In this document: one piece after another, positions 1 to 64,000 of the stretch
How the letters are laid out: every line of letters starts with the position of its first letter
How positions within the stretch are numbered: the stretch's first letter is position 1
Source of the DNA: Radicibacter daui
Lineage (GTDB): Bacteria; Pseudomonadota; Alphaproteobacteria; Radicibacterales; Radicibacteraceae
Assembly: GCA_030657355.1 (NCBI GenBank)
Contig: CP131056.1
Span: forward strand, 3,678,501-3,742,500
Direction: 5' to 3'
Length of the DNA stretch: 64,000 nt
Made by a program: the position numbers and the translations under genes
Notes under the pieces: model-generated
What the model saw: the letters and a program-made list of their open reading frames with translations, nothing else
The model's database searches: none
Told to the model about the DNA's origin: nothing

Positions 1-2
1 TG

Positions 3-437
3 ACGGCCCGCTTCGGCGCCCGCCCGCCGATGGTGATCGGCCAGGCCATCGCCGCTGCCGCCTATCTCAGCATGACGGGTATTGATGCCGGCACCCCTTA
101 CTGGATGATGGCCATTCCCCTGCTGATCGCGGCCAGCGGCACTGCGCTTTCCGTGCCGGCCATGACAGCCGCCGTGCTGGGTGCAGCGGACCGCAAACGC
201 TCCGGCATTGCCGCCGGTGCCTTCAACGCGGCGCGGCAGGTGGGCGGCATGATTGGCGTGAGTGTCGTTGGCGCCCTCGCCGCAGCCGGCGGCGCGGAAC
301 TGGGCGCCAATATCAGCCTCGCCTTCATTCTCGCCGGCGGTGCCTCGCTGGCGGCCAGCCTGCTGAGCCTCATCGGTATTCGCGAACCGTCCCGTGCCCT
401 CAGCGCTACAGAACTGGCGGAAGAAAGCGCGGTCTGA
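3..437 (+). CDS. MFS transporter, C-terminal part (cut by window edge)
   Basis: The reading frame is open from base 3 to the stop at 437, so only the last ~145 residues of a larger protein are seen. They contain four or so hydrophobic segments (around VIGQAIAAAAYLSM, WMMAIPLLIAASGTAL, MIGVSVVGALAAAG, ISLAFILAGGASLAASLL) and the inter-helix motif GIAAGAFNAARQVGG. That motif is typical of DHA2-type (14-helix) drug/proton antiporters of the major facilitator superfamily. The ATG at 30 is internal to the frame and is unlikely to be the start. The substrate cannot be told. The gene ends 10 bases before the convergent queG. Confidence 0.8.
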   Translation, partial: TARFGARPPMVIGQAIAAAAYLSMTGIDAGTPYWMMAIPLLIAASGTALSVPAMTAAVLGAADRKRSGIAAGAFNAARQVGGMIGVSVVGALAAAGGAELGANISLAFILAGGASLAASLLSLIGIREPSRALSATELAEESAV

Positions 438-447
438 CGCCAGGGCC

Positions 448-1479
448 CTATCCGGCGGCGCGCGACAGACACCAGCCGGCCGCTTCCGCCACCACCGGAT
501 CAGGATCAGCCATCAGCGGGCGGGCCTTCTCGATAAGGTTGGCCTGCCCGCTATTGCCGAGCGCGATCAGCACATTGCGCAGAAAGCGGCTTCGGCCGAT
601 GCGCTTGATCGGCGAGCCGGAAAAGAACGCCCGAAAATCCGCATCGGTGAAATCCAGAAAATCGGCAAGGCGCGGCGCCGTCAGCTCCGCCCGGGGAATG
701 AAGGCCAGCTCCCGCGTAGCGCTGGCAAACTTGTTCCACGGGCACACGGCAAGGCAATCGTCGCAGCCATAGATGCGGTTGCCCATCGCGGCGCGAAACT
801 CTTCCGGGATCGGCCCGTCATGCTCGATGGTGAGATAGGAAAGGCAGCGCCTCGGGTCGAGCGTGTAGGGTTTGGGAAAGGCATTGGTCGGGCACGCCGT
901 CTGGCAGGCGGTGCAGCGCCCGCAATGGTCCGCCTCCGGCCCGTCCGGCTCAAGCTCCAGCGTGGTGAAGATTTCGCCAAGAAAAAGCCAGCTGCCGAAC
1001 TGGCGCGAGACGAGGTTGGTGTGCTTGCCCTGCCAGCCGAGCGCCGAACGCGCGGCAAGCGCCTTTTCCATCACCGGCGCGGTATCGACAAACACCTTCA
1101 CATCGCCGCCCGCCTCGGCAATCAGCCAGCGGGCCAGCTGTTTCAGGCGCTTCTTGACGATGTCATGATAATCCTTGTTACGGGCATAGACGGAGATGTT
1201 GGCCCGCTCGGGATGCTCCAGCAGCGAGAGTGCCGGCTGCCTTGGCCCGTAATTGGCGCCGAGCACAATGACGCTGCGCACCGCGCCCCACAGCGCCTTC
1301 GGGTCACGCCGCTCATCGGCGCGCGCCGCCAGCCAGCCCATGGTGCCGTATTCGCCGCGCTCGATCAGCTCATCAAGGCGCGCCTGCTCGCGCGGGCCCA
1401 CCGATGCCTCGGCAAAACCCACCGCGTCAAAGCCGATCTCGCGCGCATAGGCGGCAAGCCGCTCCTTGAGATCTGCCAA
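448..1479 (-). CDS. queG: Epoxyqueuosine reductase
   Basis: 343 residues, the usual size for QueG, the cobalamin- and Fe-S-dependent enzyme that reduces epoxyqueuosine to queuosine in tRNA, the last step of the pathway. Two 4Fe-4S cysteine clusters are visible, CGRCTACQTACP near residue 190 and CDDCLAVCPWN near residue 245, as in the family. The C-terminal part is the expected HEAT-like helical repeat (RNVLIALGNSG...). The ATG start gives the normal N-terminus (MADLKERLAAYAREIGFDAVGFAEA). Other queuosine genes (tgt, queA, VUT transporter) lie 4 kb away, separated by two toxin-antitoxin modules. Confidence 0.95.
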   Translation of the reverse strand: MADLKERLAAYAREIGFDAVGFAEASVGPREQARLDELIERGEYGTMGWLAARADERRDPKALWGAVRSVIVLGANYGPRQPALSLLEHPERANISVYARNKDYHDIVKKRLKQLARWLIAEAGGDVKVFVDTAPVMEKALAARSALGWQGKHTNLVSRQFGSWLFLGEIFTTLELEPDGPEADHCGRCTACQTACPTNAFPKPYTLDPRRCLSYLTIEHDGPIPEEFRAAMGNRIYGCDDCLAVCPWNKFASATRELAFIPRAELTAPRLADFLDFTDADFRAFFSGSPIKRIGRSRFLRNVLIALGNSGQANLIEKARPLMADPDPVVAEAAGWCLSRAAG

Positions 1480-1602
1480 TATTGAACTCCGCTGATGCCG
1501 GGGAAGCTCGCCCTGAGCCCCGCCGGCGTTCTAACATGAAGCAAAGCCGCCCGGCGACCCTCGCCCGCGGCGCAAGCAAGAGCCAGATCAGGAACAGGCC
1601 CG

Positions 1603-2010
1603 ATGCAGGAAACGCCGGTCAGCGCCATAACCAGCTATCACGCCCACATCTATTTCCGCGACGATGCGGAGCGGAAAGTGGCGATGGAAATCCGGCAGGC
1701 CATCGGCGAATGTTTTGCCGTCGCCCTTGGCCGCGTGCATGACCGGCTGGTGGGCCCCCACACGGCGCCGATGTATCAGGTGGCCTTCAATGTGGAGGAT
1801 TTTCCCAGCCTCGTGCCCTGGTTGATGCTGAACCGGGGCGGGCTTTCCATCCTTCTCCACCCCAATACCCGCTTCCAGAAGGAAGACCACCTCACCACCT
1901 CCTTCTGGCTGGGTGACAGGCTGCCGCTCATCAATACTGACCAGCTGGAAGACGAGGCGGAGCCGGAAGGCCGGGTGGTACCGAACACGGTGCCGACGCG
2001 GGAGGCCTGA
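1603..2010 (+). CDS. DOPA 4,5-dioxygenase family protein
   Basis: 135 residues, matching the small DOPA 4,5-dioxygenase family (extradiol ring cleavage of catechols in its characterised members). Conserved histidines stand in YHAHIYF near the N-terminus, in HDRLVGPH around residue 50, and in LLHPNT around residue 85. The actual substrate in this organism is unknown; most bacterial members are uncharacterised. It is a single gene, convergent with mazF and divergent from queG, with about 120 bases between its start and queG. Confidence 0.85.
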   Translation: MQETPVSAITSYHAHIYFRDDAERKVAMEIRQAIGECFAVALGRVHDRLVGPHTAPMYQVAFNVEDFPSLVPWLMLNRGGLSILLHPNTRFQKEDHLTTSFWLGDRLPLINTDQLEDEAEPEGRVVPNTVPTREA

Positions 2011-2031
2011 GAGGGCCGCCGGCCCGGCCGC

Positions 2032-2364
2032 TCACCGGCCGGAAATCAGAGCCAGCGCCTTCGCCCGGACCTCTGCCAGCTCGCTCTGCGTCAGATGACC
2101 CTTGAGGCTGGCCTTGCGGGCTCGCCAGTCGAGGCTCTTGACCTGGTCCGCCAGCACCACGCTGCCCCGAGCGCCGGAAATAGCGACTTCGAACGGATAC
2201 CCTTTGACCCGCGTGGTCATCGGGCAGCACAGCATCAGCCCAATGCGGTTATAGGCCGCCGGGCTCAGGACGGCGGCCGGCCGATGGCCCGCCTGTTCAT
2301 GACCGGCCTGGGGTGTGAACTGGAGCCAGACGATATCGCCCGCTTCAGGCACATACTCCGTCAC
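2032..2364 (-). CDS. mazF: MazF-family endoribonuclease toxin
   Basis: 110 residues. PemK/MazF toxins are sequence-specific mRNA interferases. Visible family features are the N-terminal GDIVWLQFTPQAGHEQAGHRP block (the RP loop next to the active site), PAAVLSP, and the later PMTTRVKGYPFEV segment carrying the conserved Thr-Thr. The start overlaps the stop of the upstream antitoxin gene by four bases (ATGA), so the two are translationally coupled. It forms a MazEF-type toxin-antitoxin module within the small accessory island between queG and tgt. Confidence 0.9.
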   Translation of the reverse strand: MTEYVPEAGDIVWLQFTPQAGHEQAGHRPAAVLSPAAYNRIGLMLCCPMTTRVKGYPFEVAISGARGSVVLADQVKSLDWRARKASLKGHLTQSELAEVRAKALALISGR

Positions 2365-2603
2365 AGCGCCTCCAACCCCTGCGGCTCACCGGAATCGACC
2401 CCGTCATGCCGGTTGTCCGGCGTGATGCCCTCCAGCAGGCTGGCCAGATCATAAGCGGGCTCACGCGCCGGCGTGAGGATAAGGCGCCCCTCTTCCTCCC
2501 GGATATCCACCGCCATGTCCGGCTCCAGCCGAGCCGCCTGCATAAGGGTGGCAGGGATACGCACCGAGGCGCTGTTGCCCCATTTTTTGATCAGCACACG
2601 CAT
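2361..2603 (-). CDS. mazE: MazE-family (AbrB-fold) antitoxin
   Basis: 80 residues from the ATG at 2603, starting MRVLIKKWGNSASVRIP, the classic swapped-hairpin AbrB/MazE DNA-binding N-terminus. The frame stays open for 21 more codons upstream, but that extension is unlike the family and is not used. The C-terminal half (acidic, LASLLEGITPDNRHD) is the expected flexible toxin-wrapping tail. In this family the antitoxin neutralises MazF and represses the operon; the AT-rich region at 2604-2771 would hold its promoter. Confidence 0.9.
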   Translation of the reverse strand: MRVLIKKWGNSASVRIPATLMQAARLEPDMAVDIREEEGRLILTPAREPAYDLASLLEGITPDNRHDGVDSGEPQGLEAL

Positions 2604-2771
2604 TTTCAGGCCGTCGATACAATGTAGAAACATTCCGAAATTACGCTGATCTCCAGAGACCCGCAACCGGATTATCGAAATATCACCTTGCCCCCTGCGG
2701 CAAAGCGCCGCTATTTTATATTCTAGAAAGTCAAAAAGTTAATCTCGCTCAAGTAGAACGAGGACCTGTCC

Positions 2772-4385
2772 ATGACGGACATGAGCGTCAGCGCCGCAAG
2801 CACGGCGCAGGCCGCCGCGGCCTATGCCGCCGGTCAGGTGGCAAATGCGGCGACAGACCCGGCGGAAGCACCCGCCTCGTCTAACAGCGACAACCAGATT
2901 GTCGCTGGCCAGAATTCCATGCCAGAGGACATCGTCGAGCTTTCCGACGAAGCGCTCGCAGCCGCTTTTGACCTTGCCTATACGCAATGGGTCATGGGCT
3001 GGCTCTACACAGACGACACCGTTGCCGGCACCGGCACTCCCCTCACAAAAATTGAAACCGAAAAAGTCGAAGGGGACCCCGTTCCGGGCGACATCAAGGT
3101 AGGCGATGATTATTTCCGGATCATAGATCGAAACCCCGGCAATCCGGGCGACGCAACGGCTTACCAGACGTTGCAAAAACAAATCTGGGGCGGCGACTCC
3201 TTCCGTCCCATCTTTCTGGAACTGGAGGCCTTCGACAAACATAAGCAGTGGGAACGCGAAGCCTTCCGCCACGACAAGGCATTGGTCGACGCGCTATATT
3301 TCGGACAGTCGGACAGCGACGCCTACAAAGAGGCTCTTCAAGCCGTTTACAAAAAATACGGCCGCGACGAAGACGGCAACCAGATCGTCGATCCGGTACG
3401 CCAGGCCATTATTGGCCTCTATGGCGGCTCAGACGACAAGGCGGCTCTGAATGGCGCTATCGACATCGCTCTCGGCCAGCGCGGCATCAAGCGCAATGAG
3501 ATTGCCAACATCGATATCGGCCACGTCGCCCTTAACGGCAAGGTCCAGCTGACCTTCAAGGATGGCCGTGACCCGCTCGATCTGGATGAAGATTACGTTA
3601 CGCTATTTGCCATCAACGTGTTGCAGGACGAGCGCGCCGAACGGAAAAAGACTGTCGAAACAGAGTTAAACGCTCATTACGGCCAGCTCATCAAGGATCT
3701 GGGAGTCAACTGGATCGACATCGAAGGCTGGTCAGTGACGAAGGATGGAAAATTCCACCTCTTCACCTCCAGGAGGGATGATGGCGGTGAGCAGCTGATC
3801 GATCATGTCATCGACGATCCGGCGCTGGCCGCGGTTGCCACCGACTACAACCAGATGTCCCTTGAGGACATGCGCATCAGCCATGAGTCGTTCAACGCGC
3901 GCCAGATGATGTGGGCTCGCATAAGCGGATACGAGCCCCCGCCGGACGGCCCGCCGACCTATGACGATCCCCCGATAGACTGGAGCGATGTCCAGGCCCT
4001 GCAGAAGGCCAATTTCGAAAAGCAGATGGCCGCAGCGCCGGCACAGCCCGCAGATAATGCGAACGGGTCAGAGGCTTCGGCCACAAATAGCGACGAGCCG
4101 GAAGAAACCGAAGCAGAAAAAGAAGCCGCCCGCGCCCGCCGCAAACTGCTGCTGTCCATGGGCATCCGCGCCGAGAGCAACCCGGACGACAACAAGCCCG
4201 GCTGGATGAGCAGCGGCGAGATCGCCCGCCTCAATGCCCGTTATGCCGACGCCATGAGCGCCCGTGACCGTATGCTCCAGCGCTTTACCCGCAAGGGCGA
4301 GTTGGAGGGGATCACCGACGGCATCACCAAGGAAGCGCCGAAAGAAATCGCAGACCGGGCAAGTCCGTTATCTCAAGAATCTTGA
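2772..4385 (+). CDS. Hypothetical protein, 537 residues, unrecognised
   Basis: I do not recognise this protein. An AGGA-like ribosome site sits about ten bases before the ATG, and codon use is consistent with a real gene, though less GC-rich than its neighbours. The N-terminus is Ala/Ser-rich and has no signal peptide or membrane segment. Residues ~55-65 read DIVELSDEALAAAF, similar in style to the short linear motif of FlgM-type proteins (a resemblance only). The middle is charged and probably globular; residues ~415-460 form an acidic Glu/Ala linker, followed by a basic helix (ARARRKLLLSMGI) and a charged tail. A possible promoter is TTGCCC at 2688 with TATTTT at 2712, 18 bases between. It sits alone between two toxin-antitoxin modules. 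Confidence 0.75.
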   Translation: MTDMSVSAASTAQAAAAYAAGQVANAATDPAEAPASSNSDNQIVAGQNSMPEDIVELSDEALAAAFDLAYTQWVMGWLYTDDTVAGTGTPLTKIETEKVEGDPVPGDIKVGDDYFRIIDRNPGNPGDATAYQTLQKQIWGGDSFRPIFLELEAFDKHKQWEREAFRHDKALVDALYFGQSDSDAYKEALQAVYKKYGRDEDGNQIVDPVRQAIIGLYGGSDDKAALNGAIDIALGQRGIKRNEIANIDIGHVALNGKVQLTFKDGRDPLDLDEDYVTLFAINVLQDERAERKKTVETELNAHYGQLIKDLGVNWIDIEGWSVTKDGKFHLFTSRRDDGGEQLIDHVIDDPALAAVATDYNQMSLEDMRISHESFNARQMMWARISGYEPPPDGPPTYDDPPIDWSDVQALQKANFEKQMAAAPAQPADNANGSEASATNSDEPEETEAEKEAARARRKLLLSMGIRAESNPDDNKPGWMSSGEIARLNARYADAMSARDRMLQRFTRKGELEGITDGITKEAPKEIADRASPLSQES

Positions 4386-4584
4386 GACACCCCTTCGAAG
4401 CAGTGATTAAGTCTGATTAAAACCAGACAATCGATCTCGATAATGGTGGGGCAGAAAGAAATCCGGCGGCGACCGACGCGGAAGGTGCCGGCTCCAGATC
4501 AACTATTCAATCCAGCCCCGTTCATCCGCCGGACCAGTCGTGATAGGGTAATTCCTGTAGCAAGCGACAACCGGAGGCGCCTCT

Positions 4585-4842
4585 ATGAGCCCGCCACGCC
4601 CCACCGAAGTCCTGACTGTACACGCCCCTAAAGAAACGCTGGATGAGATCGACGCGCTTGCCGCGGCGACGGATCAGTCGCGCGATCACATCGTCAACCT
4701 GGCCTTGCGCCAATATGTAGAAACCAACAACTGGCAGATCAGTCGTATTCGCGAGGGTCTGGCAGCAGCGAACGAAGGCCGCGTAACCTCAGCCGACAAG
4801 GTTTTTGCCGGCATAGTGACAAAACACGGCTGGGATCGTTGA
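4585..4842 (+). CDS. Ribbon-helix-helix (CopG/ParD-type) antitoxin
   Basis: 85 residues preceded by a strong GGAGG. The N-terminal half (EVLTVHAPKETLDEIDALAAATDQSRDHIVN, not quoted in full as a single motif) is a ribbon-helix-helix DNA-binding fold: a beta strand, then two helices with the Ser-Arg at the turn. The C-terminal half is a charged toxin-binding tail. The stop overlaps the start of the following ParE-type toxin by one base (TGATG), the usual arrangement of an antitoxin-toxin pair. The antitoxin would also repress its own promoter. Confidence 0.88.
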   Translation: MSPPRPTEVLTVHAPKETLDEIDALAAATDQSRDHIVNLALRQYVETNNWQISRIREGLAAANEGRVTSADKVFAGIVTKHGWDR

Positions 4843-5153
4843 TGCGTCTACTGTTTGCGGATCCCGCCGCAAATGATCTTGCCGATATCATTGACGACAT
4901 CGCACTCGACAATCCGCCTGCCGCCGAACGAATCTTTCGTGCTATTTCCGATACCGCACAACGGCTAATCCGGTTTCCCGACAGCGGTCGGCCCGGCCGC
5001 CTTGCCGGTACCCGAGAAATCCCGGTCCCGGACCTGCCCTATCTTGTTGTCTATCAAGCCATCGAAGACACGGTCACGGTCCTTGCTGTTTTTCACGGCG
5101 CCCGCGATCTGGCCAAAGCTCTCGATGAACGGCGGCAAGAGCTGAAGCGGTAA
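4842..5153 (+). CDS. RelE/ParE-family toxin
   Basis: 103 residues from the ATG at 4842; a TTG one codon upstream is also possible. The fold is typical of ParE/RelE: LLFADPAANDLADIIDDIA helix region, AERIFRAISDTAQRLIRFPDSGRPG (a hallmark helix and P.sGRp turn), REIPV, and the beta strand LPYLVVYQAIEDTVTVLAVFHGARD. ParE members poison gyrase and RelE members cleave mRNA on the ribosome; sequence alone does not separate them, though the PDSGRPG block favours ParE. It is coupled to the RHH antitoxin directly upstream and convergent with tgt, 25 bases away. Confidence 0.88.
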   Translation: MRLLFADPAANDLADIIDDIALDNPPAAERIFRAISDTAQRLIRFPDSGRPGRLAGTREIPVPDLPYLVVYQAIEDTVTVLAVFHGARDLAKALDERRQELKR

Positions 5154-5178
5154 CAGCCACCTTCTGTCTTCCCGCCTC

Positions 5179-6312
5179 TCAAACCCGCTCGATATCCCCC
5201 AGTGCCCGCATCGCGTCGAACTCACGCTGGAACTCGGCGAAGCGACCCTCGGCAATCGCCGCGCGGATACCGGCCATCAGCTCCTGGTAATAATGCAGGT
5301 TATGCCAGGTGAGCAGCATCGCCCCCAGCATCTCCTTGGCGCGGATCAGGTGGTTGAGATAGGCGCGGGAATAGTTGCGGCAGGCCGGGCAGCCGCACTG
5401 CTCGTCAAGCGGGCGCGGATCGTCCGTATGGCGGGCGTTCTGCAGATTGACGGTGCCGCGGCGGGTGAAGGCCTGCGCGTTACGGCCGGAACGGGTGGGC
5501 AGCACGCAGTCGAACATGTCGATGCCGCGCGCCACCGCGCCCACAATATCGTCCGGCTTGCCGACGCCCATCAGGTAACGCGGCTTGTGGGTCGGCATCA
5601 TCGGCATGGTGAAATCGAGCGTGGAGAACATCAGCTCCTGCCCCTCGCCCACCGCAAGGCCGCCCACCGCATAACCATGGCAGTCGAGCGGCACCAGCGC
5701 GTCCACGCTCTCCTGCCGCAAATCCTGATGCACGCTGCCCTGCACGATGCCGAACAGGCCATAACCGGGGCGCGTATCGTCAAAAGCATCGCGGCTGCGT
5801 TTGGCCCAGCGCATGGAAAGGCGCATGGAGGCCGCCGCTTCTTCCTTGCTGCAGGGGTACGGCGTGCATTCGTCAAACGCCATGGTGATGTCGCTGTCCA
5901 GCATCTTCTGGATGGCGATGGAGCGCTCCGGCGTCAGATGTTCGGTGTGGCCATCGATATGGCTCTTGAAGGTCACCCCATCCTCGCTCATGCGGCGCAG
6001 CTTGGTCAGCGACATCACCTGATAACCGCCGCTATCGGTGAGGATCGGGCCCGGCCAGTTCATGAACTTGTGCAGGCCGCCCAGCTTCTCGATGCGTTCC
6101 GCCGTCGGGCGCAGCATGAGGTGATAGGTGTTGCCGAGGATGATCTCGGCGCCCGTCGCCTTTACATCGCCCGGATGCATGCCCTTGACCGTTGCCGCCG
6201 TGCCCACCGGCATGAAGGCCGGGGTTTCGATGGTGCCGTGCGCCGTCGTCACGCGGCCGCGCCGGGCGGCGCCGTCAGTGCCCAGCAGGGAGAAGGAAAA
6301 GGCATCGGTCAT
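5179..6312 (-). CDS. tgt: tRNA-guanine transglycosylase
   Basis: 377 residues from the ATG at 6312, the usual Tgt length. Tgt exchanges guanine 34 of GUN-anticodon tRNAs for preQ1. The active-site DSGGYQ near residue 90, the [14 protein letters not shown] block near 270 and the zinc-site [17 protein letters not shown] cluster near 310 are all present. The frame is open further upstream, but the chosen start overlaps the queA stop by four bases (ATGA), which fixes both the start and the queA-tgt operon order. Confidence 0.96.
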
Positions 6313-7364
6313 CGGTTCTTGCTTTCGCAGGAAAGAAGGCAGGCATCGCCATAGGAAAAGAAGCGATAACCGGCCGAAATGGCATGGGCATAAGCCGCCT
6401 GCATGCGCTCGAGCCCGGAAAAGGCCGAGACCAGCATGAAAAGCGTGGATTTCGGCAGGTGGAAATTGGTGAGCAGCACGTCCACGGCGCGGAATCGGTA
6501 ACCGGGCGTGATGAAGATATCGGTATCGCCCGCCCATTCCGGCACGGTGCCGTCGGTAGAGCCGGCCGCCCCGGCAGCCGCTTCCAGCGTGCGCAGGGTG
6601 GTGGTGCCAACGGCAATGATGCGCCCGCCCGCCGACCTCGTTTCGGCGATCAGTTTCGCCGTTTCGGCCGGCACGCTGCCCCACTCGCTGTGCATCTTGT
6701 GATCGTCCGTATCCTCCACCTTCACCGGCAAAAAGGTGCCAGCGCCAACATGGAGGGTAACGGTGGCGCGCTTTACGCCGCGCGCGGCAAGGGCATCCAG
6801 CAGGCGCGGGGTGAAATGCAGGCCCGCCGTGGGCGCCGCCACCGCACCTTTGTTGCGGGCGAAGATGGTCTGGTAATCCTCGGCATCGCGCGCATCGGAG
6901 CCGCCGTCGCGCTCGATATAGGGCGGCAGCGGCATCTCGCCGAATTCTTCCAGCGCGGCCACCAGATCGGCCCCGGCGCGGGAGAAACGCAGCAGCACCT
7001 CGCCGCCCTCGCCCTTCTCCATCACCTCGGCCTCGAAGCCGGGCGCGAAGGTGATGACACTGCCCAGCTTCAGGCGTTTGCCCGGCCGGGCGAAGGCGCG
7101 CCAGCTGTCGAGGCTTTCCTGCTTGTGCAGCGTTGCCTCGATACGCGCTTCTCCCTTCGTGCCGCGCAGGCGGGCGGGGATGACGCGGGTGTCGTTGGAA
7201 ATCATCAGGTCGCCAGGCTGGAGCAGGTCCGGCAAATCAATCACGCCCCGGTCGGCAAAAGCGGCCCCGGTGAGATCGAGCAGGCGTGCGGCATCCCTCG
7301 GCTCGGCGGGCCGGTTGGCGATGCGCTCACGCGGCAGGTCGAAATCGAAGAGCTCGAGCTTCAT
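6309..7364 (-). CDS. queA: S-adenosylmethionine:tRNA ribosyltransferase-isomerase
   Basis: 351 residues, full length. QueA transfers and isomerises the ribosyl of S-adenosylmethionine onto preQ1-tRNA to give epoxyqueuosine. Recognisable family blocks are [14 protein letters not shown] at the N-terminus, [12 protein letters not shown], the [13 protein letters not shown] motif near residue 175, LHVGAGTF, and [17 protein letters not shown] near the C-terminus. It is first in the queA-tgt pair. The VUT transporter lies upstream on the same strand, with a terminator hairpin between them. Confidence 0.96.
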
Positions 7365-7390
7365 GGGGCCAGTATCGAAAAGAGAAAATC

Positions 7391-7444
7391 GGTCAGGAAA
7401 AGAGCCGCGCCCCGCCAGTTAAAGGAAAGCGGGGGCGCGGCTCC
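7391..7444 (-). terminator. Rho-independent terminator of the VUT transporter gene
   Basis: A long GC stem pairs GAGCCGCGCCCCGC (from 7402) with GCGGGGGCGCGGCTC (to 7444), with one bulged G. On the minus strand it is followed by TTTTCCTG. It lies 20 bases past the transporter stop and before queA, so queA-tgt probably has its own promoter downstream of it. Confidence 0.75.
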
Positions 7445-7463
7445 TTATTCAGGCATCGGGCCT

Positions 7464-8018
7464 TCAGGCCATCGCCGGCTGCGGCACCGGGCGGATGACG
7501 TTCATCAACGCGCGATAAGGCGCCAGGAACAGGATGGCCATGGTGATCTTGGCGGCAAAATCGCCCAGCGCCCACTGGCCCCAGGGCAGGCCCGTGGCGG
7601 CAAAAGCGATGGAGAAGAACACGCTGGTATCGACGATGGAGCCCAGCATGGTGCCGATGAAGGGGGCCTTCCACCAGCTCATGCGGCGCAGCCAGTTGAA
7701 GACGGTCACGTCCAGCAGCTGGCCGAAGAGGAAGGCGGTGCCGGAAGCCAGCGCAATGCGCGGGGTGGCGAGCAGCAGGGACAGCACAACACCGACGGCA
7801 AAACCGGCATAAACCACGCGGCGGGTGAGCGCGACGCCAAAGGCGCGGTTGGTGAGATCGGTCACCAGGAAGGCCGCCGGATAGGTAAAGGCGCCCCAGG
7901 TCAGCCAGTCGGCAAGGTTGATGCCGGCAAGGGTGCCATCCAGCGGATACTGGACGAGGAAATTGGACGAGACGACAACGCCGACCATCGCGAGGACGGG
8001 CAGAAGAAGCTTGCGCAT
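7464..8018 (-). CDS. VUT/YhhQ-family queuosine-precursor transporter
   Basis: 184 residues with about six hydrophobic segments. The LTWGAFTYPAAFLVTDLTNR segment with its TD-x-x-N-R and the AFLFGQLLDVTVFNWLRR block are typical of the VUT (vitamin uptake, YhhQ) family. E. coli YhhQ imports preQ0/preQ1. The position next to queA-tgt supports the same role here, letting the cell salvage precursor; no de novo preQ0 genes (queC/D/E/F) are in the window. I looked for a preQ1 riboswitch upstream and saw none. Confidence 0.85.
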   Translation of the reverse strand: MRKLLLPVLAMVGVVVSSNFLVQYPLDGTLAGINLADWLTWGAFTYPAAFLVTDLTNRAFGVALTRRVVYAGFAVGVVLSLLLATPRIALASGTAFLFGQLLDVTVFNWLRRMSWWKAPFIGTMLGSIVDTSVFFSIAFAATGLPWGQWALGDFAAKITMAILFLAPYRALMNVIRPVPQPAMA

Positions 8019-8448
8019 GATTTTTTAAACTCCGCTCAGCGGGAACAGCCGCAGGCAATGACAAAAAACGGCCAGCAGGAGAGCCCGCCGCCGTATGGCC
8101 CGCGAATAGCCTCGGGGGCGGCTTATGTCAATGCTGCGGGCGGCGCCAGCCTCCCCTGCCGAAGGCGGGGGAGGTGCCCGCGAACGCGGGCGGAGGGGGA
8201 TGTTGGCGGTTCAACCTGACTCCGTCACTGCGAAACTGAAAAGTCCATACCCTCACCCGGCCCTCACGGGCCACCCTCTCCCCGCTGGCGCGCGGAGAGG
8301 GAACATGATCCCGATTTTGTCACAGGCTTCTGTGTGCCCCGGCATGGACTTGGGGGGCGCTTCAGGCATAATCCATGCATGGTTTGAAGGCGGCAGACCC
8401 TCTGCCACCAACCAACCATGACGGGGGCGGCCAGCCGGCCGGCAGGGC
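8019..8448. other. Intergenic region between transporter and 8449 gene
   Basis: 430 bases without a convincing gene. The left third is the leader and promoter region of the minus-strand transporter. From about 8150 on it holds two mosaic palindromic repeats (listed separately). The last 100 bases should contain the promoter of the plus-strand gene at 8449, but I cannot pick out -35/-10 boxes with confidence. Confidence 0.6.
8150..8302. repeat. Two intergenic mosaic palindromic repeats
   Basis: Unit one (about 8150-8204) reads as nested hairpins: CTCCCC/GGGGAG arms, then GTGCCCGCGAACGCGGGC and GGAGGGGG. Unit two (about 8252-8302) has the inverted style: CCCTCACCCGGCCCTCACGG, then CCACCCTCTCCCCG...CGGAGAGGGAAC. 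Both recur in related form at 30938-31218, where the GTGCCCGC...GCGGGCGGAGGGG core is nearly identical. Such small intergenic palindromes are common in alphaproteobacterial genomes. Confidence 0.7.
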
Positions 8449-8835
8449 ATGAGCGACGCAAAGAGCAAGTTGCTGGAGCAATACCGGGCACTTCGGGCCA
8501 AGATTGACCCCAAGGTGCTGGAGCGTCTGCGCAAGGCCGCCACCGGCGAAAAGGAAAAAGGCCCCGCCTATCCCGGCCATGCGGCGGTCGCGCTGTTCCT
8601 CGAGCAGCAGCAGAACCCGGAATTTCGCGAAAAGCTGCTGGAGAAGGTGCGCGAGCATGACCGCCAGCTGGGCATCGAGCCCAGGGCGGGCGATGCCGTG
8701 ATCAATACGGTGACGCCGGCCGCCGCCAGCGACCATGCCCGCACTGATGGCGAGGGTGCCACCCCGCGCACCCCCGGCGTCCTTACCCAGGACCCGCCGC
8801 GCCGGGGCTTCAGCGTCATCCGCAAGCGACGCTGA
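8449..8835 (+). CDS. Conserved-looking hypothetical protein, 128 residues
   Basis: Not recognised. It is soluble, with no signal peptide. Residues 1-75 are strongly helical and charged (KSKLLEQYRALRAKIDPKVLERLRKAA, then a helix around VALFLEQQQNPEFREKLLEKVREHD); residues 76-128 are Pro/Thr/Arg-rich and probably disordered, ending in a basic tail (FSVIRKRR). The ATG at 8449 is preceded by a weak GGCAGGG site. Codon use agrees with a real gene. It stands alone between the repeats and the glycine riboswitch. Confidence 0.65.
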   Translation: MSDAKSKLLEQYRALRAKIDPKVLERLRKAATGEKEKGPAYPGHAAVALFLEQQQNPEFREKLLEKVREHDRQLGIEPRAGDAVINTVTPAAASDHARTDGEGATPRTPGVLTQDPPRRGFSVIRKRR

Positions 8836-8921
8836 CGGGATCTGCGCCGGGCGCAACCCACTTTTCTTGCCTTTCGCAGGTGCAGCGGTATCATCCGCGC
8901 ATTACATAGCCCCATGCCGTC

Positions 8922-9175
8922 CGTGGGAGAGATCAGCATCTCTGCGCTTCATCCTGAAAGCCGCAGAAAAGCTGGCGCCGAAGGAGCAACCGCCCGGTAA
9001 ACTCTCAGGCAGAAGGACCGCGAAATGGCAGGGCACTCTGGAAAGCGGAGTCGGGTTTGTTCTCAAGCCATGTCGACTTCCACCGACGGGGTAAGCCGGT
9101 CGCCGCCAGCGCTTCCACCATGGACACGCGGCCGCCGGTCAATCTCTCAGGTTCATGACAGAGCGGGCGCAACCA
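8922..9175 (+). promoter_or_regulatory. Tandem glycine riboswitch (two aptamers) upstream of gcvT
   Basis: Aptamer 1 (about 8922-9047) shows the conserved parts in order: GGGAGAG, GCGCCGAAGGAGCAA, AAACTCTCAGGCA, AAGGACCG and CACTCTGGAAAG. Aptamer 2 (about 9048-9175) has CACCGACGGGGTAAGCC, a long GC stem insertion (CCGGTCGCC...GGCCGCCGG), then AATCTCTCAGGTTCATGACAGAG. The second core differs from the usual CCGAAGGGGCAA at two positions. The element ends ~57 bases before the gcvT GTG, so it should control the gcv operon in response to glycine. Confidence 0.93.
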
Positions 9176-9231
9176 CCCTGGCCAGTAATGGCGGGGTTTG
9201 ACGCCAGCCTTGTCATGGAGCCGACCGAGAC

Positions 9232-10371
9232 GTGACCGATACCGCCAACCCGACCTCTTTGCGCACCACCCCGCTTGATGCCCTGCACCGCGAACTCGGC
9301 GGCCGCATGGTGGAATTTGCCGGTTATGCCCTGCCCGTGCAGTACCCGGCTGGCATCATGAAGGAACATCTGCACACCCGCGCTGCCGCCGGCCTGTTTG
9401 ATGTCAGCCATATGGGCCAGCTGCGCCTTGATGGCGCGCCGCAAGAGATCATCGCCGCCGCGCTGGAGAGCATCGTCCCGGGTGCCGTCACCACGCTGAA
9501 GCCGGGCCGCCAGCGCTACAGCATGCTGACGACGGAAGAAGGCGGCATCATCGACGACCTGATGATCACCAATGCCGGCGATCATTTTTATGTCGTGGTG
9601 AATGGCGCCACCAAGGCCGGCGACATCGCCCATATGCGCCCGCTGCTGGCAAAACATGGCGTCACCCTCACCGAGCTGACGGACCGCGCCCTCATCGCCC
9701 TGCAGGGCCCCGCTGCCGTTACCGTGATGGCGCGCCTTGCCCCTGGCACCGAAGAGCTGGCCTTCATGTCGGGCGGTGCTTTTGCCATCGACGGCGTGCC
9801 GCTCTGGGTCAGCCGCTCCGGTTACACCGGCGAGGATGGTTACGAGATCTCCATCCCGGCCGACAAGGCACAGGCCATTACCCGCCGCCTGCTGGCCGAG
9901 AGCGAGGTGGAGCCCGCCGGTCTTGGTGCGCGCGACAGCCTGCGCCTTGAAGCCGGCCTCTGCCTCTATGGCCATGATATCGACACCACCACCAGCCCCA
10001 TCGAGGCCGGCCTCATCTGGTCCATCGCCAAGCGCCGGCGCGAGGAAGGCGGTTTTCCCGGTGCCGCTATCCTCCAGAAGCAGATTGCTGAAGGCACCAG
10101 CCGCCAGCTTGCCGGCTTCAAGGTTGAAGGCCGCGCCCCGGTGCGCGAAGGCGCGACCCTGCACAGCGCCGATGGCACCGAGATCGGCAAGGTCACGTCC
10201 GGTGGTTTCGGCCCCAGCTTCGATGGCCCTGTTGGCATGGGTTATGTGGCCAGCGCCTTTGCGGCTGCCGGCACCAGCCTGATTGCCCGCCAGCGCGGCA
10301 AGGACATCCCCGTTTCCATCATCGCCATGCCGGCCGTGCCGCATGGTTATGACAAGGTGAAGAAGGCCTGA
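9232..10371 (+). CDS. gcvT: Glycine cleavage system T protein (aminomethyltransferase)
   Basis: 379 residues from a GTG start at 9232. GcvT releases ammonia from the aminomethyl-lipoyl group on GcvH and passes the one-carbon unit to tetrahydrofolate. The N-terminus ([23 protein letters not shown]) and the [30 protein letters not shown] and [18 protein letters not shown] blocks are all canonical. It is first in the gcvT-gcvH-gcvP operon behind the glycine riboswitch, with 65 bases to gcvH. Confidence 0.97.
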
Positions 10372-10436
10372 TCCGTCAGGCCGTTTTATTTTTCAAAAGC
10401 GCAAAAGCCCTATCAAGACAAAGGACGAGGCAAATA

Positions 10437-10808
10437 ATGGCGACCCTCAAATTCTCCAAGGACCATGAGTGGATTTCCGTCGAGGGCACCACGGCCCGTG
10501 TCGGCATCACCCATTTCGCGCAGGAGCAGCTGGGCGATGTGGTGTTTGTGGACCTGCCGGCCGTCGGCACCGCGCTGACCGAAGGCGGCGATGCGGCAGT
10601 GGTTGAATCCGTGAAGGCCGCCAGCGACGTCTACGCCCCGGTTGACGGCGAAGTGACCGCCGCCAACGCCGACCTCGCCGACACGCCGGACCTCGTGAAC
10701 ACCGACCCGATGGGCAAGGGCTGGTTCTTCGAGATGACGCTCTCCAACCCCGCCCAGCTCGACGGGCTGATGGACGAGGCCCAGTACAAGGCGATGATCG
10801 GCGAATAA
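10437..10808 (+). CDS. gcvH: Glycine cleavage system H protein
   Basis: 123 residues, full length. The lipoyl-carrying lysine is K60 in [14 protein letters not shown], the standard motif, and the fold is the biotinyl/lipoyl hammerhead. The C-terminal [20 protein letters not shown] is also typical. H shuttles the aminomethyl group between the P, T and L proteins. It lies between gcvT and gcvP, with a good AGGACGAGG site before the ATG. The L protein (dihydrolipoamide dehydrogenase) is not in the window. Confidence 0.97.
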
Positions 10809-10896
10809 GCGCCGGCCTTCCGCCGCCCCAATTCCCTTCAAGCCCTGCGAGGCGGGCCGGGTTCACCCCTCTTCCCGGCCCCGGCCCGCTTCAGAG

Positions 10897-13758
10897 ATGA
10901 CGACGATGACCCTCTCCCTCCACGACCGTGACCGTTTTGAAAACCGCCATATCGGCCCCGACGCTGCCGAAACGGCCGAGATGCTGGCCGTGCTCGGCGT
11001 TGCCGATCTCGACACGCTGGTGCGACAGGTGGTGCCCGGCTCCATCATCGATACCCAGGCCCTGCCCCTGCCGGCCGCGCTGACGGAGACGGCGGCCACC
11101 GCCGCGCTTCGTGGTTTTGCTTCCGGCAACAAGGTGCTCAAATCCTTCATCGGGCAGGGTTATTACGGCACGGTCACGCCGCCGGTCATCCGCCGCAACA
11201 TCCTTGAAAATCCGGCCTGGTACACCGCCTATACCCCCTACCAGCCGGAAATCAGCCAGGGCCGCCTGGAAGCCATCCTCAATTTCCAGACCATGGTTGC
11301 CGAGCTTACCGGGCTCGACATGGCCAACGCCTCGCTGCTCGATGAGGGAACGGCAGCGGCAGAAGCCATGACGGTTGCCCACCGCTCCTCCAAGACGAAA
11401 TCTGATCGTTTCTTCGTCAGCGCCGATATCCACCCACAGACGCTCGCCGTGGTGATGACCCGGGCCGAGCCGCTGGGGATCGAGGTGGTGACGGGTGACC
11501 TTGGCGCCGGCCTCGACGCCGCGCTGGCAGGCGGCCTGTTTGGCGCCCTGCTGCAATATCCGGGCACCGACGGCCATGTGATCGATCTCGCCCCCGCCAT
11601 CGCAAAACTCAAGGCTGCCGGCGTGCTGGTCACGGTTGCCGCCGATCCGCTCGCCCTCGTGCTGCTGACGCCGCCGGGTGAGCTGGGCGCCGATATGGCG
11701 GTGGGCACCACCCAGCGCTTTGGCGTGCCGATGGCCTTCGGCGGCCCCCATGCCGGTTATTTTGCCTGCAAGGACGAGCTGAAGCGCGTTATCCCCGGCC
11801 GTATCGTCGGTGTTTCCATCGATGCCAAGGGTCGCCGCGCATACCGCCTGTCTTTGCAGACGCGCGAGCAGCATATCCGCCGCGAGAAGGCGACCAGCAA
11901 CATCTGCACCGCGCAGGTCCTGCTTGCCGTCATCTCCGCCATGTATGCCACGTATCACGGGCCGGAAGGGCTGAAGCGCATTGCCCTTGGCGTGCATTCC
12001 CATGCCGCCGTGCTGGCCGCCGGCCTCAGGAAGCTGGGCGTCAAGGTTCTGGGCGATGCCTTCTTCGACACCGTGCTGATCGAGGCGGGTGACAAGGCGG
12101 GCGAGATCATGACCCGCACCTGCCGCGCCGGGTATAACCTGCGCAATTTCGGCGATGGCCGCCTTGCCATTGCCTTCGACGAGACGGCAAACGCCAGCGA
12201 CATCGACGCGCTGTGGGAAGCCATCACCGGCACCCGTGCCGGCTTCACCGCCGATGAGCTGGCCGCCAGCACCGATGTTGCCATTCCGGCAGCGCTCGCT
12301 CGCAAGGGCGCGTGCGTCAGCCACCCGATCTTCTCGCAGTTCCACAGCGAAACCCAGCTGCTGCGCTACATGCGCAAGCTGGCCGACAAGGATCTGGCGC
12401 TTGACCGCACCATGATCCCGCTCGGCTCCTGCACCATGAAGCTCAATGCCACCACGGAGATGGAGCCCATCACCTGGGCCGAGTTTGCCAACCTGCACCC
12501 GTTTGCCCCGGCCGATCAGGTCGCCGGCATCCTGGCGCTGACCCATAGCCTCGAAAACCAGCTGCGCGCGGCAACCGGCTTCGATGCCGTCTCCCTGCAG
12601 CCGAACTCCGGCGCGCAGGGCGAATATGCCGGTCTGCTGGCGATCCGTGGCTGGCACCGCAGCCAAGGCAACGAAGGCCGCACCGTCTGCCTCATCCCCT
12701 CTTCCGCCCATGGCACCAACCCCGCCAGCGCCGCGCTTGCCGGCATGTCGGTTGTTGTTGTCGGCTGCGACGAGAACGGCAATGTCGATGTGGCCGACCT
12801 CAAGGCCAAGGCCGAGCAGCACAAGGACAAGCTCGCCGCCCTCATGGTCACCTACCCCTCCACGCATGGCGTGTTTGAGGAGGCGATCAAGGAGATCTGC
12901 GAGATCGTGCACGCCAATGGCGGGCAGGTTTACATGGATGGCGCCAACTTCAACGCCCTGGTGGGTGTCGCCCGCCCGGCGGCGATCGGCGCCGACGTCA
13001 TGCACATGAACCTGCACAAGACCTTCTGCATTCCCCATGGCGGCGGCGGCCCCGGTGTCGGCCCCATCGGCGTCAAGTCGCACCTTGCCCCGTTCCTGCC
13101 GGGTGCGGGCGCGGTGGGGGCGGTCAGCGCCGCTCCGTTCGGCAGCGCCGGCATTCTGGCCATCTCCTGGGCCTATATCGCCATGATGGGCGCGGAAGGC
13201 CTCAAGCGGGCAACCGCCATGGCCATCCTGAATGCCAACTACATCGCCGAGCGGCTAAAGGATCACTATCCGGTGCTCTACAAGGGCCGCAGCGGCCGTG
13301 TGGCGCATGAGTGCATTCTCGACACCCGCCCGCTGAAGGACGAGGCCGGCATCAGCGTGGACGATATCGCCAAGCGCCTGATGGATTTCGGCTTCCACGC
13401 CCCGACCATGTCCTTCCCGGTGGCCGGCACGCTGATGGTCGAACCGACCGAGAGCGAGGACAAGGGCGAGATCGACCGTTTCATCGACGCGATGATCGCC
13501 ATCCGCGAGGAAATCCGCGCGGTTGCCTCCGGCGCCCTGGACGCCAACGACAACCCGCTGAAGAACTCCCCGCACACGGCGGCTGACCTGCTGGCCGACA
13601 CCTGGCAGCACAGCTACAGCCGCGAGCAGGCCGCCTATCCGGCGGGCGTGGCACGCGATGCCAAGTACTGGCCGGCGGTTGGCCGCATCGACAATGTCTA
13701 TGGCGACCGCAATCTGGTCTGCTCCTGCCCGCCCATCGAGGCTTATGCCGCCGAATAA
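10897..13758 (+). CDS. gcvP: Glycine dehydrogenase (decarboxylating), single-chain P protein
   Basis: 953 residues, the single-polypeptide form of the P protein rather than the split gcvPA/gcvPB form. It decarboxylates glycine with pyridoxal phosphate and loads GcvH. The N-terminal half begins [17 protein letters not shown]. The C-terminal catalytic half contains [10 protein letters not shown], the PLP-lysine motif [17 protein letters not shown] near residue 710, and [16 protein letters not shown]. The start could also be the ATG three codons downstream (MTLSLHDRD). A terminator hairpin follows the stop. Confidence 0.97.
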
Positions 13759-13782
13759 GCAGGCCGGATAACACTGACGAAC

Positions 13783-13823
13783 AAGGCCTCCTTCCCTTAC
13801 CGGAAGGGGGCCTTTCCTTTTTA
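13783..13823 (+). terminator. Rho-independent terminator of the gcv operon
   Basis: AAGGCC plus an inner CTTCC arm pair with GGAAG and GGCCTT across a short loop (13783-13814), followed by TCCTTTTT. It lies 25 bases past the gcvP stop. Confidence 0.8.
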
Positions 13824-14099
13824 CGCCGCCGCACGACTCCATTTTGCACGGCGCGTCACCGGCAACCGGCCTTCCGGAAACTCGCGCAACAAAAACATGG
13901 GGGTACGCAGAAACAGTGCAACAAAAAGAGGGCGCAAACGCAGGTCCGGGTAATTTTCACCCGCGCTGGAAAAGCAGAAAAATCCGGTCCATAAGCCGAA
14001 TTGAAAGAACAGAGCCGGCCGGGTGCGAAAGCACCAGAAAAGGCCGGACGGGAATGCCGCCAGTTTCGGATTTAAGCTTCAACAGCCACGGGAAACGAC
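13824..14099 (+). other. Leader region of the YitT-type gene with a possible structured RNA
   Basis: 276 bases with no gene. The half nearer the YitT-type gene holds two small helices. CGGGT/ACCCG (13947-13963) is weak. A second, nested element at 14015-14047 pairs CCGGCC with GGCCGG around a GGTGC-GAAA-GCACC hairpin that has a GNRA tetraloop. The stretch is A-rich (AACAAAAAGAG, GAAAGAACAG) like an untranslated leader. I could not match it to a known riboswitch class. Confidence 0.4.
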
Positions 14100-14714
14100 A
14101 TGGTCCTGCCCAATCCGTCCGGCATTCCGCACAGCAAGCTTGAAGATGCCATTGCCATTATCATGGGCACGCTCTTTGTCGGGCTGGGCATCGGCCTCTT
14201 CCAGAATGTCGGCATGGCCTTCGGCGGCACCGCCGGCATGGCGATCCTTATCCATTACCTGACCGGCATTTCCTTCGGCGTGCTGTTCTTCGTCGTTAAT
14301 CTGCCCTTCTACATCTTCGGCCTGCGCGCGATGGGCCTGCCCTTCACGCTCAAGACCTTTGCCGCCGTTGCCATGCTGGCCGGCTGCAGCGCCCTTCTGC
14401 CCAAAGTCATGCCACTCGGCGTGGTCCATCCGCTCTTTGCAGCCATCGCCGGCGGTTTCCTCGTCGGCATGGGCATTCTGGCGCTTGCCCGCCACAATTC
14501 CAGCCTCGGCGGCATCGGCATCCTGGCGCTTTACCTGCAGAAGAAACATGGCATGCGCGCCGGCAAGGTGCAGATGGCCTGCGACTGCGCCATCGTCATC
14601 GCCGCCTTCTTCGTCATCTCGCCGGTAATGCTGGCCTACTCGGTACTCGGCGCGGTGGTCATGAACCTCGTGGTGGCCATCAACCACAAGCCCGGGCGGT
14701 ATATGGGGTCGTAA
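14100..14714 (+). CDS. YitT-family membrane protein
   Basis: 204 residues with five to six membrane helices. The GIGLFQNVGMAFGGTAGMAILIHYLTGISFG segment and the repeat-like HNSSLGGIGILALYLQKK are characteristic of the YitT (DUF161) family, which in Firmicutes often carries an additional C-terminal domain missing here. The function of the family is not settled. The ATG at 14100 follows an ACGGGAAACG stretch. It is the only plus-strand gene here, convergent with the heptose operon and preceded by a structured leader. Confidence 0.8.
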   Translation: MVLPNPSGIPHSKLEDAIAIIMGTLFVGLGIGLFQNVGMAFGGTAGMAILIHYLTGISFGVLFFVVNLPFYIFGLRAMGLPFTLKTFAAVAMLAGCSALLPKVMPLGVVHPLFAAIAGGFLVGMGILALARHNSSLGGIGILALYLQKKHGMRAGKVQMACDCAIVIAAFFVISPVMLAYSVLGAVVMNLVVAINHKPGRYMGS

Positions 14715-14739
14715 GAGGCGGCGCGTCCTCGCACCGCTA

Positions 14740-15246
14740 TCAGGCAGAGGGTGCCTTGATCTTCTGCACCAGTCCCGTCGTCGAATACCCATCCACAAAC
14801 GGGATCGCGAGCGACCGGCCGCCCCAGCTCTCCACCAGCCGGGTTTCCTCCAGCGTGGCCATGTCGTAGTCGCCGCCCTTCACGTAGATGTCGGGGCGCA
14901 CGCGGGCCATGAGTTCGACGGGGGTGCGCTCGTTGAAGAAGAGCACGAGGTCGATGGAGGCGAGGCCGGCCAGCACCAGGGCGCGGTCCATCTCCTTGTT
15001 GAGCGGACGGTCCGGCCCCTTGCCCAGCATACGAGCCGAGGCATCGCTGTTGAGGCCCAGCACCAGGCAGGCACCGAGTTTGCGCGCCTCATGCAGATAG
15101 GCGACATGGCCGCGATGCAGGATATCGAACACGCCGTTGGTAAACACCATCGGGCGCGGCAGTCTGGCCAGAAACGGCGCCGGGTCGGCGCCCGGCGGCA
15201 CGATCTTGTCCATAAGGTCCGGCTGGGCGGCGGGCGCGGGGGCCAT
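14740..15246 (-). CDS. hldC: D-glycero-beta-D-manno-heptose 1-phosphate adenylyltransferase
   Basis: 168 residues. The nucleotidyltransferase signature FTNGVFDILHRGHVAYL lies near residue 35, followed by LGLNSDASARMLGKGPDRP and VKGGDY. This is the stand-alone equivalent of the C-terminal half of E. coli HldE (RfaE2); it adds AMP to heptose-1-phosphate. It is last in the gmhA-hldA-hldD-hldC operon, 5 bases after hldD. The split HldA plus HldC arrangement contrasts with the fused HldE of enterobacteria. Confidence 0.92.
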   Translation of the reverse strand: MAPAPAAQPDLMDKIVPPGADPAPFLARLPRPMVFTNGVFDILHRGHVAYLHEARKLGACLVLGLNSDASARMLGKGPDRPLNKEMDRALVLAGLASIDLVLFFNERTPVELMARVRPDIYVKGGDYDMATLEETRLVESWGGRSLAIPFVDGYSTTGLVQKIKAPSA

Positions 15247-15251
15247 GGGCT

Positions 15252-16247
15252 TCAGTTTCCGGCGCCGGAGAGCCAGCGCACATAGCGGCTGACGCCCTCG
15301 GCCACATCGGTGAAGCGGTGGTTGCAGCCCACGGCACGCAGGGCGGTCAGGTCAGCCTCGGTAAAACACTGGTATTTGCCCACCAGCGCCTCCGGGAAGG
15401 GGATGTATTCCACAAGCCCGGCGGCCACCAGCTCCGCCAGCGGCAGCGGCGCTTCGCCCTTGAGGCTGCGGGTGGTGTTGACGCTGGCCAGCGCCACATC
15501 GTTGAAGGGCTGCGCCCGGCCGGTGCCGAGATTGAAGATGCCGCGCGCTTCCGGATGTTCCAGGAACCACAGATTGACGGCAACAACATCATCCACATAA
15601 ACGAAGTCGCGGCTCTGCTGGCCCGGCCCGTAACCGCCATAATCGGCAAACAGGCGCACCCGTCCGTTTTCATTCAGCTGGTTGAAATGGTGGAAGGCGA
15701 CCGACGCCATGCGTCCCTTGTGCTGCTCATAGGGGCCATAGACGTTGAAGTAGCGGAAGCCGGCCACCTGCTGCGGCGCGTCCTTGATCATCCGGCGCAC
15801 GACATTGTCGAACAGCAGCTTGGAATAACCATAGACGTTGAGCGGCTTTTCGAACTCCAGCACCTCGCGGAAGGTATCGCTGCCGCCATAGGTGGCGGCG
15901 GAGGAGGCATAAAGCAGGCGCGTGCCCTGCGCCATGCAGGCATCAAGCAGCGTCTTGGAGCAGCGGTAGTTCATCTCCAGCATGAACTGGCCATTATGCT
16001 CCATGGTGTCGGAGCAGGCGCCTTCATGGAAAACGGCGTCCACATGGCCAAGCTTGCCGGCGGCAAACAGGTCGTAGAATTCGGACTTGTCGAAATAGTC
16101 GGAAATGCCGGCATCCACGAGGTTTCGGTACTTCTGGCCATCCGTCAGGTCATCCACGGCGATGACATCGTCGATGCCAAGGCGGTTGAGCCCGCGCACC
16201 AGATTGGCGCCGATGAAGCCCGCCGCGCCGGTAACCACTACCTTCAT
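15252..16247 (-). CDS. hldD: ADP-L-glycero-D-manno-heptose-6-epimerase
   Basis: 331 residues, a short-chain dehydrogenase-type epimerase. The Rossmann motif [15 protein letters not shown] is at residue 7. The catalytic [10 protein letters not shown] (Tyr-x3-Lys) is near residue 143, and [19 protein letters not shown] is the HldD-specific block. It inverts C6 of ADP-heptose to give the LPS inner-core precursor. Its start overlaps the hldA stop by four bases (ATGA). Confidence 0.96.
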
Positions 16248-17206
16248 TGAGAAAGCTCCTCGAAACTCACACTGGCGGTGCCGAACTTGCCGACCACGAT
16301 GCCGCCCGCCTTGTTGGCAACCGGCACGGCTTCGCGCAGGCCAAGGCCGCAGCCCAGCATGGCCGCCATCACGGCAATCACCGTATCGCCCGCCCCCGTC
16401 ACGTCGAACACCTCGCGCGCTTCGGCCGGCACGTCGAAGCGGCCGGTCTCGCCGCTGCCGTCAAACAGGGTCATGCCCTCTTCGGAGCGGGTCAGCAGCA
16501 CGGCATCGATGCCGGTTTCCGCGCGCAGGCGGGTAACCCGCGCCTCAAGATCGGCTTCGTCGCGCCAGGCGCCCACCACCTGCATCAGTTCCGCCCGGTT
16601 GGGGGTCACCAGGCTGGCGCCGGCGTAGCGCGTATAATCATTGCCCTTGGGGTCCACCAGCACCGGCTTGCCGGCCTTGCGGGCAAGCTCGATCATCAGC
16701 GGAATATGGGTAAGGCCGCCCTTGCCATAGTCGCTGAAGAGCACCGCATCCGCGCCCGCCAGCGCCCGCTCGAAATCGGCGAGCATGCGGGCCAGCACTT
16801 CATGATCGGGGGCGCTTTCGAAATCGAGCCGCAGCAACTGCTGCGAGCGGCCGATAACCCTGAGCTTGACGATGGTGGTGAGCTTGTCGTCGCTGCCCAG
16901 GAGCGCCGAAATGCCTTCGGCCTCCAGGAGGTGCCTGAGGCGCCCGCCGGCATCGTCATTACCCACCACAGTCAGCAGCTGGCTGCCGGCCCCGAGGCGC
17001 TTGATGTTGAGCGCCACATTGGCGGCGCCGCCCAGCCGGTCTTCCTCGCGCTTTACATGCACCACCGGCACCGGCGCTTCGGGCGATATGCGGTCAACCG
17101 AGCCGAAGAGGTAACGGTCAAGCATGGCGTCGCCCACCACCAGCACGGTGCTGGCGGCCAATTTCTCCCGCGACGGCAGTTTCAGGTCAGCGCTCATAGC
17201 CGTCAC
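16244..17206 (-). CDS. hldA: D-glycero-beta-D-manno-heptose-7-phosphate kinase
   Basis: 320 residues from the GTG at 17206; an ATG three codons downstream is the alternative. It is a PfkB/ribokinase-fold sugar kinase matching the N-terminal half of HldE (RfaE1). Visible are [27 protein letters not shown] (as separate GDAMLDRY and [10 protein letters not shown] motifs), RLGGAANVA, and the catalytic [11 protein letters not shown] near residue 255. The GTG overlaps the gmhA stop (GTGA), giving translational coupling. Confidence 0.95.
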
Positions 17207-17787
17207 GCCCCTTCACCCGGAACGAGGCCAAGCTGCTGCTCGGCAGCGCCGCAGATGGTATGGCCGATGAGGATATGGGCTTCCTGGATGCGGGCGGTGA
17301 CGTCGGAAGGCACAATGATGGCTTCATCGCACAGGGCGGCCAGTTTGCCCCCATCGCGGCCGAGCAGGCCGATGCTGCGCACGCCCAGCTCCCGCGCCGC
17401 TTCCACAGCGCGGATGACATTGGCGGAATTGCCGGAGGTAGAAATGCCGATCAGGCAATCCCCGGCTCGTGCCAGCGCCACCAGCTGGCGGGCGAACACA
17501 TCGGCAAAGCTGTAATCATTGCTGATGCAGGTGAGCGCGGAGCTATCCGTGGACAGCGCGATGGCTGCCAGCGGCTTGCGGTCCTTGATGAAACGGCCGG
17601 TAAATTCCGCCGCAATATGCTGGCTGTCCGCCGCCGATCCGCCATTGCCGCACAGCATCAGCTTGCCGCCGGTGCGCAGGGTGTCGGCGACCGTGGAGGC
17701 GGCCTGCATCACCGCCCCCTCAAGGGCATCAAGGCGGCTCATCAGCTCGACATGCTGGCTGAGGTTACGCGCAAAAAGAGAGGTCAT
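17203..17787 (-). CDS. gmhA: Sedoheptulose-7-phosphate isomerase
   Basis: 194 residues from the ATG at 17787, the normal size. It is a SIS-domain isomerase carrying out the first step of ADP-heptose synthesis. LMLCGNGGSAADSQHIAAEF near residue 43 and GISTSGNSANVIRA near residue 115 are the sugar-phosphate binding loops; ARIQEAHILIGHTIC near the end is also canonical. The frame continues far upstream, but that part has no similarity to the family. It is first in the heptose operon. The gmhB phosphatase needed between HldA and HldC is not in this window. Confidence 0.95.
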   Translation of the reverse strand: MTSLFARNLSQHVELMSRLDALEGAVMQAASTVADTLRTGGKLMLCGNGGSAADSQHIAAEFTGRFIKDRKPLAAIALSTDSSALTCISNDYSFADVFARQLVALARAGDCLIGISTSGNSANVIRAVEAARELGVRSIGLLGRDGGKLAALCDEAIIVPSDVTARIQEAHILIGHTICGAAEQQLGLVPGEGA

Positions 17788-17912
17788 GCTCACCCGGGTG
17801 AGGAGTGGTGGCCAGGGGGGCAGACCGGCCGGCGCCCCCTTCAAAGGCCGGGTGCCTATCGGATAGTCCGCCAGCGGCCCCGGCGCAAGCCCTGCCCGGC
17901 TCTCACGCCCCC

Positions 17913-19571
17913 TCACCCCATGGGCGGCGCGTGGCGGGCAAGGATGGAGGTTATATCCGCCCCGTGCGGCAAGGTGCCGAAGCTGAAGCCGCCCTCGCCG
18001 GCAAGGCGGGTGGCGATGAAGGCATCGGCAACCGGCCCCGGCGCGTGGCGGATGAGGAGCGCACCCTGCAGCACCAGGGCAAGACTCTCGGCCATCAGCC
18101 GGGCTTCCGCCTCGCCGGGCAGGCCGTGCAGCAACCGGTTCTTGACGGCATTGGCCGCGGCATCGAAGCGCCCGTCCTGGCCCATCACGCCGGAGACCTC
18201 GGCGAAATAAGCGCTGGCAGCCGCCTCTTCCTTCGCCAGCGTGCGCAGGATATCGAGCGCGATGACATTGCCCGAGCCCTCCCAGATCGCGTTCAGCGGG
18301 GCCTCGCGGTAATAACGCGGCAGCGGCCCCTCTTCCACGTAACCGGCGCCGCCATGGCACTCCATGCATTCATAGACAAAATTGGCTGAGCGTTTGGTGA
18401 GCCAATATTTGGCAAGGGCCACGGCAAGGCGGGCAAAAGCCCTGCCTTCTTCATCCTCAGCATCGAACGCATGGGCCACGCGGCAGACCAGATGCACGGC
18501 CGCCTCATACTCCACCGCGAGGTCGGCAATCACCGCGCTCATCGCCGGCTGGTCGATCAGCGCCTTCTGGAAGGCGCGGCGGTAGCGCACATGATGGATG
18601 GCCTCGGCCAGCGCCCGGCGCATGATGCCCAGCGTGGCGGCAATGGTGCCAAGGCGGGTGTGGTGCACCATCTCGATGATGGTGTTGATGCCGCGCCCCT
18701 CCTCCCCCACCAGGAGCGCCTCGGCGCCATGATACTCGATCTCTGACGAGGCGTTGGAGCGGTTGCCAAGCTTGTCTTTCAGCCGCATGACGTGGATGGC
18801 ATTACGTTCCCCGGCGCCCGTGATGCGGGGCACAAGAAAGCAGGAAAGCCCGCCGGCGGCATAAGCCAGCGTCAGGAAACCGTCGCTCATCGGGGCGGAG
18901 CAGAACCATTTATGCCCCGTGAGCCGGTATAGCCCCGCCGCCTCGTCCAGATGTTCGGCGCGGGTTTCATTGGCGCGCACATCGCTGCCACCCTGTTTTT
19001 CCGTCATCGCCATGCCGAGCGTGATGCCGCGTTTTTCGGCGATGGGGCGCAGCGGGGCGTCATAGGCGCCGCCGAGCAGCCGGCCGAGCCAGGCTTGCGT
19101 GCGCTCGCGGCTTTTGCGCAGCGCCGGCACGCTGGCATAGGTCATGTTGACGGGGCACATCACCCCGGCCTCGGCCTGGGTAAAGAGCGCCAGCAGCACC
19201 GCATGGGCCACATGGCCGCCGGGGCGCAGTGCCGTCCACGCCACATCATGGATGTGGTGCTCCATGGCAAGGCCCATCAGCCGGTGATAGGCGGGGTGAA
19301 ACTCCACCTCATCCAGCCGTTGGCCGTAACGGTCAAAGCTCCTCAGCTCCGGCGGGTGGCGGTTGGCGTCCGCGCCCAGCGCCAGCACCTCCTCCGACCC
19401 GCACACAGCCCCCAGCGCGCTGGCCTGTGCCTCCAGCCAGGCCCCGCCTTCCCGCAGCGCCGCTTCCTTCAGCGCCGGATCAATCTCGAACAGGTTGAAA
19501 CCGGCAAAGGGCGGCGGCTGGTTGAAGACCTCGTGCGTCTCCAGGCGGATGGCGGGCGAAAAAGGCGGCAT
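17913..19571 (-). CDS. aidB: AidB-type acyl-CoA dehydrogenase
   Basis: 552 residues, close to E. coli AidB (541). The N-terminus (ETHEVFNQPPPFAGFNLFE) is the characteristic AidB opening. Flavin/acyl-CoA dehydrogenase blocks follow: GMAMTEKQGGSDVRANET, YRLTGHKWFCSAPMSD, KLGNRSNASSEIEY, and ECHGGAGYVEEGPLPRYYRE with IWEGSGNV, whose Glu is the catalytic-base position. AidB binds DNA and is induced by alkylation stress in E. coli; its true substrate is unclear. It is a single gene, upstream of and on the same strand as gmhA, with 125 bases between. Confidence 0.88.
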   Translation of the reverse strand: MPPFSPAIRLETHEVFNQPPPFAGFNLFEIDPALKEAALREGGAWLEAQASALGAVCGSEEVLALGADANRHPPELRSFDRYGQRLDEVEFHPAYHRLMGLAMEHHIHDVAWTALRPGGHVAHAVLLALFTQAEAGVMCPVNMTYASVPALRKSRERTQAWLGRLLGGAYDAPLRPIAEKRGITLGMAMTEKQGGSDVRANETRAEHLDEAAGLYRLTGHKWFCSAPMSDGFLTLAYAAGGLSCFLVPRITGAGERNAIHVMRLKDKLGNRSNASSEIEYHGAEALLVGEEGRGINTIIEMVHHTRLGTIAATLGIMRRALAEAIHHVRYRRAFQKALIDQPAMSAVIADLAVEYEAAVHLVCRVAHAFDAEDEEGRAFARLAVALAKYWLTKRSANFVYECMECHGGAGYVEEGPLPRYYREAPLNAIWEGSGNVIALDILRTLAKEEAAASAYFAEVSGVMGQDGRFDAAANAVKNRLLHGLPGEAEARLMAESLALVLQGALLIRHAPGPVADAFIATRLAGEGGFSFGTLPHGADITSILARHAPPMG

Positions 19572-19769
19572 GACACCCCCGTTGGCGGCTGAACGCGGCG
19601 CCCGGCAGCGGGCCTCGCAGGGTCAGCGGGAAGGGTATATTATCGTAAAGGAAGCCGCGCGGGCGAGTGCCGCGCACCATCTGAAGCCCGTGGGAAAGCT
19701 TTTGGTTCCCGGCGTCATAAGGGCTTGTGCTGCGACAATCGGGGTCGAATTTTCCATCAGAATCCATTT

Positions 19770-19788
19770 GCAAAGAATTCTCATTCGC
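19770..19788. promoter_or_regulatory. Fur-box-like site
   Basis: The minus strand reads GCGAATGAGAATTCTTTGC. It matches the 19-base E. coli Fur consensus at 12 positions by my count, and contains the GAATGAGAAT core also found at the bfd site (24988-25006). It lies about 50 bases before the small ORF at 19839 and about 200 bases before the aidB start. Confidence 0.5.
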
Positions 19789-19838
19789 AGCATCATCCCG
19801 ACCAGAGGCTAAACCCGTCAGAAGGGGAGAGCAGGATC

Positions 19839-20027
19839 ATGGTGGCGCAAATGTTCGGCTTACGGGGACTGGTCCAGGCCATGGCGGCGGAACGCAGCCG
19901 CGACCGGCTGATCGATATCTTTGACCTGATGGGCTATGGCGGCCTTGAGGATCTGCCGGCCGAGCCGGATTTCCTTACCAACTCGCGCAGCCCGGTGATG
20001 GCAGAGGCCGAACGACGGGCGCGCTGA
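19839..20027 (+). CDS. Small hypothetical protein, 62 residues
   Basis: Starts at the ATG at 19839 behind GAAGGGGAGAG. The product (MVAQMFGLRGLVQAMAAERS at the N-terminus) is soluble and amphipathic-helical in the first half; the second half is acidic (FDLMGYGGLEDLPAEPD) and the end is charged. It does not look like HemP or another small iron protein I know. A Fur-like box about 50 bases upstream suggests iron control if the gene is real. It is followed by a hairpin at 20061-20097. Confidence 0.55.
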   Translation: MVAQMFGLRGLVQAMAAERSRDRLIDIFDLMGYGGLEDLPAEPDFLTNSRSPVMAEAERRAR

Positions 20028-20060
20028 GGCCACTGTCTCCTTCAAGACAAGATTGCCAGC

Positions 20061-20097
20061 AAAAAGGCCGGCCTCCTTTTCAGGAGAGCCGGCCTTT
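20061..20097 (-). terminator. Terminator of the LysE-type gene, possibly shared
   Basis: AAAGGCCGGC plus CTCCT pair with AGGAG plus GCCGGCCTTT (20063-20097). On the minus strand the stem runs into TTTTTGCTGG. It lies 37 bases past the exporter stop. On the plus strand the T run is short (TTTG), so termination of the small ORF there would be weaker. Confidence 0.75.
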
Positions 20098-20133
20098 GCA
20101 GTTCCAGGCCGTGGCGGACAAGCTGCCCAGGCT

Positions 20134-20769
20134 TTAGCTGTGAACGCGGCGGGCAAAGGCCGTCAGCGCGCCGGCGCCGATCAGCAGTGCCGCTCCGGTC
20201 CGGTTCATGCCCTTGAGGATGCCGGGCCGCGTCACGCGGCTGCGCAGCTCGCCCGCCAGCATGGACCAGCAGGTGACGGAGATGGCGGCGATGATGACGA
20301 AGCTTGCCACGAGAATGGCGAACTGCGGCAGCACCGGTGCTTCCGGCGAGACGAACTGCGGCACAAAGGCGATGAAGAAAACGATGCCCTTGGGGTTCAG
20401 CACCGTCACGGTGAAAGCGCGCCAGAACAGCGTTGCCATACTGTCCTTGCTGCCGGTGGCGGCCGCTTCCATAACCGCCAGCGAGCCTTCCGCCCGCCAG
20501 AGCTTGACGCCGAGCCAGACGAGATAAGCCGCACCGGCCAGCTTGAGCGCGGTGAAGAGGGTGGCGGAAGCAGACAGGATGGCGCCGGCACCGGCCAGCG
20601 ATACCGACATGGCGATGAGATCCGCCAGCATCACGCCCGGCACGGTAACCAGGATGCTGCGCCGGCCATGGGCGAGCGCATGGCTGATGGTCATGATGAT
20701 GGTCGGACCGGGAATGGCGACCAGCGCGGCACTTGCCAGCACAAAGGCAAACCAGAGATGAAGGGACAT
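20134..20769 (-). CDS. LysE/RhtB-family amino-acid exporter
   Basis: 211 residues with six hydrophobic segments. The N-terminal AIPGPTIIMTISHALAHGRR with its PGP motif, the GAAYLVWLGVKLWR block near residue 75 and the LNPKGIVFFIAFVPQF motif near residue 125 are diagnostic of the LysE/RhtB superfamily. Members export basic amino acids, homoserine/threonine or similar; the substrate here is unknown. It is a single gene next to, but on the same strand as and downstream of, cueR. Confidence 0.9.
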   Translation of the reverse strand: MSLHLWFAFVLASAALVAIPGPTIIMTISHALAHGRRSILVTVPGVMLADLIAMSVSLAGAGAILSASATLFTALKLAGAAYLVWLGVKLWRAEGSLAVMEAAATGSKDSMATLFWRAFTVTVLNPKGIVFFIAFVPQFVSPEAPVLPQFAILVASFVIIAAISVTCWSMLAGELRSRVTRPGILKGMNRTGAALLIGAGALTAFARRVHS

Positions 20770-20875
20770 GGGAGCGGCTCCTCTGGGTATCTACGGAGTG
20801 CTGGCTTTCCAGCATTCTAAGGGAGCAAGCCCAAAACCCGTCCGTGCTGTCAACCGTAGTGCTGTCCGTCCCCGC

Positions 20876-21277
20876 TCAAGGACAACAATCGGCGCCGGCC
20901 AGATCCTCAAGGATCGGGCATTCTGGCCGGTTATCGCCATGGCACCGGTCGATAAGGTGGCCGAGCGTGGCGCGCATCTCCTCCAGTTCGGCGATCTTGC
21001 GCTCGATATCGCTCACGCGCTGGCGCGCCATCTCGCGCACATCGGCCGATGCGCGGTTGCGGTCGCGGTAGAGGTCGAGCAGCGCCGTGCACTCCTCCAC
21101 CGAAAAACCGAGCGAGCGGGAGCGCTGCACGAAACGCAGCATGGAAACATCGTTTGCCGAATAATCCCGATAGCCGGCGTCCGTGCGGGCGGACGGGCGC
21201 ACGAGGCCAATCTCGTCATAATAACGCAGAGTCTTGACCGGCAGGCCCGACTGGCGGGCGGCTTCACCCACATTCAT
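20876..21277 (-). CDS. cueR: CueR-type copper-responsive MerR-family regulator
   Basis: 133 residues. The N-terminal winged helix (VGEAARQSGLPVKTLRYYDEIGLV) and the long dimerisation helix are MerR-type. The C-terminal metal loop contains CHGDNRPECPILEDL, the two-cysteine Cu(I) site of CueR, followed by a terminal Cys pair. It starts 3 bases after the copA stop, so the two are one operon. A CueR-type promoter with a 19-base spacer lies upstream of copA, making the circuit self-contained. Confidence 0.92.
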   Translation of the reverse strand: MNVGEAARQSGLPVKTLRYYDEIGLVRPSARTDAGYRDYSANDVSMLRFVQRSRSLGFSVEECTALLDLYRDRNRASADVREMARQRVSDIERKIAELEEMRATLGHLIDRCHGDNRPECPILEDLAGADCCP

Positions 21278-21280
21278 CTG

Positions 21281-23716
21281 TCATTCCCCTTTCAAGGCCG
21301 GCGCCTTCCAGCGCGTCAGCAGCAGGGCGTTGCCCACAACGGTCAGGGAGGAAAGCGCCATGGCCGCGCCGGCGATGGCCGGCGTCAGCAGGCCAAAGGC
21401 GGCCAGCGGCAGCGCCACCACATTGTAGGCAAAGGCCCAGAACAGGTTCTGGGAGATCTTGCGGCGCGTGGCACCGGCGACCTTCAGCGCCGCAACGACG
21501 AGCGAGGGCAGCGGGCGCAGCAGCACAAGGCCCGCCGTCTCCACGGCAACGTCCGAGCCACCGCCAATGGCGATGCCAAGCGAAGCCTTGGCGAGCGCGG
21601 GTGCATCATTGACACCGTCGCCCACCATGGCGACATGGCGCCCTTCGGCCGCAAGGGCGGCCACATGCTCCGCCTTGTCGCCCGGCAACACCCCGGCTTT
21701 CACCTCGGTGATGCCCAGGCGGCCTGCAACGGCTCCGGCAGCAGCCGGGCTGTCGCCCGTCAACATCACCACGCGGATGCCTTCGGCCTTGAGAGCAGCC
21801 ACCGCCCCGGCGGCATCGCCGCGCGGGCTGTCGGCCAGGGCAAAGAGTGCGGCCAGTTTTCCATCCCGTGCCAGATAAAGCACCGTTGCGCCTTTGGCTT
21901 CCCACTCCCCTGCTATCCCGGCGGAGGCAGAGATATCGACGCCTTCTTCCTGCATCAGGGCGGGGTTGCCCATCAGCAGGCTCGCGCCTTCCAGCGTGCC
22001 GCGAATGCCGCGGCCGGTCAGGGCCTGCACATCGCTGGCCGCAGCCGGAACTGCAAGCCCCCGCTCCTTTGCCGCTTCCAGCAGCGCGCGGGCGAGCGGA
22101 TGCTCGCTGCCCTGCTGGAGCGCGGCAACAAGGGCAAGTGCGCTATCGTCACCCTCTGCCCCCGGCGCCTTCATGGCGGTAAGGCGCGGTTTGCCTTCGG
22201 TCAGCGTACCGGTCTTGTCGAAGACCACGGTATCGATACGGCGGGCGCGCTCGAGCACATCCACATCCCGCACCAGAATGCCAGCACGGGCAGCGGCGCC
22301 GGTGCCGGCCACGATGGCAGTCGGCGTGGCAAGGCCGAGCGCGCAGGGGCAGGCGATGACCAGCACGGAAACGCCGGCCACCACAGCATGGTCAAGCCCG
22401 GCGCCAGCCAGCAGCCAGCCGACGAAGGCGACCAGCGATATCGCCACCACGATGGGCACGAAGATGGCGGAGATACGGTCCACCAGCCGCTGCACGGCGG
22501 CCTTGCCGCTCTGCGCCTCGCGCACCAGCGCCACGATGCGGGCAAGGGTCGTGTCCTCCCCCACCGCCGTTGCCTCGACGGTCAGCACGCCGCCGCCATT
22601 GATGGCACCGCCGGTAACCTTGTCGCCCACGCCGCGCGCCACCGGCAGGCTCTCGCCGGTAATCAGGCTTTCATCCAGCTCGCTGCGGCCTTCAAGGATG
22701 GTGGCATCCACCGGCACGGCTTCACCCGGCCGCACCTGCAGCCGGTCGCCCACCCCCACTTCCTCAATGCCGATCTCCTCGATGCCGCCGTCGGCGCCGA
22801 AGCGCCGGGCACGGCGGGGGCGCAGCGCCATCAGGCTGCGCAGGGCGGCCGTGGTGCCGCGCTTGGCGCGTGCTTCCATCCATTTGCCGAGCAACACCAG
22901 GGTGATGACGGCGGCAGCACCTTCAAAATAAAGCTCTCCGCCCACCGGGCCGAACCCCAGCATCACGGCAAGGCTGTAGCCCCAGGCGGCACTGCTGCCG
23001 AGGGCCACCAGCACATCCATATTGGCGCTGCGGAACTTGAGTGCCGACCAGGCCCCGCGATAAAAGCGCGCTCCGGCGATGAACTGCACCGGCGTTGCCA
23101 GCACCAGCTGCCAGAGGGGCGAGACCATCACCGCATGGCTGCCAAAGGCCATCAGCACCATCGGCAGCACCAGCGGAAAGGTCAGCACCGCACTTGCCAC
23201 CAGCATGAAACCTTCGGAGCGCAGCAGGGCGGCGATACCGTCGCCTCCCGTCTCTCCGGCAGCATCAGACTGCCCGTCAAACCGGGCGTGATAACCGGCC
23301 TCGGCCACCGCCGCGGCAAGGCGCTGGCGCCCCACCTCGCCGGCTAGCTGCACCACGGCCTCGTCGGTCGCCACATTCACCTCGGCCTTGAGCACGCCGG
23401 GCACGGCTGACAGCGCCTTTTCCACCTTGGCGGCGCAGCCGGTACAGGTCATACCCTCCACGGCAAAACGCTCGGTGGTCACAGGCACGCCATAACCCAC
23501 TTCGGACACGCGGCCCGTCAGGGCCGCCAGCGTTGCCGGCGTGCCGTCAAATTCCAGCCGCGCCGTCTCGGTGGCATAACTGACGGAAGCGTCCGTTACG
23601 CCCGGCACGCCCTTCAGAGCCTTTTCAACCCGGAGCGCGCAGTTGGCGCAGGTCATGCCCGAGATCGGCAGGGAAAGGCTGGTGGCTGGTTTTACGATCT
23701 GGTTCATCTCTTCCAT
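21281..23716 (-). CDS. copA: Copper-exporting P1B-type ATPase
   Basis: 811 residues. Two N-terminal heavy-metal domains carry GMTCANC (near residue 20) and GMTCTGC (near residue 90). Eight membrane helices follow, with the CPC metal site in ACPCALGLATPTAI, the phosphorylated Asp in DKTGTLTEGKP, TGDSPAAA, and GDGVNDAPAL. It exports Cu(I) from the cytoplasm. The start may be ATG 23716 or the ATG three codons downstream (MNQIVKP). It is transcribed with cueR from the promoter at 23777-23807. Confidence 0.96.
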   Translation of the reverse strand: MEEMNQIVKPATSLSLPISGMTCANCALRVEKALKGVPGVTDASVSYATETARLEFDGTPATLAALTGRVSEVGYGVPVTTERFAVEGMTCTGCAAKVEKALSAVPGVLKAEVNVATDEAVVQLAGEVGRQRLAAAVAEAGYHARFDGQSDAAGETGGDGIAALLRSEGFMLVASAVLTFPLVLPMVLMAFGSHAVMVSPLWQLVLATPVQFIAGARFYRGAWSALKFRSANMDVLVALGSSAAWGYSLAVMLGFGPVGGELYFEGAAAVITLVLLGKWMEARAKRGTTAALRSLMALRPRRARRFGADGGIEEIGIEEVGVGDRLQVRPGEAVPVDATILEGRSELDESLITGESLPVARGVGDKVTGGAINGGGVLTVEATAVGEDTTLARIVALVREAQSGKAAVQRLVDRISAIFVPIVVAISLVAFVGWLLAGAGLDHAVVAGVSVLVIACPCALGLATPTAIVAGTGAAARAGILVRDVDVLERARRIDTVVFDKTGTLTEGKPRLTAMKAPGAEGDDSALALVAALQQGSEHPLARALLEAAKERGLAVPAAASDVQALTGRGIRGTLEGASLLMGNPALMQEEGVDISASAGIAGEWEAKGATVLYLARDGKLAALFALADSPRGDAAGAVAALKAEGIRVVMLTGDSPAAAGAVAGRLGITEVKAGVLPGDKAEHVAALAAEGRHVAMVGDGVNDAPALAKASLGIAIGGGSDVAVETAGLVLLRPLPSLVVAALKVAGATRRKISQNLFWAFAYNVVALPLAAFGLLTPAIAGAAMALSSLTVVGNALLLTRWKAPALKGE

Positions 23717-23776
23717 CCCTTGGCTTCCGGGTCATGGCGAACAGGCGCCACCGGGTTAAGCGGGGTCTGGTTAAAA

Positions 23777-23807
23777 GAGATAAGGTCTCCAGTAACTGGA
23801 AGGTCAA
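23777..23807 (-). promoter_or_regulatory. CueR-dependent promoter of copA-cueR
   Basis: The minus strand reads TTGACC, then a 19-base spacer TTCCAGTTACTGGAGACCT, then TATCTC. The over-long 19-base spacer containing the ACCTTCCAG...CTGGA dyad is the hallmark of MerR/CueR-activated promoters. It sits 61 bases before the first possible copA start. Confidence 0.88.
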
Positions 23808-23905
23808 GGGGCGAACTTGCGGACTGCAGCAGGACGCACAAATCAAAAGGGCGCGGCATCGGCCACGCCCTTTTTAGCAGTTCCCTTGCAGCCCAAAGGG
23901 CTGGC

Positions 23906-24190
23906 TCAATTAAGCCAGCCGCTGCGCATCCAGGCGGAGATGATGCGCTCGGCCGCCAGCTTGCTGTGCTCGGGGTGATGCCAGCGGAAGATGGTCATCG
24001 CCGCTTCAAAGCAGATGCTGTCCGGCTGGTTGTCGCCACGCAGACGGCCAACCGCCCGCTTGACGGCATTTTCGCACACGCAGGTATCCGCCGGGCCGCC
24101 GCAGCCGGGGGCCTCGGCGCGCGGATCGTCCATCACCCTGTCTTCGCGCGCCTGCCAGGCAGGCGCACCACTTTCGTCACGCCGTGCCAT
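23906..24190 (-). CDS. Hypothetical protein, 94 residues, downstream of fur
   Basis: Begins MARRDESGAPAWQARED from the ATG at 24190, 7 bases after the fur stop, so it is probably co-transcribed with fur. It has four cysteines, three of them in the spaced group CGGPADTCVC near residue 32-42 and one in SICFEAA. The second half is helical (AMTIFRWHHPEHSKLAAERI). I do not recognise the family. The cysteine spacing and the company of fur and bfd make a metal- or iron-linked role possible; this is inference only. Confidence 0.65.
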   Translation of the reverse strand: MARRDESGAPAWQAREDRVMDDPRAEAPGCGGPADTCVCENAVKRAVGRLRGDNQPDSICFEAAMTIFRWHHPEHSKLAAERIISAWMRSGWLN

Positions 24191-24197
24191 GATGGAG

Positions 24198-24653
24198 TTA
24201 TTTGCCCCCCTTGAGGCGGCGGCCATAGAGCTCGAGGCGATGGCTCACCAGCTCGAAACCGAGCTCGCGGGCAATACGCTCCTTGAGGAGCTCCAGCTCG
24301 TCGTTGGTGAATTCCACCACATCGCCGGAATCGAGGTCGATCATGTGGTGGTGATGTTCCTGGCGGGACTCTTCGTACCGCGCACGGCCATCGCCAAAAT
24401 CGAGACGCTCGATAACCTCGAGATCCTCGAACAGCTTCATGGTGCGATAGACGGTGGCGAGGCTGATGTTCGGATCGACGCTCTGGGCGCGGCGATAAAC
24501 CTGCTCGACATCGGGATGGTCGGAAGATTCTGTCAGCACGCGCGAGATCACGCGGCGCTGCTCGGTCATCTTCAGCCCCTTTTCGATACAGCGCTTTTCA
24601 AGCGTCGTCAGGGCACTGCCTTCTGCCGGGTAAGGGGCATGGGTCTGGGTCAT
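24198..24653 (-). CDS. fur: Fur-family iron-responsive repressor
   Basis: 151 residues. A winged-helix N-terminus (GLKMTEQRRVISRVL, HPDVEQVYRRA, ISLATVYRTMKLFED) is followed by the metal-binding HHHHMIDLDSGDVVEF. The C-terminal CxxC zinc pairs of E. coli Fur are absent, as in alphaproteobacterial Fur/Mur proteins. Fe versus Mn preference cannot be decided from sequence; bfd with its Fur-like box next door favours iron. An AAGGAGG ribosome site precedes the ATG. An AAGAATTTCTCAT stretch just upstream resembles the other Fur-like sites and may be autoregulatory. Confidence 0.92.
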   Translation of the reverse strand: MTQTHAPYPAEGSALTTLEKRCIEKGLKMTEQRRVISRVLTESSDHPDVEQVYRRAQSVDPNISLATVYRTMKLFEDLEVIERLDFGDGRARYEESRQEHHHHMIDLDSGDVVEFTNDELELLKERIARELGFELVSHRLELYGRRLKGGK

Positions 24654-24740
24654 GGCGCTCGCCTCCTTAAGAATTTCTCATGGATCCATCGGGACCCAAG
24701 GGGAAGATCGTAAAGAGCTGGGCGAGCGCCCGGCCGGGGC

Positions 24741-24929
24741 TCAGGCCGGCTCCAGCTCCGGCTGCCGATGGTGGTGCGCGCGCACCATATCGGCGATCTC
24801 ACCCACACATTTGCCACAACGCGGCGAGCAATCCAAGTCACGGTAGACCTCGGCGCACCGGCGCGCGCCGCTGCACACCGTCTCGCGGATCTGACTGTCA
24901 GTCAGGGCATTGCAGATGCACACATACAT
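24741..24929 (-). CDS. bfd: Bacterioferritin-associated ferredoxin
   Basis: 62 residues from the ATG at 24929. The protein opens MYVCICNALTDSQIRETV and carries the 2Fe-2S ligands as C4/C6 and the C-x2-C pair in PRCGKCVGEIAD. Bfd supplies electrons to release iron from bacterioferritin under iron starvation. The Fur-box-like site at 24988-25006 lies about 60 bases before the start, fitting iron repression. The bacterioferritin gene is not in the window. It lies directly upstream of fur on the same strand. Confidence 0.93.
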   Translation of the reverse strand: MYVCICNALTDSQIRETVCSGARRCAEVYRDLDCSPRCGKCVGEIADMVRAHHHRQPELEPA

Positions 24930-24987
24930 GGATGGGTCCCGTGCGGCAGTAGCGCCGCGAAATTTCAACTGGTGGCGGGACGTTAGT

Positions 24988-25006
24988 GAGAATGAGAATG
25001 CGTGTC
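24988..25006. promoter_or_regulatory. Fur-box-like operator upstream of bfd
   Basis: The plus strand reads GAGAATGAGAATGCGTGTC, matching the 19-base Fur consensus at about 13 positions, with the GAATGAGAAT core shared with the site at 19770. It stands 59-77 bases upstream of the bfd ATG on the minus strand. Confidence 0.65.
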
Positions 25007-25096
25007 AATATGTCCGCAAGGAAGGCCTGACCTGCACGGCAAACAGCGCACAAAAGCAGGCTTTTGCGCGCTTCCTGAAAGGCGGCCGGCGGGCGG

Positions 25097-25606
25097 TCAG
25101 CCCTTCCCGGCCTCGTTTTTACGGATAAAGGATTCGAAGAGGGCGAGCGTCTCGTCGCTCACATGATGCTCCATGCCCTCGCTGTCGATATCCGCCTGGG
25201 CCGGGCTGACGCCGAGCGCCAGCAGGAAACGCAGCACGATGTCATGCTTGCGCTTGGATTCCTCGGCGATGCGACGACCTGCCTCGGTCAGGAAGATGGA
25301 GCGGTAGGGCTGCGAATTGACGAGCCCCTCACGCTTCAGCCGTCCGATGATCTTGATGACGGTGGCGTGCGAGACGCCCATGCGGCGCGACAGGTCGGTT
25401 GCCCGCGCTTCACCCGATTCGTCGATCAGGTCGGCAATCAGCTCCAGATAATCCTCGGTCAGCTCCGCCCGGCGCGCTGCCCGCACCTGCTCGAACGGCA
25501 TGGCCTTGCCACCGCCCTCGTCGGCAAGCGCAAGCTCCGCCTCGTCGGCCTCACGGGCGGGGCCGGGCGGCAGGGCCTGCGAAGGGATGGGTTTGTCCTG
25601 CGTCAC
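25097..25606 (-). CDS. mntR: MntR-type manganese-responsive regulator (DtxR family)
   Basis: 169 residues if the GTG at 25606 is used; the frame is open further upstream and the true start is uncertain. The core matches E. coli MntR: RAELTEDYLELIADLIDESGEARATDLSRRMGVSHATVIKIIGRL (helix-turn-helix, in separate blocks), FLTEAGRRIAEESKRKH, and the metal-site region EGMEHHVSDETL. MntR represses Mn uptake and activates efflux when Mn is ample. The divergent side carries a small ORF and a CDF exporter gene. Confidence 0.87.
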   Translation of the reverse strand: MTQDKPIPSQALPPGPAREADEAELALADEGGGKAMPFEQVRAARRAELTEDYLELIADLIDESGEARATDLSRRMGVSHATVIKIIGRLKREGLVNSQPYRSIFLTEAGRRIAEESKRKHDIVLRFLLALGVSPAQADIDSEGMEHHVSDETLALFESFIRKNEAGKG

Positions 25607-25853
25607 GGGCCGGATTTCCTGCTTTTTAATCAATGGGTGGGGCGAGCCCGCGAGACCGACCACTAAATAATGTGGCAAGGATAGTGGTCGCGCGGGATTT
25701 TGCAAACGGATCATAAGGATGTTGCCAAGGCTACATCATGATCCATTGGCGGAGAATGGCTTGACGCAAGGCTTTTATGCCACCATGCTTATGGAATGGA
25801 GATCGGCCGGGCACTGATTTGGCCCGCCTTCCAGACCGGAGAAACGCGCTTCC

Positions 25854-26009
25854 ATGTGGATTGCCTCATTCAGCCTCAAGCTGCTGGCGGATGCCGACCG
25901 GGAGGCCGCACGCCTTGCCGCCGCACGCCGTCGCCGCGCCGCAGAGGCGCACAAGGCAGGCGAGGACAAGAGCACTCCGGCCGCGACTTCCACGCCGCGC
26001 CAGCCCTGA
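25854..26009 (+). CDS. Possible small protein, 51 residues
   Basis: ATG at 25854 with GGAGA eleven bases upstream. The product starts MWIASFSLKLLADADREAAR, then has a run of Ala/Arg (LAAARRRRAAEAHKAG) and a Ser/Thr/Pro tail. It is one short amphipathic, basic helix with no known family. It lies in the gap between mntR and the CDF gene, where no other gene fits. It could be a chance frame. Confidence 0.35.
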   Translation: MWIASFSLKLLADADREAARLAAARRRRAAEAHKAGEDKSTPAATSTPRQP

Positions 26010-26059
26010 AACTTTCCTTTTCCTGATTGATTGTTTGCCGCCGGTGTCCGTTGCCGGCG

Positions 26060-27001
26060 TCAGGCACTGTGGCGCCGGATGCGGTGATCGAGCCGGGCAT
26101 CGTCGATACCCGCCGGCTCCGGATGCACGATGACTTCGGCAAGCGGGAAAGCATCCATCACCGCCGCTTCCACCGCATCCATCACCTCATGCACCACATC
26201 GAGTGTCGGGTTACCATCGATTTCCAGGTGGAACTCGATGAACTCGACAGCGCCGGAAGAGCGCGTGCGCAGATCGTGCAACCCGTGCACATGGGCCTCA
26301 GCCAGCACCACGCGTTTCACCTCATCGCGGTAATCCTGCGGCATCTCGCGGTCCATCAGCGTATCGATGGCGGCAAGGGCAATGCGCGCGGCATTGATGA
26401 AGAGATAGATGGCCACCGCCATCGCCATCACCGGATCGACCCACTGCCAGCCGGTGAAGTGGATGATGCCGAGGCTGAGCGACACGGCAAGGATGGTCGC
26501 AAGGTCACCCGTATAATTGAGATTGTCGGCCGCAATCGCCTGCGAGGCGGTGGAGCGGATGACATGGCGCTGATAGACAACCAGCGCGCCGGTCAGCACC
26601 AGCGAGATCGCCATGGCGACAAGGCCGGCCGACAGGGTTTCCACCGGCTGCGGCACGATGAGGCGGCGCACACTGTCCACAGCGATGAAGAGGCCCGAGC
26701 CGCCAACGAAGGCCACCTGACCGAGAGCCGCCAGTGCTTCCGCCTTGCCATGGCCGAAGCGATGGGTGCGGTCAGCCGGCTTGGAGGCCTCGCGCACGCT
26801 GAGCAGCGTGATGCCGGACGCCGCGATATCCGCTGCACTGTCGAGCAGCAGCGACAGCACCGCCGCCGACCCGGTGATCAGCACGGCCACCAGCTTTACC
26901 AGCAGCAGGGTGACAGCAACGCTCACGCTGGCAATGGCCGCGCGGCGCCGCAGGGTCTGGGTGCGGCTGAAAGCCGTCTCGGAGAATGTGGTCTCACTCA
27001 T
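26060..27001 (-). CDS. Cation diffusion facilitator (CDF) metal exporter
   Basis: 313 residues from the ATG at 27001 (MSETTFSETAF). Six membrane helices; the metal-site motifs are SLLLDSAADIAASGI in helix 2 (a D-x3-D pair) and NYTGDLATILA in helix 5 (an N/D-x3-D pair). The HRFGHGKAEALAALGQ loop and the C-terminal cytoplasmic domain with EFHLEIDG and HEVMDAVE are typical. The DxxxD helix-2 site with N/D in helix 5 suits the Fe/Mn (FieF/MntE-like) branch, and the mntR neighbour favours manganese; this is inference. Confidence 0.9.
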   Translation of the reverse strand: MSETTFSETAFSRTQTLRRRAAIASVSVAVTLLLVKLVAVLITGSAAVLSLLLDSAADIAASGITLLSVREASKPADRTHRFGHGKAEALAALGQVAFVGGSGLFIAVDSVRRLIVPQPVETLSAGLVAMAISLVLTGALVVYQRHVIRSTASQAIAADNLNYTGDLATILAVSLSLGIIHFTGWQWVDPVMAMAVAIYLFINAARIALAAIDTLMDREMPQDYRDEVKRVVLAEAHVHGLHDLRTRSSGAVEFIEFHLEIDGNPTLDVVHEVMDAVEAAVMDAFPLAEVIVHPEPAGIDDARLDHRIRRHSA

Positions 27002-27034
27002 GATGGCGCCTGCAATGGCATGGCCGCCGCACAA

Positions 27035-27064
27035 AGAAAACCCCTTGTAGCCCCGGCTACAAGG
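27035..27064 (-). terminator. Perfect hairpin, probable terminator of the methyltransferase gene
   Basis: CCTTGTAGCC (27043-27052) pairs perfectly with GGCTACAAGG (27055-27064). Read on the minus strand it is followed by GGTTTTCTTTG, 52 bases past the methyltransferase stop. It also lies about 40 bases before the CDF ATG, so an additional operator role is possible. Confidence 0.6.
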
Positions 27065-27115
27065 ATATGCCGAGGCCGGGATTTCAAGCCGCGGGCCAAG
27101 ACTTTCTGCGGGCTT

Positions 27116-27946
27116 TCAGCGCCGGCTGGCCTGCAGCGAGAAGGAAAGCGGCAGGCGGGGATGCCCCTCCGGCAGTTTATAGAGGCCGACCTCCGCTGCC
27201 GGCTCCATATTGGCAAAGAGCCGGTAGGGCAGCCGCTCATGTTCATGGAACCAGTCGAGCGCGAGCCCCGCCGCCATCAGGTTGCCGAGGATGGCGGAGA
27301 GCGGATGAATCCATTCATAGGTGCGGGTACTGGCAAGCTGCCGGGTGCTGCCGGTATAGGTCGTCGCAATATCCTGCACGATGGGCGTGCCGGCGGCGGT
27401 GGCGAAATCGAACCAGGGGCGGATCACCCCCTCCACGCTTTCAAAGGCAAGGATGGTCGGGTGGCTCTCCAGCAGGTAAAGCCTGCCACCCGGCGCCAGC
27501 AGCCGTGCGACCGCCCGCGCCCAGCCGGCGATATCCGGCAGCCAGTTGAGAGCACCCCAGGTGACATAGACGTGGTCGAACGCCGCTTCGCCCATCAGGT
27601 CCGGCGCGTCATAGACATTGCCCTCGACAAAACGCGCAGCAAGGCCGGCCTCGGCAGCAAGCTCACGCGCCTTTGCGATGGCGACGGGCGAAAAATCAAG
27701 GCCGGTAACCTCGGCGCCGCGCCGGGCAAGGCGCAGTGTATCGAGCCCGAAATGGCATTGCAGATGGGCAACCCTGAGGCCCCGCACCTCGCCGACTTCG
27801 CCGGCCTCTATCGCCATAAGGTCGTCCCGGCCGGCCAGAAAGGCCGGGATATCGTAAAAGCCGGTGCCGTCACTGGCATGCAGCGCCGCGCGCTCGTCCC
27901 AGTTCCGGCGATTGGCGTCGAAATAGCCCTGCTGCGTCGCATCCAT
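27116..27946 (-). CDS. Class I SAM-dependent methyltransferase
   Basis: 276 residues. Motif I is VAHLQCHFGLDTLRLARRG near residue 60, with LQCHFG in place of the usual E/DxGxG. Motif II region EVTGLDFSPVAIAKAREL, motif ARFVEGNVYD, and the post-core LLAPGGRLYLLESHP complete the Rossmann methyltransferase fold. The HLQCHFG variant is shared by a group of small-molecule methyltransferases, but the substrate is unknown. It is a single gene between the CDF exporter and the divergent GT-like gene at 28080. Confidence 0.85.
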   Translation of the reverse strand: MDATQQGYFDANRRNWDERAALHASDGTGFYDIPAFLAGRDDLMAIEAGEVGEVRGLRVAHLQCHFGLDTLRLARRGAEVTGLDFSPVAIAKARELAAEAGLAARFVEGNVYDAPDLMGEAAFDHVYVTWGALNWLPDIAGWARAVARLLAPGGRLYLLESHPTILAFESVEGVIRPWFDFATAAGTPIVQDIATTYTGSTRQLASTRTYEWIHPLSAILGNLMAAGLALDWFHEHERLPYRLFANMEPAAEVGLYKLPEGHPRLPLSFSLQASRR

Positions 27947-28079
27947 CGTCCGGGCCTATCCTGAATATCCGCAACTTCGGCCCGCAGAATTGACATGGAC
28001 CCTTCCGGCAAATCAAGCCGAGCCTATAGTGTGGCAAAGCCGTTGTGAATGAGATGCCAGATCAGGGAGAACCGGCACC

Positions 28080-28880
28080 ATGCTAGACACCGACATCAGC
28101 CTCTTTGTCGCCACGCCCAGCACTTCGGGCGCCGTAAGCGACATTTACCTGCAGTCGATGCTGACACTGCAATCCACCTGCTCGGCCAATGATGTATTGC
28201 TGGCGGTGTTGACCATCGGGCAGGAAGCCCATGCCGTCGGCGCCCGCAACCTCGCGGTCAGCGAATATCTCAGCAACACCGATTTCTCTCACCTCCTGCT
28301 GGTTGACCCTTCCGTCGGTTTCAATCCGGAAACGGTGGTGCGCTGGCTCACCTTCGACCGCGACATCGTCATCGGCGCGCTGCCCCAGGGCAATATCGAC
28401 TGGGAAAAGATCGGCCGCCTGCCGGAAGAAGCGGCCGCCCGCAACCTGCAGGGCGCGGCGCTGCGTTACGAGCTTGCTTTCCCGGACCCCGACCATATCG
28501 AGGTGACGAGCGGCTTTGCCCAGGTGCTGCATGCGCCGCTCGGCTTCTCGCTCATTCGCCGCGGCGCGCTGGAAAAGCTGGTCGCCGCCCATCAGGACCG
28601 CACCTTTACCGTGCCGGAGGGCGGTTACCTGCGCGCCAATGGCAGCATGGTCAGCCTGTTCGAGCGTGCCATCGACCCGGAAACGAAACTGGCACAGAGC
28701 GAGGATATGGTGTTCTGCCGCCGCGCGCGGGAAGCCGGCTTCGATCTCTGGCTCGATACCCAGTCCCGCGTCGTCAGCACCTCGACCTATTATTTCCGCG
28801 GCGATGTCTCCACCCAGTTCCTGCCGGCCGACGAGCGCCGGGGCGAACGCCGCCCGACCACCGCGAAACTGGGTGCCTGA
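28080..28880 (+). CDS. GT-A-like (glycosyltransferase-fold) protein, possibly inactive
   Basis: 266 residues behind an AGGGAGA site. The order of elements resembles a GT-A fold: an N-terminal VATPSTSGAVSDIYLQSM, then FSHLLLVDPSVGFNPETVVRWL, IVIGALPQ, and a late EDMVFCRRAREAGFDLWLD. In related bacterial proteins the third block normally reads D-x-D-x-GF; here it is DPSVGF, so the second metal-binding aspartate is replaced by Ser. It may therefore be catalytically altered. It runs in the same direction as the receiver-like gene that follows, 41 bases away. Confidence 0.65.
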   Translation: MLDTDISLFVATPSTSGAVSDIYLQSMLTLQSTCSANDVLLAVLTIGQEAHAVGARNLAVSEYLSNTDFSHLLLVDPSVGFNPETVVRWLTFDRDIVIGALPQGNIDWEKIGRLPEEAAARNLQGAALRYELAFPDPDHIEVTSGFAQVLHAPLGFSLIRRGALEKLVAAHQDRTFTVPEGGYLRANGSMVSLFERAIDPETKLAQSEDMVFCRRAREAGFDLWLDTQSRVVSTSTYYFRGDVSTQFLPADERRGERRPTTAKLGA

Positions 28881-28921
28881 GCGACCCCGCGCGCCCCGTT
28901 GCCAAGCCTGGAGTTAGACCT

Positions 28922-29701
28922 TTGAGTGACAAGAAGATTCTGAGCGAGGAAGAACTTGATCGCGTTGCCGAGAAAGAGTTCCTCGACGAGGCGCGCGACA
29001 TCATCAACGGGCTGGAACTCGTGCTGCAGAACTGCCGCATCGGCTCGGTGGAAGCAGAAGATGCCGCAGCCACGCTGAGGCGCGAGGCCAGCAACCTGCA
29101 TCTGCGGGCCCGTGCCTGCCGGCAGGCCACGCTCTCGGTGCTGGCCCAGCGCTTTGACGATTACGCCGCCAGCCTCAAGACGCTGGTGCCGGCCCAGATC
29201 GACGATGTGCAGCGTTATCTCGACCGCATCGGCGCCGCGCTCGATGGCGATGTGGTGGAAGTGGAAAAGGTGCGCACCATCGTGCGCGAGCTGCCGCGCA
29301 GCCAGGGCTTCGACGTCAAGGATGTCGAAGTCATGGAGGTCGAGATCATGCTGGTGATGCCGCAGCGCTCCGCTGCCCGCATCGTCGAGCGTGAGCTGGT
29401 GCAGTGCGGTTACCGTGTCATGAAGGTGCTCGACGAGTTCGAGGCCATCCCGATGGCGGTGCGTGTGCGCCCGGACCTCATTCTGGTCGCCGGCGTGCTC
29501 AAGGAAATCTCGGGCGTCGACCTTTTGAGCGCTCTTTCCGCCATGCCGACGACGGCGGCAATTCCCTCCGCCGTGCTCACAAGCCTTGCGCCCAACCATC
29601 CGGATCTGGCACGGCTACCGCTGCGGTGCGGCCTCATCCGCCGTGGCAGCCATTTCGCCGACGATCTGGCCCAGGTACTGCACCGCTTCGACATCACCTG
29701 A
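28922..29701 (+). CDS. Helical domain plus receiver-like domain lacking the phospho-aspartate
   Basis: 259 residues from a TTG at 28922 preceded by GGAG. Residues 1-120 are almost wholly helical and charged. Residues ~135-255 look like a response-regulator receiver: VEIMLVMPQRSAARIVERELVQCGY, then PDLILVAGVLKEISGVDLLSAL and a late LIRRGSHFADDLAQ. The phospho-accepting Asp (normally LILxD) is Ala here and the acidic pair at the first strand is missing, so it should not be phosphorylated. A pseudo-receiver adaptor is likely. The partner is unknown. It lies between the GT-like gene and zapE. Confidence 0.6.
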   Translation: MSDKKILSEEELDRVAEKEFLDEARDIINGLELVLQNCRIGSVEAEDAAATLRREASNLHLRARACRQATLSVLAQRFDDYAASLKTLVPAQIDDVQRYLDRIGAALDGDVVEVEKVRTIVRELPRSQGFDVKDVEVMEVEIMLVMPQRSAARIVERELVQCGYRVMKVLDEFEAIPMAVRVRPDLILVAGVLKEISGVDLLSALSAMPTTAAIPSAVLTSLAPNHPDLARLPLRCGLIRRGSHFADDLAQVLHRFDIT

Positions 29702-29761
29702 CGGATGGCGGCCTTCCCCATGGGGAGGCCCTTTCCCGGCCAGCAGAAGCAAGCGCAAGAC

Positions 29762-30925
29762 ATGAGCGAGACCGAAGGCCCCCTTCCCCTCTATCGCCGG
29801 AAACTGGCCGAAGGGGCGATCCGTCACGACCCGATGCAGGCGCTGGCGGCGGAAAAGCTGGAGGGGCTCTGGCACCGGCTGAAACACTACCAGCCCACGC
29901 CGCCGCGTCCGCAGCAGGGCGGCCTTCTGCGCTCGCTGTTCCAGCGCCGGCAGGAGGCGCCGCCCACCCTGCGGGTCAGCGACACACCGCAGGGGCTCTA
30001 CCTCTATGGCGGGGTCGGCCGCGGCAAATCCATGCTGATGGATCTGTTCTTCTCCACCGTGCCGCTGGAGAAGAAACGCCGGGTGCATTTCAACGCCTTT
30101 ATGCTGGAGTGCCACGCCCGCCTGCATGAGTGGCGCACGGCCAAACGCGACGGAAAGCTGCCGGCGAGTGCCGGGGACGACCCGATCCGCCCGCTCGCCC
30201 GTCGCATTGCCGATGAAGCCTGGCTTTTGTGCTTCGACGAGTTTCATGTCACCGACATTGCCGATGCGATGATTCTCGGCCGCCTGTTCCTGGCCCTGGA
30301 TGAATGCGGCGTGGTCATCGTCGCCACCAGCAACTGGCCGCCGGACGATCTCTACAAGGACGGGCTCCAGCGCGACCTCTTCGTGCCCTTTATCGGCTGG
30401 CTGAAGCGCCGCTTCGATGTGCTGCACCTCGATAGCCCCAACGACTATCGCCTTGGCCGCATGGAAGGCCGCCCGGTCTATTTCCACCCGCTGGGATCAG
30501 AGACCGACACCGCGCTGGAAGAATGGTTCGAGTTGCTGACCGAGGGGCTGACACCGGCGCCGGAAGTACTGGCCGTCGGCACCCGCACCCTCGCCGTGCC
30601 ACGCTCGGCCGGTGACACCGGCTGGTTTACCTTCGAGGCGCTGTGCACCGAGGCACTGGGGGCGGCCGACTATCTCGTCATCGCCGCGCGCTACCGCAAC
30701 GTCATCCTGGCGGGCGTGCCGAAGCTGTCTTCCCAGCAGAACAATGAGACCAAGCGCCTGCAGCTTCTCATCGACAGCCTCTATGAAAACCGCGTGCGCC
30801 TCATCATCGGCGCGGATACCCCGCCCGAAAAAATCTACGCCGAAGGCCGCCTTGCCTTCGAGTTCGAGCGCACGGTCAGCCGCCTGATGGAGATGCAGGC
30901 CGAGGATTATCTGGACCGGGATTAG
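29762..30925 (+). CDS. zapE: ZapE/AFG1-family ATPase
   Basis: 387 residues from the ATG at 29762. Walker A is GGVGRGKSMLMDLFF near residue 85; Walker B is LLCFDEFHVTDIADAMI near residue 160; VVIVATSNWPPDDLYKDGLQR and the late YRNVILAGVPKL are family blocks. ZapE is an AAA+-like ATPase of the division ring in E. coli, needed under anaerobic or heat stress; the mitochondrial homologue is AFG1/LACE1. In alphaproteobacteria the gene is commonly near central-metabolism genes; here it is a lone gene before the repeat-rich region. Confidence 0.93.
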   Translation: MSETEGPLPLYRRKLAEGAIRHDPMQALAAEKLEGLWHRLKHYQPTPPRPQQGGLLRSLFQRRQEAPPTLRVSDTPQGLYLYGGVGRGKSMLMDLFFSTVPLEKKRRVHFNAFMLECHARLHEWRTAKRDGKLPASAGDDPIRPLARRIADEAWLLCFDEFHVTDIADAMILGRLFLALDECGVVIVATSNWPPDDLYKDGLQRDLFVPFIGWLKRRFDVLHLDSPNDYRLGRMEGRPVYFHPLGSETDTALEEWFELLTEGLTPAPEVLAVGTRTLAVPRSAGDTGWFTFEALCTEALGAADYLVIAARYRNVILAGVPKLSSQQNNETKRLQLLIDSLYENRVRLIIGADTPPEKIYAEGRLAFEFERTVSRLMEMQAEDYLDRD

Positions 30926-30937
30926 CCCTGCTCCCTC

Positions 30938-31218
30938 CTCCCCTCTTGGGAAGGTGCCCGCAAAGCGGGCGGAGGGGTAATGAGCCGCGTTGAGCAAAGG
31001 CCTTTGCCTGAGGGCAATTCATTACCCCCATCCGGCCTGCGGCCACCTTCCCCACGCTGACGCGCAGGGAAGGAACATTCTCCCCCGGCACGGGGGAGAT
31101 GCCGCAAAGCGGCAGTAGGGGATGTGGGCGGAACGGCTTGTCTAAGTCAGTGCCCCGCAGCACCGTCAACACCCCCATCCGGGCTCACGCCCACCTTCCC
31201 CATTCTGGGGAAGGAACA
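30938..31218. repeat. Cluster of mosaic palindromic intergenic repeats
   Basis: The 373 bases between zapE and tuf hold at least four related units: 30938-30992 (CTCCTCCCCTCTTGGGAAGG, then GTGCCCGCAAAGCGGGCGG), 31020-31075 (TTACCCCCATCCGGCCTGCG, then CCACCTTCCCC), 31079-31132 (TCCCCCGGCACGGGGGAG, GCCGCAAAGCGGC, GGGGATG) and 31171-31218 (CCCCATCCGGGCTCACGCCC, CCACCTTCCCC). Adjacent units are in opposite senses, so the block could fold into long hairpins. Related copies are at 8150-8302. Nothing coding is apparent here. Confidence 0.75.
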
Positions 31219-31231
31219 AGCGCCGGGGGCC

Positions 31232-31268
31232 CAAAAGCAAAACGCCCGCCGGTTTCCCGGCGGGCGTC
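31232..31268 (-). terminator. Rho-independent terminator of tuf
   Basis: ACGCCCGCCGG and CCGGCGGGCGT form a perfect stem (31242-31268) around TTTC. On the minus strand it is followed by TTTGCTTTTGG, 31 bases past the tuf stop. Confidence 0.85.
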
Positions 31269-31298
31269 TTTCTTCTTCTCGCGTGAGCGGGAGGAAGA

Positions 31299-32489
<1,191 letters not shown>

Positions 32490-32659
32490 GGCCAGTCCAA
32501 CTTCCTTTGTCGCCCCGGATGAGCCCGGGAACCGGTGAAAACGAAACGGCGGCAAAGCCGCCGATTGCTTAAAACAGCTCGGTGCCCAGGCCGAAGCGGA
32601 TGGGCCGGCCCGACCCTTGCAAATTTGCGCTTGATCCAGGTGATCCAGGGGCTCGGTGG

Positions 32660-32730
32660 AGCGGGTGACGGGAATCGAACCCGCACAGCCAGCTTGGAAG
32701 GCTGGAACTCTACCATTGAGCTACACCCGC
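32660..32730 (-). tRNA. tRNA-Gly (anticodon TCC)
   Basis: 71 bases. The minus strand begins GCGGGTGTAGCTCAATGG; the anticodon loop is CTTCCAA between CCAGC and GCTGG; the T loop is TTCGATT. The 3' CCA is encoded at 32657-32659. It lies between tRNA-Tyr and tuf. Confidence 0.97.
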
Positions 32731-32753
32731 GGGTCCGAGGCTCCGTAGCATGG

Positions 32754-32835
32754 TGGAGGGGGCTGGATTCGAACCAGCGTACGCTATGCGGGCAGATTTA
32801 CAGTCTGCTGCCTTTAACCACTCGGCCACCCCTCC
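32754..32835 (-). tRNA. tRNA-Tyr (anticodon GTA)
   Basis: 82 bases, with the long variable arm of a class II tRNA. The minus strand begins GGAGGGGTGGCCGAGTGG; the anticodon loop is CTGTAAA between GCAGA and TCTGC. The 3' CCA is encoded at 32751-32753. It is first in the tRNA-Tyr, tRNA-Gly, tuf transcript. Confidence 0.97.
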
Positions 32836-33010
32836 GCCCTGCTCGGAACTCCGTAACACCGAAGTGTCCGGTCCGAGCCAAAGCGCGGGCGGATTTGTAG
32901 AAAACTCAGCGGTAATGTCAATGACAAAAGAAGCATGAGATTGCATCTTTGCTGAAAGCCCGCAGAGCGCCTAAGAAGGCGCCTCTTTTCAATTACCGGA
33001 ATATCCCGCC

Positions 33011-33886
33011 ATGCCCCAGCCCCCGCGTCCGAAAAGCTGGAAACCCCGTCCCGATGCCCGCCGCACCGGCGGCGCTTCGCGTCCCGGCCAGTACCAGCCC
33101 CGGCGCCCGGCCCATGCCACCCCGGCTCCGATAGGAGATGGCCGGGTGTGGCTTTTCGGCCTGCATGCGGTGCGCGCGGCCTGGGAAAATGAAGAGCGGG
33201 TAATCCACCGCCTGCTGGCGACGGAAAACGCCCTCCAGAGCTTTGGCCCGCCGGCCGCGCCGGAAGGTGTGGAGCGCCCGGCCGCCCAGCTCGCCGAACG
33301 CGGCCAGATCGACAAGCTGCTGCCGGAAGGCGCGGTGCATCAGGGCCTCGCTATCGAGGTTGACCCGCTGCCGGAAGTCGATCTCAGCGACCTTCTGGTA
33401 GAGGTGCAACTGGCCGGCGATGCCGATCCTGCCCTTCTGGTGGTGCTCGATCAGGTCACCGACCCGCATAATGTCGGCGCCGTGCTGCGCTCGGCCGCCG
33501 CCTTCGGTGCCCGTGCGGTGATTCTCGCCCGCCGTTACGCCCCGGAAGCTACCGGCACGCTCGCCAAGAGCGCCTCGGGCGCGCTCGATGTCGTGCCGCT
33601 CGTGCGCGTGACCAATCTTTCCGCCGCGATTGAAGAGCTGCAATCCGTCGGCGTCTTCTGCGCCGGCTTTGCCGAAGCGGGCGATGCCATGGAGGGCAAT
33701 GCCCGCTTCGCCGGCCCCACCGCGCTCGTCTTTGGCGCCGAGGGCAAGGGCCTGCGGGAAAAGACCATGGCCACTTGCGACGTACTGCTGCGCCTGCCCA
33801 CGCAGGGCGCCATCGGCAGCCTCAACGTCTCCAACGCGGCGGCAGTCGCCCTTTATGAGGCCCGCCGCCAGCGCCTCGTGCGCTGA
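33011..33886 (+). CDS. rlmB: 23S rRNA (guanosine-2251)-2'-O-methyltransferase (TrmH/SpoU family)
   Basis: 291 residues. A Pro/Arg-rich N-terminal tail (~45 residues) precedes the substrate-binding VWLFGLHAVRAAWEN domain. The SPOUT catalytic domain has the three family motifs: VVLDQVTDPHNVGAVLRSA near residue 150 (motif 1), ALVFGAEGKGLRE near residue 240 (motif 2) and LRLPTQGAIGSLNVSNAAAVALYE (motif 3, split). It methylates G2251 of the 23S P loop in E. coli. It is divergent from the tRNA-Tyr/tuf unit. Confidence 0.93.
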   Translation: MPQPPRPKSWKPRPDARRTGGASRPGQYQPRRPAHATPAPIGDGRVWLFGLHAVRAAWENEERVIHRLLATENALQSFGPPAAPEGVERPAAQLAERGQIDKLLPEGAVHQGLAIEVDPLPEVDLSDLLVEVQLAGDADPALLVVLDQVTDPHNVGAVLRSAAAFGARAVILARRYAPEATGTLAKSASGALDVVPLVRVTNLSAAIEELQSVGVFCAGFAEAGDAMEGNARFAGPTALVFGAEGKGLREKTMATCDVLLRLPTQGAIGSLNVSNAAAVALYEARRQRLVR

Positions 33887-34021
33887 TCCCGGGATTATCG
33901 GGTCGGGGGCAATAGTGATTCGAAAGCCGCACGCTTCGGCTCTTGCAGCCGGAGCGTGCTGGCATTAGGGTGCGCACCGCTTCGCAAGAGGACCCTGCCC
34001 CGCAGGGTCCAGCGCATCGGC

Positions 34022-34094
34022 GCCGGATTAGCTCAGCTGGTAGAGCAGCGGTTTTGTAAACCGAAGGTCGCGGGTTCGATCCCTGCATCCGGCA
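34022..34094 (+). tRNA. tRNA-Thr (anticodon TGT)
   Basis: 73 bases, GCCGGATTAGCTCAGCTGG at the 5' end. The anticodon loop is TTTGTAA within GCGGT/ACCGA (the first pair of that stem is a G-A mismatch), and the T loop is TTCGATC. The CCA end is encoded (34095-34097). The 219 bases from here to the next gene at 34317 show no gene. Confidence 0.96.
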
Positions 34095-34316
34095 CCATCC
34101 CTTCCCGGTTATTTCCCTGCTCCTCGAACGGCCACTGTGCGCGCATCCACAGCGGCGGCGCGTGAGCCGGCGTCCCTGACACAACCTTTTCGAATTGACC
34201 CCGAGCTTGCCTTAATCGGGACAAGTTATGCCACGACTGCGCGCTTTTATGGGTTCCTGAGAGTTTTGCCACCGGCCTCCGGGCTGGCGTTTGCAAGACG
34301 GAAAAGGAGAACACCC

Positions 34317-34919
34317 ATGCGCAAGAAGACGCTTTCAATCGCCGCCGCAGCAGCCCTTGCCATTGTCGGCGTTGCCGCCAGCGCCTCTGCCCGCCCGGGA
34401 TATGTCGGGCCCTCCATGAATTTGCGTGCCGGCCCCGGCACCGATTTCCCCGCCGCCGCCCTGATCGCCGCCGGCGCTGCCGTCGAGATTTATGGCTGCC
34501 TTTCCGGCTGGGGCTGGTGCGAGGTTGGCTACAATGGCAATCACGGCTGGGTGTCGGGTCAGTATCTGCAGGTGCCGCAGTATGGGCCGGTCGTCCAGTA
34601 CGGGCCGCAGGTCGGTATCTCGATCACGGTCTTCAACCAGCCGGATTACTGGGATCGCTACTATCGTGGCCGTCCCTTCTACCATCAGTGGGAGCAGCGT
34701 GGCCGTCCGCCCCACCATGTTGTCTATGCGCCGCCGCGTCCGGCCCCGCACCAGCCAGCCCACCCGGCCAACGTTCATTATGACAACCACAACAACTGGC
34801 ACGGTAACGGCCCTAACAATGGCCACGGCAACAACCAGGGCAACTGGCAAGGCAATAACGGCTATGGCAATGGCCATGGCCCGCAGCCCTGCCCCCCGGG
34901 CAACCGTTGCGGCCCCTGA
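34317..34919 (+). CDS. Secreted SH3-domain protein with Asn/His/Gly-rich tail
   Basis: 200 residues with an AAAAGGAGA site. A clear signal peptide (MRKKTLSIAAAAALAIVGVA, then ASASA) is cut around residue 26. Residues ~30-82 form a bacterial SH3 domain (MNLRAGPGTDFPAAALIAAG, then GWGWCEVGYNGNHGWVSGQYL as two motifs). A middle Tyr/Pro-rich part (DYWDRYYRGRPFYHQWEQRG) leads into a tail from ~150 with many Asn, His and Gly, ending in a pair of cysteines. It probably acts in the periplasm or envelope; a metal- or wall-binding tail is a guess. A strong terminator follows. Confidence 0.85.
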   Translation: MRKKTLSIAAAAALAIVGVAASASARPGYVGPSMNLRAGPGTDFPAAALIAAGAAVEIYGCLSGWGWCEVGYNGNHGWVSGQYLQVPQYGPVVQYGPQVGISITVFNQPDYWDRYYRGRPFYHQWEQRGRPPHHVVYAPPRPAPHQPAHPANVHYDNHNNWHGNGPNNGHGNNQGNWQGNNGYGNGHGPQPCPPGNRCGP

Positions 34920-34933
34920 GGCAGCACACGGCT

Positions 34934-34974
34934 AAAAAAGAAGGGCGCCCGTATATCGGGCGCCCTTCTTTTTT
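34934..34974. terminator. Bidirectional terminator
   Basis: A perfect 18-base inverted repeat, AAAAAAGAAGGGCGCCCG / CGGGCGCCCTTCTTTTTT, around TATAT. Both strands end in six T's, so it serves the SH3-protein gene and the convergent nitroreductase gene. Confidence 0.95.
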
Positions 34975-34998
34975 CCTCGCTTCTGGAACGCATCGCCT

Positions 34999-35625
34999 TC
35001 AGAAGATCTGGCAGGCCTCGTCAAAATCGAGCCGCGGGTTACGCGGGAAAGCCTTGCTCTCGTCGCCGTAACCAAGATTGCAGACGAAGGCGACCTTGTA
35101 TTTGCCATCGGCAAAGAACTCGCGGTTGATCGCCTCGGCATCGAAGCCGCCCATCGGGCCGCAGTCGAGCCCGAGTGAGCGGGCAGCCAGCATCATGTAA
35201 GCGCCCTGCAGCCCGACATTAAGCTTGCCGACATGCTCGATGGCCGCCGGCTTGCCGGCAAACCAGGAGCGGGCATCGGCATGGGGCATCAGCTTGGGAA
35301 GCTTTTCGTAGAACTCTGTATCCCATGCCACGATGACGTTGACCGGGGCCGTGCGGGTCTTGTCCTTGTTGCCGTCGGACATGGCGGGCAGCAGCCTGGC
35401 CTTGCCGGCCTCGCTGGTCACGAAGATGAAACGCGTCGGGCCGCTGTTGGCCGTGGTCGGCCCCCATTTGGCCAGATCGTAGAGCTCGCGCAGCACGGCT
35501 TCGGGCACCGGCTTGTCGAGCCAGGCATAATGCGTATGCGCCTTGCGGAAGAGCTGGTCGAGTGCGGCATCCGCCAGCACATCCCTTGCCGGCTGCCCGG
35601 CATCGCCTTTCGTCACCACATTCAT
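34999..35625 (-). CDS. Nitroreductase-family protein, RutE-like
   Basis: 208 residues from the ATG at 35625, which has GGGGCGG eight bases upstream; an ATG six codons earlier also fits. The [22 protein letters not shown] block (FMN-binding Asn/Ser), [24 protein letters not shown] and the late [18 protein letters not shown] match RutE/HadB-type nitroreductases. RutE reduces malonic semialdehyde in pyrimidine breakdown; no other rut genes are here, so a general reductase is as likely. An inverted repeat lies upstream. Confidence 0.85.
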
Positions 35626-35662
35626 CGTTACCGCCCCATCCATCGGTTACAAAAACAATGAT

Positions 35663-35679
35663 AGTTCCGAAAAGGAACT
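35663..35679. promoter_or_regulatory. Inverted repeat upstream of the nitroreductase gene
   Basis: AGTTCC-GAAAA-GGAACT, 38 bases before the preferred start. Its position suits an operator for a repressor or activator; no regulator gene is adjacent. Confidence 0.35.
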
Positions 35680-35766
35680 GTCAGGGTCGATGGTAGGAAG
35701 ACAGCAGTGGTGCGGCTAGGAAGCGGATCACAGTCCGGCGGGCGGCCAGAACCGGCAGGAAAGGCC

Positions 35767-36288
35767 TTACCAGTCGTCGTCATCGCCTGCCGGCTTGACC
35801 GGCGGCGGCAGGTCTGCGGGTTTGGCGGATGCCTTGCCCGCTGCAGCAATGCCGGTTTCTCCGACCTGCGCCTCACGCTGCGCGACGGGGCTCGCGGCAT
35901 TGCCCGCCAGCCCCCGTTCGGCCTTCAGCGTCTCCAGCTCCTGGGTGAGGCGGCGCTGGGAGGCGACGAGCATGCGCATGAGCCCGGCAATGAACGGGTC
36001 CACCCCCTTCATCTTTTCGCGCAGCATCGGTTCGGGGATCACCAGCACGGCGGTATCGACGAGCGCCGAGGCATGGGCCATACGTGGCTTCTGGTCGATG
36101 AGTGCCATCTCGCCGAAGATGCCGCCTGGCTCGATATATCCAAGGATGCGCCGGTTCTCGGCCTCACCCTGCCAGATCTGCACACGGCCACGCTCGACAT
36201 AATACATCACGTGGCCCGGGTCCCCTTGCGAGAAGATACGGGTACCGGCCTGGAAGACGCGACGGGAAAAGGCGGACTGGATGCTCAT
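35767..36288 (-). CDS. Cyclic-nucleotide-binding domain protein without DNA-binding domain
   Basis: 173 residues from the ATG at 36288 (MSIQSAFSRRVFQAG). Residues ~5-115 form a cNMP-binding beta-barrel; the phosphate-binding cassette is GGIFGEMALIDQKPRMAHASA, keeping the Glu and Arg that hold the ribose-phosphate. A helix follows (FIAGLMRMLVASQRRLTQEL), then a Pro/Ala/Asp-rich disordered tail ending DDDDW. There is no helix-turn-helix, so it is not a Crp-type transcription factor. It is divergent from the STAS/HATPase/phosphatase operon, suggesting, but not proving, a shared signalling role. Confidence 0.85.
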   Translation of the reverse strand: MSIQSAFSRRVFQAGTRIFSQGDPGHVMYYVERGRVQIWQGEAENRRILGYIEPGGIFGEMALIDQKPRMAHASALVDTAVLVIPEPMLREKMKGVDPFIAGLMRMLVASQRRLTQELETLKAERGLAGNAASPVAQREAQVGETGIAAAGKASAKPADLPPPVKPAGDDDDW

Positions 36289-36477
36289 GATTACCTGATT
36301 AGGCAATGCCCTGGCCCCGGTGTCGAGACCACGGCCAGTCTGGCGCATACCCATGAACCGGGCAAGACTGGCAACCTATTCCAATGCACCTCATGGTGGC
36401 CGCTAATCGCCTTTGACCACTGACCTTTTACCTACCATCATACCTTCCTCGCACAACCGTAAGACGCCACGACATCC

Positions 36478-36783
36478 ATGGATTATTCAATCGATTCCGC
36501 CGGCGAGAAGACGGTCATCGCCCTCAAGGGCCGGCTGACCTTTACCGATCACGCCTCCTTCCGGGACCTGATCAAGAAGATGCTGGACGCGCCGCACAGC
36601 GATCAGGTGATCGATCTCTCCGCCCTGGATTTCGTCGATTCAGCCGGGCTTGGCATGCTGCTGATCGCCCGCGAGGAATTGCACGGGCGTGATGCGCACC
36701 TCTCCCTCGCCCACCCGCACGGGCAGGTCCGCCAGGTGCTGAACGTGGCTCATCTCTCAAAGATCATCGAGATCGTCGAGTGA
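36478..36783 (+). CDS. STAS-domain anti-sigma-factor antagonist
   Basis: 101 residues, a single STAS domain. GRLTFTDHASFRDLIKKML near the N-terminus and LSALDFVDSAGLGMLLIARE near residue 50 are canonical; S55 in DSAGLG is the phosphorylation site that the cognate HATPase kinase would target. In partner switching the unphosphorylated antagonist traps the anti-sigma kinase. It is first in a tight cluster with the kinase and two phosphatases; 109 bases separate it from the next start. Confidence 0.93.
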   Translation: MDYSIDSAGEKTVIALKGRLTFTDHASFRDLIKKMLDAPHSDQVIDLSALDFVDSAGLGMLLIAREELHGRDAHLSLAHPHGQVRQVLNVAHLSKIIEIVE

Positions 36784-36892
36784 CAGGGCCGGGCCGGCCC
36801 AGAGCCTGCCTGCAACAGGATGACATGATGAAGAGATCAGCCATCCTCCGGCCCGCCCGGCAGACGGCCTTTCTCGGGGAGTGGCTCCTTCC

Positions 36893-37606
36893 GTGAGCAA
36901 TGCCTGGCCAAGACCGGTTTCCGCTGACCTGCCCGCGAGCCTCCTCGCCGGGCTGGCACCGGCTGCGGGCAGCAGGCCGGCGGGAGCGGAACTCACGCTC
37001 TTTCGCTCGGTTGCCACGCTCGACATCGCTGCCGCGCTGCGCGCTCCCGGCATGGGCGCCATAGAATGGACGGCAGGTCTGCCGGCCCAGTCGGTTGGCG
37101 CCCTGCTGGAACGGGCGGCGCACTACCAGCTCTATCTCAACATCTCCACCAATGCCGCCGCGCAGTTTGATCTGGCCCGCCCTCTTGCCGATGCGCTTGC
37201 CGCGCGCGGGCTGCTCTCCATGCGGGCCTATGCCGACACCGAGCTGGCACTGCACGAGGCAATCAGCAACGCGCTGATGCATGGCAATCTGGCTGTCGAC
37301 AGCCTGGGGGCACTCTCTCTTGCCGAACTCAGCCGCTTTTCGAGCCAGATGAACAGCCGCCTTGCCGACCCGCGCCACGCGGAACGGCCGCTGGAAATCA
37401 CTGCCGGGCACGAGGAGGGCGTCACCTTCGTGGAAATTCGCGATGAGGGTGCCGGCTACGACAGCGCAGCTAACGCCGCCCGCCACACCACCACGGCCGG
37501 CGGCTCGCCGCCCTCCGGGCGCGGCATGACGCTGATCGCCGACCTCACCGCAGGTTATGAGATTTTCGATGGCGGCCGCGGCATCAGGCTGAGGCTGAAA
37601 CCGTGA
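36893..37606 (+). CDS. HATPase (GHKL) anti-sigma-type serine kinase
   Basis: 237 residues from the GTG at 36893, placed 11 bases after GGGGAG; a GTG at 36881 is the alternative. The C-terminal half has the RsbW-type ATP site: N box ELALHEAISNALMHGN near residue 120, G1 EIRDEGAGYD and G2 SGRGMTLIADL. Between N box and G1 is a longer than usual insert (~50 residues). The first ~100 residues are not a domain I know. It would phosphorylate the STAS protein or bind a sigma factor. The stop overlaps the next start by four bases (GTGA). Confidence 0.85.
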   Translation: MSNAWPRPVSADLPASLLAGLAPAAGSRPAGAELTLFRSVATLDIAAALRAPGMGAIEWTAGLPAQSVGALLERAAHYQLYLNISTNAAAQFDLARPLADALAARGLLSMRAYADTELALHEAISNALMHGNLAVDSLGALSLAELSRFSSQMNSRLADPRHAERPLEITAGHEEGVTFVEIRDEGAGYDSAANAARHTTTAGGSPPSGRGMTLIADLTAGYEIFDGGRGIRLRLKP

Positions 37607-38859
37607 CTCTGGCCGGCGCCGCTGCCGTCAGCGCCACTGAATTTGCTGCCCTGCCCGACGCGCTGAAGGGCAGCACCATTCTGGTGGTGGACGATAACAG
37701 CTTCAACCGCACCATGATCGGCGCCCTTCTGGGCAAGGCCGGCTTCAACCGCCTTCATTATGCCGCCAGCGGCATTGAAGCGCTGCAGCAGGCCGCACAC
37801 CTCAGGCCCGATCTCATCATTCTCGACATCATGATGCCGGGCATGGACGGTACCGAAGTGCTGCGCCGCCTGCGCGCCGAAGGCGAAGAGCGCGACGTAC
37901 CGGTGCTGGTACAGACCGGCCTTACCGGCAGCCGCGAGCGCGGCGAGATTTTCGAGAACGGCGCGACCGACCTCATCAACAAGCCGATCAACCCGCAGGA
38001 GTTGGTCTCCCGCGTCGCGATCCATCTGCAAAACCGCCTGCTCATCAACGATCTGCGCGCCTACCGGCAGCGGCTCGAAACCGAGTTGATGCTGGCCCGC
38101 TCCGTCTTCGAGCATCTGATGCCGCCCGAGCGCGTGATCGCCGGCATTACCGAGGCCAGCGGGTGCCGCCTCTTCGGCCGCACCGAAGCCTCGCAGGATC
38201 TGGGCGGCGACCTTTGGGGCGCGCTGCCGCTGGAAGAGGGCAAGTTTGCGCTGTTCGTGGCCGATGTGGCCGGGCGCGGCATCACCGCCGCACTCGTCGC
38301 CCTGCGCCTCCATACCGTGCTGCGCACCGTGGCCATGCGCTCGCCCCCCGGCACCAGCCCCGGCGAATTTCTGACCGGCGTAAACGCGGATTTTGCCGCC
38401 CTGCTCGACCCAGGCCAGTACGCCACGGTCATCGCCGGCATTTATGACCCGCGTGACGGCTTTTTCTATTACGCGCTTGCCGGTGCCAACGCGCCGCTCA
38501 CTTATGGCGATGCGGGGTCCACCCCGGACGTGCTGCCGGGCATGGCGCTCGGCCTTGCACCAGAGACACGGTATGAAACCCACCGTATCGCGGTGCCGCC
38601 GGGCGGGTTGCTGCTGCTCTATTCCAACGCCCTGGCTGATCTTCTGGCGAGCCCGGCACCGGAAGCCGAACGGCATGAAAATGGCGAACGCGATATCCTG
38701 AACCTGCTTGCCTCCGTCGCCGAACCCGACGGCCATGTGCGGGCGGCCACGCTGATGGAGCGCATCGGCCAGTTGCGCACCCACCAGCGGCTGGAGGATG
38801 ACCTGACCATCGTCTGTGTCGAGCGGCCCGCCGACGCGCAAACAGGGGGCCCGGCATGA
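37603..38859 (+). CDS. Response regulator with PP2C-type (RsbU/SpoIIE) phosphatase output, copy 1
   Basis: 418 residues from a GTG. Residues ~24-145 are a full receiver: acidic pair D30-D31 in VVDDNSFN, phospho-acceptor D75 in LDIMMPGMDG, Thr in QTGL, Lys in INKPINP. A helical linker leads to the phosphatase domain (~200-410): LGGDLWG, FVADVAGRGITAALVA, and LEDDLTIVCVE at the end, giving the acidic metal ligands of PPM enzymes. The GGDxYD motif is altered to GGDLWG. It should dephosphorylate STAS Ser55 when activated by a sensor kinase not found here. Confidence 0.9.
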   Translation: MTLAGAAAVSATEFAALPDALKGSTILVVDDNSFNRTMIGALLGKAGFNRLHYAASGIEALQQAAHLRPDLIILDIMMPGMDGTEVLRRLRAEGEERDVPVLVQTGLTGSRERGEIFENGATDLINKPINPQELVSRVAIHLQNRLLINDLRAYRQRLETELMLARSVFEHLMPPERVIAGITEASGCRLFGRTEASQDLGGDLWGALPLEEGKFALFVADVAGRGITAALVALRLHTVLRTVAMRSPPGTSPGEFLTGVNADFAALLDPGQYATVIAGIYDPRDGFFYYALAGANAPLTYGDAGSTPDVLPGMALGLAPETRYETHRIAVPPGGLLLLYSNALADLLASPAPEAERHENGERDILNLLASVAEPDGHVRAATLMERIGQLRTHQRLEDDLTIVCVERPADAQTGGPA

Positions 38860-40085
38860 CAGGCGCCCCGGCAATGCCGCAGGAAGAGGGCGGGCTTGGC
38901 CTCAACTACTCCAATGCCCGCATCATGGTTGTCGATGACAACCAGCTCAACATCACCCTCATCAGCGCGCTGTTGCGCAAAAGCGGCCTGCGCAACATCG
39001 AAACCGCAGCCAACAGCGAGGAGGCACTGCACCGCATCGAGGCGGCACCGCCCGACCTGCTGCTACTCGATATCATGATGCCGGGACTGAGCGGCTTCGA
39101 CGTCTGCGCGCTTTTGCGCAAGGACCCGCGTTTTGCCACCCTGCCCATCATCATGCAGACGGCGCTCAACCGGCCGGAAGACCGGGCGCATGCCTTCTCC
39201 GTCGGCGCGACCGACTATATCGTCAAGCCGCTGAACCCGGCCGAGCTGCTGGCGCGCGTGCGCATTCACCTGGAAAATCAGGCGCTGATCCGTGACCTGT
39301 CGCTCTATCGCCGCCGCACCAGCCGCGAGCTGGAAATGGCCCGCTCGATGCAAATCCGCATGTTGCCGAGCCTTGGCGAACGACAGGTGATGGCCGAGCG
39401 CTGCGGCCTTTCCGTCTCCGCCCGCTTCGAACCATCTTCGGAGCTTGGCGGCGATTTCTGGGGCATGCAGCCGCTCGATGACGGCCGGGCGCTCGTCTAT
39501 CTCATGGACTTTTCCGGCCATGGGCTTAATGCGGCACTCAACACCTTTCGGGTGCACGCCATGCTGCGCAACTGGGATTTCCAGGGAAAGACACCGGCAG
39601 GCGCGCTCAGCGAACTGAATGATGCGCTCTGCCCGCTACTGCCCTCCGGCCAGTTCGCCACCATGCTGCTCGGCTATTTCGATCCGGAAAGCGGCGGTTT
39701 TTCCTATGCCTCGGCCGCTGGCACCGCCCCCATCGCCCTCGGCCCCACCCTGAAGCCCACCTGCGGCCCCAATGCCGGCCTGCCGCTCGGCATCGTGCCG
39801 AACGTCACTTATGACGATCACCGGCTGGAGCTGCCGCCGGGCAGCTGCCTGCTGCTCTACAGCGATGCCGCCATCGAGACCGAGGTGGATGGCACGCTCT
39901 GGGGTGAAGAAGGGCTGCTGGACTTCACCATCGGGGAATGCGAGCGGCAGATGGCGCTCGGCAGCCACGATCCGGAAGAGTTCCTGACCCGGCTCAGCCG
40001 GCGCCTGCACGGACCGCGTGCCCAGCCGCTGACCGATGACCTGACGGCGCTGATGCTGACCCGCAACATCGACGTGGCCCATTAA
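38856..40085 (+). CDS. Response regulator with PP2C-type phosphatase output, copy 2
   Basis: 409 residues; the ATG overlaps the previous stop (ATGA). Same architecture as copy 1: receiver with D27-D28 (VVDDNQLN), D72 (LDIMMPGLSG), Thr in QTAL and Lys in VKPLNP; phosphatase with LGGDFWG, YLMDFSGHGLNAALN and TDDLTALML. The GGDxWG variant is shared by both copies, which points to tandem duplication, but the two have diverged a lot elsewhere. DFSGHG here is closer to the textbook DVSGHG than the DVAGRG of copy 1. Two inputs converging on one STAS switch is the simplest reading. Confidence 0.9.
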   Translation: MTGAPAMPQEEGGLGLNYSNARIMVVDDNQLNITLISALLRKSGLRNIETAANSEEALHRIEAAPPDLLLLDIMMPGLSGFDVCALLRKDPRFATLPIIMQTALNRPEDRAHAFSVGATDYIVKPLNPAELLARVRIHLENQALIRDLSLYRRRTSRELEMARSMQIRMLPSLGERQVMAERCGLSVSARFEPSSELGGDFWGMQPLDDGRALVYLMDFSGHGLNAALNTFRVHAMLRNWDFQGKTPAGALSELNDALCPLLPSGQFATMLLGYFDPESGGFSYASAAGTAPIALGPTLKPTCGPNAGLPLGIVPNVTYDDHRLELPPGSCLLLYSDAAIETEVDGTLWGEEGLLDFTIGECERQMALGSHDPEEFLTRLSRRLHGPRAQPLTDDLTALMLTRNIDVAH

Positions 40086-40187
40086 CCGCCGCCACAGGGC
40101 GAGCCGATGGGCCGAGAGCGGCAGCCTTTGGCAGGAAGCCATGGAAATGACTGGAAAAAACGGCGTGGCGGGCGCTAACTCTGCAGC

Positions 40188-40355
40188 ATGACAGCGCTTG
40201 TTCTCGGCATCATGTGCGGTGCCAGCCTCTATTCCCTCGCCCTTGTCCGCTGGCCGAGCCTGGCGCGCAGCTTTCTGGGCGCCATTGCCGGCTTTCTCTT
40301 CGCGAGCGCCATCGGCGCCGGCATCGCCTGGCTGATCGCTTCGGCAATTGGTTGA
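40188..40355 (+). CDS. Small membrane protein, 55 residues
   Basis: ATG at 40188. The product starts MTALVLGIMCGASLYSLALV and ends AGIAWLIASAIG: two hydrophobic helices (residues 2-20 and 29-53) joined by RWPSLARS, a helical hairpin with its basic loop probably in the cytoplasm. There is no good ribosome site and no known family. The hydrophobic pattern over the full length argues against a chance frame. It lies between the phosphatase cluster and tRNA-Leu. Confidence 0.5.
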   Translation: MTALVLGIMCGASLYSLALVRWPSLARSFLGAIAGFLFASAIGAGIAWLIASAIG

Positions 40356-40378
40356 GCTTGAAAAACCGGGAGAGGTGG

Positions 40379-40461
40379 TGCCCGCGGCCGGACTTGAACC
40401 GGCATGGCTAAAAGCCGAGCGATTTTAAGTCGCTTGCGTCTACCGATTTCGCCACGCGGGC
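40379..40461 (-). tRNA. tRNA-Leu (anticodon TAA)
   Basis: 83 bases with a class II variable arm. The minus strand begins GCCCGCGTGGCGAAATCGG; the anticodon loop is CTTAAAA within AGCGA/TCGCT. The CCA end is encoded at 40376-40378. Nothing else is evident between here and the MFS gene. Confidence 0.97.
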
Positions 40462-40563
40462 GCCCGTAAGTCAGGGCTTCACCGCCGCCGAAACTAGAGG
40501 AGCACTCTCTCCCCTGCAAGCGGGAAGGACGACCGCCGGAACACTTCCGGCATCCGGCCGGTC

Positions 40564-41817
40564 TCAGCTCTCCAGCGGCCTGGTGTAACGGGCGGCCACC
40601 ATCAGGGCCGCCTGGCCGATCACCCCACCCGCCGTCAGCACCAAAGCCGCGGCCAAAGCCGGGTTATGGCCAAAGCCGGCAAGCCAGGTGCAGAGCGCCC
40701 CCACAGCCATCTGTCCGGCGCCGTAAAGCCCGGCCGCGGCACCGATGGCAGCCGGGTCCACGCTGACCGCCCGCGTCAGCGCCATCGGGCTCGCAAGGCC
40801 GGCACCGACGGTAAAGATGAACATCGGCACCATCACCGTCAGCACGGTGAGATGCCCCGTTGCCGCAGCCACCAGAAACAGGGCAGCGCCCGCTGCGCCA
40901 AAGAGCGTGCCGAAGCGCAGCAGCGCATCGATGGAAAAGAGCCGTGACAGCCGGTTGATGATGATGCTGCCGAGCGACACACCGAAGATCAGCACCAGAT
41001 AATAATAACCGACCTCATGCGCCGGCCGGTGCACCTGATCCACGAACACGAAGGCCGAAACGGCAAAGAAGCCGTACATGCTGCTGGTGGCGCAAGCGCC
41101 GGCGAGGGAATAACCCAGAAAGGCCGGCTGCCGCAAAAGCCGACGGTAACTGGCCAGCAGGCCAGGCCGCGACCCTCCCGCCGGCGGGGCCACCGCAGCG
41201 CGTCCGCGTGTTTCCGGCAGCAGACGGAAGGTGAGCAGGATCGTCACCAGCCCCATGACCACCAGCAACGCAAAAATGGCGCGCCAGCCGGCAAAGGTAG
41301 TGATCCAGCCGCCGATGACCGGAGCAATGCCCGGCGAGACGGTGAGCACCAGATTAAGCAGGGCCAGCCGGGCGGCTGCCTCTTTTGGCCCGGCCATGTC
41401 ACGGACGATGGCCCGCCCCAGCACAAGGCCGGAGCAGCCACCGATGGCCTGGATGAAGCGAGCGGGCAGCAGCAGCCCAAGGCCGGGCGCCAGCCCGCAG
41501 GCCGCCCCGGCAAGGGCGGACAGCGCAAGGCCGGCCATCAGCACGGGCCGGCGGCCAAAACGGTCGGAGAGCGGGCCATAGATGAGCTGACCGAGCGACA
41601 GTCCGATCAGATAGAGCGTGACACTCTGCTGCGTTGCCGCCGGGCTCACCCCCAGTTCTGCCGCCATCTCAGGCAGAGAGGGAATGAGGATGTGCATACC
41701 GACAGTGCCGGAGGCGGTGATAAGCCCCAGCAGCCAGAGCGGCGGAACCCGCAGGGCGGACCGCGTCTTGCCGGCCAGTTCCGGTGAAACCGGCGTTCCC
41801 TGGGAGATCTCGCTCAT
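40564..41817 (-). CDS. Bcr/CflA-type MFS drug exporter
   Basis: 417 residues from the ATG at 41817; twelve membrane helices. GQLIYGPLSDRFGRRPVLMAG (loop 2-3, as two motifs GQLIYGPLSDRFG and RRPVLMAG) is typical of the DHA1 Bcr/CflA group, as is the antiporter motif SPGIAPVIGGW in helix 5. The start overlaps the TetR stop by four bases (ATGA), so the exporter is made with its own repressor. The substrate is unknown; members export bicyclomycin, chloramphenicol or other small molecules. Confidence 0.92.
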   Translation of the reverse strand: MSEISQGTPVSPELAGKTRSALRVPPLWLLGLITASGTVGMHILIPSLPEMAAELGVSPAATQQSVTLYLIGLSLGQLIYGPLSDRFGRRPVLMAGLALSALAGAACGLAPGLGLLLPARFIQAIGGCSGLVLGRAIVRDMAGPKEAAARLALLNLVLTVSPGIAPVIGGWITTFAGWRAIFALLVVMGLVTILLTFRLLPETRGRAAVAPPAGGSRPGLLASYRRLLRQPAFLGYSLAGACATSSMYGFFAVSAFVFVDQVHRPAHEVGYYYLVLIFGVSLGSIIINRLSRLFSIDALLRFGTLFGAAGAALFLVAAATGHLTVLTVMVPMFIFTVGAGLASPMALTRAVSVDPAAIGAAAGLYGAGQMAVGALCTWLAGFGHNPALAAALVLTAGGVIGQAALMVAARYTRPLES

Positions 41818-42515
41818 CGCCCGTCCTCCGGGGCGCCCTGGTGGGCGAAAGCTGGCCGCAAATCGGGCAATGGCCGCGCCTTCAGGAACAGTGCGATGGC
41901 AGCGGCGATCCGCTGATCCATATCCGCCGGGCTCAGGGCCGGCAGGCAATAGGTCGCCCGGCGCAGCGGTTCGGCGATGATCATGTCAAAGAGGAAGCTG
42001 GCATTGAGGCCTTCATCCCGGGGCGCTTCCCCGCGGGCAACAGCCATGGCGGAAAGCAGCAGCGCAAGACGCGGGCGCATGCCCTGGGCAGTGCGCTCCT
42101 CCATCAGGGCCGCGAGTTCGGGAAACCGCATCGCCTCGGCAATCACCACCCGGCGCAGGCCGATGAAGACGGGGTTGAGAGCTACCGCCAGCATCAGCCG
42201 CGCGACTTTTTCCAGGGTCTCTGCAGCTGGCGCGGCCGGATCATGGCCCCGGCTGATTTCCTGGCCCCCGGCAAGGACACGGCGGATGACGGCCTCGAAC
42301 AGGGCCCGCTTGTCGCCCACCTTCACATAGAGCGTGCGTTTGGTGGCCCCGGCGCGCGTTGCAATCATCTGCATGCTGGTGGCTGCGTAGCCATGCTCAA
42401 TGAATAGCGCCTCCGCAACATCAAGGATGAGCGCGGGCAGCTCATCCGCCACGTCGCGCGGCGGGCGGCCGCTGCGCGGGACGGCAGAGATCAGGTTACG
42501 AAGGCAGGCAGCCAT
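41814..42515 (-). CDS. TetR-family repressor of the adjacent exporter
   Basis: 233 residues from the ATG at 42515; a TTG three codons upstream is also in frame. The TetR helix-turn-helix is at residues ~30-75: LPALILDVAEALFIEHGYAATSMQMIATRAGATKRTLYVKVGDKRALFEAVI, seen as the motifs FIEHGYAATSM and GATKRTLYVKVGDK. The rest is a helical ligand-binding domain with a C-terminal extension. A palindrome with perfect 10-base arms lies 24 bases upstream, the likely operator for the tetR-exporter operon. Confidence 0.9.
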   Translation of the reverse strand: MAACLRNLISAVPRSGRPPRDVADELPALILDVAEALFIEHGYAATSMQMIATRAGATKRTLYVKVGDKRALFEAVIRRVLAGGQEISRGHDPAAPAAETLEKVARLMLAVALNPVFIGLRRVVIAEAMRFPELAALMEERTAQGMRPRLALLLSAMAVARGEAPRDEGLNASFLFDMIIAEPLRRATYCLPALSPADMDQRIAAAIALFLKARPLPDLRPAFAHQGAPEDGR

Positions 42516-42538
42516 GGCGGGCAATCATGCAGGAGGAG

Positions 42539-42564
42539 TTAATGATACGTTCCGGTATCATTAA
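42539..42564. promoter_or_regulatory. Palindromic operator of the TetR-type regulator
   Basis: TTAATGATAC-GTTCCG-GTATCATTAA: perfect 10-base arms with a 6-base spacer, 24 bases before the tetR ATG. Length and position fit a TetR-family operator. The AT-rich arms would overlap the promoter. Confidence 0.8.
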
Positions 42565-42646
42565 AGGCAAAAGCCGGTCGCCGCCGCAAGAGGCACCGCT
42601 GTGAGGCGGCCCACTTTCAGGCACTGCGGCGGATTATGCCGGCCGG

Positions 42647-43420
42647 TCAGAAATCGGAGATATCGCCGCTTTCGCGCTCATGCACTTTTGGCTCGGCACC
42701 AAGGGCACGCGCCAATGCCATCACCTCCGCGGCAGCGGCATCGAGCGCTGCCTCATCGGCGCTGCGCAGCACGATGGAGGCCCCGAAACGCCCGCCACGG
42801 ATATAGGGATAGGAGCCCATTTCCATGTCCGGGAACAGCTGCTGAATGCGCTGGAAGCCTTCGGAAATGGCGCTTTCGGCCAGCGCCATGGTGATGGTGC
42901 GGGCCTTGAGCGGCTTGCCGCCGGCGAGGCGGTGTTTGAAGCCATGGAAGATCGCCTGCAAGATGCTCGGCACCCCCGGCAGCACGAAGATGTTCTCGAC
43001 CTGGAAACCCGGCGCGCGGGAGATCGGGTTTTCCAGCAGCACCGAGCCTTCCGGCGTATTGGCCATGCGCAGCCGCGCATCATTCAGTTGGTCGCCATAA
43101 TGCTCTTCCAGAATGCGCGTCGCGCCCGGATGGCGGATCAGCGGCCGACCGACCGCCACGGCAATGGAAGCGGCCGTAATGTCATCATGCGTCGGCCCGA
43201 TGCCGCCAGTGGTGAAGACATAATCATGGCGAGCACGCAGCGTGTTGACCGCCTCGACGATCTCTTCCTCGATATCTGGGATGATGCGCGCTTCGCGCAG
43301 GCGAATGCCGAGCGCCTTCAGCTCATTGGCCAGAAACGGCACATTGGCATCCGTAACCCGGCCGGACAGCACCTCGTTGCCGATGATGACGGCGGCAGCC
43401 GTATATTCCTTTTCCGGCAT
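42647..43420 (-). CDS. Molybdopterin-binding domain protein (CinA N-terminal type)
   Basis: 257 residues from the ATG at 43420. The MoCF fold is shown by AAAVIIGNEVLSGRVTDAN at the N-terminus, VFTTGGIGPTHDDIT near residue 70, and the later NPISRAPGFQVENIFVLPGVPSIL block. It matches the N-terminal (COG1058) part of CinA, without the C-terminal nicotinamide-nucleotide amidase domain. The family includes FAD/ADP-ribose pyrophosphatases; the role of stand-alone forms is uncertain. Divergent from map, with 285 bases between. Confidence 0.88.
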   Translation of the reverse strand: MPEKEYTAAAVIIGNEVLSGRVTDANVPFLANELKALGIRLREARIIPDIEEEIVEAVNTLRARHDYVFTTGGIGPTHDDITAASIAVAVGRPLIRHPGATRILEEHYGDQLNDARLRMANTPEGSVLLENPISRAPGFQVENIFVLPGVPSILQAIFHGFKHRLAGGKPLKARTITMALAESAISEGFQRIQQLFPDMEMGSYPYIRGGRFGASIVLRSADEAALDAAAAEVMALARALGAEPKVHERESGDISDF

Positions 43421-43705
43421 CTGGCCGGCACTCCCGACTATTTCCTCCGCTCCATTCTCATCACCCGGCGGCCACGCCGCAAGGGGGCGCCGATGCGCCC
43501 CACCCCGACACGGCGAATGGCAAGCTGTTTTCGCCGGGCCCGGGATGGGGTTATTCTGGTAACAATCAGGGTGGCCGCGGGGATATGCCTCCTTGCGTTC
43601 CGCCCATGACCTGACTATTTGCTGGGGCAGACCATAATCGCGCCTTTCATTGCGCGGGGCCTCGCCCCGGCAACAGACACAAGGGCGCCCAAGCGACAGC
43701 ATTCG

Positions 43706-44587
43706 ATGAAAGTGGATCGTGCCATGGATGCCTTTGCCGGCATCGAGACCGAGTTTTACAACACCAGCGCCGGCCGCATCCGGCTCTATCGCCCCGAGCA
43801 TTTCGAGGGCATGCGCAAGGCCGGACGCCTTGTCGCCGAGATTCTGGATGCGATCACCGATCACGTCGTTCCCGGCATTACCACCGGGGAGCTGGATGCT
43901 CTCATCGACCGCATGATCGACGATGCCGGTGCCATCTGCGCGACCAAGGGCTATCGCGGCTACCAGCATGCCAGCTGCATTTCGCTGAACCATGTCATCT
44001 GCCATGGCATTCCCGGCGAAAAGAAGCTGGCAGAAGGCGACATCCTCAATATCGACGTCACCGTCATCGTCGATGGCTGGTTCGGCGACTCAAGCCGCAT
44101 GTACTATGCCGGCGACAAGATATCGGTGAAGGCGCGCAAGCTGACCGAAATCACATATGACTGCCTGATGGCCGGCATTGCCGCCACCAAACCGGGCAAC
44201 ACCCTTGGTGACATCGGCCACGCCATCCAGACGATTGCTGAACGCAACCGATTTTCCGTGGTGCGCGATTTCTGTGGCCATGGCGTGGGGCGTGTGTTCC
44301 ACGACAGCCCCAACGTCGTGCATTACGGCCGCCCCGGCAGCGGGCCGGAGCTGAAGCCCGGCATGTTCTTCACCATCGAGCCGATGATCAATGCCGGCAA
44401 ACCGGAGAGCAAGATCCTCTCCGACGGCTGGACGGCGGTGACGCGCGACCGCAGCCTGTCGGCCCAGTTCGAGCACATGATCGGCGTGACGGACGAAGGC
44501 TGCGAGATCTTCACCCTCTCGCCGCGCGGCTACACCCGGCCGCCCTATGGCACCAGCGAAGCGGGGAGCGGTGGCGGAGAAGGCTGA
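43706..44587 (+). CDS. map: Type I methionine aminopeptidase
   Basis: 293 residues from the ATG at 43706; the ATG at 43724 (MDAFAG) is an alternative. It removes the initiator methionine from new proteins. All five metal ligands can be seen: Asp in NIDVTVIVDG, Asp in WFGDSSRM, His in GHGVGRVFHDSP, Glu in FFTIEPMIN and Glu in AQFEHMIGVT. The start of the catalytic domain is IRLYRPEHFEGMRKAGRL. The 3' end overlaps the radC gene by up to 41 bases. Confidence 0.93.
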   Translation: MKVDRAMDAFAGIETEFYNTSAGRIRLYRPEHFEGMRKAGRLVAEILDAITDHVVPGITTGELDALIDRMIDDAGAICATKGYRGYQHASCISLNHVICHGIPGEKKLAEGDILNIDVTVIVDGWFGDSSRMYYAGDKISVKARKLTEITYDCLMAGIAATKPGNTLGDIGHAIQTIAERNRFSVVRDFCGHGVGRVFHDSPNVVHYGRPGSGPELKPGMFFTIEPMINAGKPESKILSDGWTAVTRDRSLSAQFEHMIGVTDEGCEIFTLSPRGYTRPPYGTSEAGSGGGEG

Positions 44588-45281
44588 GAAGAATAAAGGA
44601 ACCGAGGCTGAGCAACCAAAGCATTCCGGCCATCGGAAACGGCTGCGTGAACGCTACGCAGGCGCCGGTCCTGACGCTTTTGCGGACTACGAGTTGTTGG
44701 AGCTTATTCTTTTCTCTTCATTCCCTCGGCAAGACACCAAGCCGCTTGCAAAAACGCTGATTAAACAGTTTGGGAATTTTGCCGGTGTAGTGTCAGCCGG
44801 CATCCCGGCTCTCATGACTGCCGGGCTTTCTCTAAATGCAGCTGTTACATTGACATCTGTCAGGGATGCTGCACTGCGGCTTGCCCGGCAAGAGGTCCTG
44901 AATCGACCGGTTATCGCTAGCTGGCAAAAGCTGCTCGATTACGTCAACGCCGCGATGATGCACGAAAAGACCGAACATTTCCGGCTGCTCTTTCTGGACA
45001 AGAAAAACGCCCTTATCGCTGACGAGGTACAGCAACAAGGAACTGTCGACAGTGCGCCAGTTTACCCGCGCGAGGTTGTGAAGCGTGCACTGGAACTGAG
45101 CGCCACCGCTCTTATCCTTGTCCACAATCACCCTTCCGGTGATCCCACGCCAAGTCGGGCTGATATCGAGATGACAAGGGCTATTGCAGACGCGGCCCGG
45201 GCAGTGAACATCGTAGTACACGATCATCTGATCGTCGCCCGAGCCTCGACCGCCAGCTTCAAGTCACTAGGATTGCTCTAA
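44547..45281 (+). CDS. radC: RadC-family JAB-domain protein
   Basis: 244 residues from the ATG at 44547, 41 bases inside map; a GTG at 44571 (MAEKAEKNK) would reduce the overlap and has GGGGAG just upstream, though very close. An N-terminal helix-hairpin-helix region (DAFADYELLELILFSSFPRQDTKPLA) is followed by the JAB/MPN metal motif LVHNHPSGDPTPSRADIEMT near residue 195. Despite its name RadC's role in DNA repair is unproven. From about 44590 the base composition drops visibly below that of map and the neighbouring genes. Confidence 0.9.
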   Translation: MAPAKRGAVAEKAEKNKGTEAEQPKHSGHRKRLRERYAGAGPDAFADYELLELILFSSFPRQDTKPLAKTLIKQFGNFAGVVSAGIPALMTAGLSLNAAVTLTSVRDAALRLARQEVLNRPVIASWQKLLDYVNAAMMHEKTEHFRLLFLDKKNALIADEVQQQGTVDSAPVYPREVVKRALELSATALILVHNHPSGDPTPSRADIEMTRAIADAARAVNIVVHDHLIVARASTASFKSLGLL

Positions 45282-45292
45282 CCCTTCGGCGC

Positions 45293-46189
45293 TCATCGCC
45301 GGTCCAGCTCGCGGATCAGATCGATAAACGCTCTCAGCCCCGCCGGCACATGGCGGCGCCCCGGGTAATAGAGGCAAAGACTGGGGGAAGAGATGGCCCA
45401 GTCCTCCAGCATCGTTAGCAACCGGCCGGCGACGATGTGCTCGCGGATGGGCAATTCCCAGAGATAGGCGATACCCGCTCCGGCAAGCGCTGCCCGGATC
45501 ATCAGCGTGTGCTCGTCGAGCGTGATCCGGCCCGGCACATCGAGGGTGAAAGCCTCTGCCCCCCGCACGAACTCCCAGCGATAGAGCCCGCCGCTCGGCC
45601 AGCGGGCACGAATGCAGTCATGCACCATCAGGTCGCCGGGCCTTTCCGGCTTAGACCGGCCGGTGAGATAAGCCGGAGAGGCGACGATGCTGTAGTGAAG
45701 ATCTCCGCCGAACGGCACGGCGATCATGTCCGCCGGCACGGCATCCATCAGGCGGATGCCGGCATCGAATCCTTCGGCCACCACATCCACCAGCCGGTCT
45801 TCGGTGGTAATCTCCACCTTCATCTCCGGATAACGCCGCAGGAACTCGATCACGAACGGGTCCAGCAATTCTCCGGCAGCACCGACACTACTGTTGATGC
45901 GCAGTGTGCCGACCGGACGTTCCCGGTGGCTGTTTACCCCCTCGAACGCGCCCTGAATTTCAGCAAGGGCCGGTGCCACCCGCGCAAGAAACTGCTCCCC
46001 CGCTTCGGTCAGCGACACGCTGCGTGTCGTGCGGTTGAAGAGCCGGACACCCAGCCGCTTTTCGAGCCCCGCAACCGCTGCGCCCAACGAAGTGGGTGAC
46101 ATGCCAAGCTCGATGGCGGCGGCGCGGAAACTGCCCCGGCGCGCAACCGCCGCCACCGCCTCCAGCTCCGTCAGGCCGCTTTTGAACAT
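45293..46189 (-). CDS. LysR-family transcriptional regulator
   Basis: 298 residues from the ATG at 46189. The N-terminal helix-turn-helix (LTELEAVAAVARRGSFRAAA, SLGAAVAGLEKRLGVRLFNRTTRSVSLTEAGEQFL, seen as separate blocks) is canonical. The substrate domain has RINSSVGAAGELLDPFVIEFLRRYPEM. It is divergent from the aldehyde dehydrogenase gene, with 135 bases between, the usual layout for a LysR regulator and its target. The inducer is unknown. Confidence 0.92.
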   Translation of the reverse strand: MFKSGLTELEAVAAVARRGSFRAAAIELGMSPTSLGAAVAGLEKRLGVRLFNRTTRSVSLTEAGEQFLARVAPALAEIQGAFEGVNSHRERPVGTLRINSSVGAAGELLDPFVIEFLRRYPEMKVEITTEDRLVDVVAEGFDAGIRLMDAVPADMIAVPFGGDLHYSIVASPAYLTGRSKPERPGDLMVHDCIRARWPSGGLYRWEFVRGAEAFTLDVPGRITLDEHTLMIRAALAGAGIAYLWELPIREHIVAGRLLTMLEDWAISSPSLCLYYPGRRHVPAGLRAFIDLIRELDRR

Positions 46190-46204
46190 TGTATGGAATT
46201 TCCG

Positions 46205-46234
46205 GATAAGGCATGGCGATTTGCATCGCTTATC
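46205..46234. promoter_or_regulatory. Dyads in the LysR/aldehyde dehydrogenase divergent promoter
   Basis: GATAAG (46205) pairs with CTTATC (46229-46234), and within it GCGAT-TTGC-ATCGC forms a second small dyad (46216-46229). The centres differ by three bases. LysR proteins bind such sites in divergent promoters; which dyad matters cannot be told. Confidence 0.4.
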
Positions 46235-46324
46235 AGCCCAATCATGGCACGCCATATCGGGATTACCAAGCCGGCAACACCTCCTCCCCTCTGATTGCCG
46301 CCCCCCGTTATCTGGAGCGTTCCC

Positions 46325-47746
46325 ATGCGCAGCATCGACAAAATCTATCTCGACGGCGCCTTCCGCACCCCGCACGGCACCGAAACCTTCACCCTGATGA
46401 ACCCGTCAACCGCAACGCCAATCGGCAGCGTCACCCTGGCGGATGAAGAAGACGCAAAAGCCGCCATCGCCGCGGCAAAGCGGGCCTTTACCACTCACTC
46501 CCGCACCGGCAAGGCTGAACGCATCGAGATGCTGGAAGCGCTCGGCGCTGCCGTCAGCCGCCGGGTTGGCGACATCAAGGAAGCGATGATGGAGGAATAT
46601 GGCGCCCCGCAACTTTTTGCCGGCTGGAGCGCCCAGCATGCCGCCGACTGCTTTGCCAATACGGTCAGGACGCTGAAGGATTATGAATTCACCCGCCGCA
46701 TCAACACCACCGATGTGCTGATGACGCCACTCGGTGTCGTGGCCCTGATTACCCCGTGGAATGCCAATGCCGGCTTCATCTGCTCCAAGCTGGCCACCGC
46801 TCTGGCCGCCGGCTGTACCGCCGTGCTGAAACCCAGCGAGATGAGCGCGATCCAGACCCAGGTGGTGACGGACGCTTTGCACGAAGCCGGCCTGCCGGCG
46901 GGGCTCTTCAATATCGTGACAGGGCGCGGCGATGTTGTGGGCTCGGTGCTCACCAGCCATCCGGACATCGCCAAGGTGTCCTTCACCGGCTCCACCGCCG
47001 TCGGCAAGGGTATCGTGCGGGCAAGCGCCGATACGCTGAAACGCGTGACGCTGGAACTCGGCGGCAAGTCCCCCACCCTCATTCTCGACGATGCGGACCT
47101 TGCTGCCGCCATCCCGATGGCGCTTCAGGCCGGCTTCATGAATAGCGGCCAGGCCTGCATCGCCGGCACCCGCATCCTTGTGCCCGAAAGCCGGCTGGAG
47201 GAAGCAAAGGCCATCGCCCGCAAGGCCGCCAATGCCATGACGGTTGGCAGCCCGGCCGACCCGGAAAGCCGCGTCGGCCCGATGGTCAGCCAGAAGCAGT
47301 GGGACCGGGTGCAGGGCTATATCCGTCTTGGCCTTGAAGAAGGCGCCGAACTGGTGGCCGGCGGCGAAGGCAAACCCGAAGGGCTGGACGGCTATTTCGT
47401 AAAGCCCACGGTTTTTGCCAATGTCACCAACGACCAGCGCATTGCCCGCGAGGAGATCTTCGGCCCCGTCGTCTGCCTGATCGGCTACCGCGATGAGGAA
47501 GACGCGATCGCCATCGCCAATGACAGCCTCTATGGCCTGCAATCCTACATCCTGTCGGGTGACCTTGTGCGGGCCCGCCGCATCGCCGCCCGGCTGGAGA
47601 CGGGGCGCGTGATCATCAACGGCGCCCCGCATGAGCCGCTGGCTCCCTTCGGCGGCTTCAAGCAATCCGGCATCGGCCGCGAGTTCGGCACCTTCGGACT
47701 TGAAGCCTATCTGGAGCCGAAATCGGTGCTGGCGCCGGCCGCCTGA
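46325..47746 (+). CDS. NAD(P)-dependent aldehyde dehydrogenase
   Basis: 473 residues from the ATG at 46325 (MRSIDKIYLDGAF). Oxyanion Asn in ALITPWNAN near residue 145, cofactor loop VSFTGSTAVGKGIVRAS, catalytic Glu in VTLELGGKSPTLIL near residue 245, catalytic Cys in NSGQACIAGTRILVPES near 280, and EEIFGPVVCLIGY are all present, so it should be active. The aldehyde substrate is unknown. Probably controlled by the divergent LysR protein. The 3' end overlaps the convergent GNAT gene by 40 bases. Confidence 0.93.
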   Translation: MRSIDKIYLDGAFRTPHGTETFTLMNPSTATPIGSVTLADEEDAKAAIAAAKRAFTTHSRTGKAERIEMLEALGAAVSRRVGDIKEAMMEEYGAPQLFAGWSAQHAADCFANTVRTLKDYEFTRRINTTDVLMTPLGVVALITPWNANAGFICSKLATALAAGCTAVLKPSEMSAIQTQVVTDALHEAGLPAGLFNIVTGRGDVVGSVLTSHPDIAKVSFTGSTAVGKGIVRASADTLKRVTLELGGKSPTLILDDADLAAAIPMALQAGFMNSGQACIAGTRILVPESRLEEAKAIARKAANAMTVGSPADPESRVGPMVSQKQWDRVQGYIRLGLEEGAELVAGGEGKPEGLDGYFVKPTVFANVTNDQRIAREEIFGPVVCLIGYRDEEDAIAIANDSLYGLQSYILSGDLVRARRIAARLETGRVIINGAPHEPLAPFGGFKQSGIGREFGTFGLEAYLEPKSVLAPAA

Positions 47747-48315
47747 GCAGCATCCATTCCCTGCTTGCCGCACGCGGCGAGCAGGGCCTTGAGGTCCGGC
47801 CAGCTGACCCGGCATTCCGGCACCATCGCACCGCCGAAGGAAAACTCGCCGATGGGCTGCGTCATCCCGCCGAGGCGGTCATAAAAGGCGCGCGCAGCAA
47901 GGTTGCCCTCCAGCACCGTCAGGGACAGGGTGTGGCATCCGGCTGCCATCGCATGGAGCGCTGCTGCTGCCATCAACCTGCGGCCGATGCCCCGCCCCTT
48001 GAGCATCGGCGCGGCATGCAGATTGTCGACATAGGCATGCCCTTCGGGCTGGCCTGCCACCATGACATAGACGAATCCGGCCAGCATGCTCGCCTGCGGG
48101 TCCTCCGCCAGCATCACCAGATCTTCCGCCGGCAGCGTTGCCATGCGCACCAGCCAATGGGCAAGGCGGCCTTCCTCCAGCCCCTCATCCAGAAATCCAT
48201 CACTCACCAGGCCGCGATAGGCGAGCTTCCAGCTCGCCGCATGGAGGGCTGCGATGGCCGAAGTATCGGCGGTCCCGGCAGGCCGGAGCGCGATTGATGA
48301 AAGAACGGTGCTCAT
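47707..48315 (-). CDS. GNAT-family N-acetyltransferase
   Basis: 202 residues from the ATG at 48315 (MSTVLSSIALRPAGTADT). The acetyl-CoA-binding motif A is YVDNLHAAPMLKGRGIGRRLMAAA (V-x4-KGRGIGRRL) near residue 110, with LSLTVLEGNLAARAFYDRLGG after it, the standard GNAT order. The substrate is unknown. The 3' end overlaps the aldehyde dehydrogenase gene on the other strand by 40 bases. Confidence 0.87.
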   Translation of the reverse strand: MSTVLSSIALRPAGTADTSAIAALHAASWKLAYRGLVSDGFLDEGLEEGRLAHWLVRMATLPAEDLVMLAEDPQASMLAGFVYVMVAGQPEGHAYVDNLHAAPMLKGRGIGRRLMAAAALHAMAAGCHTLSLTVLEGNLAARAFYDRLGGMTQPIGEFSFGGAMVPECRVSWPDLKALLAACGKQGMDAAQAAGASTDFGSR

Positions 48316-48454
48316 AAACAGGTCCGATGGCGACGGGAACGAGAGGCAGCAGCTAACCGGCCTGACGAAGCAAACGCAAGACACCCAAAGATTGCGACCT
48401 ATGCGTCATTTATTTTGAGATTAATTCTCCATTTACGACGCCCCGTTATAATTA

Positions 48455-48471
48455 ACGGAATCAAATTCCGT
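48455..48471. promoter_or_regulatory. Inverted repeat and TATAAT upstream of the beta-helix gene
   Basis: ACGGAAT-CAA-ATTCCGT is a perfect 7-base dyad 24 bases before the ATG at 48495. Just upstream, TATAAT (48447-48452) lies between CCGTTA and TAACGG, a further short dyad. The A/T-rich 80 bases here contrast with the rest of the window and look like an operator-bearing promoter; no clear -35 box was found. Confidence 0.45.
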
Positions 48472-48494
48472 AGCCCGGAGGGAGGGGTAAACTG

Positions 48495-51400
48495 ATGAAC
48501 CTGCCGCTACAGCAGTCTCCCGATATTGCCACCTTCTGGGTCTCACCGTCCGGTGACGATAACGGCCCCGGCACACGCGACGCTCCTTTCCGGACATTGG
48601 CTCACACCCATTCGCAACTTTGCCGCCGCGCCGAAGCCGCTCCGCCTGAAAGTGCGATCACGGTCATCCTCGAGGACGGGACTTATCCGGTTTCCGCTCC
48701 TCTGGTCTTTGACCCCGGGCTGTTTGGGCCGACCGGCCCGAAAGTGCGTTTTACTGCCGCGGATGAGGCCGCCCCAACAATCTCGGGCGGGCGACGGATC
48801 ACCGGCTGGACGCTCCATGATGCTGCCCGCAACATCTACACCGCCCCGGCCCAGGGCCTGCGTACGCGCCAGCTCTACATCAACGGCCAGCGCGCCACGA
48901 GAGCCGCCACATCGATACCGGAGGGTGGCATTCCCGCCGGCTTCCGCCCCACCCCCATCCTCCCGGACCCGCCACCGACACGTGATGATCCCTATGTGAT
49001 CGGGGGCGGCATCGATTTTCTTCCCACCGACATCAACCCTGCCGGCTGGCGCGACCCGGCCAGCTGGTGCCGCCCTGCACAGGTGGAAGCGGTCATCGAG
49101 ACACAATGGAAGATGATGCGCCTTCCCGTTCGCTCGATCACCGCGGCGAACGGCACCACGCCCGGAACTATTGAGCTGGCCCAACCTGCCTGGACCAACG
49201 CCAATCTGGCGTTCACAAGTTCCAGCCCCCAGAACGGCGCCCCGCCCGTCGAAGCGCCCGGCATCTGGAGTTTCTGGCAGGTCACCCGCTTTGAAAATGA
49301 CTACAGCTTCCTCGATCAGCCGGGCGAATGGGTACTGGATACCGAAGCAGATGCCCTGTTCTACATCCCGCGACCGGGCGAGGACCTGTCGATTGCCGAG
49401 GTCATCGCCCCGGCGATCGAGCTCCTGATAAAGGCCATCGGGCATGAAGACCGGCCTGTCTGCGGACTTTCCTTCGAGGGCATCGGCTTTTCCCATGCGA
49501 CCTGGAACGCCCCGAGTGACGATGACGGGTACGTTGTAGACCAGAGCGGATTTCACCTGCGGGGAAACCGGCATCGCCCGAACCTCACCGGGCATTCGCG
49601 ATATGTCGACCGCACACCCGGCAATCTGCGGTTTGCCTATGCACAAGGCATAAACTTCAACCGTTGCCGTTTCGAGCATCTGGGTGCCGTCGCGCTCGAT
49701 TTCGACACCGGCAGCCAGGGGTGCCGGATTACCCGGTGCAGCTTTGACGATATCGCCTCCGCCGCAATTCAGGTCGGCGGCATCGCAGCCTGCGATGTCA
49801 GCCCGACGCCGGCGGGGCATACCCGCGACACCGTGATCACCGACAACAGGATCCGGCGCACCGGCCGTGACTATGTCGACACTGCCGCGATCTATCTCGG
49901 CTTCACCACCCGCAGCACGGTAACCAATAACACCATCAGCGAGGTCCCCTGGTCCGGCATCGCGCTCGGTTGGGGGTGGGGCCTGCTCGATCCGGGCAGT
50001 TACCCCGGCATTCCCAACGCCAAATCCGGGATGTGGGGCGTTCATACCGGTCCAACGGTCAATTGCGGCAACCAGGTTTCACGCAATCACATCTCCCGTT
50101 TCCTCGAAACATTGTGGGATGGCGGCGCGATCTATTGCTGCGGCTGGCAGGGAAACTCCTTCGACGATGCGCTGCGGATCGAAGGCAATGTTGCCTGCGA
50201 CAAACGTCCGGGGGCCGGCGGCAATGTCCTCTATACCGATGGCGGCAGCCGCTATGTCATCGTCCGCGGCAACGCCCTGTTCGATAACCCCATTGGCCAC
50301 GTCTATCTCGGGCCGCCGCCGCATCCGGGCGATCCGCTCAGCTATAACAGCCTGCCGAGCACGCTCAACGGCGTGCCTTATGGCGGCGATATCGGCGGCT
50401 GCCGCACCTATGGTGATATCCGCTACGAAGATAATTACTGGGCAACCGGACTTCAGCCGGCTGAGGAAGTCGCGATTGATGTAGTCGAGGAGATCATCAG
50501 CACACTCTTCACCGGAACCAGCTTCGATACCTATTCTCCGGAGGGCTTTTTCGACATTTGCCCCTATTCGGCGAATGGCACCTCCTTCCCCACTGGTCTC
50601 GTCTTCACCGGAAATCACGCGCTCCCGCTCGGTCGGCTTCAGGTTCCACAATCCATCCTGCAGAACGCGGGGGTGCGCAGCGACAATGACGCGGCCGCCA
50701 ACTATGTGGCAACCGGTACCGGACCGCAGGGAGGCGGAGCCTCCTTTCCGCCGCGTTATCCGGGGCCGAGTTGGTCGGTACCACGCGTATCGCTGCCAGG
50801 GCTCTTTGGCATGCAGCCGCAATATGCCCAGGAGTGGTGGTATTATGTCGGGGTCATAGAAACCAGCCTCGGCGAGCTGTTCAGCCTTCACATCCAGATC
50901 GGGCGGTTCGATGTCGGCCTGCAACTAGGGCTGGGGCTCACCGGCATCGGTTGGCGGGACGAGAGGCACGGCTCCTGCTATCTCAGTGGCGAAGGGGTTG
51001 GTTTCGGCGTCTCCAGTTCTCCCTGGCTGCCCGCGGCCGGGGTAATCCCGCCGGTAAGCGATACCGCCTACAGCGCCTCCCTGCGCCCCTTGCTTGAAGT
51101 TGTCGGACGGTCCCCGGATCTGGCCCGTGACCTCCACCTCAACCTGCCCTGGATCGGCTCCTCGCAGGGCTGGCAGTTCGAGTATGATGTGAGCGCCTCG
51201 GATGGCGCGCCGGTTGGCCTGCCCGGCTCGCGTTACACGCTTTCTGCCCAGGGGCAGGGGCTGATTGCGACCGCCGACACGGCCACTACCCGCCGGGCTG
51301 GATATGCAGTGACGCTCGACGTCACCGATTTTCGCGGAACGGTGATGGAGGGACTGTCGGCTTATGTCGGCCCGGAAATGTTCGCGGATGGCGGCATCGG

Positions 51401-52148
51401 GCTTTCCTCCTATGAATGCGCGCAGCCGGTACTGCGCATTGCTACAGGAACGCTTGCCATCGATGGCGAGGAGCATCTGATCGCTGGCGGCACGCTCTGG
51501 CTCGATCGCCAGATGCTCGCCAAGAGTGTCGCAAACAGCACTGCTTCCGATCAGGGCACGGACGGAACCCGGCGCCAGCCGGGCAAAGGCTGGGTTGCCG
51601 CACTGCGCGGCAACACGCCAAGCTCTCGCCCGCTCTATCTCGGCGACTGGATCGCCGTCACGCTTGATGACGGGCATTCGCTTGCCCTGGCCGAGTTCTG
51701 GCAGCCCTCCACGCCGCAATGGATCACCGGCACGGGTGTCGGCAAGCCGCCGAAACATGGTTTCGGCAATCTCTATTACCCGCTCGACCGGAGGGTGCCG
51801 CAAGGCAATGGCGGCCTTGCCCTTACGGCAAGGACCGCACAATCCGGAGAGGATTGGGACTTCGACCTCAACATACTCACCCCCGCAGACCCGGCTCACT
51901 CGCCGCACTGGAGATCGCCGGCATCGGGCAAGACCTATGCAACGGCCTGGCGAATTGATTTCGCCCCCCGCGCCCAACGTCATGGTCTGCCCCCGGCGCT
52001 TTACCTGCGCACGATCAGCGAGAACTGCGAAATCATCCCGGCCACGCCCGACGGAGGATTTTTCGAGGGAGCGGCACTCGTCTATGCCGACAGCGCTTTC
52101 GAGCACCGTCTCGGCCATGCCTTTGTCGAGCAGATGGGTTTTAACTGA
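48495..52148 (+). CDS. Large two-domain protein: right-handed beta-helix plus AttH/CrtC-like lipocalin domain
   Basis: 1217 residues with a strong GGAGGGAGGGG site. The start FWVSPSGDDNGPGTRDAPFRT and repeated short strands (ITRCSFDDIASAAIQVGG, VTNNTISEVPWSGIALGWGW, VSRNHISRFLETLWDGGA, IRYEDNYW) through residue ~720 form a right-handed parallel beta-helix of the polysaccharide lyase/hydrolase kind. From residue ~779 (QEWWYYVGVIETSLGELFSL) to the end the pattern fits the AttH/CrtC (carotenoid 1,2-hydratase-like) lipocalin fold, with GDWIAVTLDDGHSLALAEFW later on. There is no signal peptide. Neither a substrate nor a catalytic set can be named. An unusual fusion; a divergent GNAT gene lies upstream. 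Confidence 0.8.
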   Translation: MNLPLQQSPDIATFWVSPSGDDNGPGTRDAPFRTLAHTHSQLCRRAEAAPPESAITVILEDGTYPVSAPLVFDPGLFGPTGPKVRFTAADEAAPTISGGRRITGWTLHDAARNIYTAPAQGLRTRQLYINGQRATRAATSIPEGGIPAGFRPTPILPDPPPTRDDPYVIGGGIDFLPTDINPAGWRDPASWCRPAQVEAVIETQWKMMRLPVRSITAANGTTPGTIELAQPAWTNANLAFTSSSPQNGAPPVEAPGIWSFWQVTRFENDYSFLDQPGEWVLDTEADALFYIPRPGEDLSIAEVIAPAIELLIKAIGHEDRPVCGLSFEGIGFSHATWNAPSDDDGYVVDQSGFHLRGNRHRPNLTGHSRYVDRTPGNLRFAYAQGINFNRCRFEHLGAVALDFDTGSQGCRITRCSFDDIASAAIQVGGIAACDVSPTPAGHTRDTVITDNRIRRTGRDYVDTAAIYLGFTTRSTVTNNTISEVPWSGIALGWGWGLLDPGSYPGIPNAKSGMWGVHTGPTVNCGNQVSRNHISRFLETLWDGGAIYCCGWQGNSFDDALRIEGNVACDKRPGAGGNVLYTDGGSRYVIVRGNALFDNPIGHVYLGPPPHPGDPLSYNSLPSTLNGVPYGGDIGGCRTYGDIRYEDNYWATGLQPAEEVAIDVVEEIISTLFTGTSFDTYSPEGFFDICPYSANGTSFPTGLVFTGNHALPLGRLQVPQSILQNAGVRSDNDAAANYVATGTGPQGGGASFPPRYPGPSWSVPRVSLPGLFGMQPQYAQEWWYYVGVIETSLGELFSLHIQIGRFDVGLQLGLGLTGIGWRDERHGSCYLSGEGVGFGVSSSPWLPAAGVIPPVSDTAYSASLRPLLEVVGRSPDLARDLHLNLPWIGSSQGWQFEYDVSASDGAPVGLPGSRYTLSAQGQGLIATADTATTRRAGYAVTLDVTDFRGTVMEGLSAYVGPEMFADGGIGLSSYECAQPVLRIATGTLAIDGEEHLIAGGTLWLDRQMLAKSVANSTASDQGTDGTRRQPGKGWVAALRGNTPSSRPLYLGDWIAVTLDDGHSLALAEFWQPSTPQWITGTGVGKPPKHGFGNLYYPLDRRVPQGNGGLALTARTAQSGEDWDFDLNILTPADPAHSPHWRSPASGKTYATAWRIDFAPRAQRHGLPPALYLRTISENCEIIPATPDGGFFEGAALVYADSAFEHRLGHAFVEQMGFN

Positions 52149-52324
52149 GCTGTAGAAGCCAATGGTTCGGTGCGAGCAGCAGGCAGGAACAACACAGCCA
52201 GTCCGGCCCGGTGGCAAGAATGCCATAACAGCGGCGCCACGAGGGTTTCCTCCCCCGTCTGCCGCTGCTAAAAGACCCGCGAATTCTCCAGCCCTGCTCC
52301 TCCCCGCCAGCGCCGAGGCCGCCG

Positions 52325-53614
52325 ATGATCCCGCGTTATTCCCGTCCGCAGATGACCACCATCTGGGAACCCGAGAACAAGTTCCGTATCTGGTTCGAGA
52401 TCGAGGCGCATGCCTGCGACGCGCAGGCCGAGCTCGGCGTCATCCCGAAGGAGGCCGCCAGGGCGGTCTGGGAACGCGGCCAGTGGGAAATCGAGCGCAT
52501 CGACGAGATCGAGCGGGAGGTGAAGCACGACGTCATCGCCTTCCTCACCAACCTTTCCGAATATGTCGGCCCGGAAGCGCGCTTCGTCCATCAGGGCATG
52601 ACCTCGTCCGACGTGCTGGATACCTGCCTTGCCGTACAGCTGAAGCAGGCCTCCGACCTGCTGCTGCAGGACATGGACGAGCTGCTGGCCGCCCTGAAGC
52701 GCCGCGCGCTCGAGCACAAGATGACGGTCACCATGGGCCGCAGCCACGGCATCCATGCCGAGCCGACCACCTTCGGCCTCAAGCTGCTCGGCCACTATGC
52801 CGCCTTCGAGCGCTGCAAGACGCGCCTCATCGCCGCACGGGAAGAGATCGCCACCTGCATGATCTCCGGCGCCGTCGGCACCTATGCCCATATCGACCCG
52901 TTCGTGGAAAAGTGGGTGGCGGACAAGCTGGGCCTGAAGCCGGAGCCGGTTTCCACCCAGGTCATCCCGCGTGACCGCCACGCTGCCTTCTTCGCCACGC
53001 TCGGCGTCATCGCCTCGTCGATCGAGAATCTGGCCACCGAAATTCGCCATCTGCAGCGCACCGAAGTGCGCGAGGCGGAGGAGTATTTCTCCCCCGGCCA
53101 GAAGGGCAGCTCGGCCATGCCGCACAAGCGCAACCCGGTGCTGACCGAGAACCTCACCGGCCTTGCCCGCGTCGTGCGTGCCGCCGTGACCCCGGCACTG
53201 GAGAACGTCGCCCTCTGGCATGAGCGCGACATCTCCCACAGCTCGGTCGAGCGCATGTTCGGCCCCGATGCCACCGTTACCCTCGACTTCGCCCTCGCCC
53301 GCCTGACCGGCGTCATCGACAAGCTGGTGGTCTATCCGGATGCGATGATGAAGAACCTGGAGAGCATGGGCGGCCTCATATTCTCCCAGCGTGTGCTGCT
53401 GGCTCTCACCCAGGCCGGTGTCAGCCGCGAGGACAGCTACCGCCTCGTGCAGCGCAACGCCATGAAGGTTTGGGGCGGCGAGAGCTCGCTGCTCGACCTC
53501 CTGAAGGCTGACGCCGACGTTGTGCTGTCTGATGAAAAGCTGGATGAGCTGTTTGATCTCTCCTTCCACACCAAGCGCGTGGACGAGATCTTCAAGCGCG
53601 TACTGGGCGAATAA
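52325..53614 (+). CDS. purB: Adenylosuccinate lyase
   Basis: 429 residues. Purine synthesis: it cleaves SAICAR and adenylosuccinate to fumarate plus product. Fumarase/aspartase-superfamily signatures are present: VHQGMTSSDVLDTC near residue 88, GRSHGIHAEPTTFG near residue 138, and the signature loop GSSAMPHKRNPVLTEN with its catalytic Ser near residue 263. It begins IPRYSRPQMTTIWEPENKF as in the alphaproteobacterial family. It is a single gene with its own terminator. Confidence 0.97.
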   Translation: MIPRYSRPQMTTIWEPENKFRIWFEIEAHACDAQAELGVIPKEAARAVWERGQWEIERIDEIEREVKHDVIAFLTNLSEYVGPEARFVHQGMTSSDVLDTCLAVQLKQASDLLLQDMDELLAALKRRALEHKMTVTMGRSHGIHAEPTTFGLKLLGHYAAFERCKTRLIAAREEIATCMISGAVGTYAHIDPFVEKWVADKLGLKPEPVSTQVIPRDRHAAFFATLGVIASSIENLATEIRHLQRTEVREAEEYFSPGQKGSSAMPHKRNPVLTENLTGLARVVRAAVTPALENVALWHERDISHSSVERMFGPDATVTLDFALARLTGVIDKLVVYPDAMMKNLESMGGLIFSQRVLLALTQAGVSREDSYRLVQRNAMKVWGGESSLLDLLKADADVVLSDEKLDELFDLSFHTKRVDEIFKRVLGE

Positions 53615-53649
53615 CCCGCCCGACGCACCGTCAGGGCTTACGCCATATC

Positions 53650-53683
53650 AAGCTCCATCTGCCCCGGCAGGTGGAGCTTTTTT
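53650..53683 (+). terminator. Rho-independent terminator of purB
   Basis: AAGCTCCA plus CTGCC pair with GGCAG plus TGGAGCTT (53650-53679), followed by TTTTTT, 36 bases past the purB stop. Confidence 0.93.
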
Positions 53684-53855
53684 CATGTTTCGGCCCTGGA
53701 TGGGACAGGACGCTGCTCAAATGCAGCTGTGAGAACTATGTCACAGCATCGGGCAAGCATCAGGAGGCAGAGCGGACAGGATGATCCAGATCAATTCCCG
53801 TTCTGCGTGTTGTCCCTATTGGTAACGCCTTGCACCATCGTCTGTTCACTCCAAG

Positions 53856-55982
53856 ATGCCGACCGAGCACCCAAGGCCCCATGCTTTCGCCCGCCCGACT
53901 TCAGGATCGCTCGCGTTGAAGATCGACGCGGCAGCGATCATGGCCGTATCGCAAACGGCCATCGTGGCCATGCGGGCGAACGGCAGCATCTGCGCCTGGA
54001 ACCCGGCGGCAGAGGCGCTTTTCGGCTGGAGCGAGGCGGAGGCTCTTGGCCGGCCGGTAACCCTGCTGATGCCCAGCCTGATGGCCCAGCAGCACGACCG
54101 CTATGTGCAGGACTACCTGACCAGCCACAAACCCCACATCATCGGCCAGGGCCGCGAGCTGAGCGCCCGCCGCAAGGACGGCACGCTGCTGCCGATCTTT
54201 CTGACAGTGACGGAATACCAGCAGGGCGGTGAAAAGCTCTTCGTCGCCAACATGCTCGATCTCAGCGCCGTCAAACATGCTGCGGCGCGCGAGCTGGCGG
54301 CCGAGAGCAGTTACGAAGCGCTGTTCGAAACCCGCTCGCTCTCCCGCCTGCTGCTCTCCGCCTCCGATATGCGGGTGCTGCAGGCCAATGGCCGCGCGGC
54401 GGATTATTTCGCGCACCCGATCGGGGAGCTGATCGGCCGTCCCTTCCCCGAGCTGCTGGCCGGCAACCGGCAGGAGGTTACGAACCGGCTGACGGCGCTC
54501 ACAACGCATGAGGCCGACGCAATACCGCTGCGCCGGCGCTTCCGCGTGCGCGGACCTGAGCGCTGGCTCGATGCCTATGTAACCCACGCCCCGTTCAATG
54601 GCGCGGTCAGGCTGCTCGTCGAATGCATCGACGTGACCGAGCAGGAGCTGGATCGCCAGCGCATCGCCGAACTCGCCTTCGTCGATCAGGAAACCGGCCT
54701 GCCCAGCCGGGCTGCCCTGCTGGATGAACTGGCGCGCACCATGCCGGAAAAAGGCGAGTTCACCCTGCTGCTGGCCCGCGTAGGGAACTTCGGCCGCCTT
54801 GCCCTTTCTTTCGGCCATGACGAGGCGCTGGGGGTACTGCGCACGCTGGCCAACCGCATGCTCTATGGCCGGCCTGGAACCCGCTTTGCCGCCCGTACCC
54901 GCGAGAACGAGCTTGGCTTCATCATCGAGGGCCGGGTGCCGCCGCTGGAAGAATCGCGTGTCGTTACCGAGCTTGCCGCCGATCTCCGCAACGCCAGGGG
55001 CATCATGCACCCGATGGTGCGCATCGGCGCCGTCGGTAGCTGGTCGCTGGCGCCGGGAGCGCATAACGGTCCGGCACGCCTGCTGGGTTACGCGCTGACG
55101 GCGCTGGAGCGCTCCCACCTCAAGGAGGGGCTGGCCTACGACCATTATGACAGCGCCTTCGAAGAGCAAATCCGGCATCACACACGCCTTATCGGCCTGC
55201 TGTCCGACGCCATCGGCCAGGGCGAGATGAGCATCGCCTACCAGCCGGTCGTCCTCGCGGCTACCGGTAAACGTGCCGGCTATGAAGCGCTGCTGCGCTG
55301 GAACAGTGCGGAGCTGGGGCCGGTTTCCCCGGCGGTTTTTGTGCCGGTCGCGGAATCGAGCGGACAGATTCTGGAACTGGGCGAATGGGCGCTGCGCGCT
55401 GCGCTGACGGGCGCGCTTGCCAGCGGCCTTGCCGAAGACGAGCACATCGCCGTCAATGTCTCAGCCGTGCAGTTGGAGCGCAGCGACCTGCCGGCACTCG
55501 TGGCCGGAATTTTGAGTGAAACCGGTTTTCCCGCCAGCCGGCTTGAGCTGGAAGTCACCGAAACCGTCGCGCTCAACCCCGGCCAGCTGGTGCTGGACCG
55601 CCTTGCCGCCCTGCGCGATATGGGCGTGCGCATCGCGCTTGATGATTTCGGCTCGGGCTACACTTCCCTCACCCAGCTGACCCAGACGCCTTTCGACACC
55701 ATCAAGCTGGATCGCTCCATGGTGCTGCGGGCGATGGAAGGCCAGCATTACTTCAATGTCTGCCGCGGCATCGTGCAACTGGTGCAAGGCCTCGGCAAAC
55801 GGGTGGTGTGCGAAGGGGTGGAGACCGGGGAGATGATGGAGCGCATCACCGCGATGGGGGCCGACTATGCCCAGGGTTATCTCCTCGGCAAACCCGGCCC
55901 GCTCCCCGCGATACAAGAAGGCAAGGCTCCGGGCGCCCCCGATCAGGCGCCCAGCGTCTCTTCCACCAGCGCCGCCCAATAG
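53856..55982 (+). CDS. PAS / degenerate GGDEF / EAL cyclic-di-GMP signalling protein
   Basis: 708 residues. A PAS domain at ~25-140 (SICAWNPAAEALFGWSEAEA), a second PAS-like part to ~265, a GGDEF domain at ~270-435 and an EAL domain at ~445-690. The GGDEF active site reads RENEL where GGDEF is expected, so diguanylate cyclase activity should be lost. The EAL part is intact: YEALLRW, NVSAVQLE, ELEVTET, ALDDFGSGYTSL, IKLDRSM and CEGVET, with QGYLLGKP. It should therefore be a c-di-GMP phosphodiesterase, perhaps GTP-regulated. No membrane segment. The gene's 3' end overlaps the convergent M20 gene by 40 bases. Confidence 0.92.
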   Translation: MPTEHPRPHAFARPTSGSLALKIDAAAIMAVSQTAIVAMRANGSICAWNPAAEALFGWSEAEALGRPVTLLMPSLMAQQHDRYVQDYLTSHKPHIIGQGRELSARRKDGTLLPIFLTVTEYQQGGEKLFVANMLDLSAVKHAAARELAAESSYEALFETRSLSRLLLSASDMRVLQANGRAADYFAHPIGELIGRPFPELLAGNRQEVTNRLTALTTHEADAIPLRRRFRVRGPERWLDAYVTHAPFNGAVRLLVECIDVTEQELDRQRIAELAFVDQETGLPSRAALLDELARTMPEKGEFTLLLARVGNFGRLALSFGHDEALGVLRTLANRMLYGRPGTRFAARTRENELGFIIEGRVPPLEESRVVTELAADLRNARGIMHPMVRIGAVGSWSLAPGAHNGPARLLGYALTALERSHLKEGLAYDHYDSAFEEQIRHHTRLIGLLSDAIGQGEMSIAYQPVVLAATGKRAGYEALLRWNSAELGPVSPAVFVPVAESSGQILELGEWALRAALTGALASGLAEDEHIAVNVSAVQLERSDLPALVAGILSETGFPASRLELEVTETVALNPGQLVLDRLAALRDMGVRIALDDFGSGYTSLTQLTQTPFDTIKLDRSMVLRAMEGQHYFNVCRGIVQLVQGLGKRVVCEGVETGEMMERITAMGADYAQGYLLGKPGPLPAIQEGKAPGAPDQAPSVSSTSAAQ

Positions 55983-57112
55983 CTGGCGCCCAGCGGCAGC
56001 AGGGCGTCGTTGAAATCATATTTCGGGTTATGGACGTTGCAGGCCGACGGTCCGCCCGCCTGGCCGAGCCAGATATAGTTGCCCGGCTTTGCTTCCAGCA
56101 TGAAGGCAAAATCCTCCCCGCCCATGCTGGGGGCGAGGTCACGCAGCACATTCTCCTCGCCCACCACACGCGTCGCCGCCCGGGCGGCCGTTTCGGTCGC
56201 CAGCTTTTCATTGATGGTGGGTGGGTAGTTGCGGCGATATTCCACTTCGGCGCTCGCGCCAAAGGCCATCGCCACATTCTCCGCTACACGGCGAATGCCG
56301 GCTTCCATCGCATCGCGGGTGGCCGGCTTGAAGGTGCGTACCGTGCCGCCCAGCACGGCATTGTCGGCAATCACATTATGCGCGCTGCCGGCATTGAGCT
56401 TGGTGACGGAAATCACCGCGCTGTCGAGCGGGTCGGTCGTGCGGCTGACCAGTGTCTGCAAGGCGGTGACGATATGGCTCGCCACCACCACCGGGTCGAT
56501 CCCCAGATGCGGCATGGCCGCGTGGGCACCCGTGCCGCGCACGGTGATGTTGATAAGATCGGCAGCGGCCATGATCGGCCCGTCAATGATGCCGGCCGTG
56601 CCGAACGGCATCTGCGGCCAATTGTGCATACCGTAGACCTGATCGCAGGGGAAACGGTCGAAGAGCCCTTCTTCCACCATGCGGCGCCCGCCGCCGCCGC
56701 CTTCTTCAGCCGGCTGGAAGATCACCACCACGGAGCCGCGGAAATTGCGCGTCTCGGCAAGGTAGCGCGCCGCTCCAAGCAGCATGGTGGTGTGCCCGTC
56801 ATGGCCGCAGCCATGCATCTTTCCGGGATTGAGGGACTTGTGGCCGAACTCGTTTTCTTCCTGCATCGGCAGCGCGTCCATGTCGGCGCGCAGGCCGATG
56901 GTCGGTCCATCACCCCGGTTGCCCCGGATCACGCCGACCACGCCGGTGGTGGCAATGCCGGTATGGGTCTCGATGCCCCAGCCCTTCAGCTTCTCCGCCA
57001 CGATGCCGGAGGTGCGAACCTCCTCGAACCCCAGTTCCGGGTGCATGTGAAAATCCCGGCGCCAGGCCGTCATCTCGTCGTGGAAATCGGCAATGCGGTT
57101 AAGAACGGGCAT
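55943..57112 (-). CDS. M20-family amidohydrolase (hippurate hydrolase / N-acyl-amino acid deacylase type)
   Basis: 389 residues. DFHMHPELGFEE near residue 20, LRADMDALPMQEEN near residue 75, HGCGHDGHTTMLLGAARYL near residue 100, FQPAEEGGGGGRRMVEEGL near 133 and SMGGEDFAFMLEAKPGNYIWLG near residue 335 are the metal-site and substrate motifs of the HipO/AmhX group. It hydrolyses an N-acyl amino acid or a similar amide; the substrate is unknown. It ends inside the convergent PAS/GGDEF/EAL gene and is on the same strand as rbsK. Confidence 0.92.
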   Translation of the reverse strand: MPVLNRIADFHDEMTAWRRDFHMHPELGFEEVRTSGIVAEKLKGWGIETHTGIATTGVVGVIRGNRGDGPTIGLRADMDALPMQEENEFGHKSLNPGKMHGCGHDGHTTMLLGAARYLAETRNFRGSVVVIFQPAEEGGGGGRRMVEEGLFDRFPCDQVYGMHNWPQMPFGTAGIIDGPIMAAADLINITVRGTGAHAAMPHLGIDPVVVASHIVTALQTLVSRTTDPLDSAVISVTKLNAGSAHNVIADNAVLGGTVRTFKPATRDAMEAGIRRVAENVAMAFGASAEVEYRRNYPPTINEKLATETAARAATRVVGEENVLRDLAPSMGGEDFAFMLEAKPGNYIWLGQAGGPSACNVHNPKYDFNDALLPLGASYWAALVEETLGA

Positions 57113-57258
57113 CTGAAACCTTTGGGCAAAACAGGCTCATCTCCGGCGGCCGGAAAGGCGGCCCGCCAGCATCAAACCAGCAGTTCGGAGACCAACAGCT
57201 AAAGATATCGGCCTTTCACCCCTGCCCTGTCACGCCTTTTAAGCAGGGCAAGCCATGC

Positions 57259-58179
57259 TCAGAGCGGGGTTGCCGCCGGCACTCCGGCCAGCTTCGCATC
57301 CACATCGGCAGCGCGCGGCAGTGCTTCCTGCGCTCCCACCGCGGTGCAGGCGAGAGAGCCCGCAACCGAGGCCCGCCGTAGCGCTTCTTCCGGCGCAAGG
57401 CCGGCATCGAGTGCAGCGGCAAAGTTGCCGACGAAGGCATCCCCGGCCCCGGTGGTATCCACCACCTCGACCTTGAGCGGCTGGACACGCCAGCCCCCCT
57501 CTGCCGTCACCAGTGCGGCCCCGCGCGCGCCCAGCGTCACCACACAGGCCAGATTATAGCGGCGGGCAAGCGCGGCAGCGGCGCTCAGCGGCTCCGCCTC
57601 CATGATGCCAAGCGCACGGGCGACCTGCACCGCCTCGATCTCGTTGACGGCCAGGAAGTCGACATCGCCAAGCGCGGCTTCCGGCACGGCAGCAGCCGGC
57701 GCAACATTGAGCAGGGTTCGCGCACCGGCAGCTTTGGCACGGGCCAGCAGCGCCCAGTTTTCCGCATGTGGCACTTCCATCTGCAGCACCACCAGCGTGC
57801 CGCTCCCCAGCTTCTCCTGCGGGATGGCGGCCTGGTTTGCCGTCAGGTTGGCGCCGCCGGCCACAACGATGAAGTTCTCGCCGGCGGCATCGATGGCAAT
57901 CGGGGCGCAGCCGGTCGGCGCCTCCCCGCGGGCGATCAGCGAAATGTCGATGCCTTCGCCCTGCTGGCGCGCGGCAAGGCTGTCGCCAAAACCGTCGCGC
58001 CCCAGCGCGCCGGCCATCGCCACCTTTGCTCCCGCCCGCGCGGCAGCCACGGCCTGGTTGTTGCCCTTGCCGCCAGCCTTCAGCACGTATCCCGGGCAGA
58101 TCACCGTCTCGCCCGGCTGCGGCAGATGCTCCATCTGCATCACGAGGTCCATGTTCAGCGAGCCGAAGACCAGAATCAT
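57259..58179 (-). CDS. rbsK: Ribokinase
   Basis: 306 residues from the ATG at 58179 (MILVFGSLNMDLVM), normal for RbsK. PfkB-type signatures: PQPGETV with KAGGKGNNQAVAAARAG near residue 40, and the catalytic DTTGAGDAFVGNFAAAL near residue 247. It phosphorylates D-ribose. No ribose transporter genes are in view. The gene stands alone on the minus strand, upstream of the M20 gene by about 145 bases, and divergent from the thioredoxin/NHL gene. Confidence 0.92.
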   Translation of the reverse strand: MILVFGSLNMDLVMQMEHLPQPGETVICPGYVLKAGGKGNNQAVAAARAGAKVAMAGALGRDGFGDSLAARQQGEGIDISLIARGEAPTGCAPIAIDAAGENFIVVAGGANLTANQAAIPQEKLGSGTLVVLQMEVPHAENWALLARAKAAGARTLLNVAPAAAVPEAALGDVDFLAVNEIEAVQVARALGIMEAEPLSAAAALARRYNLACVVTLGARGAALVTAEGGWRVQPLKVEVVDTTGAGDAFVGNFAAALDAGLAPEEALRRASVAGSLACTAVGAQEALPRAADVDAKLAGVPAATPL

Positions 58180-58368
58180 TTTCGCCTGCAATCCCTTGAG
58201 TGCCCGGCCGCTCATTGATGCGGCAGCCGGCTGATGAATGGCGGCCCTGCGCGACACGCGCCCTTCCGGGCGTTGTATCCGCGCCTGCCTCTGCCCATCT
58301 CATGCTCCAGAAGCGCCCCTTGCCGCAAGGCCAAGCGGGCATGTGCCCACCGCAAGAGACCCTCCGCC

Positions 58369-59868
58369 ATGCCGCCAGGCTTTGCCCAGCCCGTCCGTGC
58401 CCCCGAAATCAACCGGCCCGGCCTTACCTGGTTCAACACTGCCGGGCCTCTCACGCTCAAGGCGCTCGCTGGCAAGCTGGTCATCCTCGATTTCTGGACC
58501 TTCTGCTGCATCAACTGCATGCACATCATCCCCACGCTCCGGCGGATTGAAGAAACCTTTCCGGACGAGGTGGTGGTTATCGGCGTGCATTCGCCGAAGT
58601 TCCCGGCCGAGCGGCAGGGCGAGAATGTGCGCCGGGCCATCGCCCGCTACGACATCCGCCACCCGGTCGTGCATGATCCGGACTTTCAGCTCTGGAAGCA
58701 GTATGCCGTGCGCGCCTGGCCAACCCTGGTCTTTGTCGGCCCCGATGGTCATCTGGTCGGCCAGCTTTCCGGCGAGCCAGATCCCGACCGGCTGCTGGAA
58801 GCGGTGGCGCAGACACTTGCCAACTGCAAGGCGGAAGGCCTGCTGGCCCCGGCACCGCTTGACCTTGCGCCGGTGGAAGAGCCGGGCGAGGGGCTTTTGC
58901 GCTTCCCCGGCAAGATCAAGCCGCTCAGCACCCGCCCGGAAGAGCCGCAGGGCTGGGCGGTTGCCGATGCCGGCCATCACCAGATCGTGCTCTTCGATGC
59001 CGCAGGCCGTGAACGCCGGCGGTTTGGCAGCGGCAGCGCCGGCTTTGAGGATGGCCCCGCCGGTGAAGCCAGCTTCCGGTCGCCGGAAGGGCTGGTGGCC
59101 GGACGCGACGCGCTTTACGTCGCCGATACCGGCAATCATGCCATCCGCCGCATCGATCTCGCGACGGGACATGTGCTGACGCTTGCCGGCACCGGCAGGC
59201 GCGGCGGGGTTGTCGACCGCGATCTGCCGGGGCTGAAGGCGCCGCTTGCCTCCCCATGGGATCTTGCGCTCTCACCGGATGAGGCGACGCTCTATATCGC
59301 CAATGCCGGCACCCACCAGTTACTGACACTTGCGACGTCCACCAGCCTCATTGAGCCTCTTGCGGGCGCAGGGCCGGAAGGGCTGCGCGACGGGCTTGGC
59401 CTTGCCGCACATCTCGCCCAGCCGAGCGGCCTCGTCCTTGCCCCCGATGGCAGCGTGCTGTGGTTTGCCGACAGCGAAACCTCAGCCATCCGCGCCGTCT
59501 GGCTGGAGCGGGAAGGAAACCCGGTGGAAACGCTGGTGGGCAGCGGCCTTTTCGATTTCGGCCACCGCAATGGCAATTTTGCCGACACGCTGCTGCAGCA
59601 CGCCCTCGGGCTGTCGCTGGCGCCGGATGGCGCGCTGATGGTGGCGGACAGCTATAATGCAACGCTGCGCCGGCTCGACCCGTTGACGCGCATGACCAGC
59701 GACTGGGGAACCCGCTTCGACTGTACGGACAACCTCTGCCTGCCGCTGGCGGAGCCGGCCGGCCTCTGGTGCGCGAAAGACGGCACGGTGCTGGTGAGCG
59801 ACACCAACAATCACCGTATCCTCGCTTACGAGCCCGAAAAGGGCCGCTACAGCACCTGGGCGGCCTGA
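58369..59868 (+). CDS. NHLRC2-like protein: thioredoxin domain plus NHL repeats
   Basis: 499 residues from the ATG at 58369. Residues ~25-165 are a thioredoxin/TlpA-like domain whose active site is FCCINCMH (CxxC preceded by Cys), with RAWPTLVFVGPDG and its cis-Pro. Residues ~200-499 are about six NHL beta-propeller blades, e.g. YVADTGNHAIRRIDLATG, LYIANAGTHQLLTLA, LMVADSYNATLRRLDP and VLVSDTNNHRILAYEP. The CCINC active site and order match eukaryotic NHLRC2 and its bacterial relatives. There is no signal peptide, so it is probably cytoplasmic. The function in bacteria is unknown. It is divergent from rbsK. Confidence 0.9.
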   Translation: MPPGFAQPVRAPEINRPGLTWFNTAGPLTLKALAGKLVILDFWTFCCINCMHIIPTLRRIEETFPDEVVVIGVHSPKFPAERQGENVRRAIARYDIRHPVVHDPDFQLWKQYAVRAWPTLVFVGPDGHLVGQLSGEPDPDRLLEAVAQTLANCKAEGLLAPAPLDLAPVEEPGEGLLRFPGKIKPLSTRPEEPQGWAVADAGHHQIVLFDAAGRERRRFGSGSAGFEDGPAGEASFRSPEGLVAGRDALYVADTGNHAIRRIDLATGHVLTLAGTGRRGGVVDRDLPGLKAPLASPWDLALSPDEATLYIANAGTHQLLTLATSTSLIEPLAGAGPEGLRDGLGLAAHLAQPSGLVLAPDGSVLWFADSETSAIRAVWLEREGNPVETLVGSGLFDFGHRNGNFADTLLQHALGLSLAPDGALMVADSYNATLRRLDPLTRMTSDWGTRFDCTDNLCLPLAEPAGLWCAKDGTVLVSDTNNHRILAYEPEKGRYSTWAA

Positions 59869-60189
59869 CCGGCCACCGTTTCGGCCCCTATCCCGATAAC
59901 CCGCAGGGTGGGCGGTTTGACCACTTGCCCCTCACGATACTCCCGTGCCCAAGTGCGAAAGACCCAGCAATTCGCGGCGCCTTGACGCAAATCAAGGACT
60001 CGCGGGGCGGGCAAGCATCATTTAACCTCAACAGAACAACACAGAAGACACTCGACAAGACGATAGCCGCCACCCGGGCAAAACTTCCCTCATCGGCCAT
60101 CCGCAAGGACCGAGCCGGCAAAGACAAGGGAAAGACGCCCGCAAAGAGTGCCTTGCCGCCAAGCCGAAGCTACTGACTGGACCGCCCCC
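59869..60189 (+). other. Leader region of hemA
   Basis: 321 bases with no convincing gene. It contains the FNR/FixK-type box at 59982-59995 and, after it, an A-rich stretch around 60027-60065 (TTTAACCTCAACAGAACAAC, AGAAGACACTCGACAAGACG) that could be an untranslated leader. An open frame runs across it but continues from inside the preceding gene in another frame and has no similarity to anything known. Confidence 0.5.
59982..59995. promoter_or_regulatory. FNR/FixK-type box upstream of hemA
   Basis: TTGAC-GCAA-ATCAA, 9 of 10 positions matching the TTGAT-N4-ATCAA consensus of FNR/FixK-type oxygen regulators. It lies about 195 bases before the hemA ATG. hemA is a known FnrL/FixK target in Rhodobacter and rhizobia, which supports function. 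Confidence 0.7.
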
Positions 60190-61413
60190 ATGGATTATCA
60201 GCGCCTGTTTGCAGAGCGTATTGCCGACCTCAAGAGCGAGGGCCGCTACCGCGTCTTCGCCGATCTGGAACGCAAGGCCGGCAAGTTTCCGCAAGCGCTG
60301 CGCCACCGGGCCGATGGCACCACGCAGGACGTGACCGTCTGGTGCTCCAACGATTATCTAGGCATGGGCCAGCATCCCGAGGTGATGGCCGCCATGCATG
60401 AGGCAATCGACCGCTGCGGCGCCGGCGCCGGCGGCACCCGCAACATCTCCGGCACCAACCACGCCCACATCCTGCTGGAGCGCGAGCTGGCCGACCTGCA
60501 CGGCACCGAAGCCGCGCTGATCTTTTCCACCGGTTATGTCGCCAACCAGGCCGCGCTCTCCACGCTGGGGCGCGAGATCAATGACGTCGTCATCCTGTCC
60601 GATGCCTTCAATCACAACTCGATGATCGAAGGCATCCGCCACAGCCGGGCCGAACGGCACATCTGGCGGCATAATGATCTCGTGCATCTGGAAGATCTGC
60701 TGCGCGCCCAGCCGCTTGGCCGGCCGAAGCTGATTGCCTTCGAGTCCGTCTATTCCATGGATGGCGATATCGCCCCCATCCGCGAGATTTGCGACCTGGC
60801 CGACAAGTACGGCGCCATGACCTACCTCGACGAAGTGCATGCCGTCGGCATGTATGGCGCGCGGGGCGGCGGCGTTGCCGAACGTGACGGACAGATGCAC
60901 CGCATCACCTGCATCAACGGCACCCTTGGCAAGGCTTTTGGCGTGCATGGCGGTTACATCGCGGGCTCTGCCGCGCTGATCGACCTGGTGCGCTCCTTCG
61001 CCCATGGCTTCATCTTCTCGACCGCCCTTACCCCGGCGGTAGCCGCAGGCGCCCGCGCCTCCATCCGCTGGCTGAAGCAGCACCCGGAAGTGCGGCTTGC
61101 CCATCAGGAACGAGCCGCCCGCCTAAAGCAGCTGATGCGCGATGCCGGCCTGCCGGTGCTGAATTCGCAAAGCCACATCGTGCCGGTGATGGTGGGCGAT
61201 GCCGTGCTGTGCAAGCGCGCCAGCGACGAGCTTCTGGAGCGGCACGGCATCTATGTGCAGCCCATCAACTACCCCACCGTGCCGCGCGGTACCGAGCGGC
61301 TGCGCTTCACCCCCACGCCGATGCACACCGATGCGCAGATGGACGTGCTGACGGATGCGCTGCTGGATGTGTGGGGCCGGCTCGGCCTTCGCCTCACGCG
61401 GCGTGCCGCCTGA
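60190..61413 (+). CDS. hemA: 5-Aminolevulinate synthase
   Basis: 407 residues from the ATG at 60190. It condenses glycine and succinyl-CoA to 5-aminolevulinate (Shemin pathway, characteristic of alphaproteobacteria). The PLP lysine is K248 in [17 protein letters not shown], at the same number as in Rhodobacter capsulatus. Other blocks are [32 protein letters not shown] and [12 protein letters not shown]. It draws on the same glycine pool as the gcv operon. An FNR/FixK-type box lies upstream, and a terminator follows. Confidence 0.97.
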
Positions 61414-61445
61414 GGGGCTCTATCCAGTACGATAGAATTTGAGAG

Positions 61446-61486
61446 AAGGCCCGGAACGACCTCAGACGTCGGCCGGGCCTTTCTTG
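61446..61486 (+). terminator. Rho-independent terminator of hemA
   Basis: AAGGCCCGG (61446-61454) pairs with CCGGGCCTT (61473-61481), followed by TCTTGT. The right arm lies within the last codons of the convergent antiporter gene, so the two genes end into each other. Confidence 0.8.
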
Positions 61487-63393
61487 TCGCTGACGTCCGC
61501 GTCATGGTCGCCGCGGCCGAAATCAGGTGCATCGGGCAGGTCATGCACCCCGCCCGGGGCCGCGGCAGCCTTGCCGCGACGCCGGCGCGCCAGCCGCGCT
61601 TTCAAGTCCGTCGTCACCTGCGCCAGCTCGCGCCGGTTATAGGGAATGACCACTCGCCGCTCGGGCGCCGGGTCAACGGCAAGTCCCACATCGGCGATGT
61701 GGCCTTCCTCATCCACGGCACGCACGATGAGCTCCACCGCACCAAGGCGCACCCGGTCGCCCGTCTCCGGCCGGCCATGCACGGCCTTGCTAAGATAACC
61801 GGCAACCGTCGCATCGCCCACATCCGCCGGCACTTCAAGACCGTACAGCAGGGCAACCGTGGTCAGGGGCGCGTCCGGCTCGAGTGCAAAATCGCCATAA
61901 AAAGCGGCTTCCTGCTCAAGATCGCCCTCCGCCCGGGCGGCAAACAGCCGGTCCATCAGCGCCACCCGGCTGTGGGCGGCGAAGATATAGACATAGTCGC
62001 CCGCCTGTGGCCGGCCGGCACGCTCCGGCAGCAGGCTCTTGCCCTCGCGCACGATCAGGGAAGGGCGGGCCCAGCGGGGAATGCGTTCGCCCTGCGCCAC
62101 CGGGCAATCATCGGCAACGCGATAGGTCAGCAGCTCATAGTCGCCGGGGGCACCGGGCAGTTCGAGTTCGGAGCGATCAAGCGGGCCGATGGCCGGCGGC
62201 ACCACAAGGCCGAGGCGGCGGGCTACCGGCCGCAGCGTCCAGCCCTGCACCACCAGAGAGACGAAGACGACGATGAAGGCGAGATTGAACAGCAGGCGCC
62301 CGCTTTCGAGCCCCGACAGCACCGGCACCAGCGCCAGCAGGATGGAAACCGCGCCTCGCAGGCCGACCCAGCCGATAAAGAGCGTTTCCTTGCGGCTGAA
62401 ACCGAAGGGCAGCAGGCAAATCCAGACGGCCAGCGGACGGGCGACGAAGATCAGCAGCAGCGCAAGCGCAAGACCGGCCGGGGCCAGCGAGATGAACTGC
62501 GTGGGCGTTGCCAGCAGGCCCAGCGTCAGGAACATGGTTATCTGGGCAAGCCAGGTCATGCCCTCCTGGAACCGGCCCAGGCTGCCGGCGGCATGCACCC
62601 GGGAATTGCCGGCAATCACACCGGCGATATAGATGGCAAGAAAGCCGCTGCCGCCCAGCGCATTGACCACCGTTGCCAGTAACACCGCCGCCGCCAGGGC
62701 AACGATGGGATAAAGCCCCGGGTCGAGGCGGATGCGGTTGAGGCCCTGAACCAGCAGCCAGCCGCCGGCAAGCCCGCCCACCAGACCAAAGCCCATCTGG
62801 CGCAGGAATTCCACCACCAGCATCTGCCAGAGCCCGCCATGGCTCTCGATGCCGCCGAGGGTCGCCATGCTGGCAAGCGACAGGGTGAGAAAGATCGCCA
62901 TCGGGTCATTGCTGCCACTCTCCACTTCCAGCGTGGAGCGCACACGGTCGCGCAGCGTGATGCCGCCGACGCGCAGCAGGAAGAACACGGCCGCCGCATC
63001 GGTTGAGCTGACAATGGCGCCCAGGAGCAGAGCCGACAGCCAGTCCAGATCCAGCAGCATGGCGCCAAAGAGCGCGATCATGCCGGCGGTAATGAGCACA
63101 CCCACCGTTGCCAGCATTCCGGCTGGCCCCGCCGCCAGCGCAAGGCTGCGCCAGCGGGTGGTAAAGCCGCTGTCGAACAGGATGATGGCGATGGCAACCG
63201 AGCCGACGGCATAGGCAAAGGAGGTATCGTCGAACGGGATGCCAAGCCCGTCTTCACCGAAGACAAGGCCAAGCAGCAGGAAGATCAGCAGCAGCGGGGC
63301 GCCGAAGCGGAACGCAATTACGCTGGAAAGCACGCTGGAGACCACCAGCGCGGCCCCCAGCATGATGGCGAGGTTAAGCGCCTCGATGGTCAT
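61462..63393 (-). CDS. NhaP2/CvrA-type K+(Na+)/H+ antiporter
   Basis: 643 residues. The N-terminal ~400 residues hold about 12 membrane helices of the CPA1 type: LLIFLLLGLVFGEDGLG, GAIVSSTDAAAVFFLLR (with the STDAAAVF ion-binding pair), ESGSNDPMAIFLTL with its ND motif, and FIGWVGLRGAVSILLALVP. A cytoplasmic TrkA-C/RCK-like part follows (~415-500), then the C-terminal CorC-like domain (FALEPDAPLTTVALLYGLEVP) and a basic, disordered tail. It sets internal K+ and pH. Its start overlaps the stop of the next gene by four bases (ATGA). Confidence 0.92.
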   Translation of the reverse strand: MTIEALNLAIMLGAALVVSSVLSSVIAFRFGAPLLLIFLLLGLVFGEDGLGIPFDDTSFAYAVGSVAIAIILFDSGFTTRWRSLALAAGPAGMLATVGVLITAGMIALFGAMLLDLDWLSALLLGAIVSSTDAAAVFFLLRVGGITLRDRVRSTLEVESGSNDPMAIFLTLSLASMATLGGIESHGGLWQMLVVEFLRQMGFGLVGGLAGGWLLVQGLNRIRLDPGLYPIVALAAAVLLATVVNALGGSGFLAIYIAGVIAGNSRVHAAGSLGRFQEGMTWLAQITMFLTLGLLATPTQFISLAPAGLALALLLIFVARPLAVWICLLPFGFSRKETLFIGWVGLRGAVSILLALVPVLSGLESGRLLFNLAFIVVFVSLVVQGWTLRPVARRLGLVVPPAIGPLDRSELELPGAPGDYELLTYRVADDCPVAQGERIPRWARPSLIVREGKSLLPERAGRPQAGDYVYIFAAHSRVALMDRLFAARAEGDLEQEAAFYGDFALEPDAPLTTVALLYGLEVPADVGDATVAGYLSKAVHGRPETGDRVRLGAVELIVRAVDEEGHIADVGLAVDPAPERRVVIPYNRRELAQVTTDLKARLARRRRGKAAAAPGGVHDLPDAPDFGRGDHDADVSDKKGPADV

Positions 63394-64000
63394 CGCCGCG
63401 CCCCCTCTTCTTCATCGTCATCGCTGTCCCGCCTCCAACCCGGCGGCGGCTCGCTCAGCAAGGCTGTCATCGCAGCATTCGTCGCCCGGCCGAGCAGCCA
63501 CAGCACGCCCAACGGTACCAGCACGATGAGGAACAGATAGGCAGCCGCCAGCCGCACCAGGCTCTCGACAATACGGTCCGCGCCGGAGAGCAGCGCATCG
63601 ACCGTGTGCTGAAGTTTCTCGCGTACCGCCGCCATGTCGGAGAGGGTGGAAAAAAAGCCCTGATCGGCACCCGGCGCCGGTATCAGCGTGCTGTCCTCCT
63701 GATGCAGGGCCCGAAGGTCCGCCTCGGCCTTTTCGATCTGCGGCTGGATCACCCCGTGGGAGAGCTGTTCCGCCCCGACGAAGGCGAGCGGCACGAGGAA
63801 GCGGCCAAGCAACCCCAGCATCAGGAACGCCCATGCCGTACGGCGCGCCACCATGGCGGCACTGCCCCCGCCCAGCAGAACCGAAACCGCGGCCGCCAGA
63901 AGGCCGATCGGCACCAGCAGCTTGAGGCCCCATTCCTGCCCGATATCGATCAGCAGCCGCTCGCCGCCCAGCGCCACCGTGGCCGTGAGCAGCACGGAGC
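63390..64000 (-). CDS. Hypothetical membrane protein (cut by window edge)
   Basis: The frame is still open at base 64000, so the N-terminus is missing; about 203 residues are seen. There are two hydrophobic segments around LKLLVPIGLLAAAVSVLLGG and TAWAFLMLGLLGRFLVPLAFVG, then a long charged, probably extracytoplasmic helix (VIQPQIEKAEADLRAL... AAVREKLQHTVDALL), a third segment (LAAAYLFLIVLVPLGVLWLL) and an acidic tail (RRDSDDDEEEGARR). Not recognised. The stop overlaps the start of the antiporter gene (ATGA), so they form an operon and this protein may assist the antiporter. Confidence 0.7.
   Translation of the reverse strand, partial: SVLLTATVALGGERLLIDIGQEWGLKLLVPIGLLAAAVSVLLGGGSAAMVARRTAWAFLMLGLLGRFLVPLAFVGAEQLSHGVIQPQIEKAEADLRALHQEDSTLIPAPGADQGFFSTLSDMAAVREKLQHTVDALLSGADRIVESLVRLAAAYLFLIVLVPLGVLWLLGRATNAAMTALLSEPPPGWRRDSDDDEEEGARR

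Follow-up and report, generated by a model that had tools for sequence, protein, structure and literature searches.

A partner-switching module encoding a candidate receiver-pseudophosphatase next to its predicted active paralogue

Genes at the locus

Pfam searches and inspection of the sequence place five genes between positions 35767 and 40085 of the window, i.e. the whole stretch of 64,000 nucleotides that was analysed (Table 1). These code for a STAS antagonist, a HATPase kinase (KIN), two proteins in which a receiver precedes a PP2C fold (RP1 and RP2) and a divergently encoded cyclic-nucleotide-binding protein (CNBP).

Table 1. Features of the partner-switching locus, in window coordinates
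Feature	Position	Strand	Remarks
CNBP, single-domain cyclic-nucleotide-binding protein	35767..36288	-	Pfam cNMP_binding; divergent neighbour
Weak sigma-70-like promoter match, divergent intergenic region	36413..36441	+	1 found vs 0.6 expected by chance
STAS, single-domain antagonist, candidate phospho-acceptor Ser55	36478..36783	+	Pfam STAS_2, STAS
KIN, RsbW/SpoIIAB-type HATPase (GHKL) kinase	36881..37606	+	HATPase_c_2; GTG start 36881 or 36893
RP1, receiver + PP2C fold, interpreted as pseudophosphatase	37603..38859	+	Response_reg + SpoIIE; Asn342
RP2, receiver + PP2C phosphatase, all three metal-ligand Asp present	38856..40085	+	Response_reg + SpoIIE

The STAS protein (STAS_2, 2e-16; STAS, 1.4e-15) is 50% identical to that of the Azospirillum cavernae module, and its Ser55 lies within FVDSAG, of which the DSAG motif is invariant in the STAS alignment, so that a phosphorylatable residue is present. 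KIN has an alpha/beta domain of ~90 amino acids ahead of the HATPase domain (HATPase_c_2, 6.4e-13), and retains E126, N130, D188, G190, G192 and the GRG at 213-215, with E126, N130, D188, G190, G192 and G215 being invariant. These residues represent the N, G1 and G2 boxes, which are intact. In Foldseek searches the AF2 model of KIN (pLDDT 86.2) best matched LvrC, a receiver-HATPase protein, followed by SpoIIAB/RsbW.

The stop of KIN and the start of RP1 overlap by four bases (GTGA, 37603-37606), as do RP1 and RP2 (ATGA, 38856-38859); STAS and KIN are separated by a gap of ~100 bases, with no overlap. When the start codon closest to the preceding stop is chosen, the RP1/RP2 overlap of four bases recurs in 41 of the 46 tandem loci of relatives, and the KIN/RP1 overlap is of four bases in 30 and of one base in 15 of the 46. 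The preliminary description had treated the STAS (Ser55), kinase and two receiver-PP2C genes as a single expression unit joined by four-base overlaps after the kinase; all these genes and both overlaps were verified, and the single unit is supported. Its statement that no sigma factor adjoins the module holds as well, as none of the 17 Sigma70_r2 matches over the cut-off genome-wide lies in or near it. The divergent gene also proved to be as described there, with a cNMP_binding domain (5.8e-21) and no other domain, and hence no DNA-binding one, and with FGEMALIDQKPRMA as its phosphate-binding cassette. Judging from the upstream sequence, 36288 is a likelier start for CNBP than 36354, where its ORF opens.

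Active sites and history of the tandem pair

We compared 47 tandem sets, that of the window and 46 from Azospirillaceae; as these relatives come from one family, and mostly from one genus, the 47 RP1 proteins do not amount to independent losses. Among 82 genomes of the order of genome G050, 71 had a KIN match and 60 regions were taken, 44 (26 + 18) with the tandem pair and 16 without it; L027, L036 and the window itself make up the remainder of the 47. Loci L028-L035 and L037-L040, which show the same residues, were excluded from the counts as duplicates of sampled regions, to which they were assigned for the most part on the length of their contigs. Single relatives number 34 (32 + 2 new); the receiver-PP2C proteins of L169-L172 are the RP2 of tandem loci and were not counted as single.

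Pfam recognises both a receiver and a SpoIIE-type PP2C domain in RP1 (Response_reg, 1.1e-25; SpoIIE, 6.7e-32) and in RP2 (5e-29 and 2.4e-35, respectively). In the window both receivers are complete, having the acidic pair, phospho-acceptor Asp, Thr/Ser and Lys. The phospho-acceptor Asp and the Lys are identical in 47/47 RP1 receivers, and the acidic pair and Thr are present in every aligned RP1 row.

The metal ligands of SpoIIE are described as D628, D746 and D795 (PMC5468089, PMC8080068). RP2 has all three Asp residues of an active SpoIIE-type PP2C, whereas RP1 lacks the D746-equivalent: in the window it is Asn342 (YSD to YSN), with Asp221 (D628-equivalent) and Asp400 (D795-equivalent) being kept. 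Across the sampled sets an Asp occupies the D746-equivalent position in 0/47 RP1, as against 47/47 RP2 and 34/34 single relatives, and is replaced in RP1 by V (21), T (13), N (9), A (2), S (1) or E (1). The D628-equivalent, likewise universal in RP2 (47/47) and the single relatives (34/34), persists in 23 of the 47 RP1, a second ligand thus being gone in the other 24, and the D795-equivalent and the Asp of the GGD motif are kept in 45/47 and 43/47. RP1 proteins of Azospirillum often lack two ligands, compared with one in RP1 of the window, which is among the least degraded of the 47. The Asp that is missing from RP1 is retained in P. aeruginosa RssB and in Rv1364c, the closest relatives of known structure. 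Furthermore, three pocket positions that are invariant in RP2 (RP2 numbering) are rarely or never conserved in RP1, with F219 kept in 0/47, H222 in 3/47 and F267 in 0/47. We read RP1 as a conserved receiver-pseudophosphatase that is predicted to be co-translated with an active phosphatase, RP2. The earlier view of the pair thus stands in that both are receiver-bearing PP2C-fold proteins with intact receivers, but not in that they are equivalent phosphatases.

In phylogenetic trees all RP1 proteins form one clade (support 100/99; single origin in 99% of 200 bootstrap trees), in which RP1 of the window is sister to all others on a long branch (1.5), and RP2 proteins likewise form one clade (100/97). 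These separate clades point to one old tandem duplication. The PP2C domain of RP1 is only 33% identical between the window and Azospirillum, compared with 51% for the RP2 orthologues. Median dN/dS over 12 pairs was 0.245 for the RP1 PP2C, 0.162 for the RP2 PP2C and about 0.09 for both receivers; judged from such ratios, the RP1 clade is under purifying selection. Conservation in RP1 versus RP2 is 0.83 versus 0.74 for the linker helix and 0.85 versus 0.83 for the switch-like helix, but other parts of the PP2C domain drift in RP1 (0.58 versus 0.79 in region 301-335). RP1 accompanies KIN and RP2 in 47/47 loci.

Decay of the RP1 gene was ruled out, as the ORF is open in 47/47 loci, dN/dS is well under 1 and the receiver is intact. 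A reservation is that selection constrains the PP2C half slightly less in RP1 than in RP2, the pair L156/L163 reaching a dN/dS of 0.57. A search of a plasmid collection with an Azospirillum RP1 as query gave no match.

Chemotaxis context and related systems

In Azospirillaceae the same four genes, STAS, KIN, RP1 and RP2, are found at the end of a che operon. Among the 13 named Azospirillum loci CheA lies upstream in 12, and CheD, CheB and a second MCP are present in all 13. These upstream genes fit the list given for the Azospirillum Che4 (F7) system, which includes CheS, CheA4, CheB4, CheR4, Tlp4a and Tlp4b (PMC8561660), the match to A. brasilense being one of gene content and not of sequence; the portion of that account used here gives che4 nine proteins and does not mention a STAS-KIN-RP1-RP2 set. 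Since the module closes the che operon in Azospirillaceae, the CheA of that operon is probably its phosphodonor there. In the present genome the module stands alone, detached from che genes: the 64,000 nucleotides of the window contain no Che4-type operon, and the single CheA found in the genome, 39% identical to that of Azospirillum, is far from the module and has no module genes beside it. No histidine kinase was found near the module and no FlgM match in the genome; a second STAS gene (L078) and a third PP2C gene (L079, with a T6SS VasE gene nearby) lie elsewhere, neither being tied to the module.

Receiver, PP2C, HATPase and STAS functions also occur together in CrsR/CrsA of the Shewanella oneidensis che1 locus and in HsbR/HsbA of Pseudomonas aeruginosa. 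The former is reported to sit with CheA, Y, W, R, D, B and two MCPs (PMC9855816), and outputs of such systems include RpoS, FlgM and HsbD (PMC6482189). However, CrsR and HsbR are single fused receiver-PP2C-HATPase proteins, whereas in the present module STAS, KIN and the two receiver-PP2C proteins are encoded separately, and one of the latter pair is catalytically impaired. RsbY of Bacillus cereus and RsfR of Mycobacterium smegmatis, each a receiver with an active PP2C working on a STAS antagonist, are a model for RP2, but in the parts of the source consulted no second, inactive receiver-PP2C comparable to RP1 is described for them (PMC10950880). Phosphorylation is reported to increase the activity of RsbY and to decrease that of RsfR (PMC10950880), so by analogy the sign of receiver control in the present module may not be predictable.

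The best solved fold for the full-length RP1 model (AF2, pLDDT 90.6) was P. aeruginosa RssB (Foldseek, VIA; VIA Z 28.5, rmsd 11.7, 355 residues), with E. coli RssB at Foldseek ranks 5-8. Like RP1, RssB joins a receiver to a PP2C fold, and the E. coli protein has also lost its active-site residues (PMC7226468), so that RP1 shares with it the architecture of a receiver followed by a PP2C fold without the full set of phosphatase residues. P. aeruginosa RssB, however, still carries the Asp absent from RP1, and RssB acts as an adaptor in the degradation of RpoS, whereas RP1 adjoins an active paralogue together with its STAS and its kinase. As RssB is the receiver-PP2C for which full-length structures have been solved, the match does not single out one function. 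A literature search combining pseudophosphatase, response regulator and PP2C returned a plant PP2C paper as its sole match, and a D193A PP2C mutant was not found.

A proposed partner switch

Based on these observations we propose, at a probability of about one half, that the module is a partner switch with one working phosphatase and a non-working sister, RP1 serving as a receiver-bearing regulatory subunit rather than as the partner in an OR gate. By analogy with its family KIN would phosphorylate STAS at Ser55, and RP2, governed by its receiver, would dephosphorylate it. Because it lacks a metal ligand, RP1 should not dephosphorylate STAS, even though its PP2C fold, its linker helix and an intact receiver are kept; being made from the same message as RP2 and adjacent to it, it most likely works by protein contact. 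SpoIIE-type phosphatases are described as being activated by dimerisation via switch helices, and RssB as a pseudo-PP2C that retains the switch (PMC5468089). We favour an RP1-RP2 heterodimer, in which the activity of RP2 would be set by phosphorylation of both receivers, in Azospirillaceae probably by the CheA of the operon that the module closes. More tentatively, RP1 may be an obligate regulatory subunit under two-component control whose dead PP2C domain sets the live RP2 in the heterodimer, thereby linking a Che4-type CheA of Azospirillaceae to STAS in a path that bypasses CheY; the module of the window would then be a form released from the chemosensory operon.

Alternatively, RP1 could be a decoy that binds STAS or its phosphorylated form without hydrolysis and keeps RP2 away from it, the receiver of RP1 controlling how tightly RP1 binds, so that RP1 would oppose RP2. 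The loss of hydrolytic chemistry from a protein that keeps the fold, the receiver and much of the active-site frame, including the GGD Asp and the D795-equivalent, would suit such a role, as would the matched amounts of RP1 and RP2 expected from coupled translation; the altered pocket positions, through which binding of phosphorylated STAS may also have been lost, count against it, and we regard it as unlikely. RP1 might instead still be a phosphatase, perhaps weaker or with fewer metals, in line with the OR or graded gate of two independently phosphorylatable phosphatases put forward in the preliminary description. In the window one of three acidic ligands is altered, and conservatively (D to N), so that some residual activity may persist, and about half of the RP1 proteins keep the D628-equivalent; we nevertheless regard this as improbable, as the catalytic Asp is never found in the 47 RP1 and never missing from the 47 RP2 or the 34 single relatives, and more than half of the RP1 proteins lack a second ligand.

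Similarly improbable is a single cNMP-gated module in this genome, with CNBP acting on STAS. The genome has two strong STAS_2 genes, each adjoining a cNMP-binding gene, which lies downstream in the case of the second, and cNMP_binding-SpoIIE fusions occur in 2/2 genomes of one genus, in which the STAS-KIN pair has no adjacent phosphatase. However, CNBP is divergent and not co-transcribed, and its neighbourhood, the conservation of which the preliminary description had made decisive for its idea of the module, is not conserved: at distances of up to about 9 kb CNBP matches occur in 0/13 Azospirillum loci with long flanks and in 2/49 named KIN loci (27% in L059, and 39% in L060 of M. moscoviense, in a different arrangement; both are treated as weak), and neither STAS nor KIN occurs within 1.5 kb of any of 29 CNBP relatives. 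We no longer count CNBP among the conserved components of the module, a weaker STAS-cNMP link surviving through the second strong STAS gene. Least probable is an RssB-like adaptor role of RP1 for another client, e.g. delivery of a regulator to a protease, away from STAS, for although RssB supplies the closest full-length solved folds and its E. coli form lacks active-site residues, that match cannot choose a function and RP1 is tied to KIN and RP2 at every sampled locus.

RP1 and RP2 may offer a natural series for an idea of Bradshaw and colleagues, who proposed that a PP2C fold can go through pseudoenzyme stages in which the allosteric switch is kept (PMC5468089). In this old and always co-encoded tandem pair catalysis would have been lost from RP1 stepwise, a single ligand being gone in the window and in several relatives and two in many Azospirillum proteins, with the receiver, linker and switch-like helix being kept. 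Furthermore, the arrangement suggests that a Ser/Thr partner switch lies at the end of the Azospirillum chemotaxis operon, whose CheA may thus serve another output in addition to the flagellar motor.

An active-site residue lost in one of two sister receiver-phosphatases

The module comprises genes for a STAS protein, a HATPase kinase (KIN) and two receiver-PP2C proteins (RP1 and RP2), with a divergently transcribed cNMP-binding gene beside them. The four-base overlaps reported in the preliminary description are borne out by the sequence, GTGA being common to KIN and RP1 and ATGA to RP1 and RP2. Within the host genome (two contigs, 5.06 Mb) RP1 and RP2 supply two of the three SpoIIE-type PP2C matches, the STAS gene is one of two strong STAS_2 genes, and KIN is the best-scoring of 14 HATPase_c_2 matches. 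The third PP2C-like gene combines HAMP with a weak SpoIIE match and lies near a VasE-family type VI secretion gene. About 100 bases 3' of RP2, ahead of a tRNA-Leu gene, is a hydrophobic ORF of 55 aa, possibly a small membrane protein.

Coordinates of the module and of related features in the window, the host genome and relatives
Feature	Location	Strand	Basis
cNMP-binding protein, STAS, KIN, RP1, RP2	window 35767-40085	minus for the cNMP protein, plus for the other four	sequence, Pfam
N-terminal 90 aa of KIN	window 36881-37150	plus	
Hydrophobic ORF	window 40188-40355	plus	
Other strong STAS gene, then cNMP-binding gene	L078 8026-8337, 8461-9018 (host contig C1 ~1721025-1722018)	plus, plus	
Third PP2C-like gene	L079 (host contig C1 ~1161600)		
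cNMP_binding-SpoIIE fusion	L115 1129-2634	plus	
cNMP_binding-SpoIIE fusion	L249 814-2079	minus	
Two tandem STAS genes ahead of kinase (MAG loci)	L042 8182-8824; L051 1056-1705		

SpoIIE binds metal through D628, D746 and D795 (PMC5468089, PMC8080068). All three aspartates are present in RP2 of the window, and its RP1 has D221 and D400 with Asn342 at the D746-equivalent position. Relatives were gathered by a KIN-alignment scan of named genomes (49 loci) and by searching the order to which Azospirillum cavernae (G050) belongs with a KIN profile, which matched in 71 of the 82 genomes searched, all matched relatives belonging to the same class as the window genome. KIN was followed by two receiver-PP2C genes in 44 of 60 fetched regions, which together with loci L027 and L036 and the window gave 47 RP1/RP2 pairs. 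The aspartate is absent from every RP1 (0/47) and present in every RP2 (47/47) and in all single receiver-PP2C relatives (34/34); the D628-equivalent is likewise retained by every RP2 and single protein, and by 23 of the 47 RP1. Because the 46 relatives with the tandem pair come from one family, we count their loss as one inherited and retained event, not 46. The window RP1 and some of its relatives carry Asn at the position where other RP1 carry Val or Thr, a pattern that would fit an early change of D to N with further change later.

RP1 keeps all receiver positions, and most structural Gly, Pro and Ala, that are near-invariant in RP2 and the singles, diverging at pocket positions F219, H222, F267, D337 and L396 (RP2 numbering). 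In the linker and switch-like helices it matches RP2 in conservation, and the RP1/RP2 overlap persists in 41/46 relatives. Median dN/dS over 12 pairs was 0.245 for the PP2C domain of RP1 and 0.162 for that of RP2, with 0.096 and 0.088 for the receivers. In a tree of 92 rows both proteins form single clades (RP1 100/99; RP2 100/97), the window RP1 lying outside all Azospirillaceae RP1 and the window RP2 outside the others; the tandem pair is thus older than the split of the window's order, represented here by the window genome alone, from Azospirillaceae, or was exchanged whole. KIN itself occurs at E <= 1e-15 in 27/387 genomes of the class, own included, and the tandem pair was absent from the gene tables of the seven fetched regions outside Azospirillaceae bearing KIN at this threshold.

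The AlphaFold2 model of RP1 (pLDDT 90.6) has a receiver, a long linker helix and a complete PP2C fold. Its top full-length match is P. aeruginosa RssB (VIA Z 28.5, 355 residues, rmsd 11.7), the rmsd indicating that the two domains are set at different angles, followed by the PP2C domains of SiaA and Rv1364c. The aspartate lost in RP1 is present in P. aeruginosa RssB and Rv1364c, the nearest solved relatives. The KIN model (pLDDT 86.2) joins an alpha/beta N-terminal domain, which matched no Pfam family, to an RsbW/SpoIIAB-like kinase; its best structural match, the Leptospira response regulator LvrC, aligns over both domains, hinting tentatively that the N-terminal one might be the remnant of a receiver-like domain.

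Linkage to chemotaxis genes in relatives

In A. cavernae the module closes an operon with the order STAS-like gene, CheY, CheA, CheW, HAMP-bearing MCP, CheD, CheB, second MCP, STAS, KIN, RP1 and RP2. The same order recurs in genome G307 (L244) and two more genera (L243, L245), and the second MCP stands immediately 5' of STAS in 26/26 and 18/18 fetched tandem loci. CheB, CheD and the second MCP are found in all 13 of the named Azospirillum loci whose upstream sequence was long, and CheA in 12. The remaining locus is that of Azospirillum sp. TSO35-2, where CheA and CheW were not found in the upstream sequence examined (L031, and L246 further upstream); CheB, CheD, the MCPs and the partner-switch module are retained there. 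This content agrees with the published Azospirillum che4 cluster, of class F7 (PMC6759762), whose nine proteins include CheA4, CheB4, CheR4, CheS, Tlp4a and Tlp4b (PMC8561660); going by that list, the STAS-like gene in A. cavernae is CheS. In the window genome the module genes are not beside the single CheA found, which is located elsewhere. Several Azospirillum genomes (L169-L172 with L186, L187, L189 and L196) carry a second, convergent STAS-KIN-RP module with a single phosphatase a few kb from the tandem one, and two MAG loci have two STAS genes ahead of the kinase.

The cNMP-binding protein

This protein has a single CNB domain with an apparently intact phosphate cassette. Relatives at E <= 1e-15 occur in 54/387 genomes of the class, own included. 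The preliminary description made the protein part of the module, to be judged by its conservation beside it; since neither STAS nor KIN comes within 1.5 kb of any of the 29 best relative loci (own excluded), that proposal fails. A cNMP link is still alive by two other routes. The other strong STAS gene of the host is also followed by a cNMP-binding gene, so that both strong STAS genes have such a neighbor, the two pairs sharing 34% and 33% identity. In addition, cNMP_binding-SpoIIE fusions are encoded in 2/2 genomes checked from a genus in which no phosphatase gene adjoins the STAS-KIN pair (L239, L240); of nine long or open ORFs fetched for relatives of the cNMP-binding protein, one (L249) gave a PP2C match and eight gave none.

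Proposed mechanism and known systems

By its STAS protein, kinase and RP2, the module is a member of the RsbV/RsbW/RsbU family and works like it. From knowledge of that family, KIN would phosphorylate Ser55 of STAS, RP2 would remove the phosphate, and a histidine kinase would modify the receivers. Receiver control may run in either direction, because phosphorylation raises the activity of RsbY but lowers that of RsfR (PMC10950880). By context, Shewanella CrsR/CrsA, itself in a che locus (PMC9855816), and Pseudomonas HsbR/HsbA (PMC6482189) are the closest systems. With less confidence, we suggest that RP1 is non-catalytic and might act by binding RP2, which we favor, or else STAS-P or another client. 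E. coli RssB is, like RP1, a receiver-PP2C protein lacking the full set of active-site residues (PMC7226468, PMC5468089); an adaptor role would be one candidate function for RP1.

Follow-up and report, generated by a model that had tools for sequence, protein, structure and literature searches.

Few GH141 glycosidases have been characterised, namely an alpha-L-fucosidase acting on rhamnogalacturonan-II, a xylanase, and endo-fucanases, and they have been studied as carbohydrate-only enzymes. BT_1002 of Bacteroides thetaiotaomicron (5MQP), about 620 residues long, consists of one GH141 enzyme and has no lipocalin; its D523 is the putative nucleophile and its D564 the putative general acid/base (PMC10154630). 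The double lipocalins of the AttH/CrtC type include AttH, a partner of ABC transporters, NE1406 (2ICH), whose calycin signature consists of Trp50 and Arg214 (PMC2954199), and the CrtC hydratases (PF07143 plus PF17186), which have the catalytic tetrad His239, Trp241, Tyr266, and Asp268 (PMC4717167).

Analysing a window of 64,000 nucleotides from Radicibacter daui, we found that a single gene joins members of these two families. The sequence-only reading of this DNA had known of no protein that combines the two folds, and a GH141 domain with an AttH/CrtC lipocalin is likewise not described in the literature found, within a collection of limited journal coverage. Two known families are here paired in a new way; the fusion represents neither a new fold nor a new system.

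A conserved but very rare fusion

The gene and its parts are as follows, in window coordinates.

48495..52148, + strand: complete gene for the 1217-aa fusion of GH141 and AttH/CrtC lipocalin, lacking a signal peptide (full-length homologue L002; dN/dS about 0.29)
48531..50639, + strand: GH141-like right-handed parallel beta-helix glycosidase domain, residues ~13-715, with the GH141_M insertion at 195-293 (PF21231; 5mqp)
50640..50789, + strand: linker, residues ~716-765, with GGGASFPPR and PGPSW, kept in both fusions (66% identity)
50790..52145, + strand: AttH/CrtC-type double lipocalin (calycin) domain, residues ~766-1217 (hhalign; L002 passes the PF07143 and PF17186 cutoffs)

The open reading frame proposed at 48495-52148 is uninterrupted in the genome, running from an ATG preceded by GGAGGG through 1217 codons with zero internal stops, and the matches detailed below make the two-domain architecture almost certain. 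A second fusion, L002 from Sphingomonas sp. MAG BIN5, was the sole other match when 84,980 species genomes were scanned with short peptide patterns, a method that would miss more divergent fusions. It covers residues 13-1217 with an ORF of 1188 aa that has no internal stops and whose ATG is the first possible start, and it is 63-65% identical to the window protein across both halves and the linker. Values of dN are 0.29 for the helix and 0.28 for the lipocalin, with dS about 1.0 for each, giving dN/dS of about 0.28-0.29 in both; by this measure, the two halves are under equal purifying selection. Given this identity and this equal constraint, the fusion is a real protein, conserved as a unit. 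A chance read-through, a sequencing error, or a decaying fusion of two unrelated genes would fit the finding of only two carrier genomes in the searched samples, but the existence of a full-length homologue in an independent genome, with intact frame and constrained codons, refutes this account, whose probability we put close to nil.

The survey of domain architectures found the full fusion in these two genomes only, with samples from the class (386 genomes), the L002 family (299), and the L002 genus (201), so the co-occurrence of the two folds is very rare. Any match at all was seen in 36 of the 201 genomes of the genus sample, nearly always to the GH141 half alone. Viral contigs and phages yielded no relatives, and plasmids yielded none when searched with the lipocalin half and only GH141-half matches when searched with the whole protein. 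Two kinds of long frames were considered as further fusions and rejected: those at CrtC hits (L059, L063) were read as chance frames across neighbouring genes, and in those of sphingomonad GH141 proteins (such as L085-L088), the match stops about 75-80 residues before the frame end, with the extra length lying upstream and little space left for a lipocalin.

The N-terminal half matches GH141 glycosidases

The beta-helix recognised earlier at residues ~10-720 was correctly called, and the more precise name for it is a glycosidase domain of family GH141. The N-terminal half contains GH141_M (PF21231; E 1.8e-7, 31.6 bits against a cutoff of 27), while the Pfam Beta_helix match stays below threshold, and its best solved structure by sequence is that of BT_1002 (E 7e-49), to which residues 13-594 are related, including the insertion domain and both essential Asp residues.

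50118..50120, + strand: D542, counterpart of D523 in BT_1002, putative nucleophile (alignments; role from PMC10154630)
50238..50240, + strand: D582, counterpart of D564 in BT_1002, putative general acid/base (alignments; role from PMC10154630)

D542 and D582 align with residues 528 and 569 of the 5MQP chain, a constant offset of 5 from D523 and D564 that probably reflects an expression tag, the chain having 624 residues and the enzyme being numbered to 619 in the review. Both catalytic columns are Asp in 20 of 20 aligned GH141 sequences. Since the GH141 match is accompanied by retention of both Asp residues, the domain looks catalytically intact, and we consider it very probably an active glycosidase. 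It differs from BT_1002 in the region ~600-715 and near the catalytic Asp pair, where the fusion has a CCGWQ insert after AIY and TDGG in place of DEGS.

Sphingomonas and Streptomyces GH141 proteins share about 30-35% identity with the fusion across the beta-helix and have both catalytic Asp residues; unlike the fusion, they possess signal peptides and lack the lipocalin. When 20 GH141 halves are placed on a tree, the two fusions stand together on a long, deep branch, apart from the sphingomonad and Streptomyces groups.

The C-terminal half matches AttH/CrtC double lipocalins

The lipocalin half, as a two-sequence profile in hhalign, matches 19 AttH/CrtC-family proteins end to end (E 6.1e-16 over 332 columns), spanning both barrels (columns 12-481). 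Controls with the reversed profile, the column-shuffled profile, and the beta-helix half are not significant (E 0.05-0.6), and the match persists after deletion of the EWWY region (E 5e-12) and with the window sequence alone (E 1.6e-10). By itself, the lipocalin half of the window protein scores weakly with Pfam CrtC and Lipocalin_9, below both cutoffs; the corresponding half of L002 exceeds them, with 40.6 bits for PF07143 CrtC (cutoff 22.5) and 26.3 bits for PF17186 Lipocalin_9 (cutoff 26.2). The controlled profile match and the L002 Pfam matches thus bear out the AttH/CrtC-like assignment made for residues ~779-1217. EWWYY begins at residue 780, and both positions of the calycin signature are kept.

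50838..50840, + strand: W782, counterpart of Trp50 in the NE1406 calycin signature, strand 1 (alignment; PMC2954199)
51507..51509, + strand: R1005 (in WLDRQ), counterpart of Arg214 (in WLDREW) in the NE1406 calycin signature, last strand of the first barrel (alignments; PMC2954199)

The full-length profile match and the EWWY and WLDR motifs are shared with NE1406 and the CrtC hydratases, from which the fusion lipocalin differs in being about 20% identical and ~100 residues longer and in sitting behind a glycosidase without a signal peptide. AlphaFold2 models from the two-sequence alignment, with few related sequences, are of low confidence (pLDDT 30 for the lipocalin half and 27 for residues 18-1217), so the beta-helix and two-barrel folds are predicted by homology.

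The lipocalin half could itself be an enzyme, namely a hydratase, cyclase, or isomerase of the kind of CrtC or the fungal Diels-Alderases, so that the fusion would catalyse two consecutive reactions on a single natural product. Fungal lipocalin-like Diels-Alderases are akin to AttH. They are mentioned in PMC9701702 and PMC9055775, and the CrtC hydratases belong to the same Pfam family as this half (PMC4717167). When the CrtC tetrad is placed by spacing, an inferred and not a computed correspondence, Asp268 seems kept as D1004 of the WLDR motif, but Tyr973, Cys975, and Trp1002 occupy the places of the His, Trp, and Tyr. Because only the Asp seems kept, the tetrad is not evidently retained and the label of carotenoid hydratase is not warranted for this half. 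Family members fused to isoprenoid enzymes, described below, would suit an enzymatic lipocalin; against it, the gene does not adjoin a biosynthetic cluster. On balance, we regard this possibility as unlikely.

Lack of an export signal

The sequence-only reading had found the absence of a signal peptide odd for such a fold, and this absence holds and is common to the L002 fusion. Peak leader hydropathy, a simple measure and not a trained predictor, is 1.65-2.7 in stand-alone GH141 relatives and -0.13 and 1.20 in the two fusions. The stop-to-stop frame of the window gene has only 1224 codons, allowing at most 7 extra residues, so no signal peptide has been missed upstream, and L002 has no earlier start codon. 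By contrast, a hydrophobic leader ends before the domain in the stand-alone GH141 relatives examined (sphingomonads and Streptomyces), and a stand-alone AttH (L019) has both a typical leader and an adjoining ABC-type permease; the fusion has neither signal peptide nor transporter neighbours. Exported proteins thus occur in the groups to which both halves are assigned by homology, but the fusion is without an export signal, and it is probably cytoplasmic.

Alternatively, the protein might be an ordinary polysaccharide-degrading GH141 enzyme that leaves the cell by non-classical export, with the lipocalin as an ancillary module for substrate binding or envelope attachment. Known substrates of GH141 enzymes are poly- or oligosaccharides (PMC12786026, PMC10154630), and Streptomyces proteins carry fn3 and F5/8-type C modules where the fusion has its lipocalin, an analogy with discoidin and fibronectin modules that would make the lipocalin one more appendage; two such GH141-like proteins, L083 and L084, are plasmid-borne and have these modules at the C-terminus. 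However, the Streptomyces relatives have signal peptides and both fusions lack them, polysaccharide-utilisation genes do not adjoin the window gene, and the adjacent and numerous conserved cysteines, a weak argument, fit a reducing compartment. We consider this account improbable.

Genomic context and upstream region

The window gene is flanked by an acetyltransferase gene (GNAT, - strand) and purB (+ strand), and the L002 gene by those for an aldehyde dehydrogenase and an S10 peptidase. The proposed survey of homologue neighbours could be carried out by comparing the two loci, which share no neighbours, and it gave no conserved neighbourhood pointing to a substrate. A shared aldehyde dehydrogenase neighbour was considered and rejected, the nearby aldehyde dehydrogenases being only 28% identical.

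No CrtC-family protein reaches threshold in the window genome. Squalene/phytoene synthase genes, which are common and non-specific, are present in both fusion genomes; in the window genome, three such family genes adjoin one another (L094, L095, L097; G000:C1:2377595-2380145). Elsewhere, an alphaproteobacterial protein (L038:1113-3257, + strand) has a CrtC/AttH lipocalin at its N-terminus, fused to a polyprenyl synthetase; its gene adjoins a geranylgeranyl-reductase-like gene, and a signal peptide is not evident. In another protein (L069:490-2400, - strand), a carotenoid biosynthesis domain (PF04240, Caroten_synth) stands ahead of a complete CrtC/Lipocalin_9 pair. These fusions of the lipocalin family to a polyprenyl synthase and a carotenoid-synthesis domain favour isoprenoids as ligands.

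48443..48471, no strand: two overlapping dyads in an A/T-rich leader, possible operator (sequence scan; CGGAAT-N3-ATTCCG unique in the genome)

Of the A/T-rich promoter with two dyads noted earlier, both dyads are real and perfect (ACGGAAT-N3-ATTCCGT at 48455-48471 and CCGTTA-N4-TAACGG at 48443-48458), but a simple scan of the leader found no sigma-70-like site, and its role as a promoter is presumptive. The dyad core CGGAAT-N3-ATTCCG (48456-48470) occurs once in the whole 5.06 Mb genome; a regulon could not be drawn because it is absent elsewhere. The L002 leader is without an equally compact dyad.

A possible cytoplasmic deglycosylating protein

The explanation we favour, tentatively, is that the protein is a cytoplasmic GH141 glycosidase and that its lipocalin half accommodates a hydrophobic ligand or aglycone, perhaps an isoprenoid. 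The beta-helix would hydrolyse a glycosidic bond by means of the D542/D582 pair, and the double lipocalin would bind a hydrophobic molecule. This would most likely be the aglycone, a lipid or isoprenoid, of that substrate or of its product, so that the lipocalin would bring a lipid, terpenoid, or carotenoid in glycosylated form to the active site or retain it after deglycosylation. That the lipocalin half handles the hydrophobic aglycone of the same substrate comes close to an even call; the fuller scheme, in which the protein deglycosylates a glycosylated isoprenoid or other lipid and then carries or converts it, with the lipocalin as aglycone-binding module, is rather doubtful.

Consistent with the favoured explanation are the GH141 membership, the catalytic Asp residues, the controlled lipocalin match, and the equal constraint on the halves, all as read from sequence, as well as the missing signal peptide, set against the leaders of stand-alone GH141 proteins and the AttH L019, the lipocalin fusions L038 and L069, and the squalene/phytoene synthases of both genomes. 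Against it stand the lack of a conserved neighbourhood pointing to a substrate, the CrtC tetrad not being evidently kept, the polysaccharide and oligosaccharide nature of known GH141 substrates, and the commonness of squalene/phytoene synthases, which makes them unspecific.

Few ligands of AttH-type lipocalins are established, and fusion to a glycosidase gives a hint that the ligand is glycosylated; conversely, the lipocalin partner hints at a hydrophobic aglycone for a GH141 glycosidase. Each half lends itself to separate expression and assay. Inside the cell, the fusion may remove sugars from fatty or pigment-like compounds.
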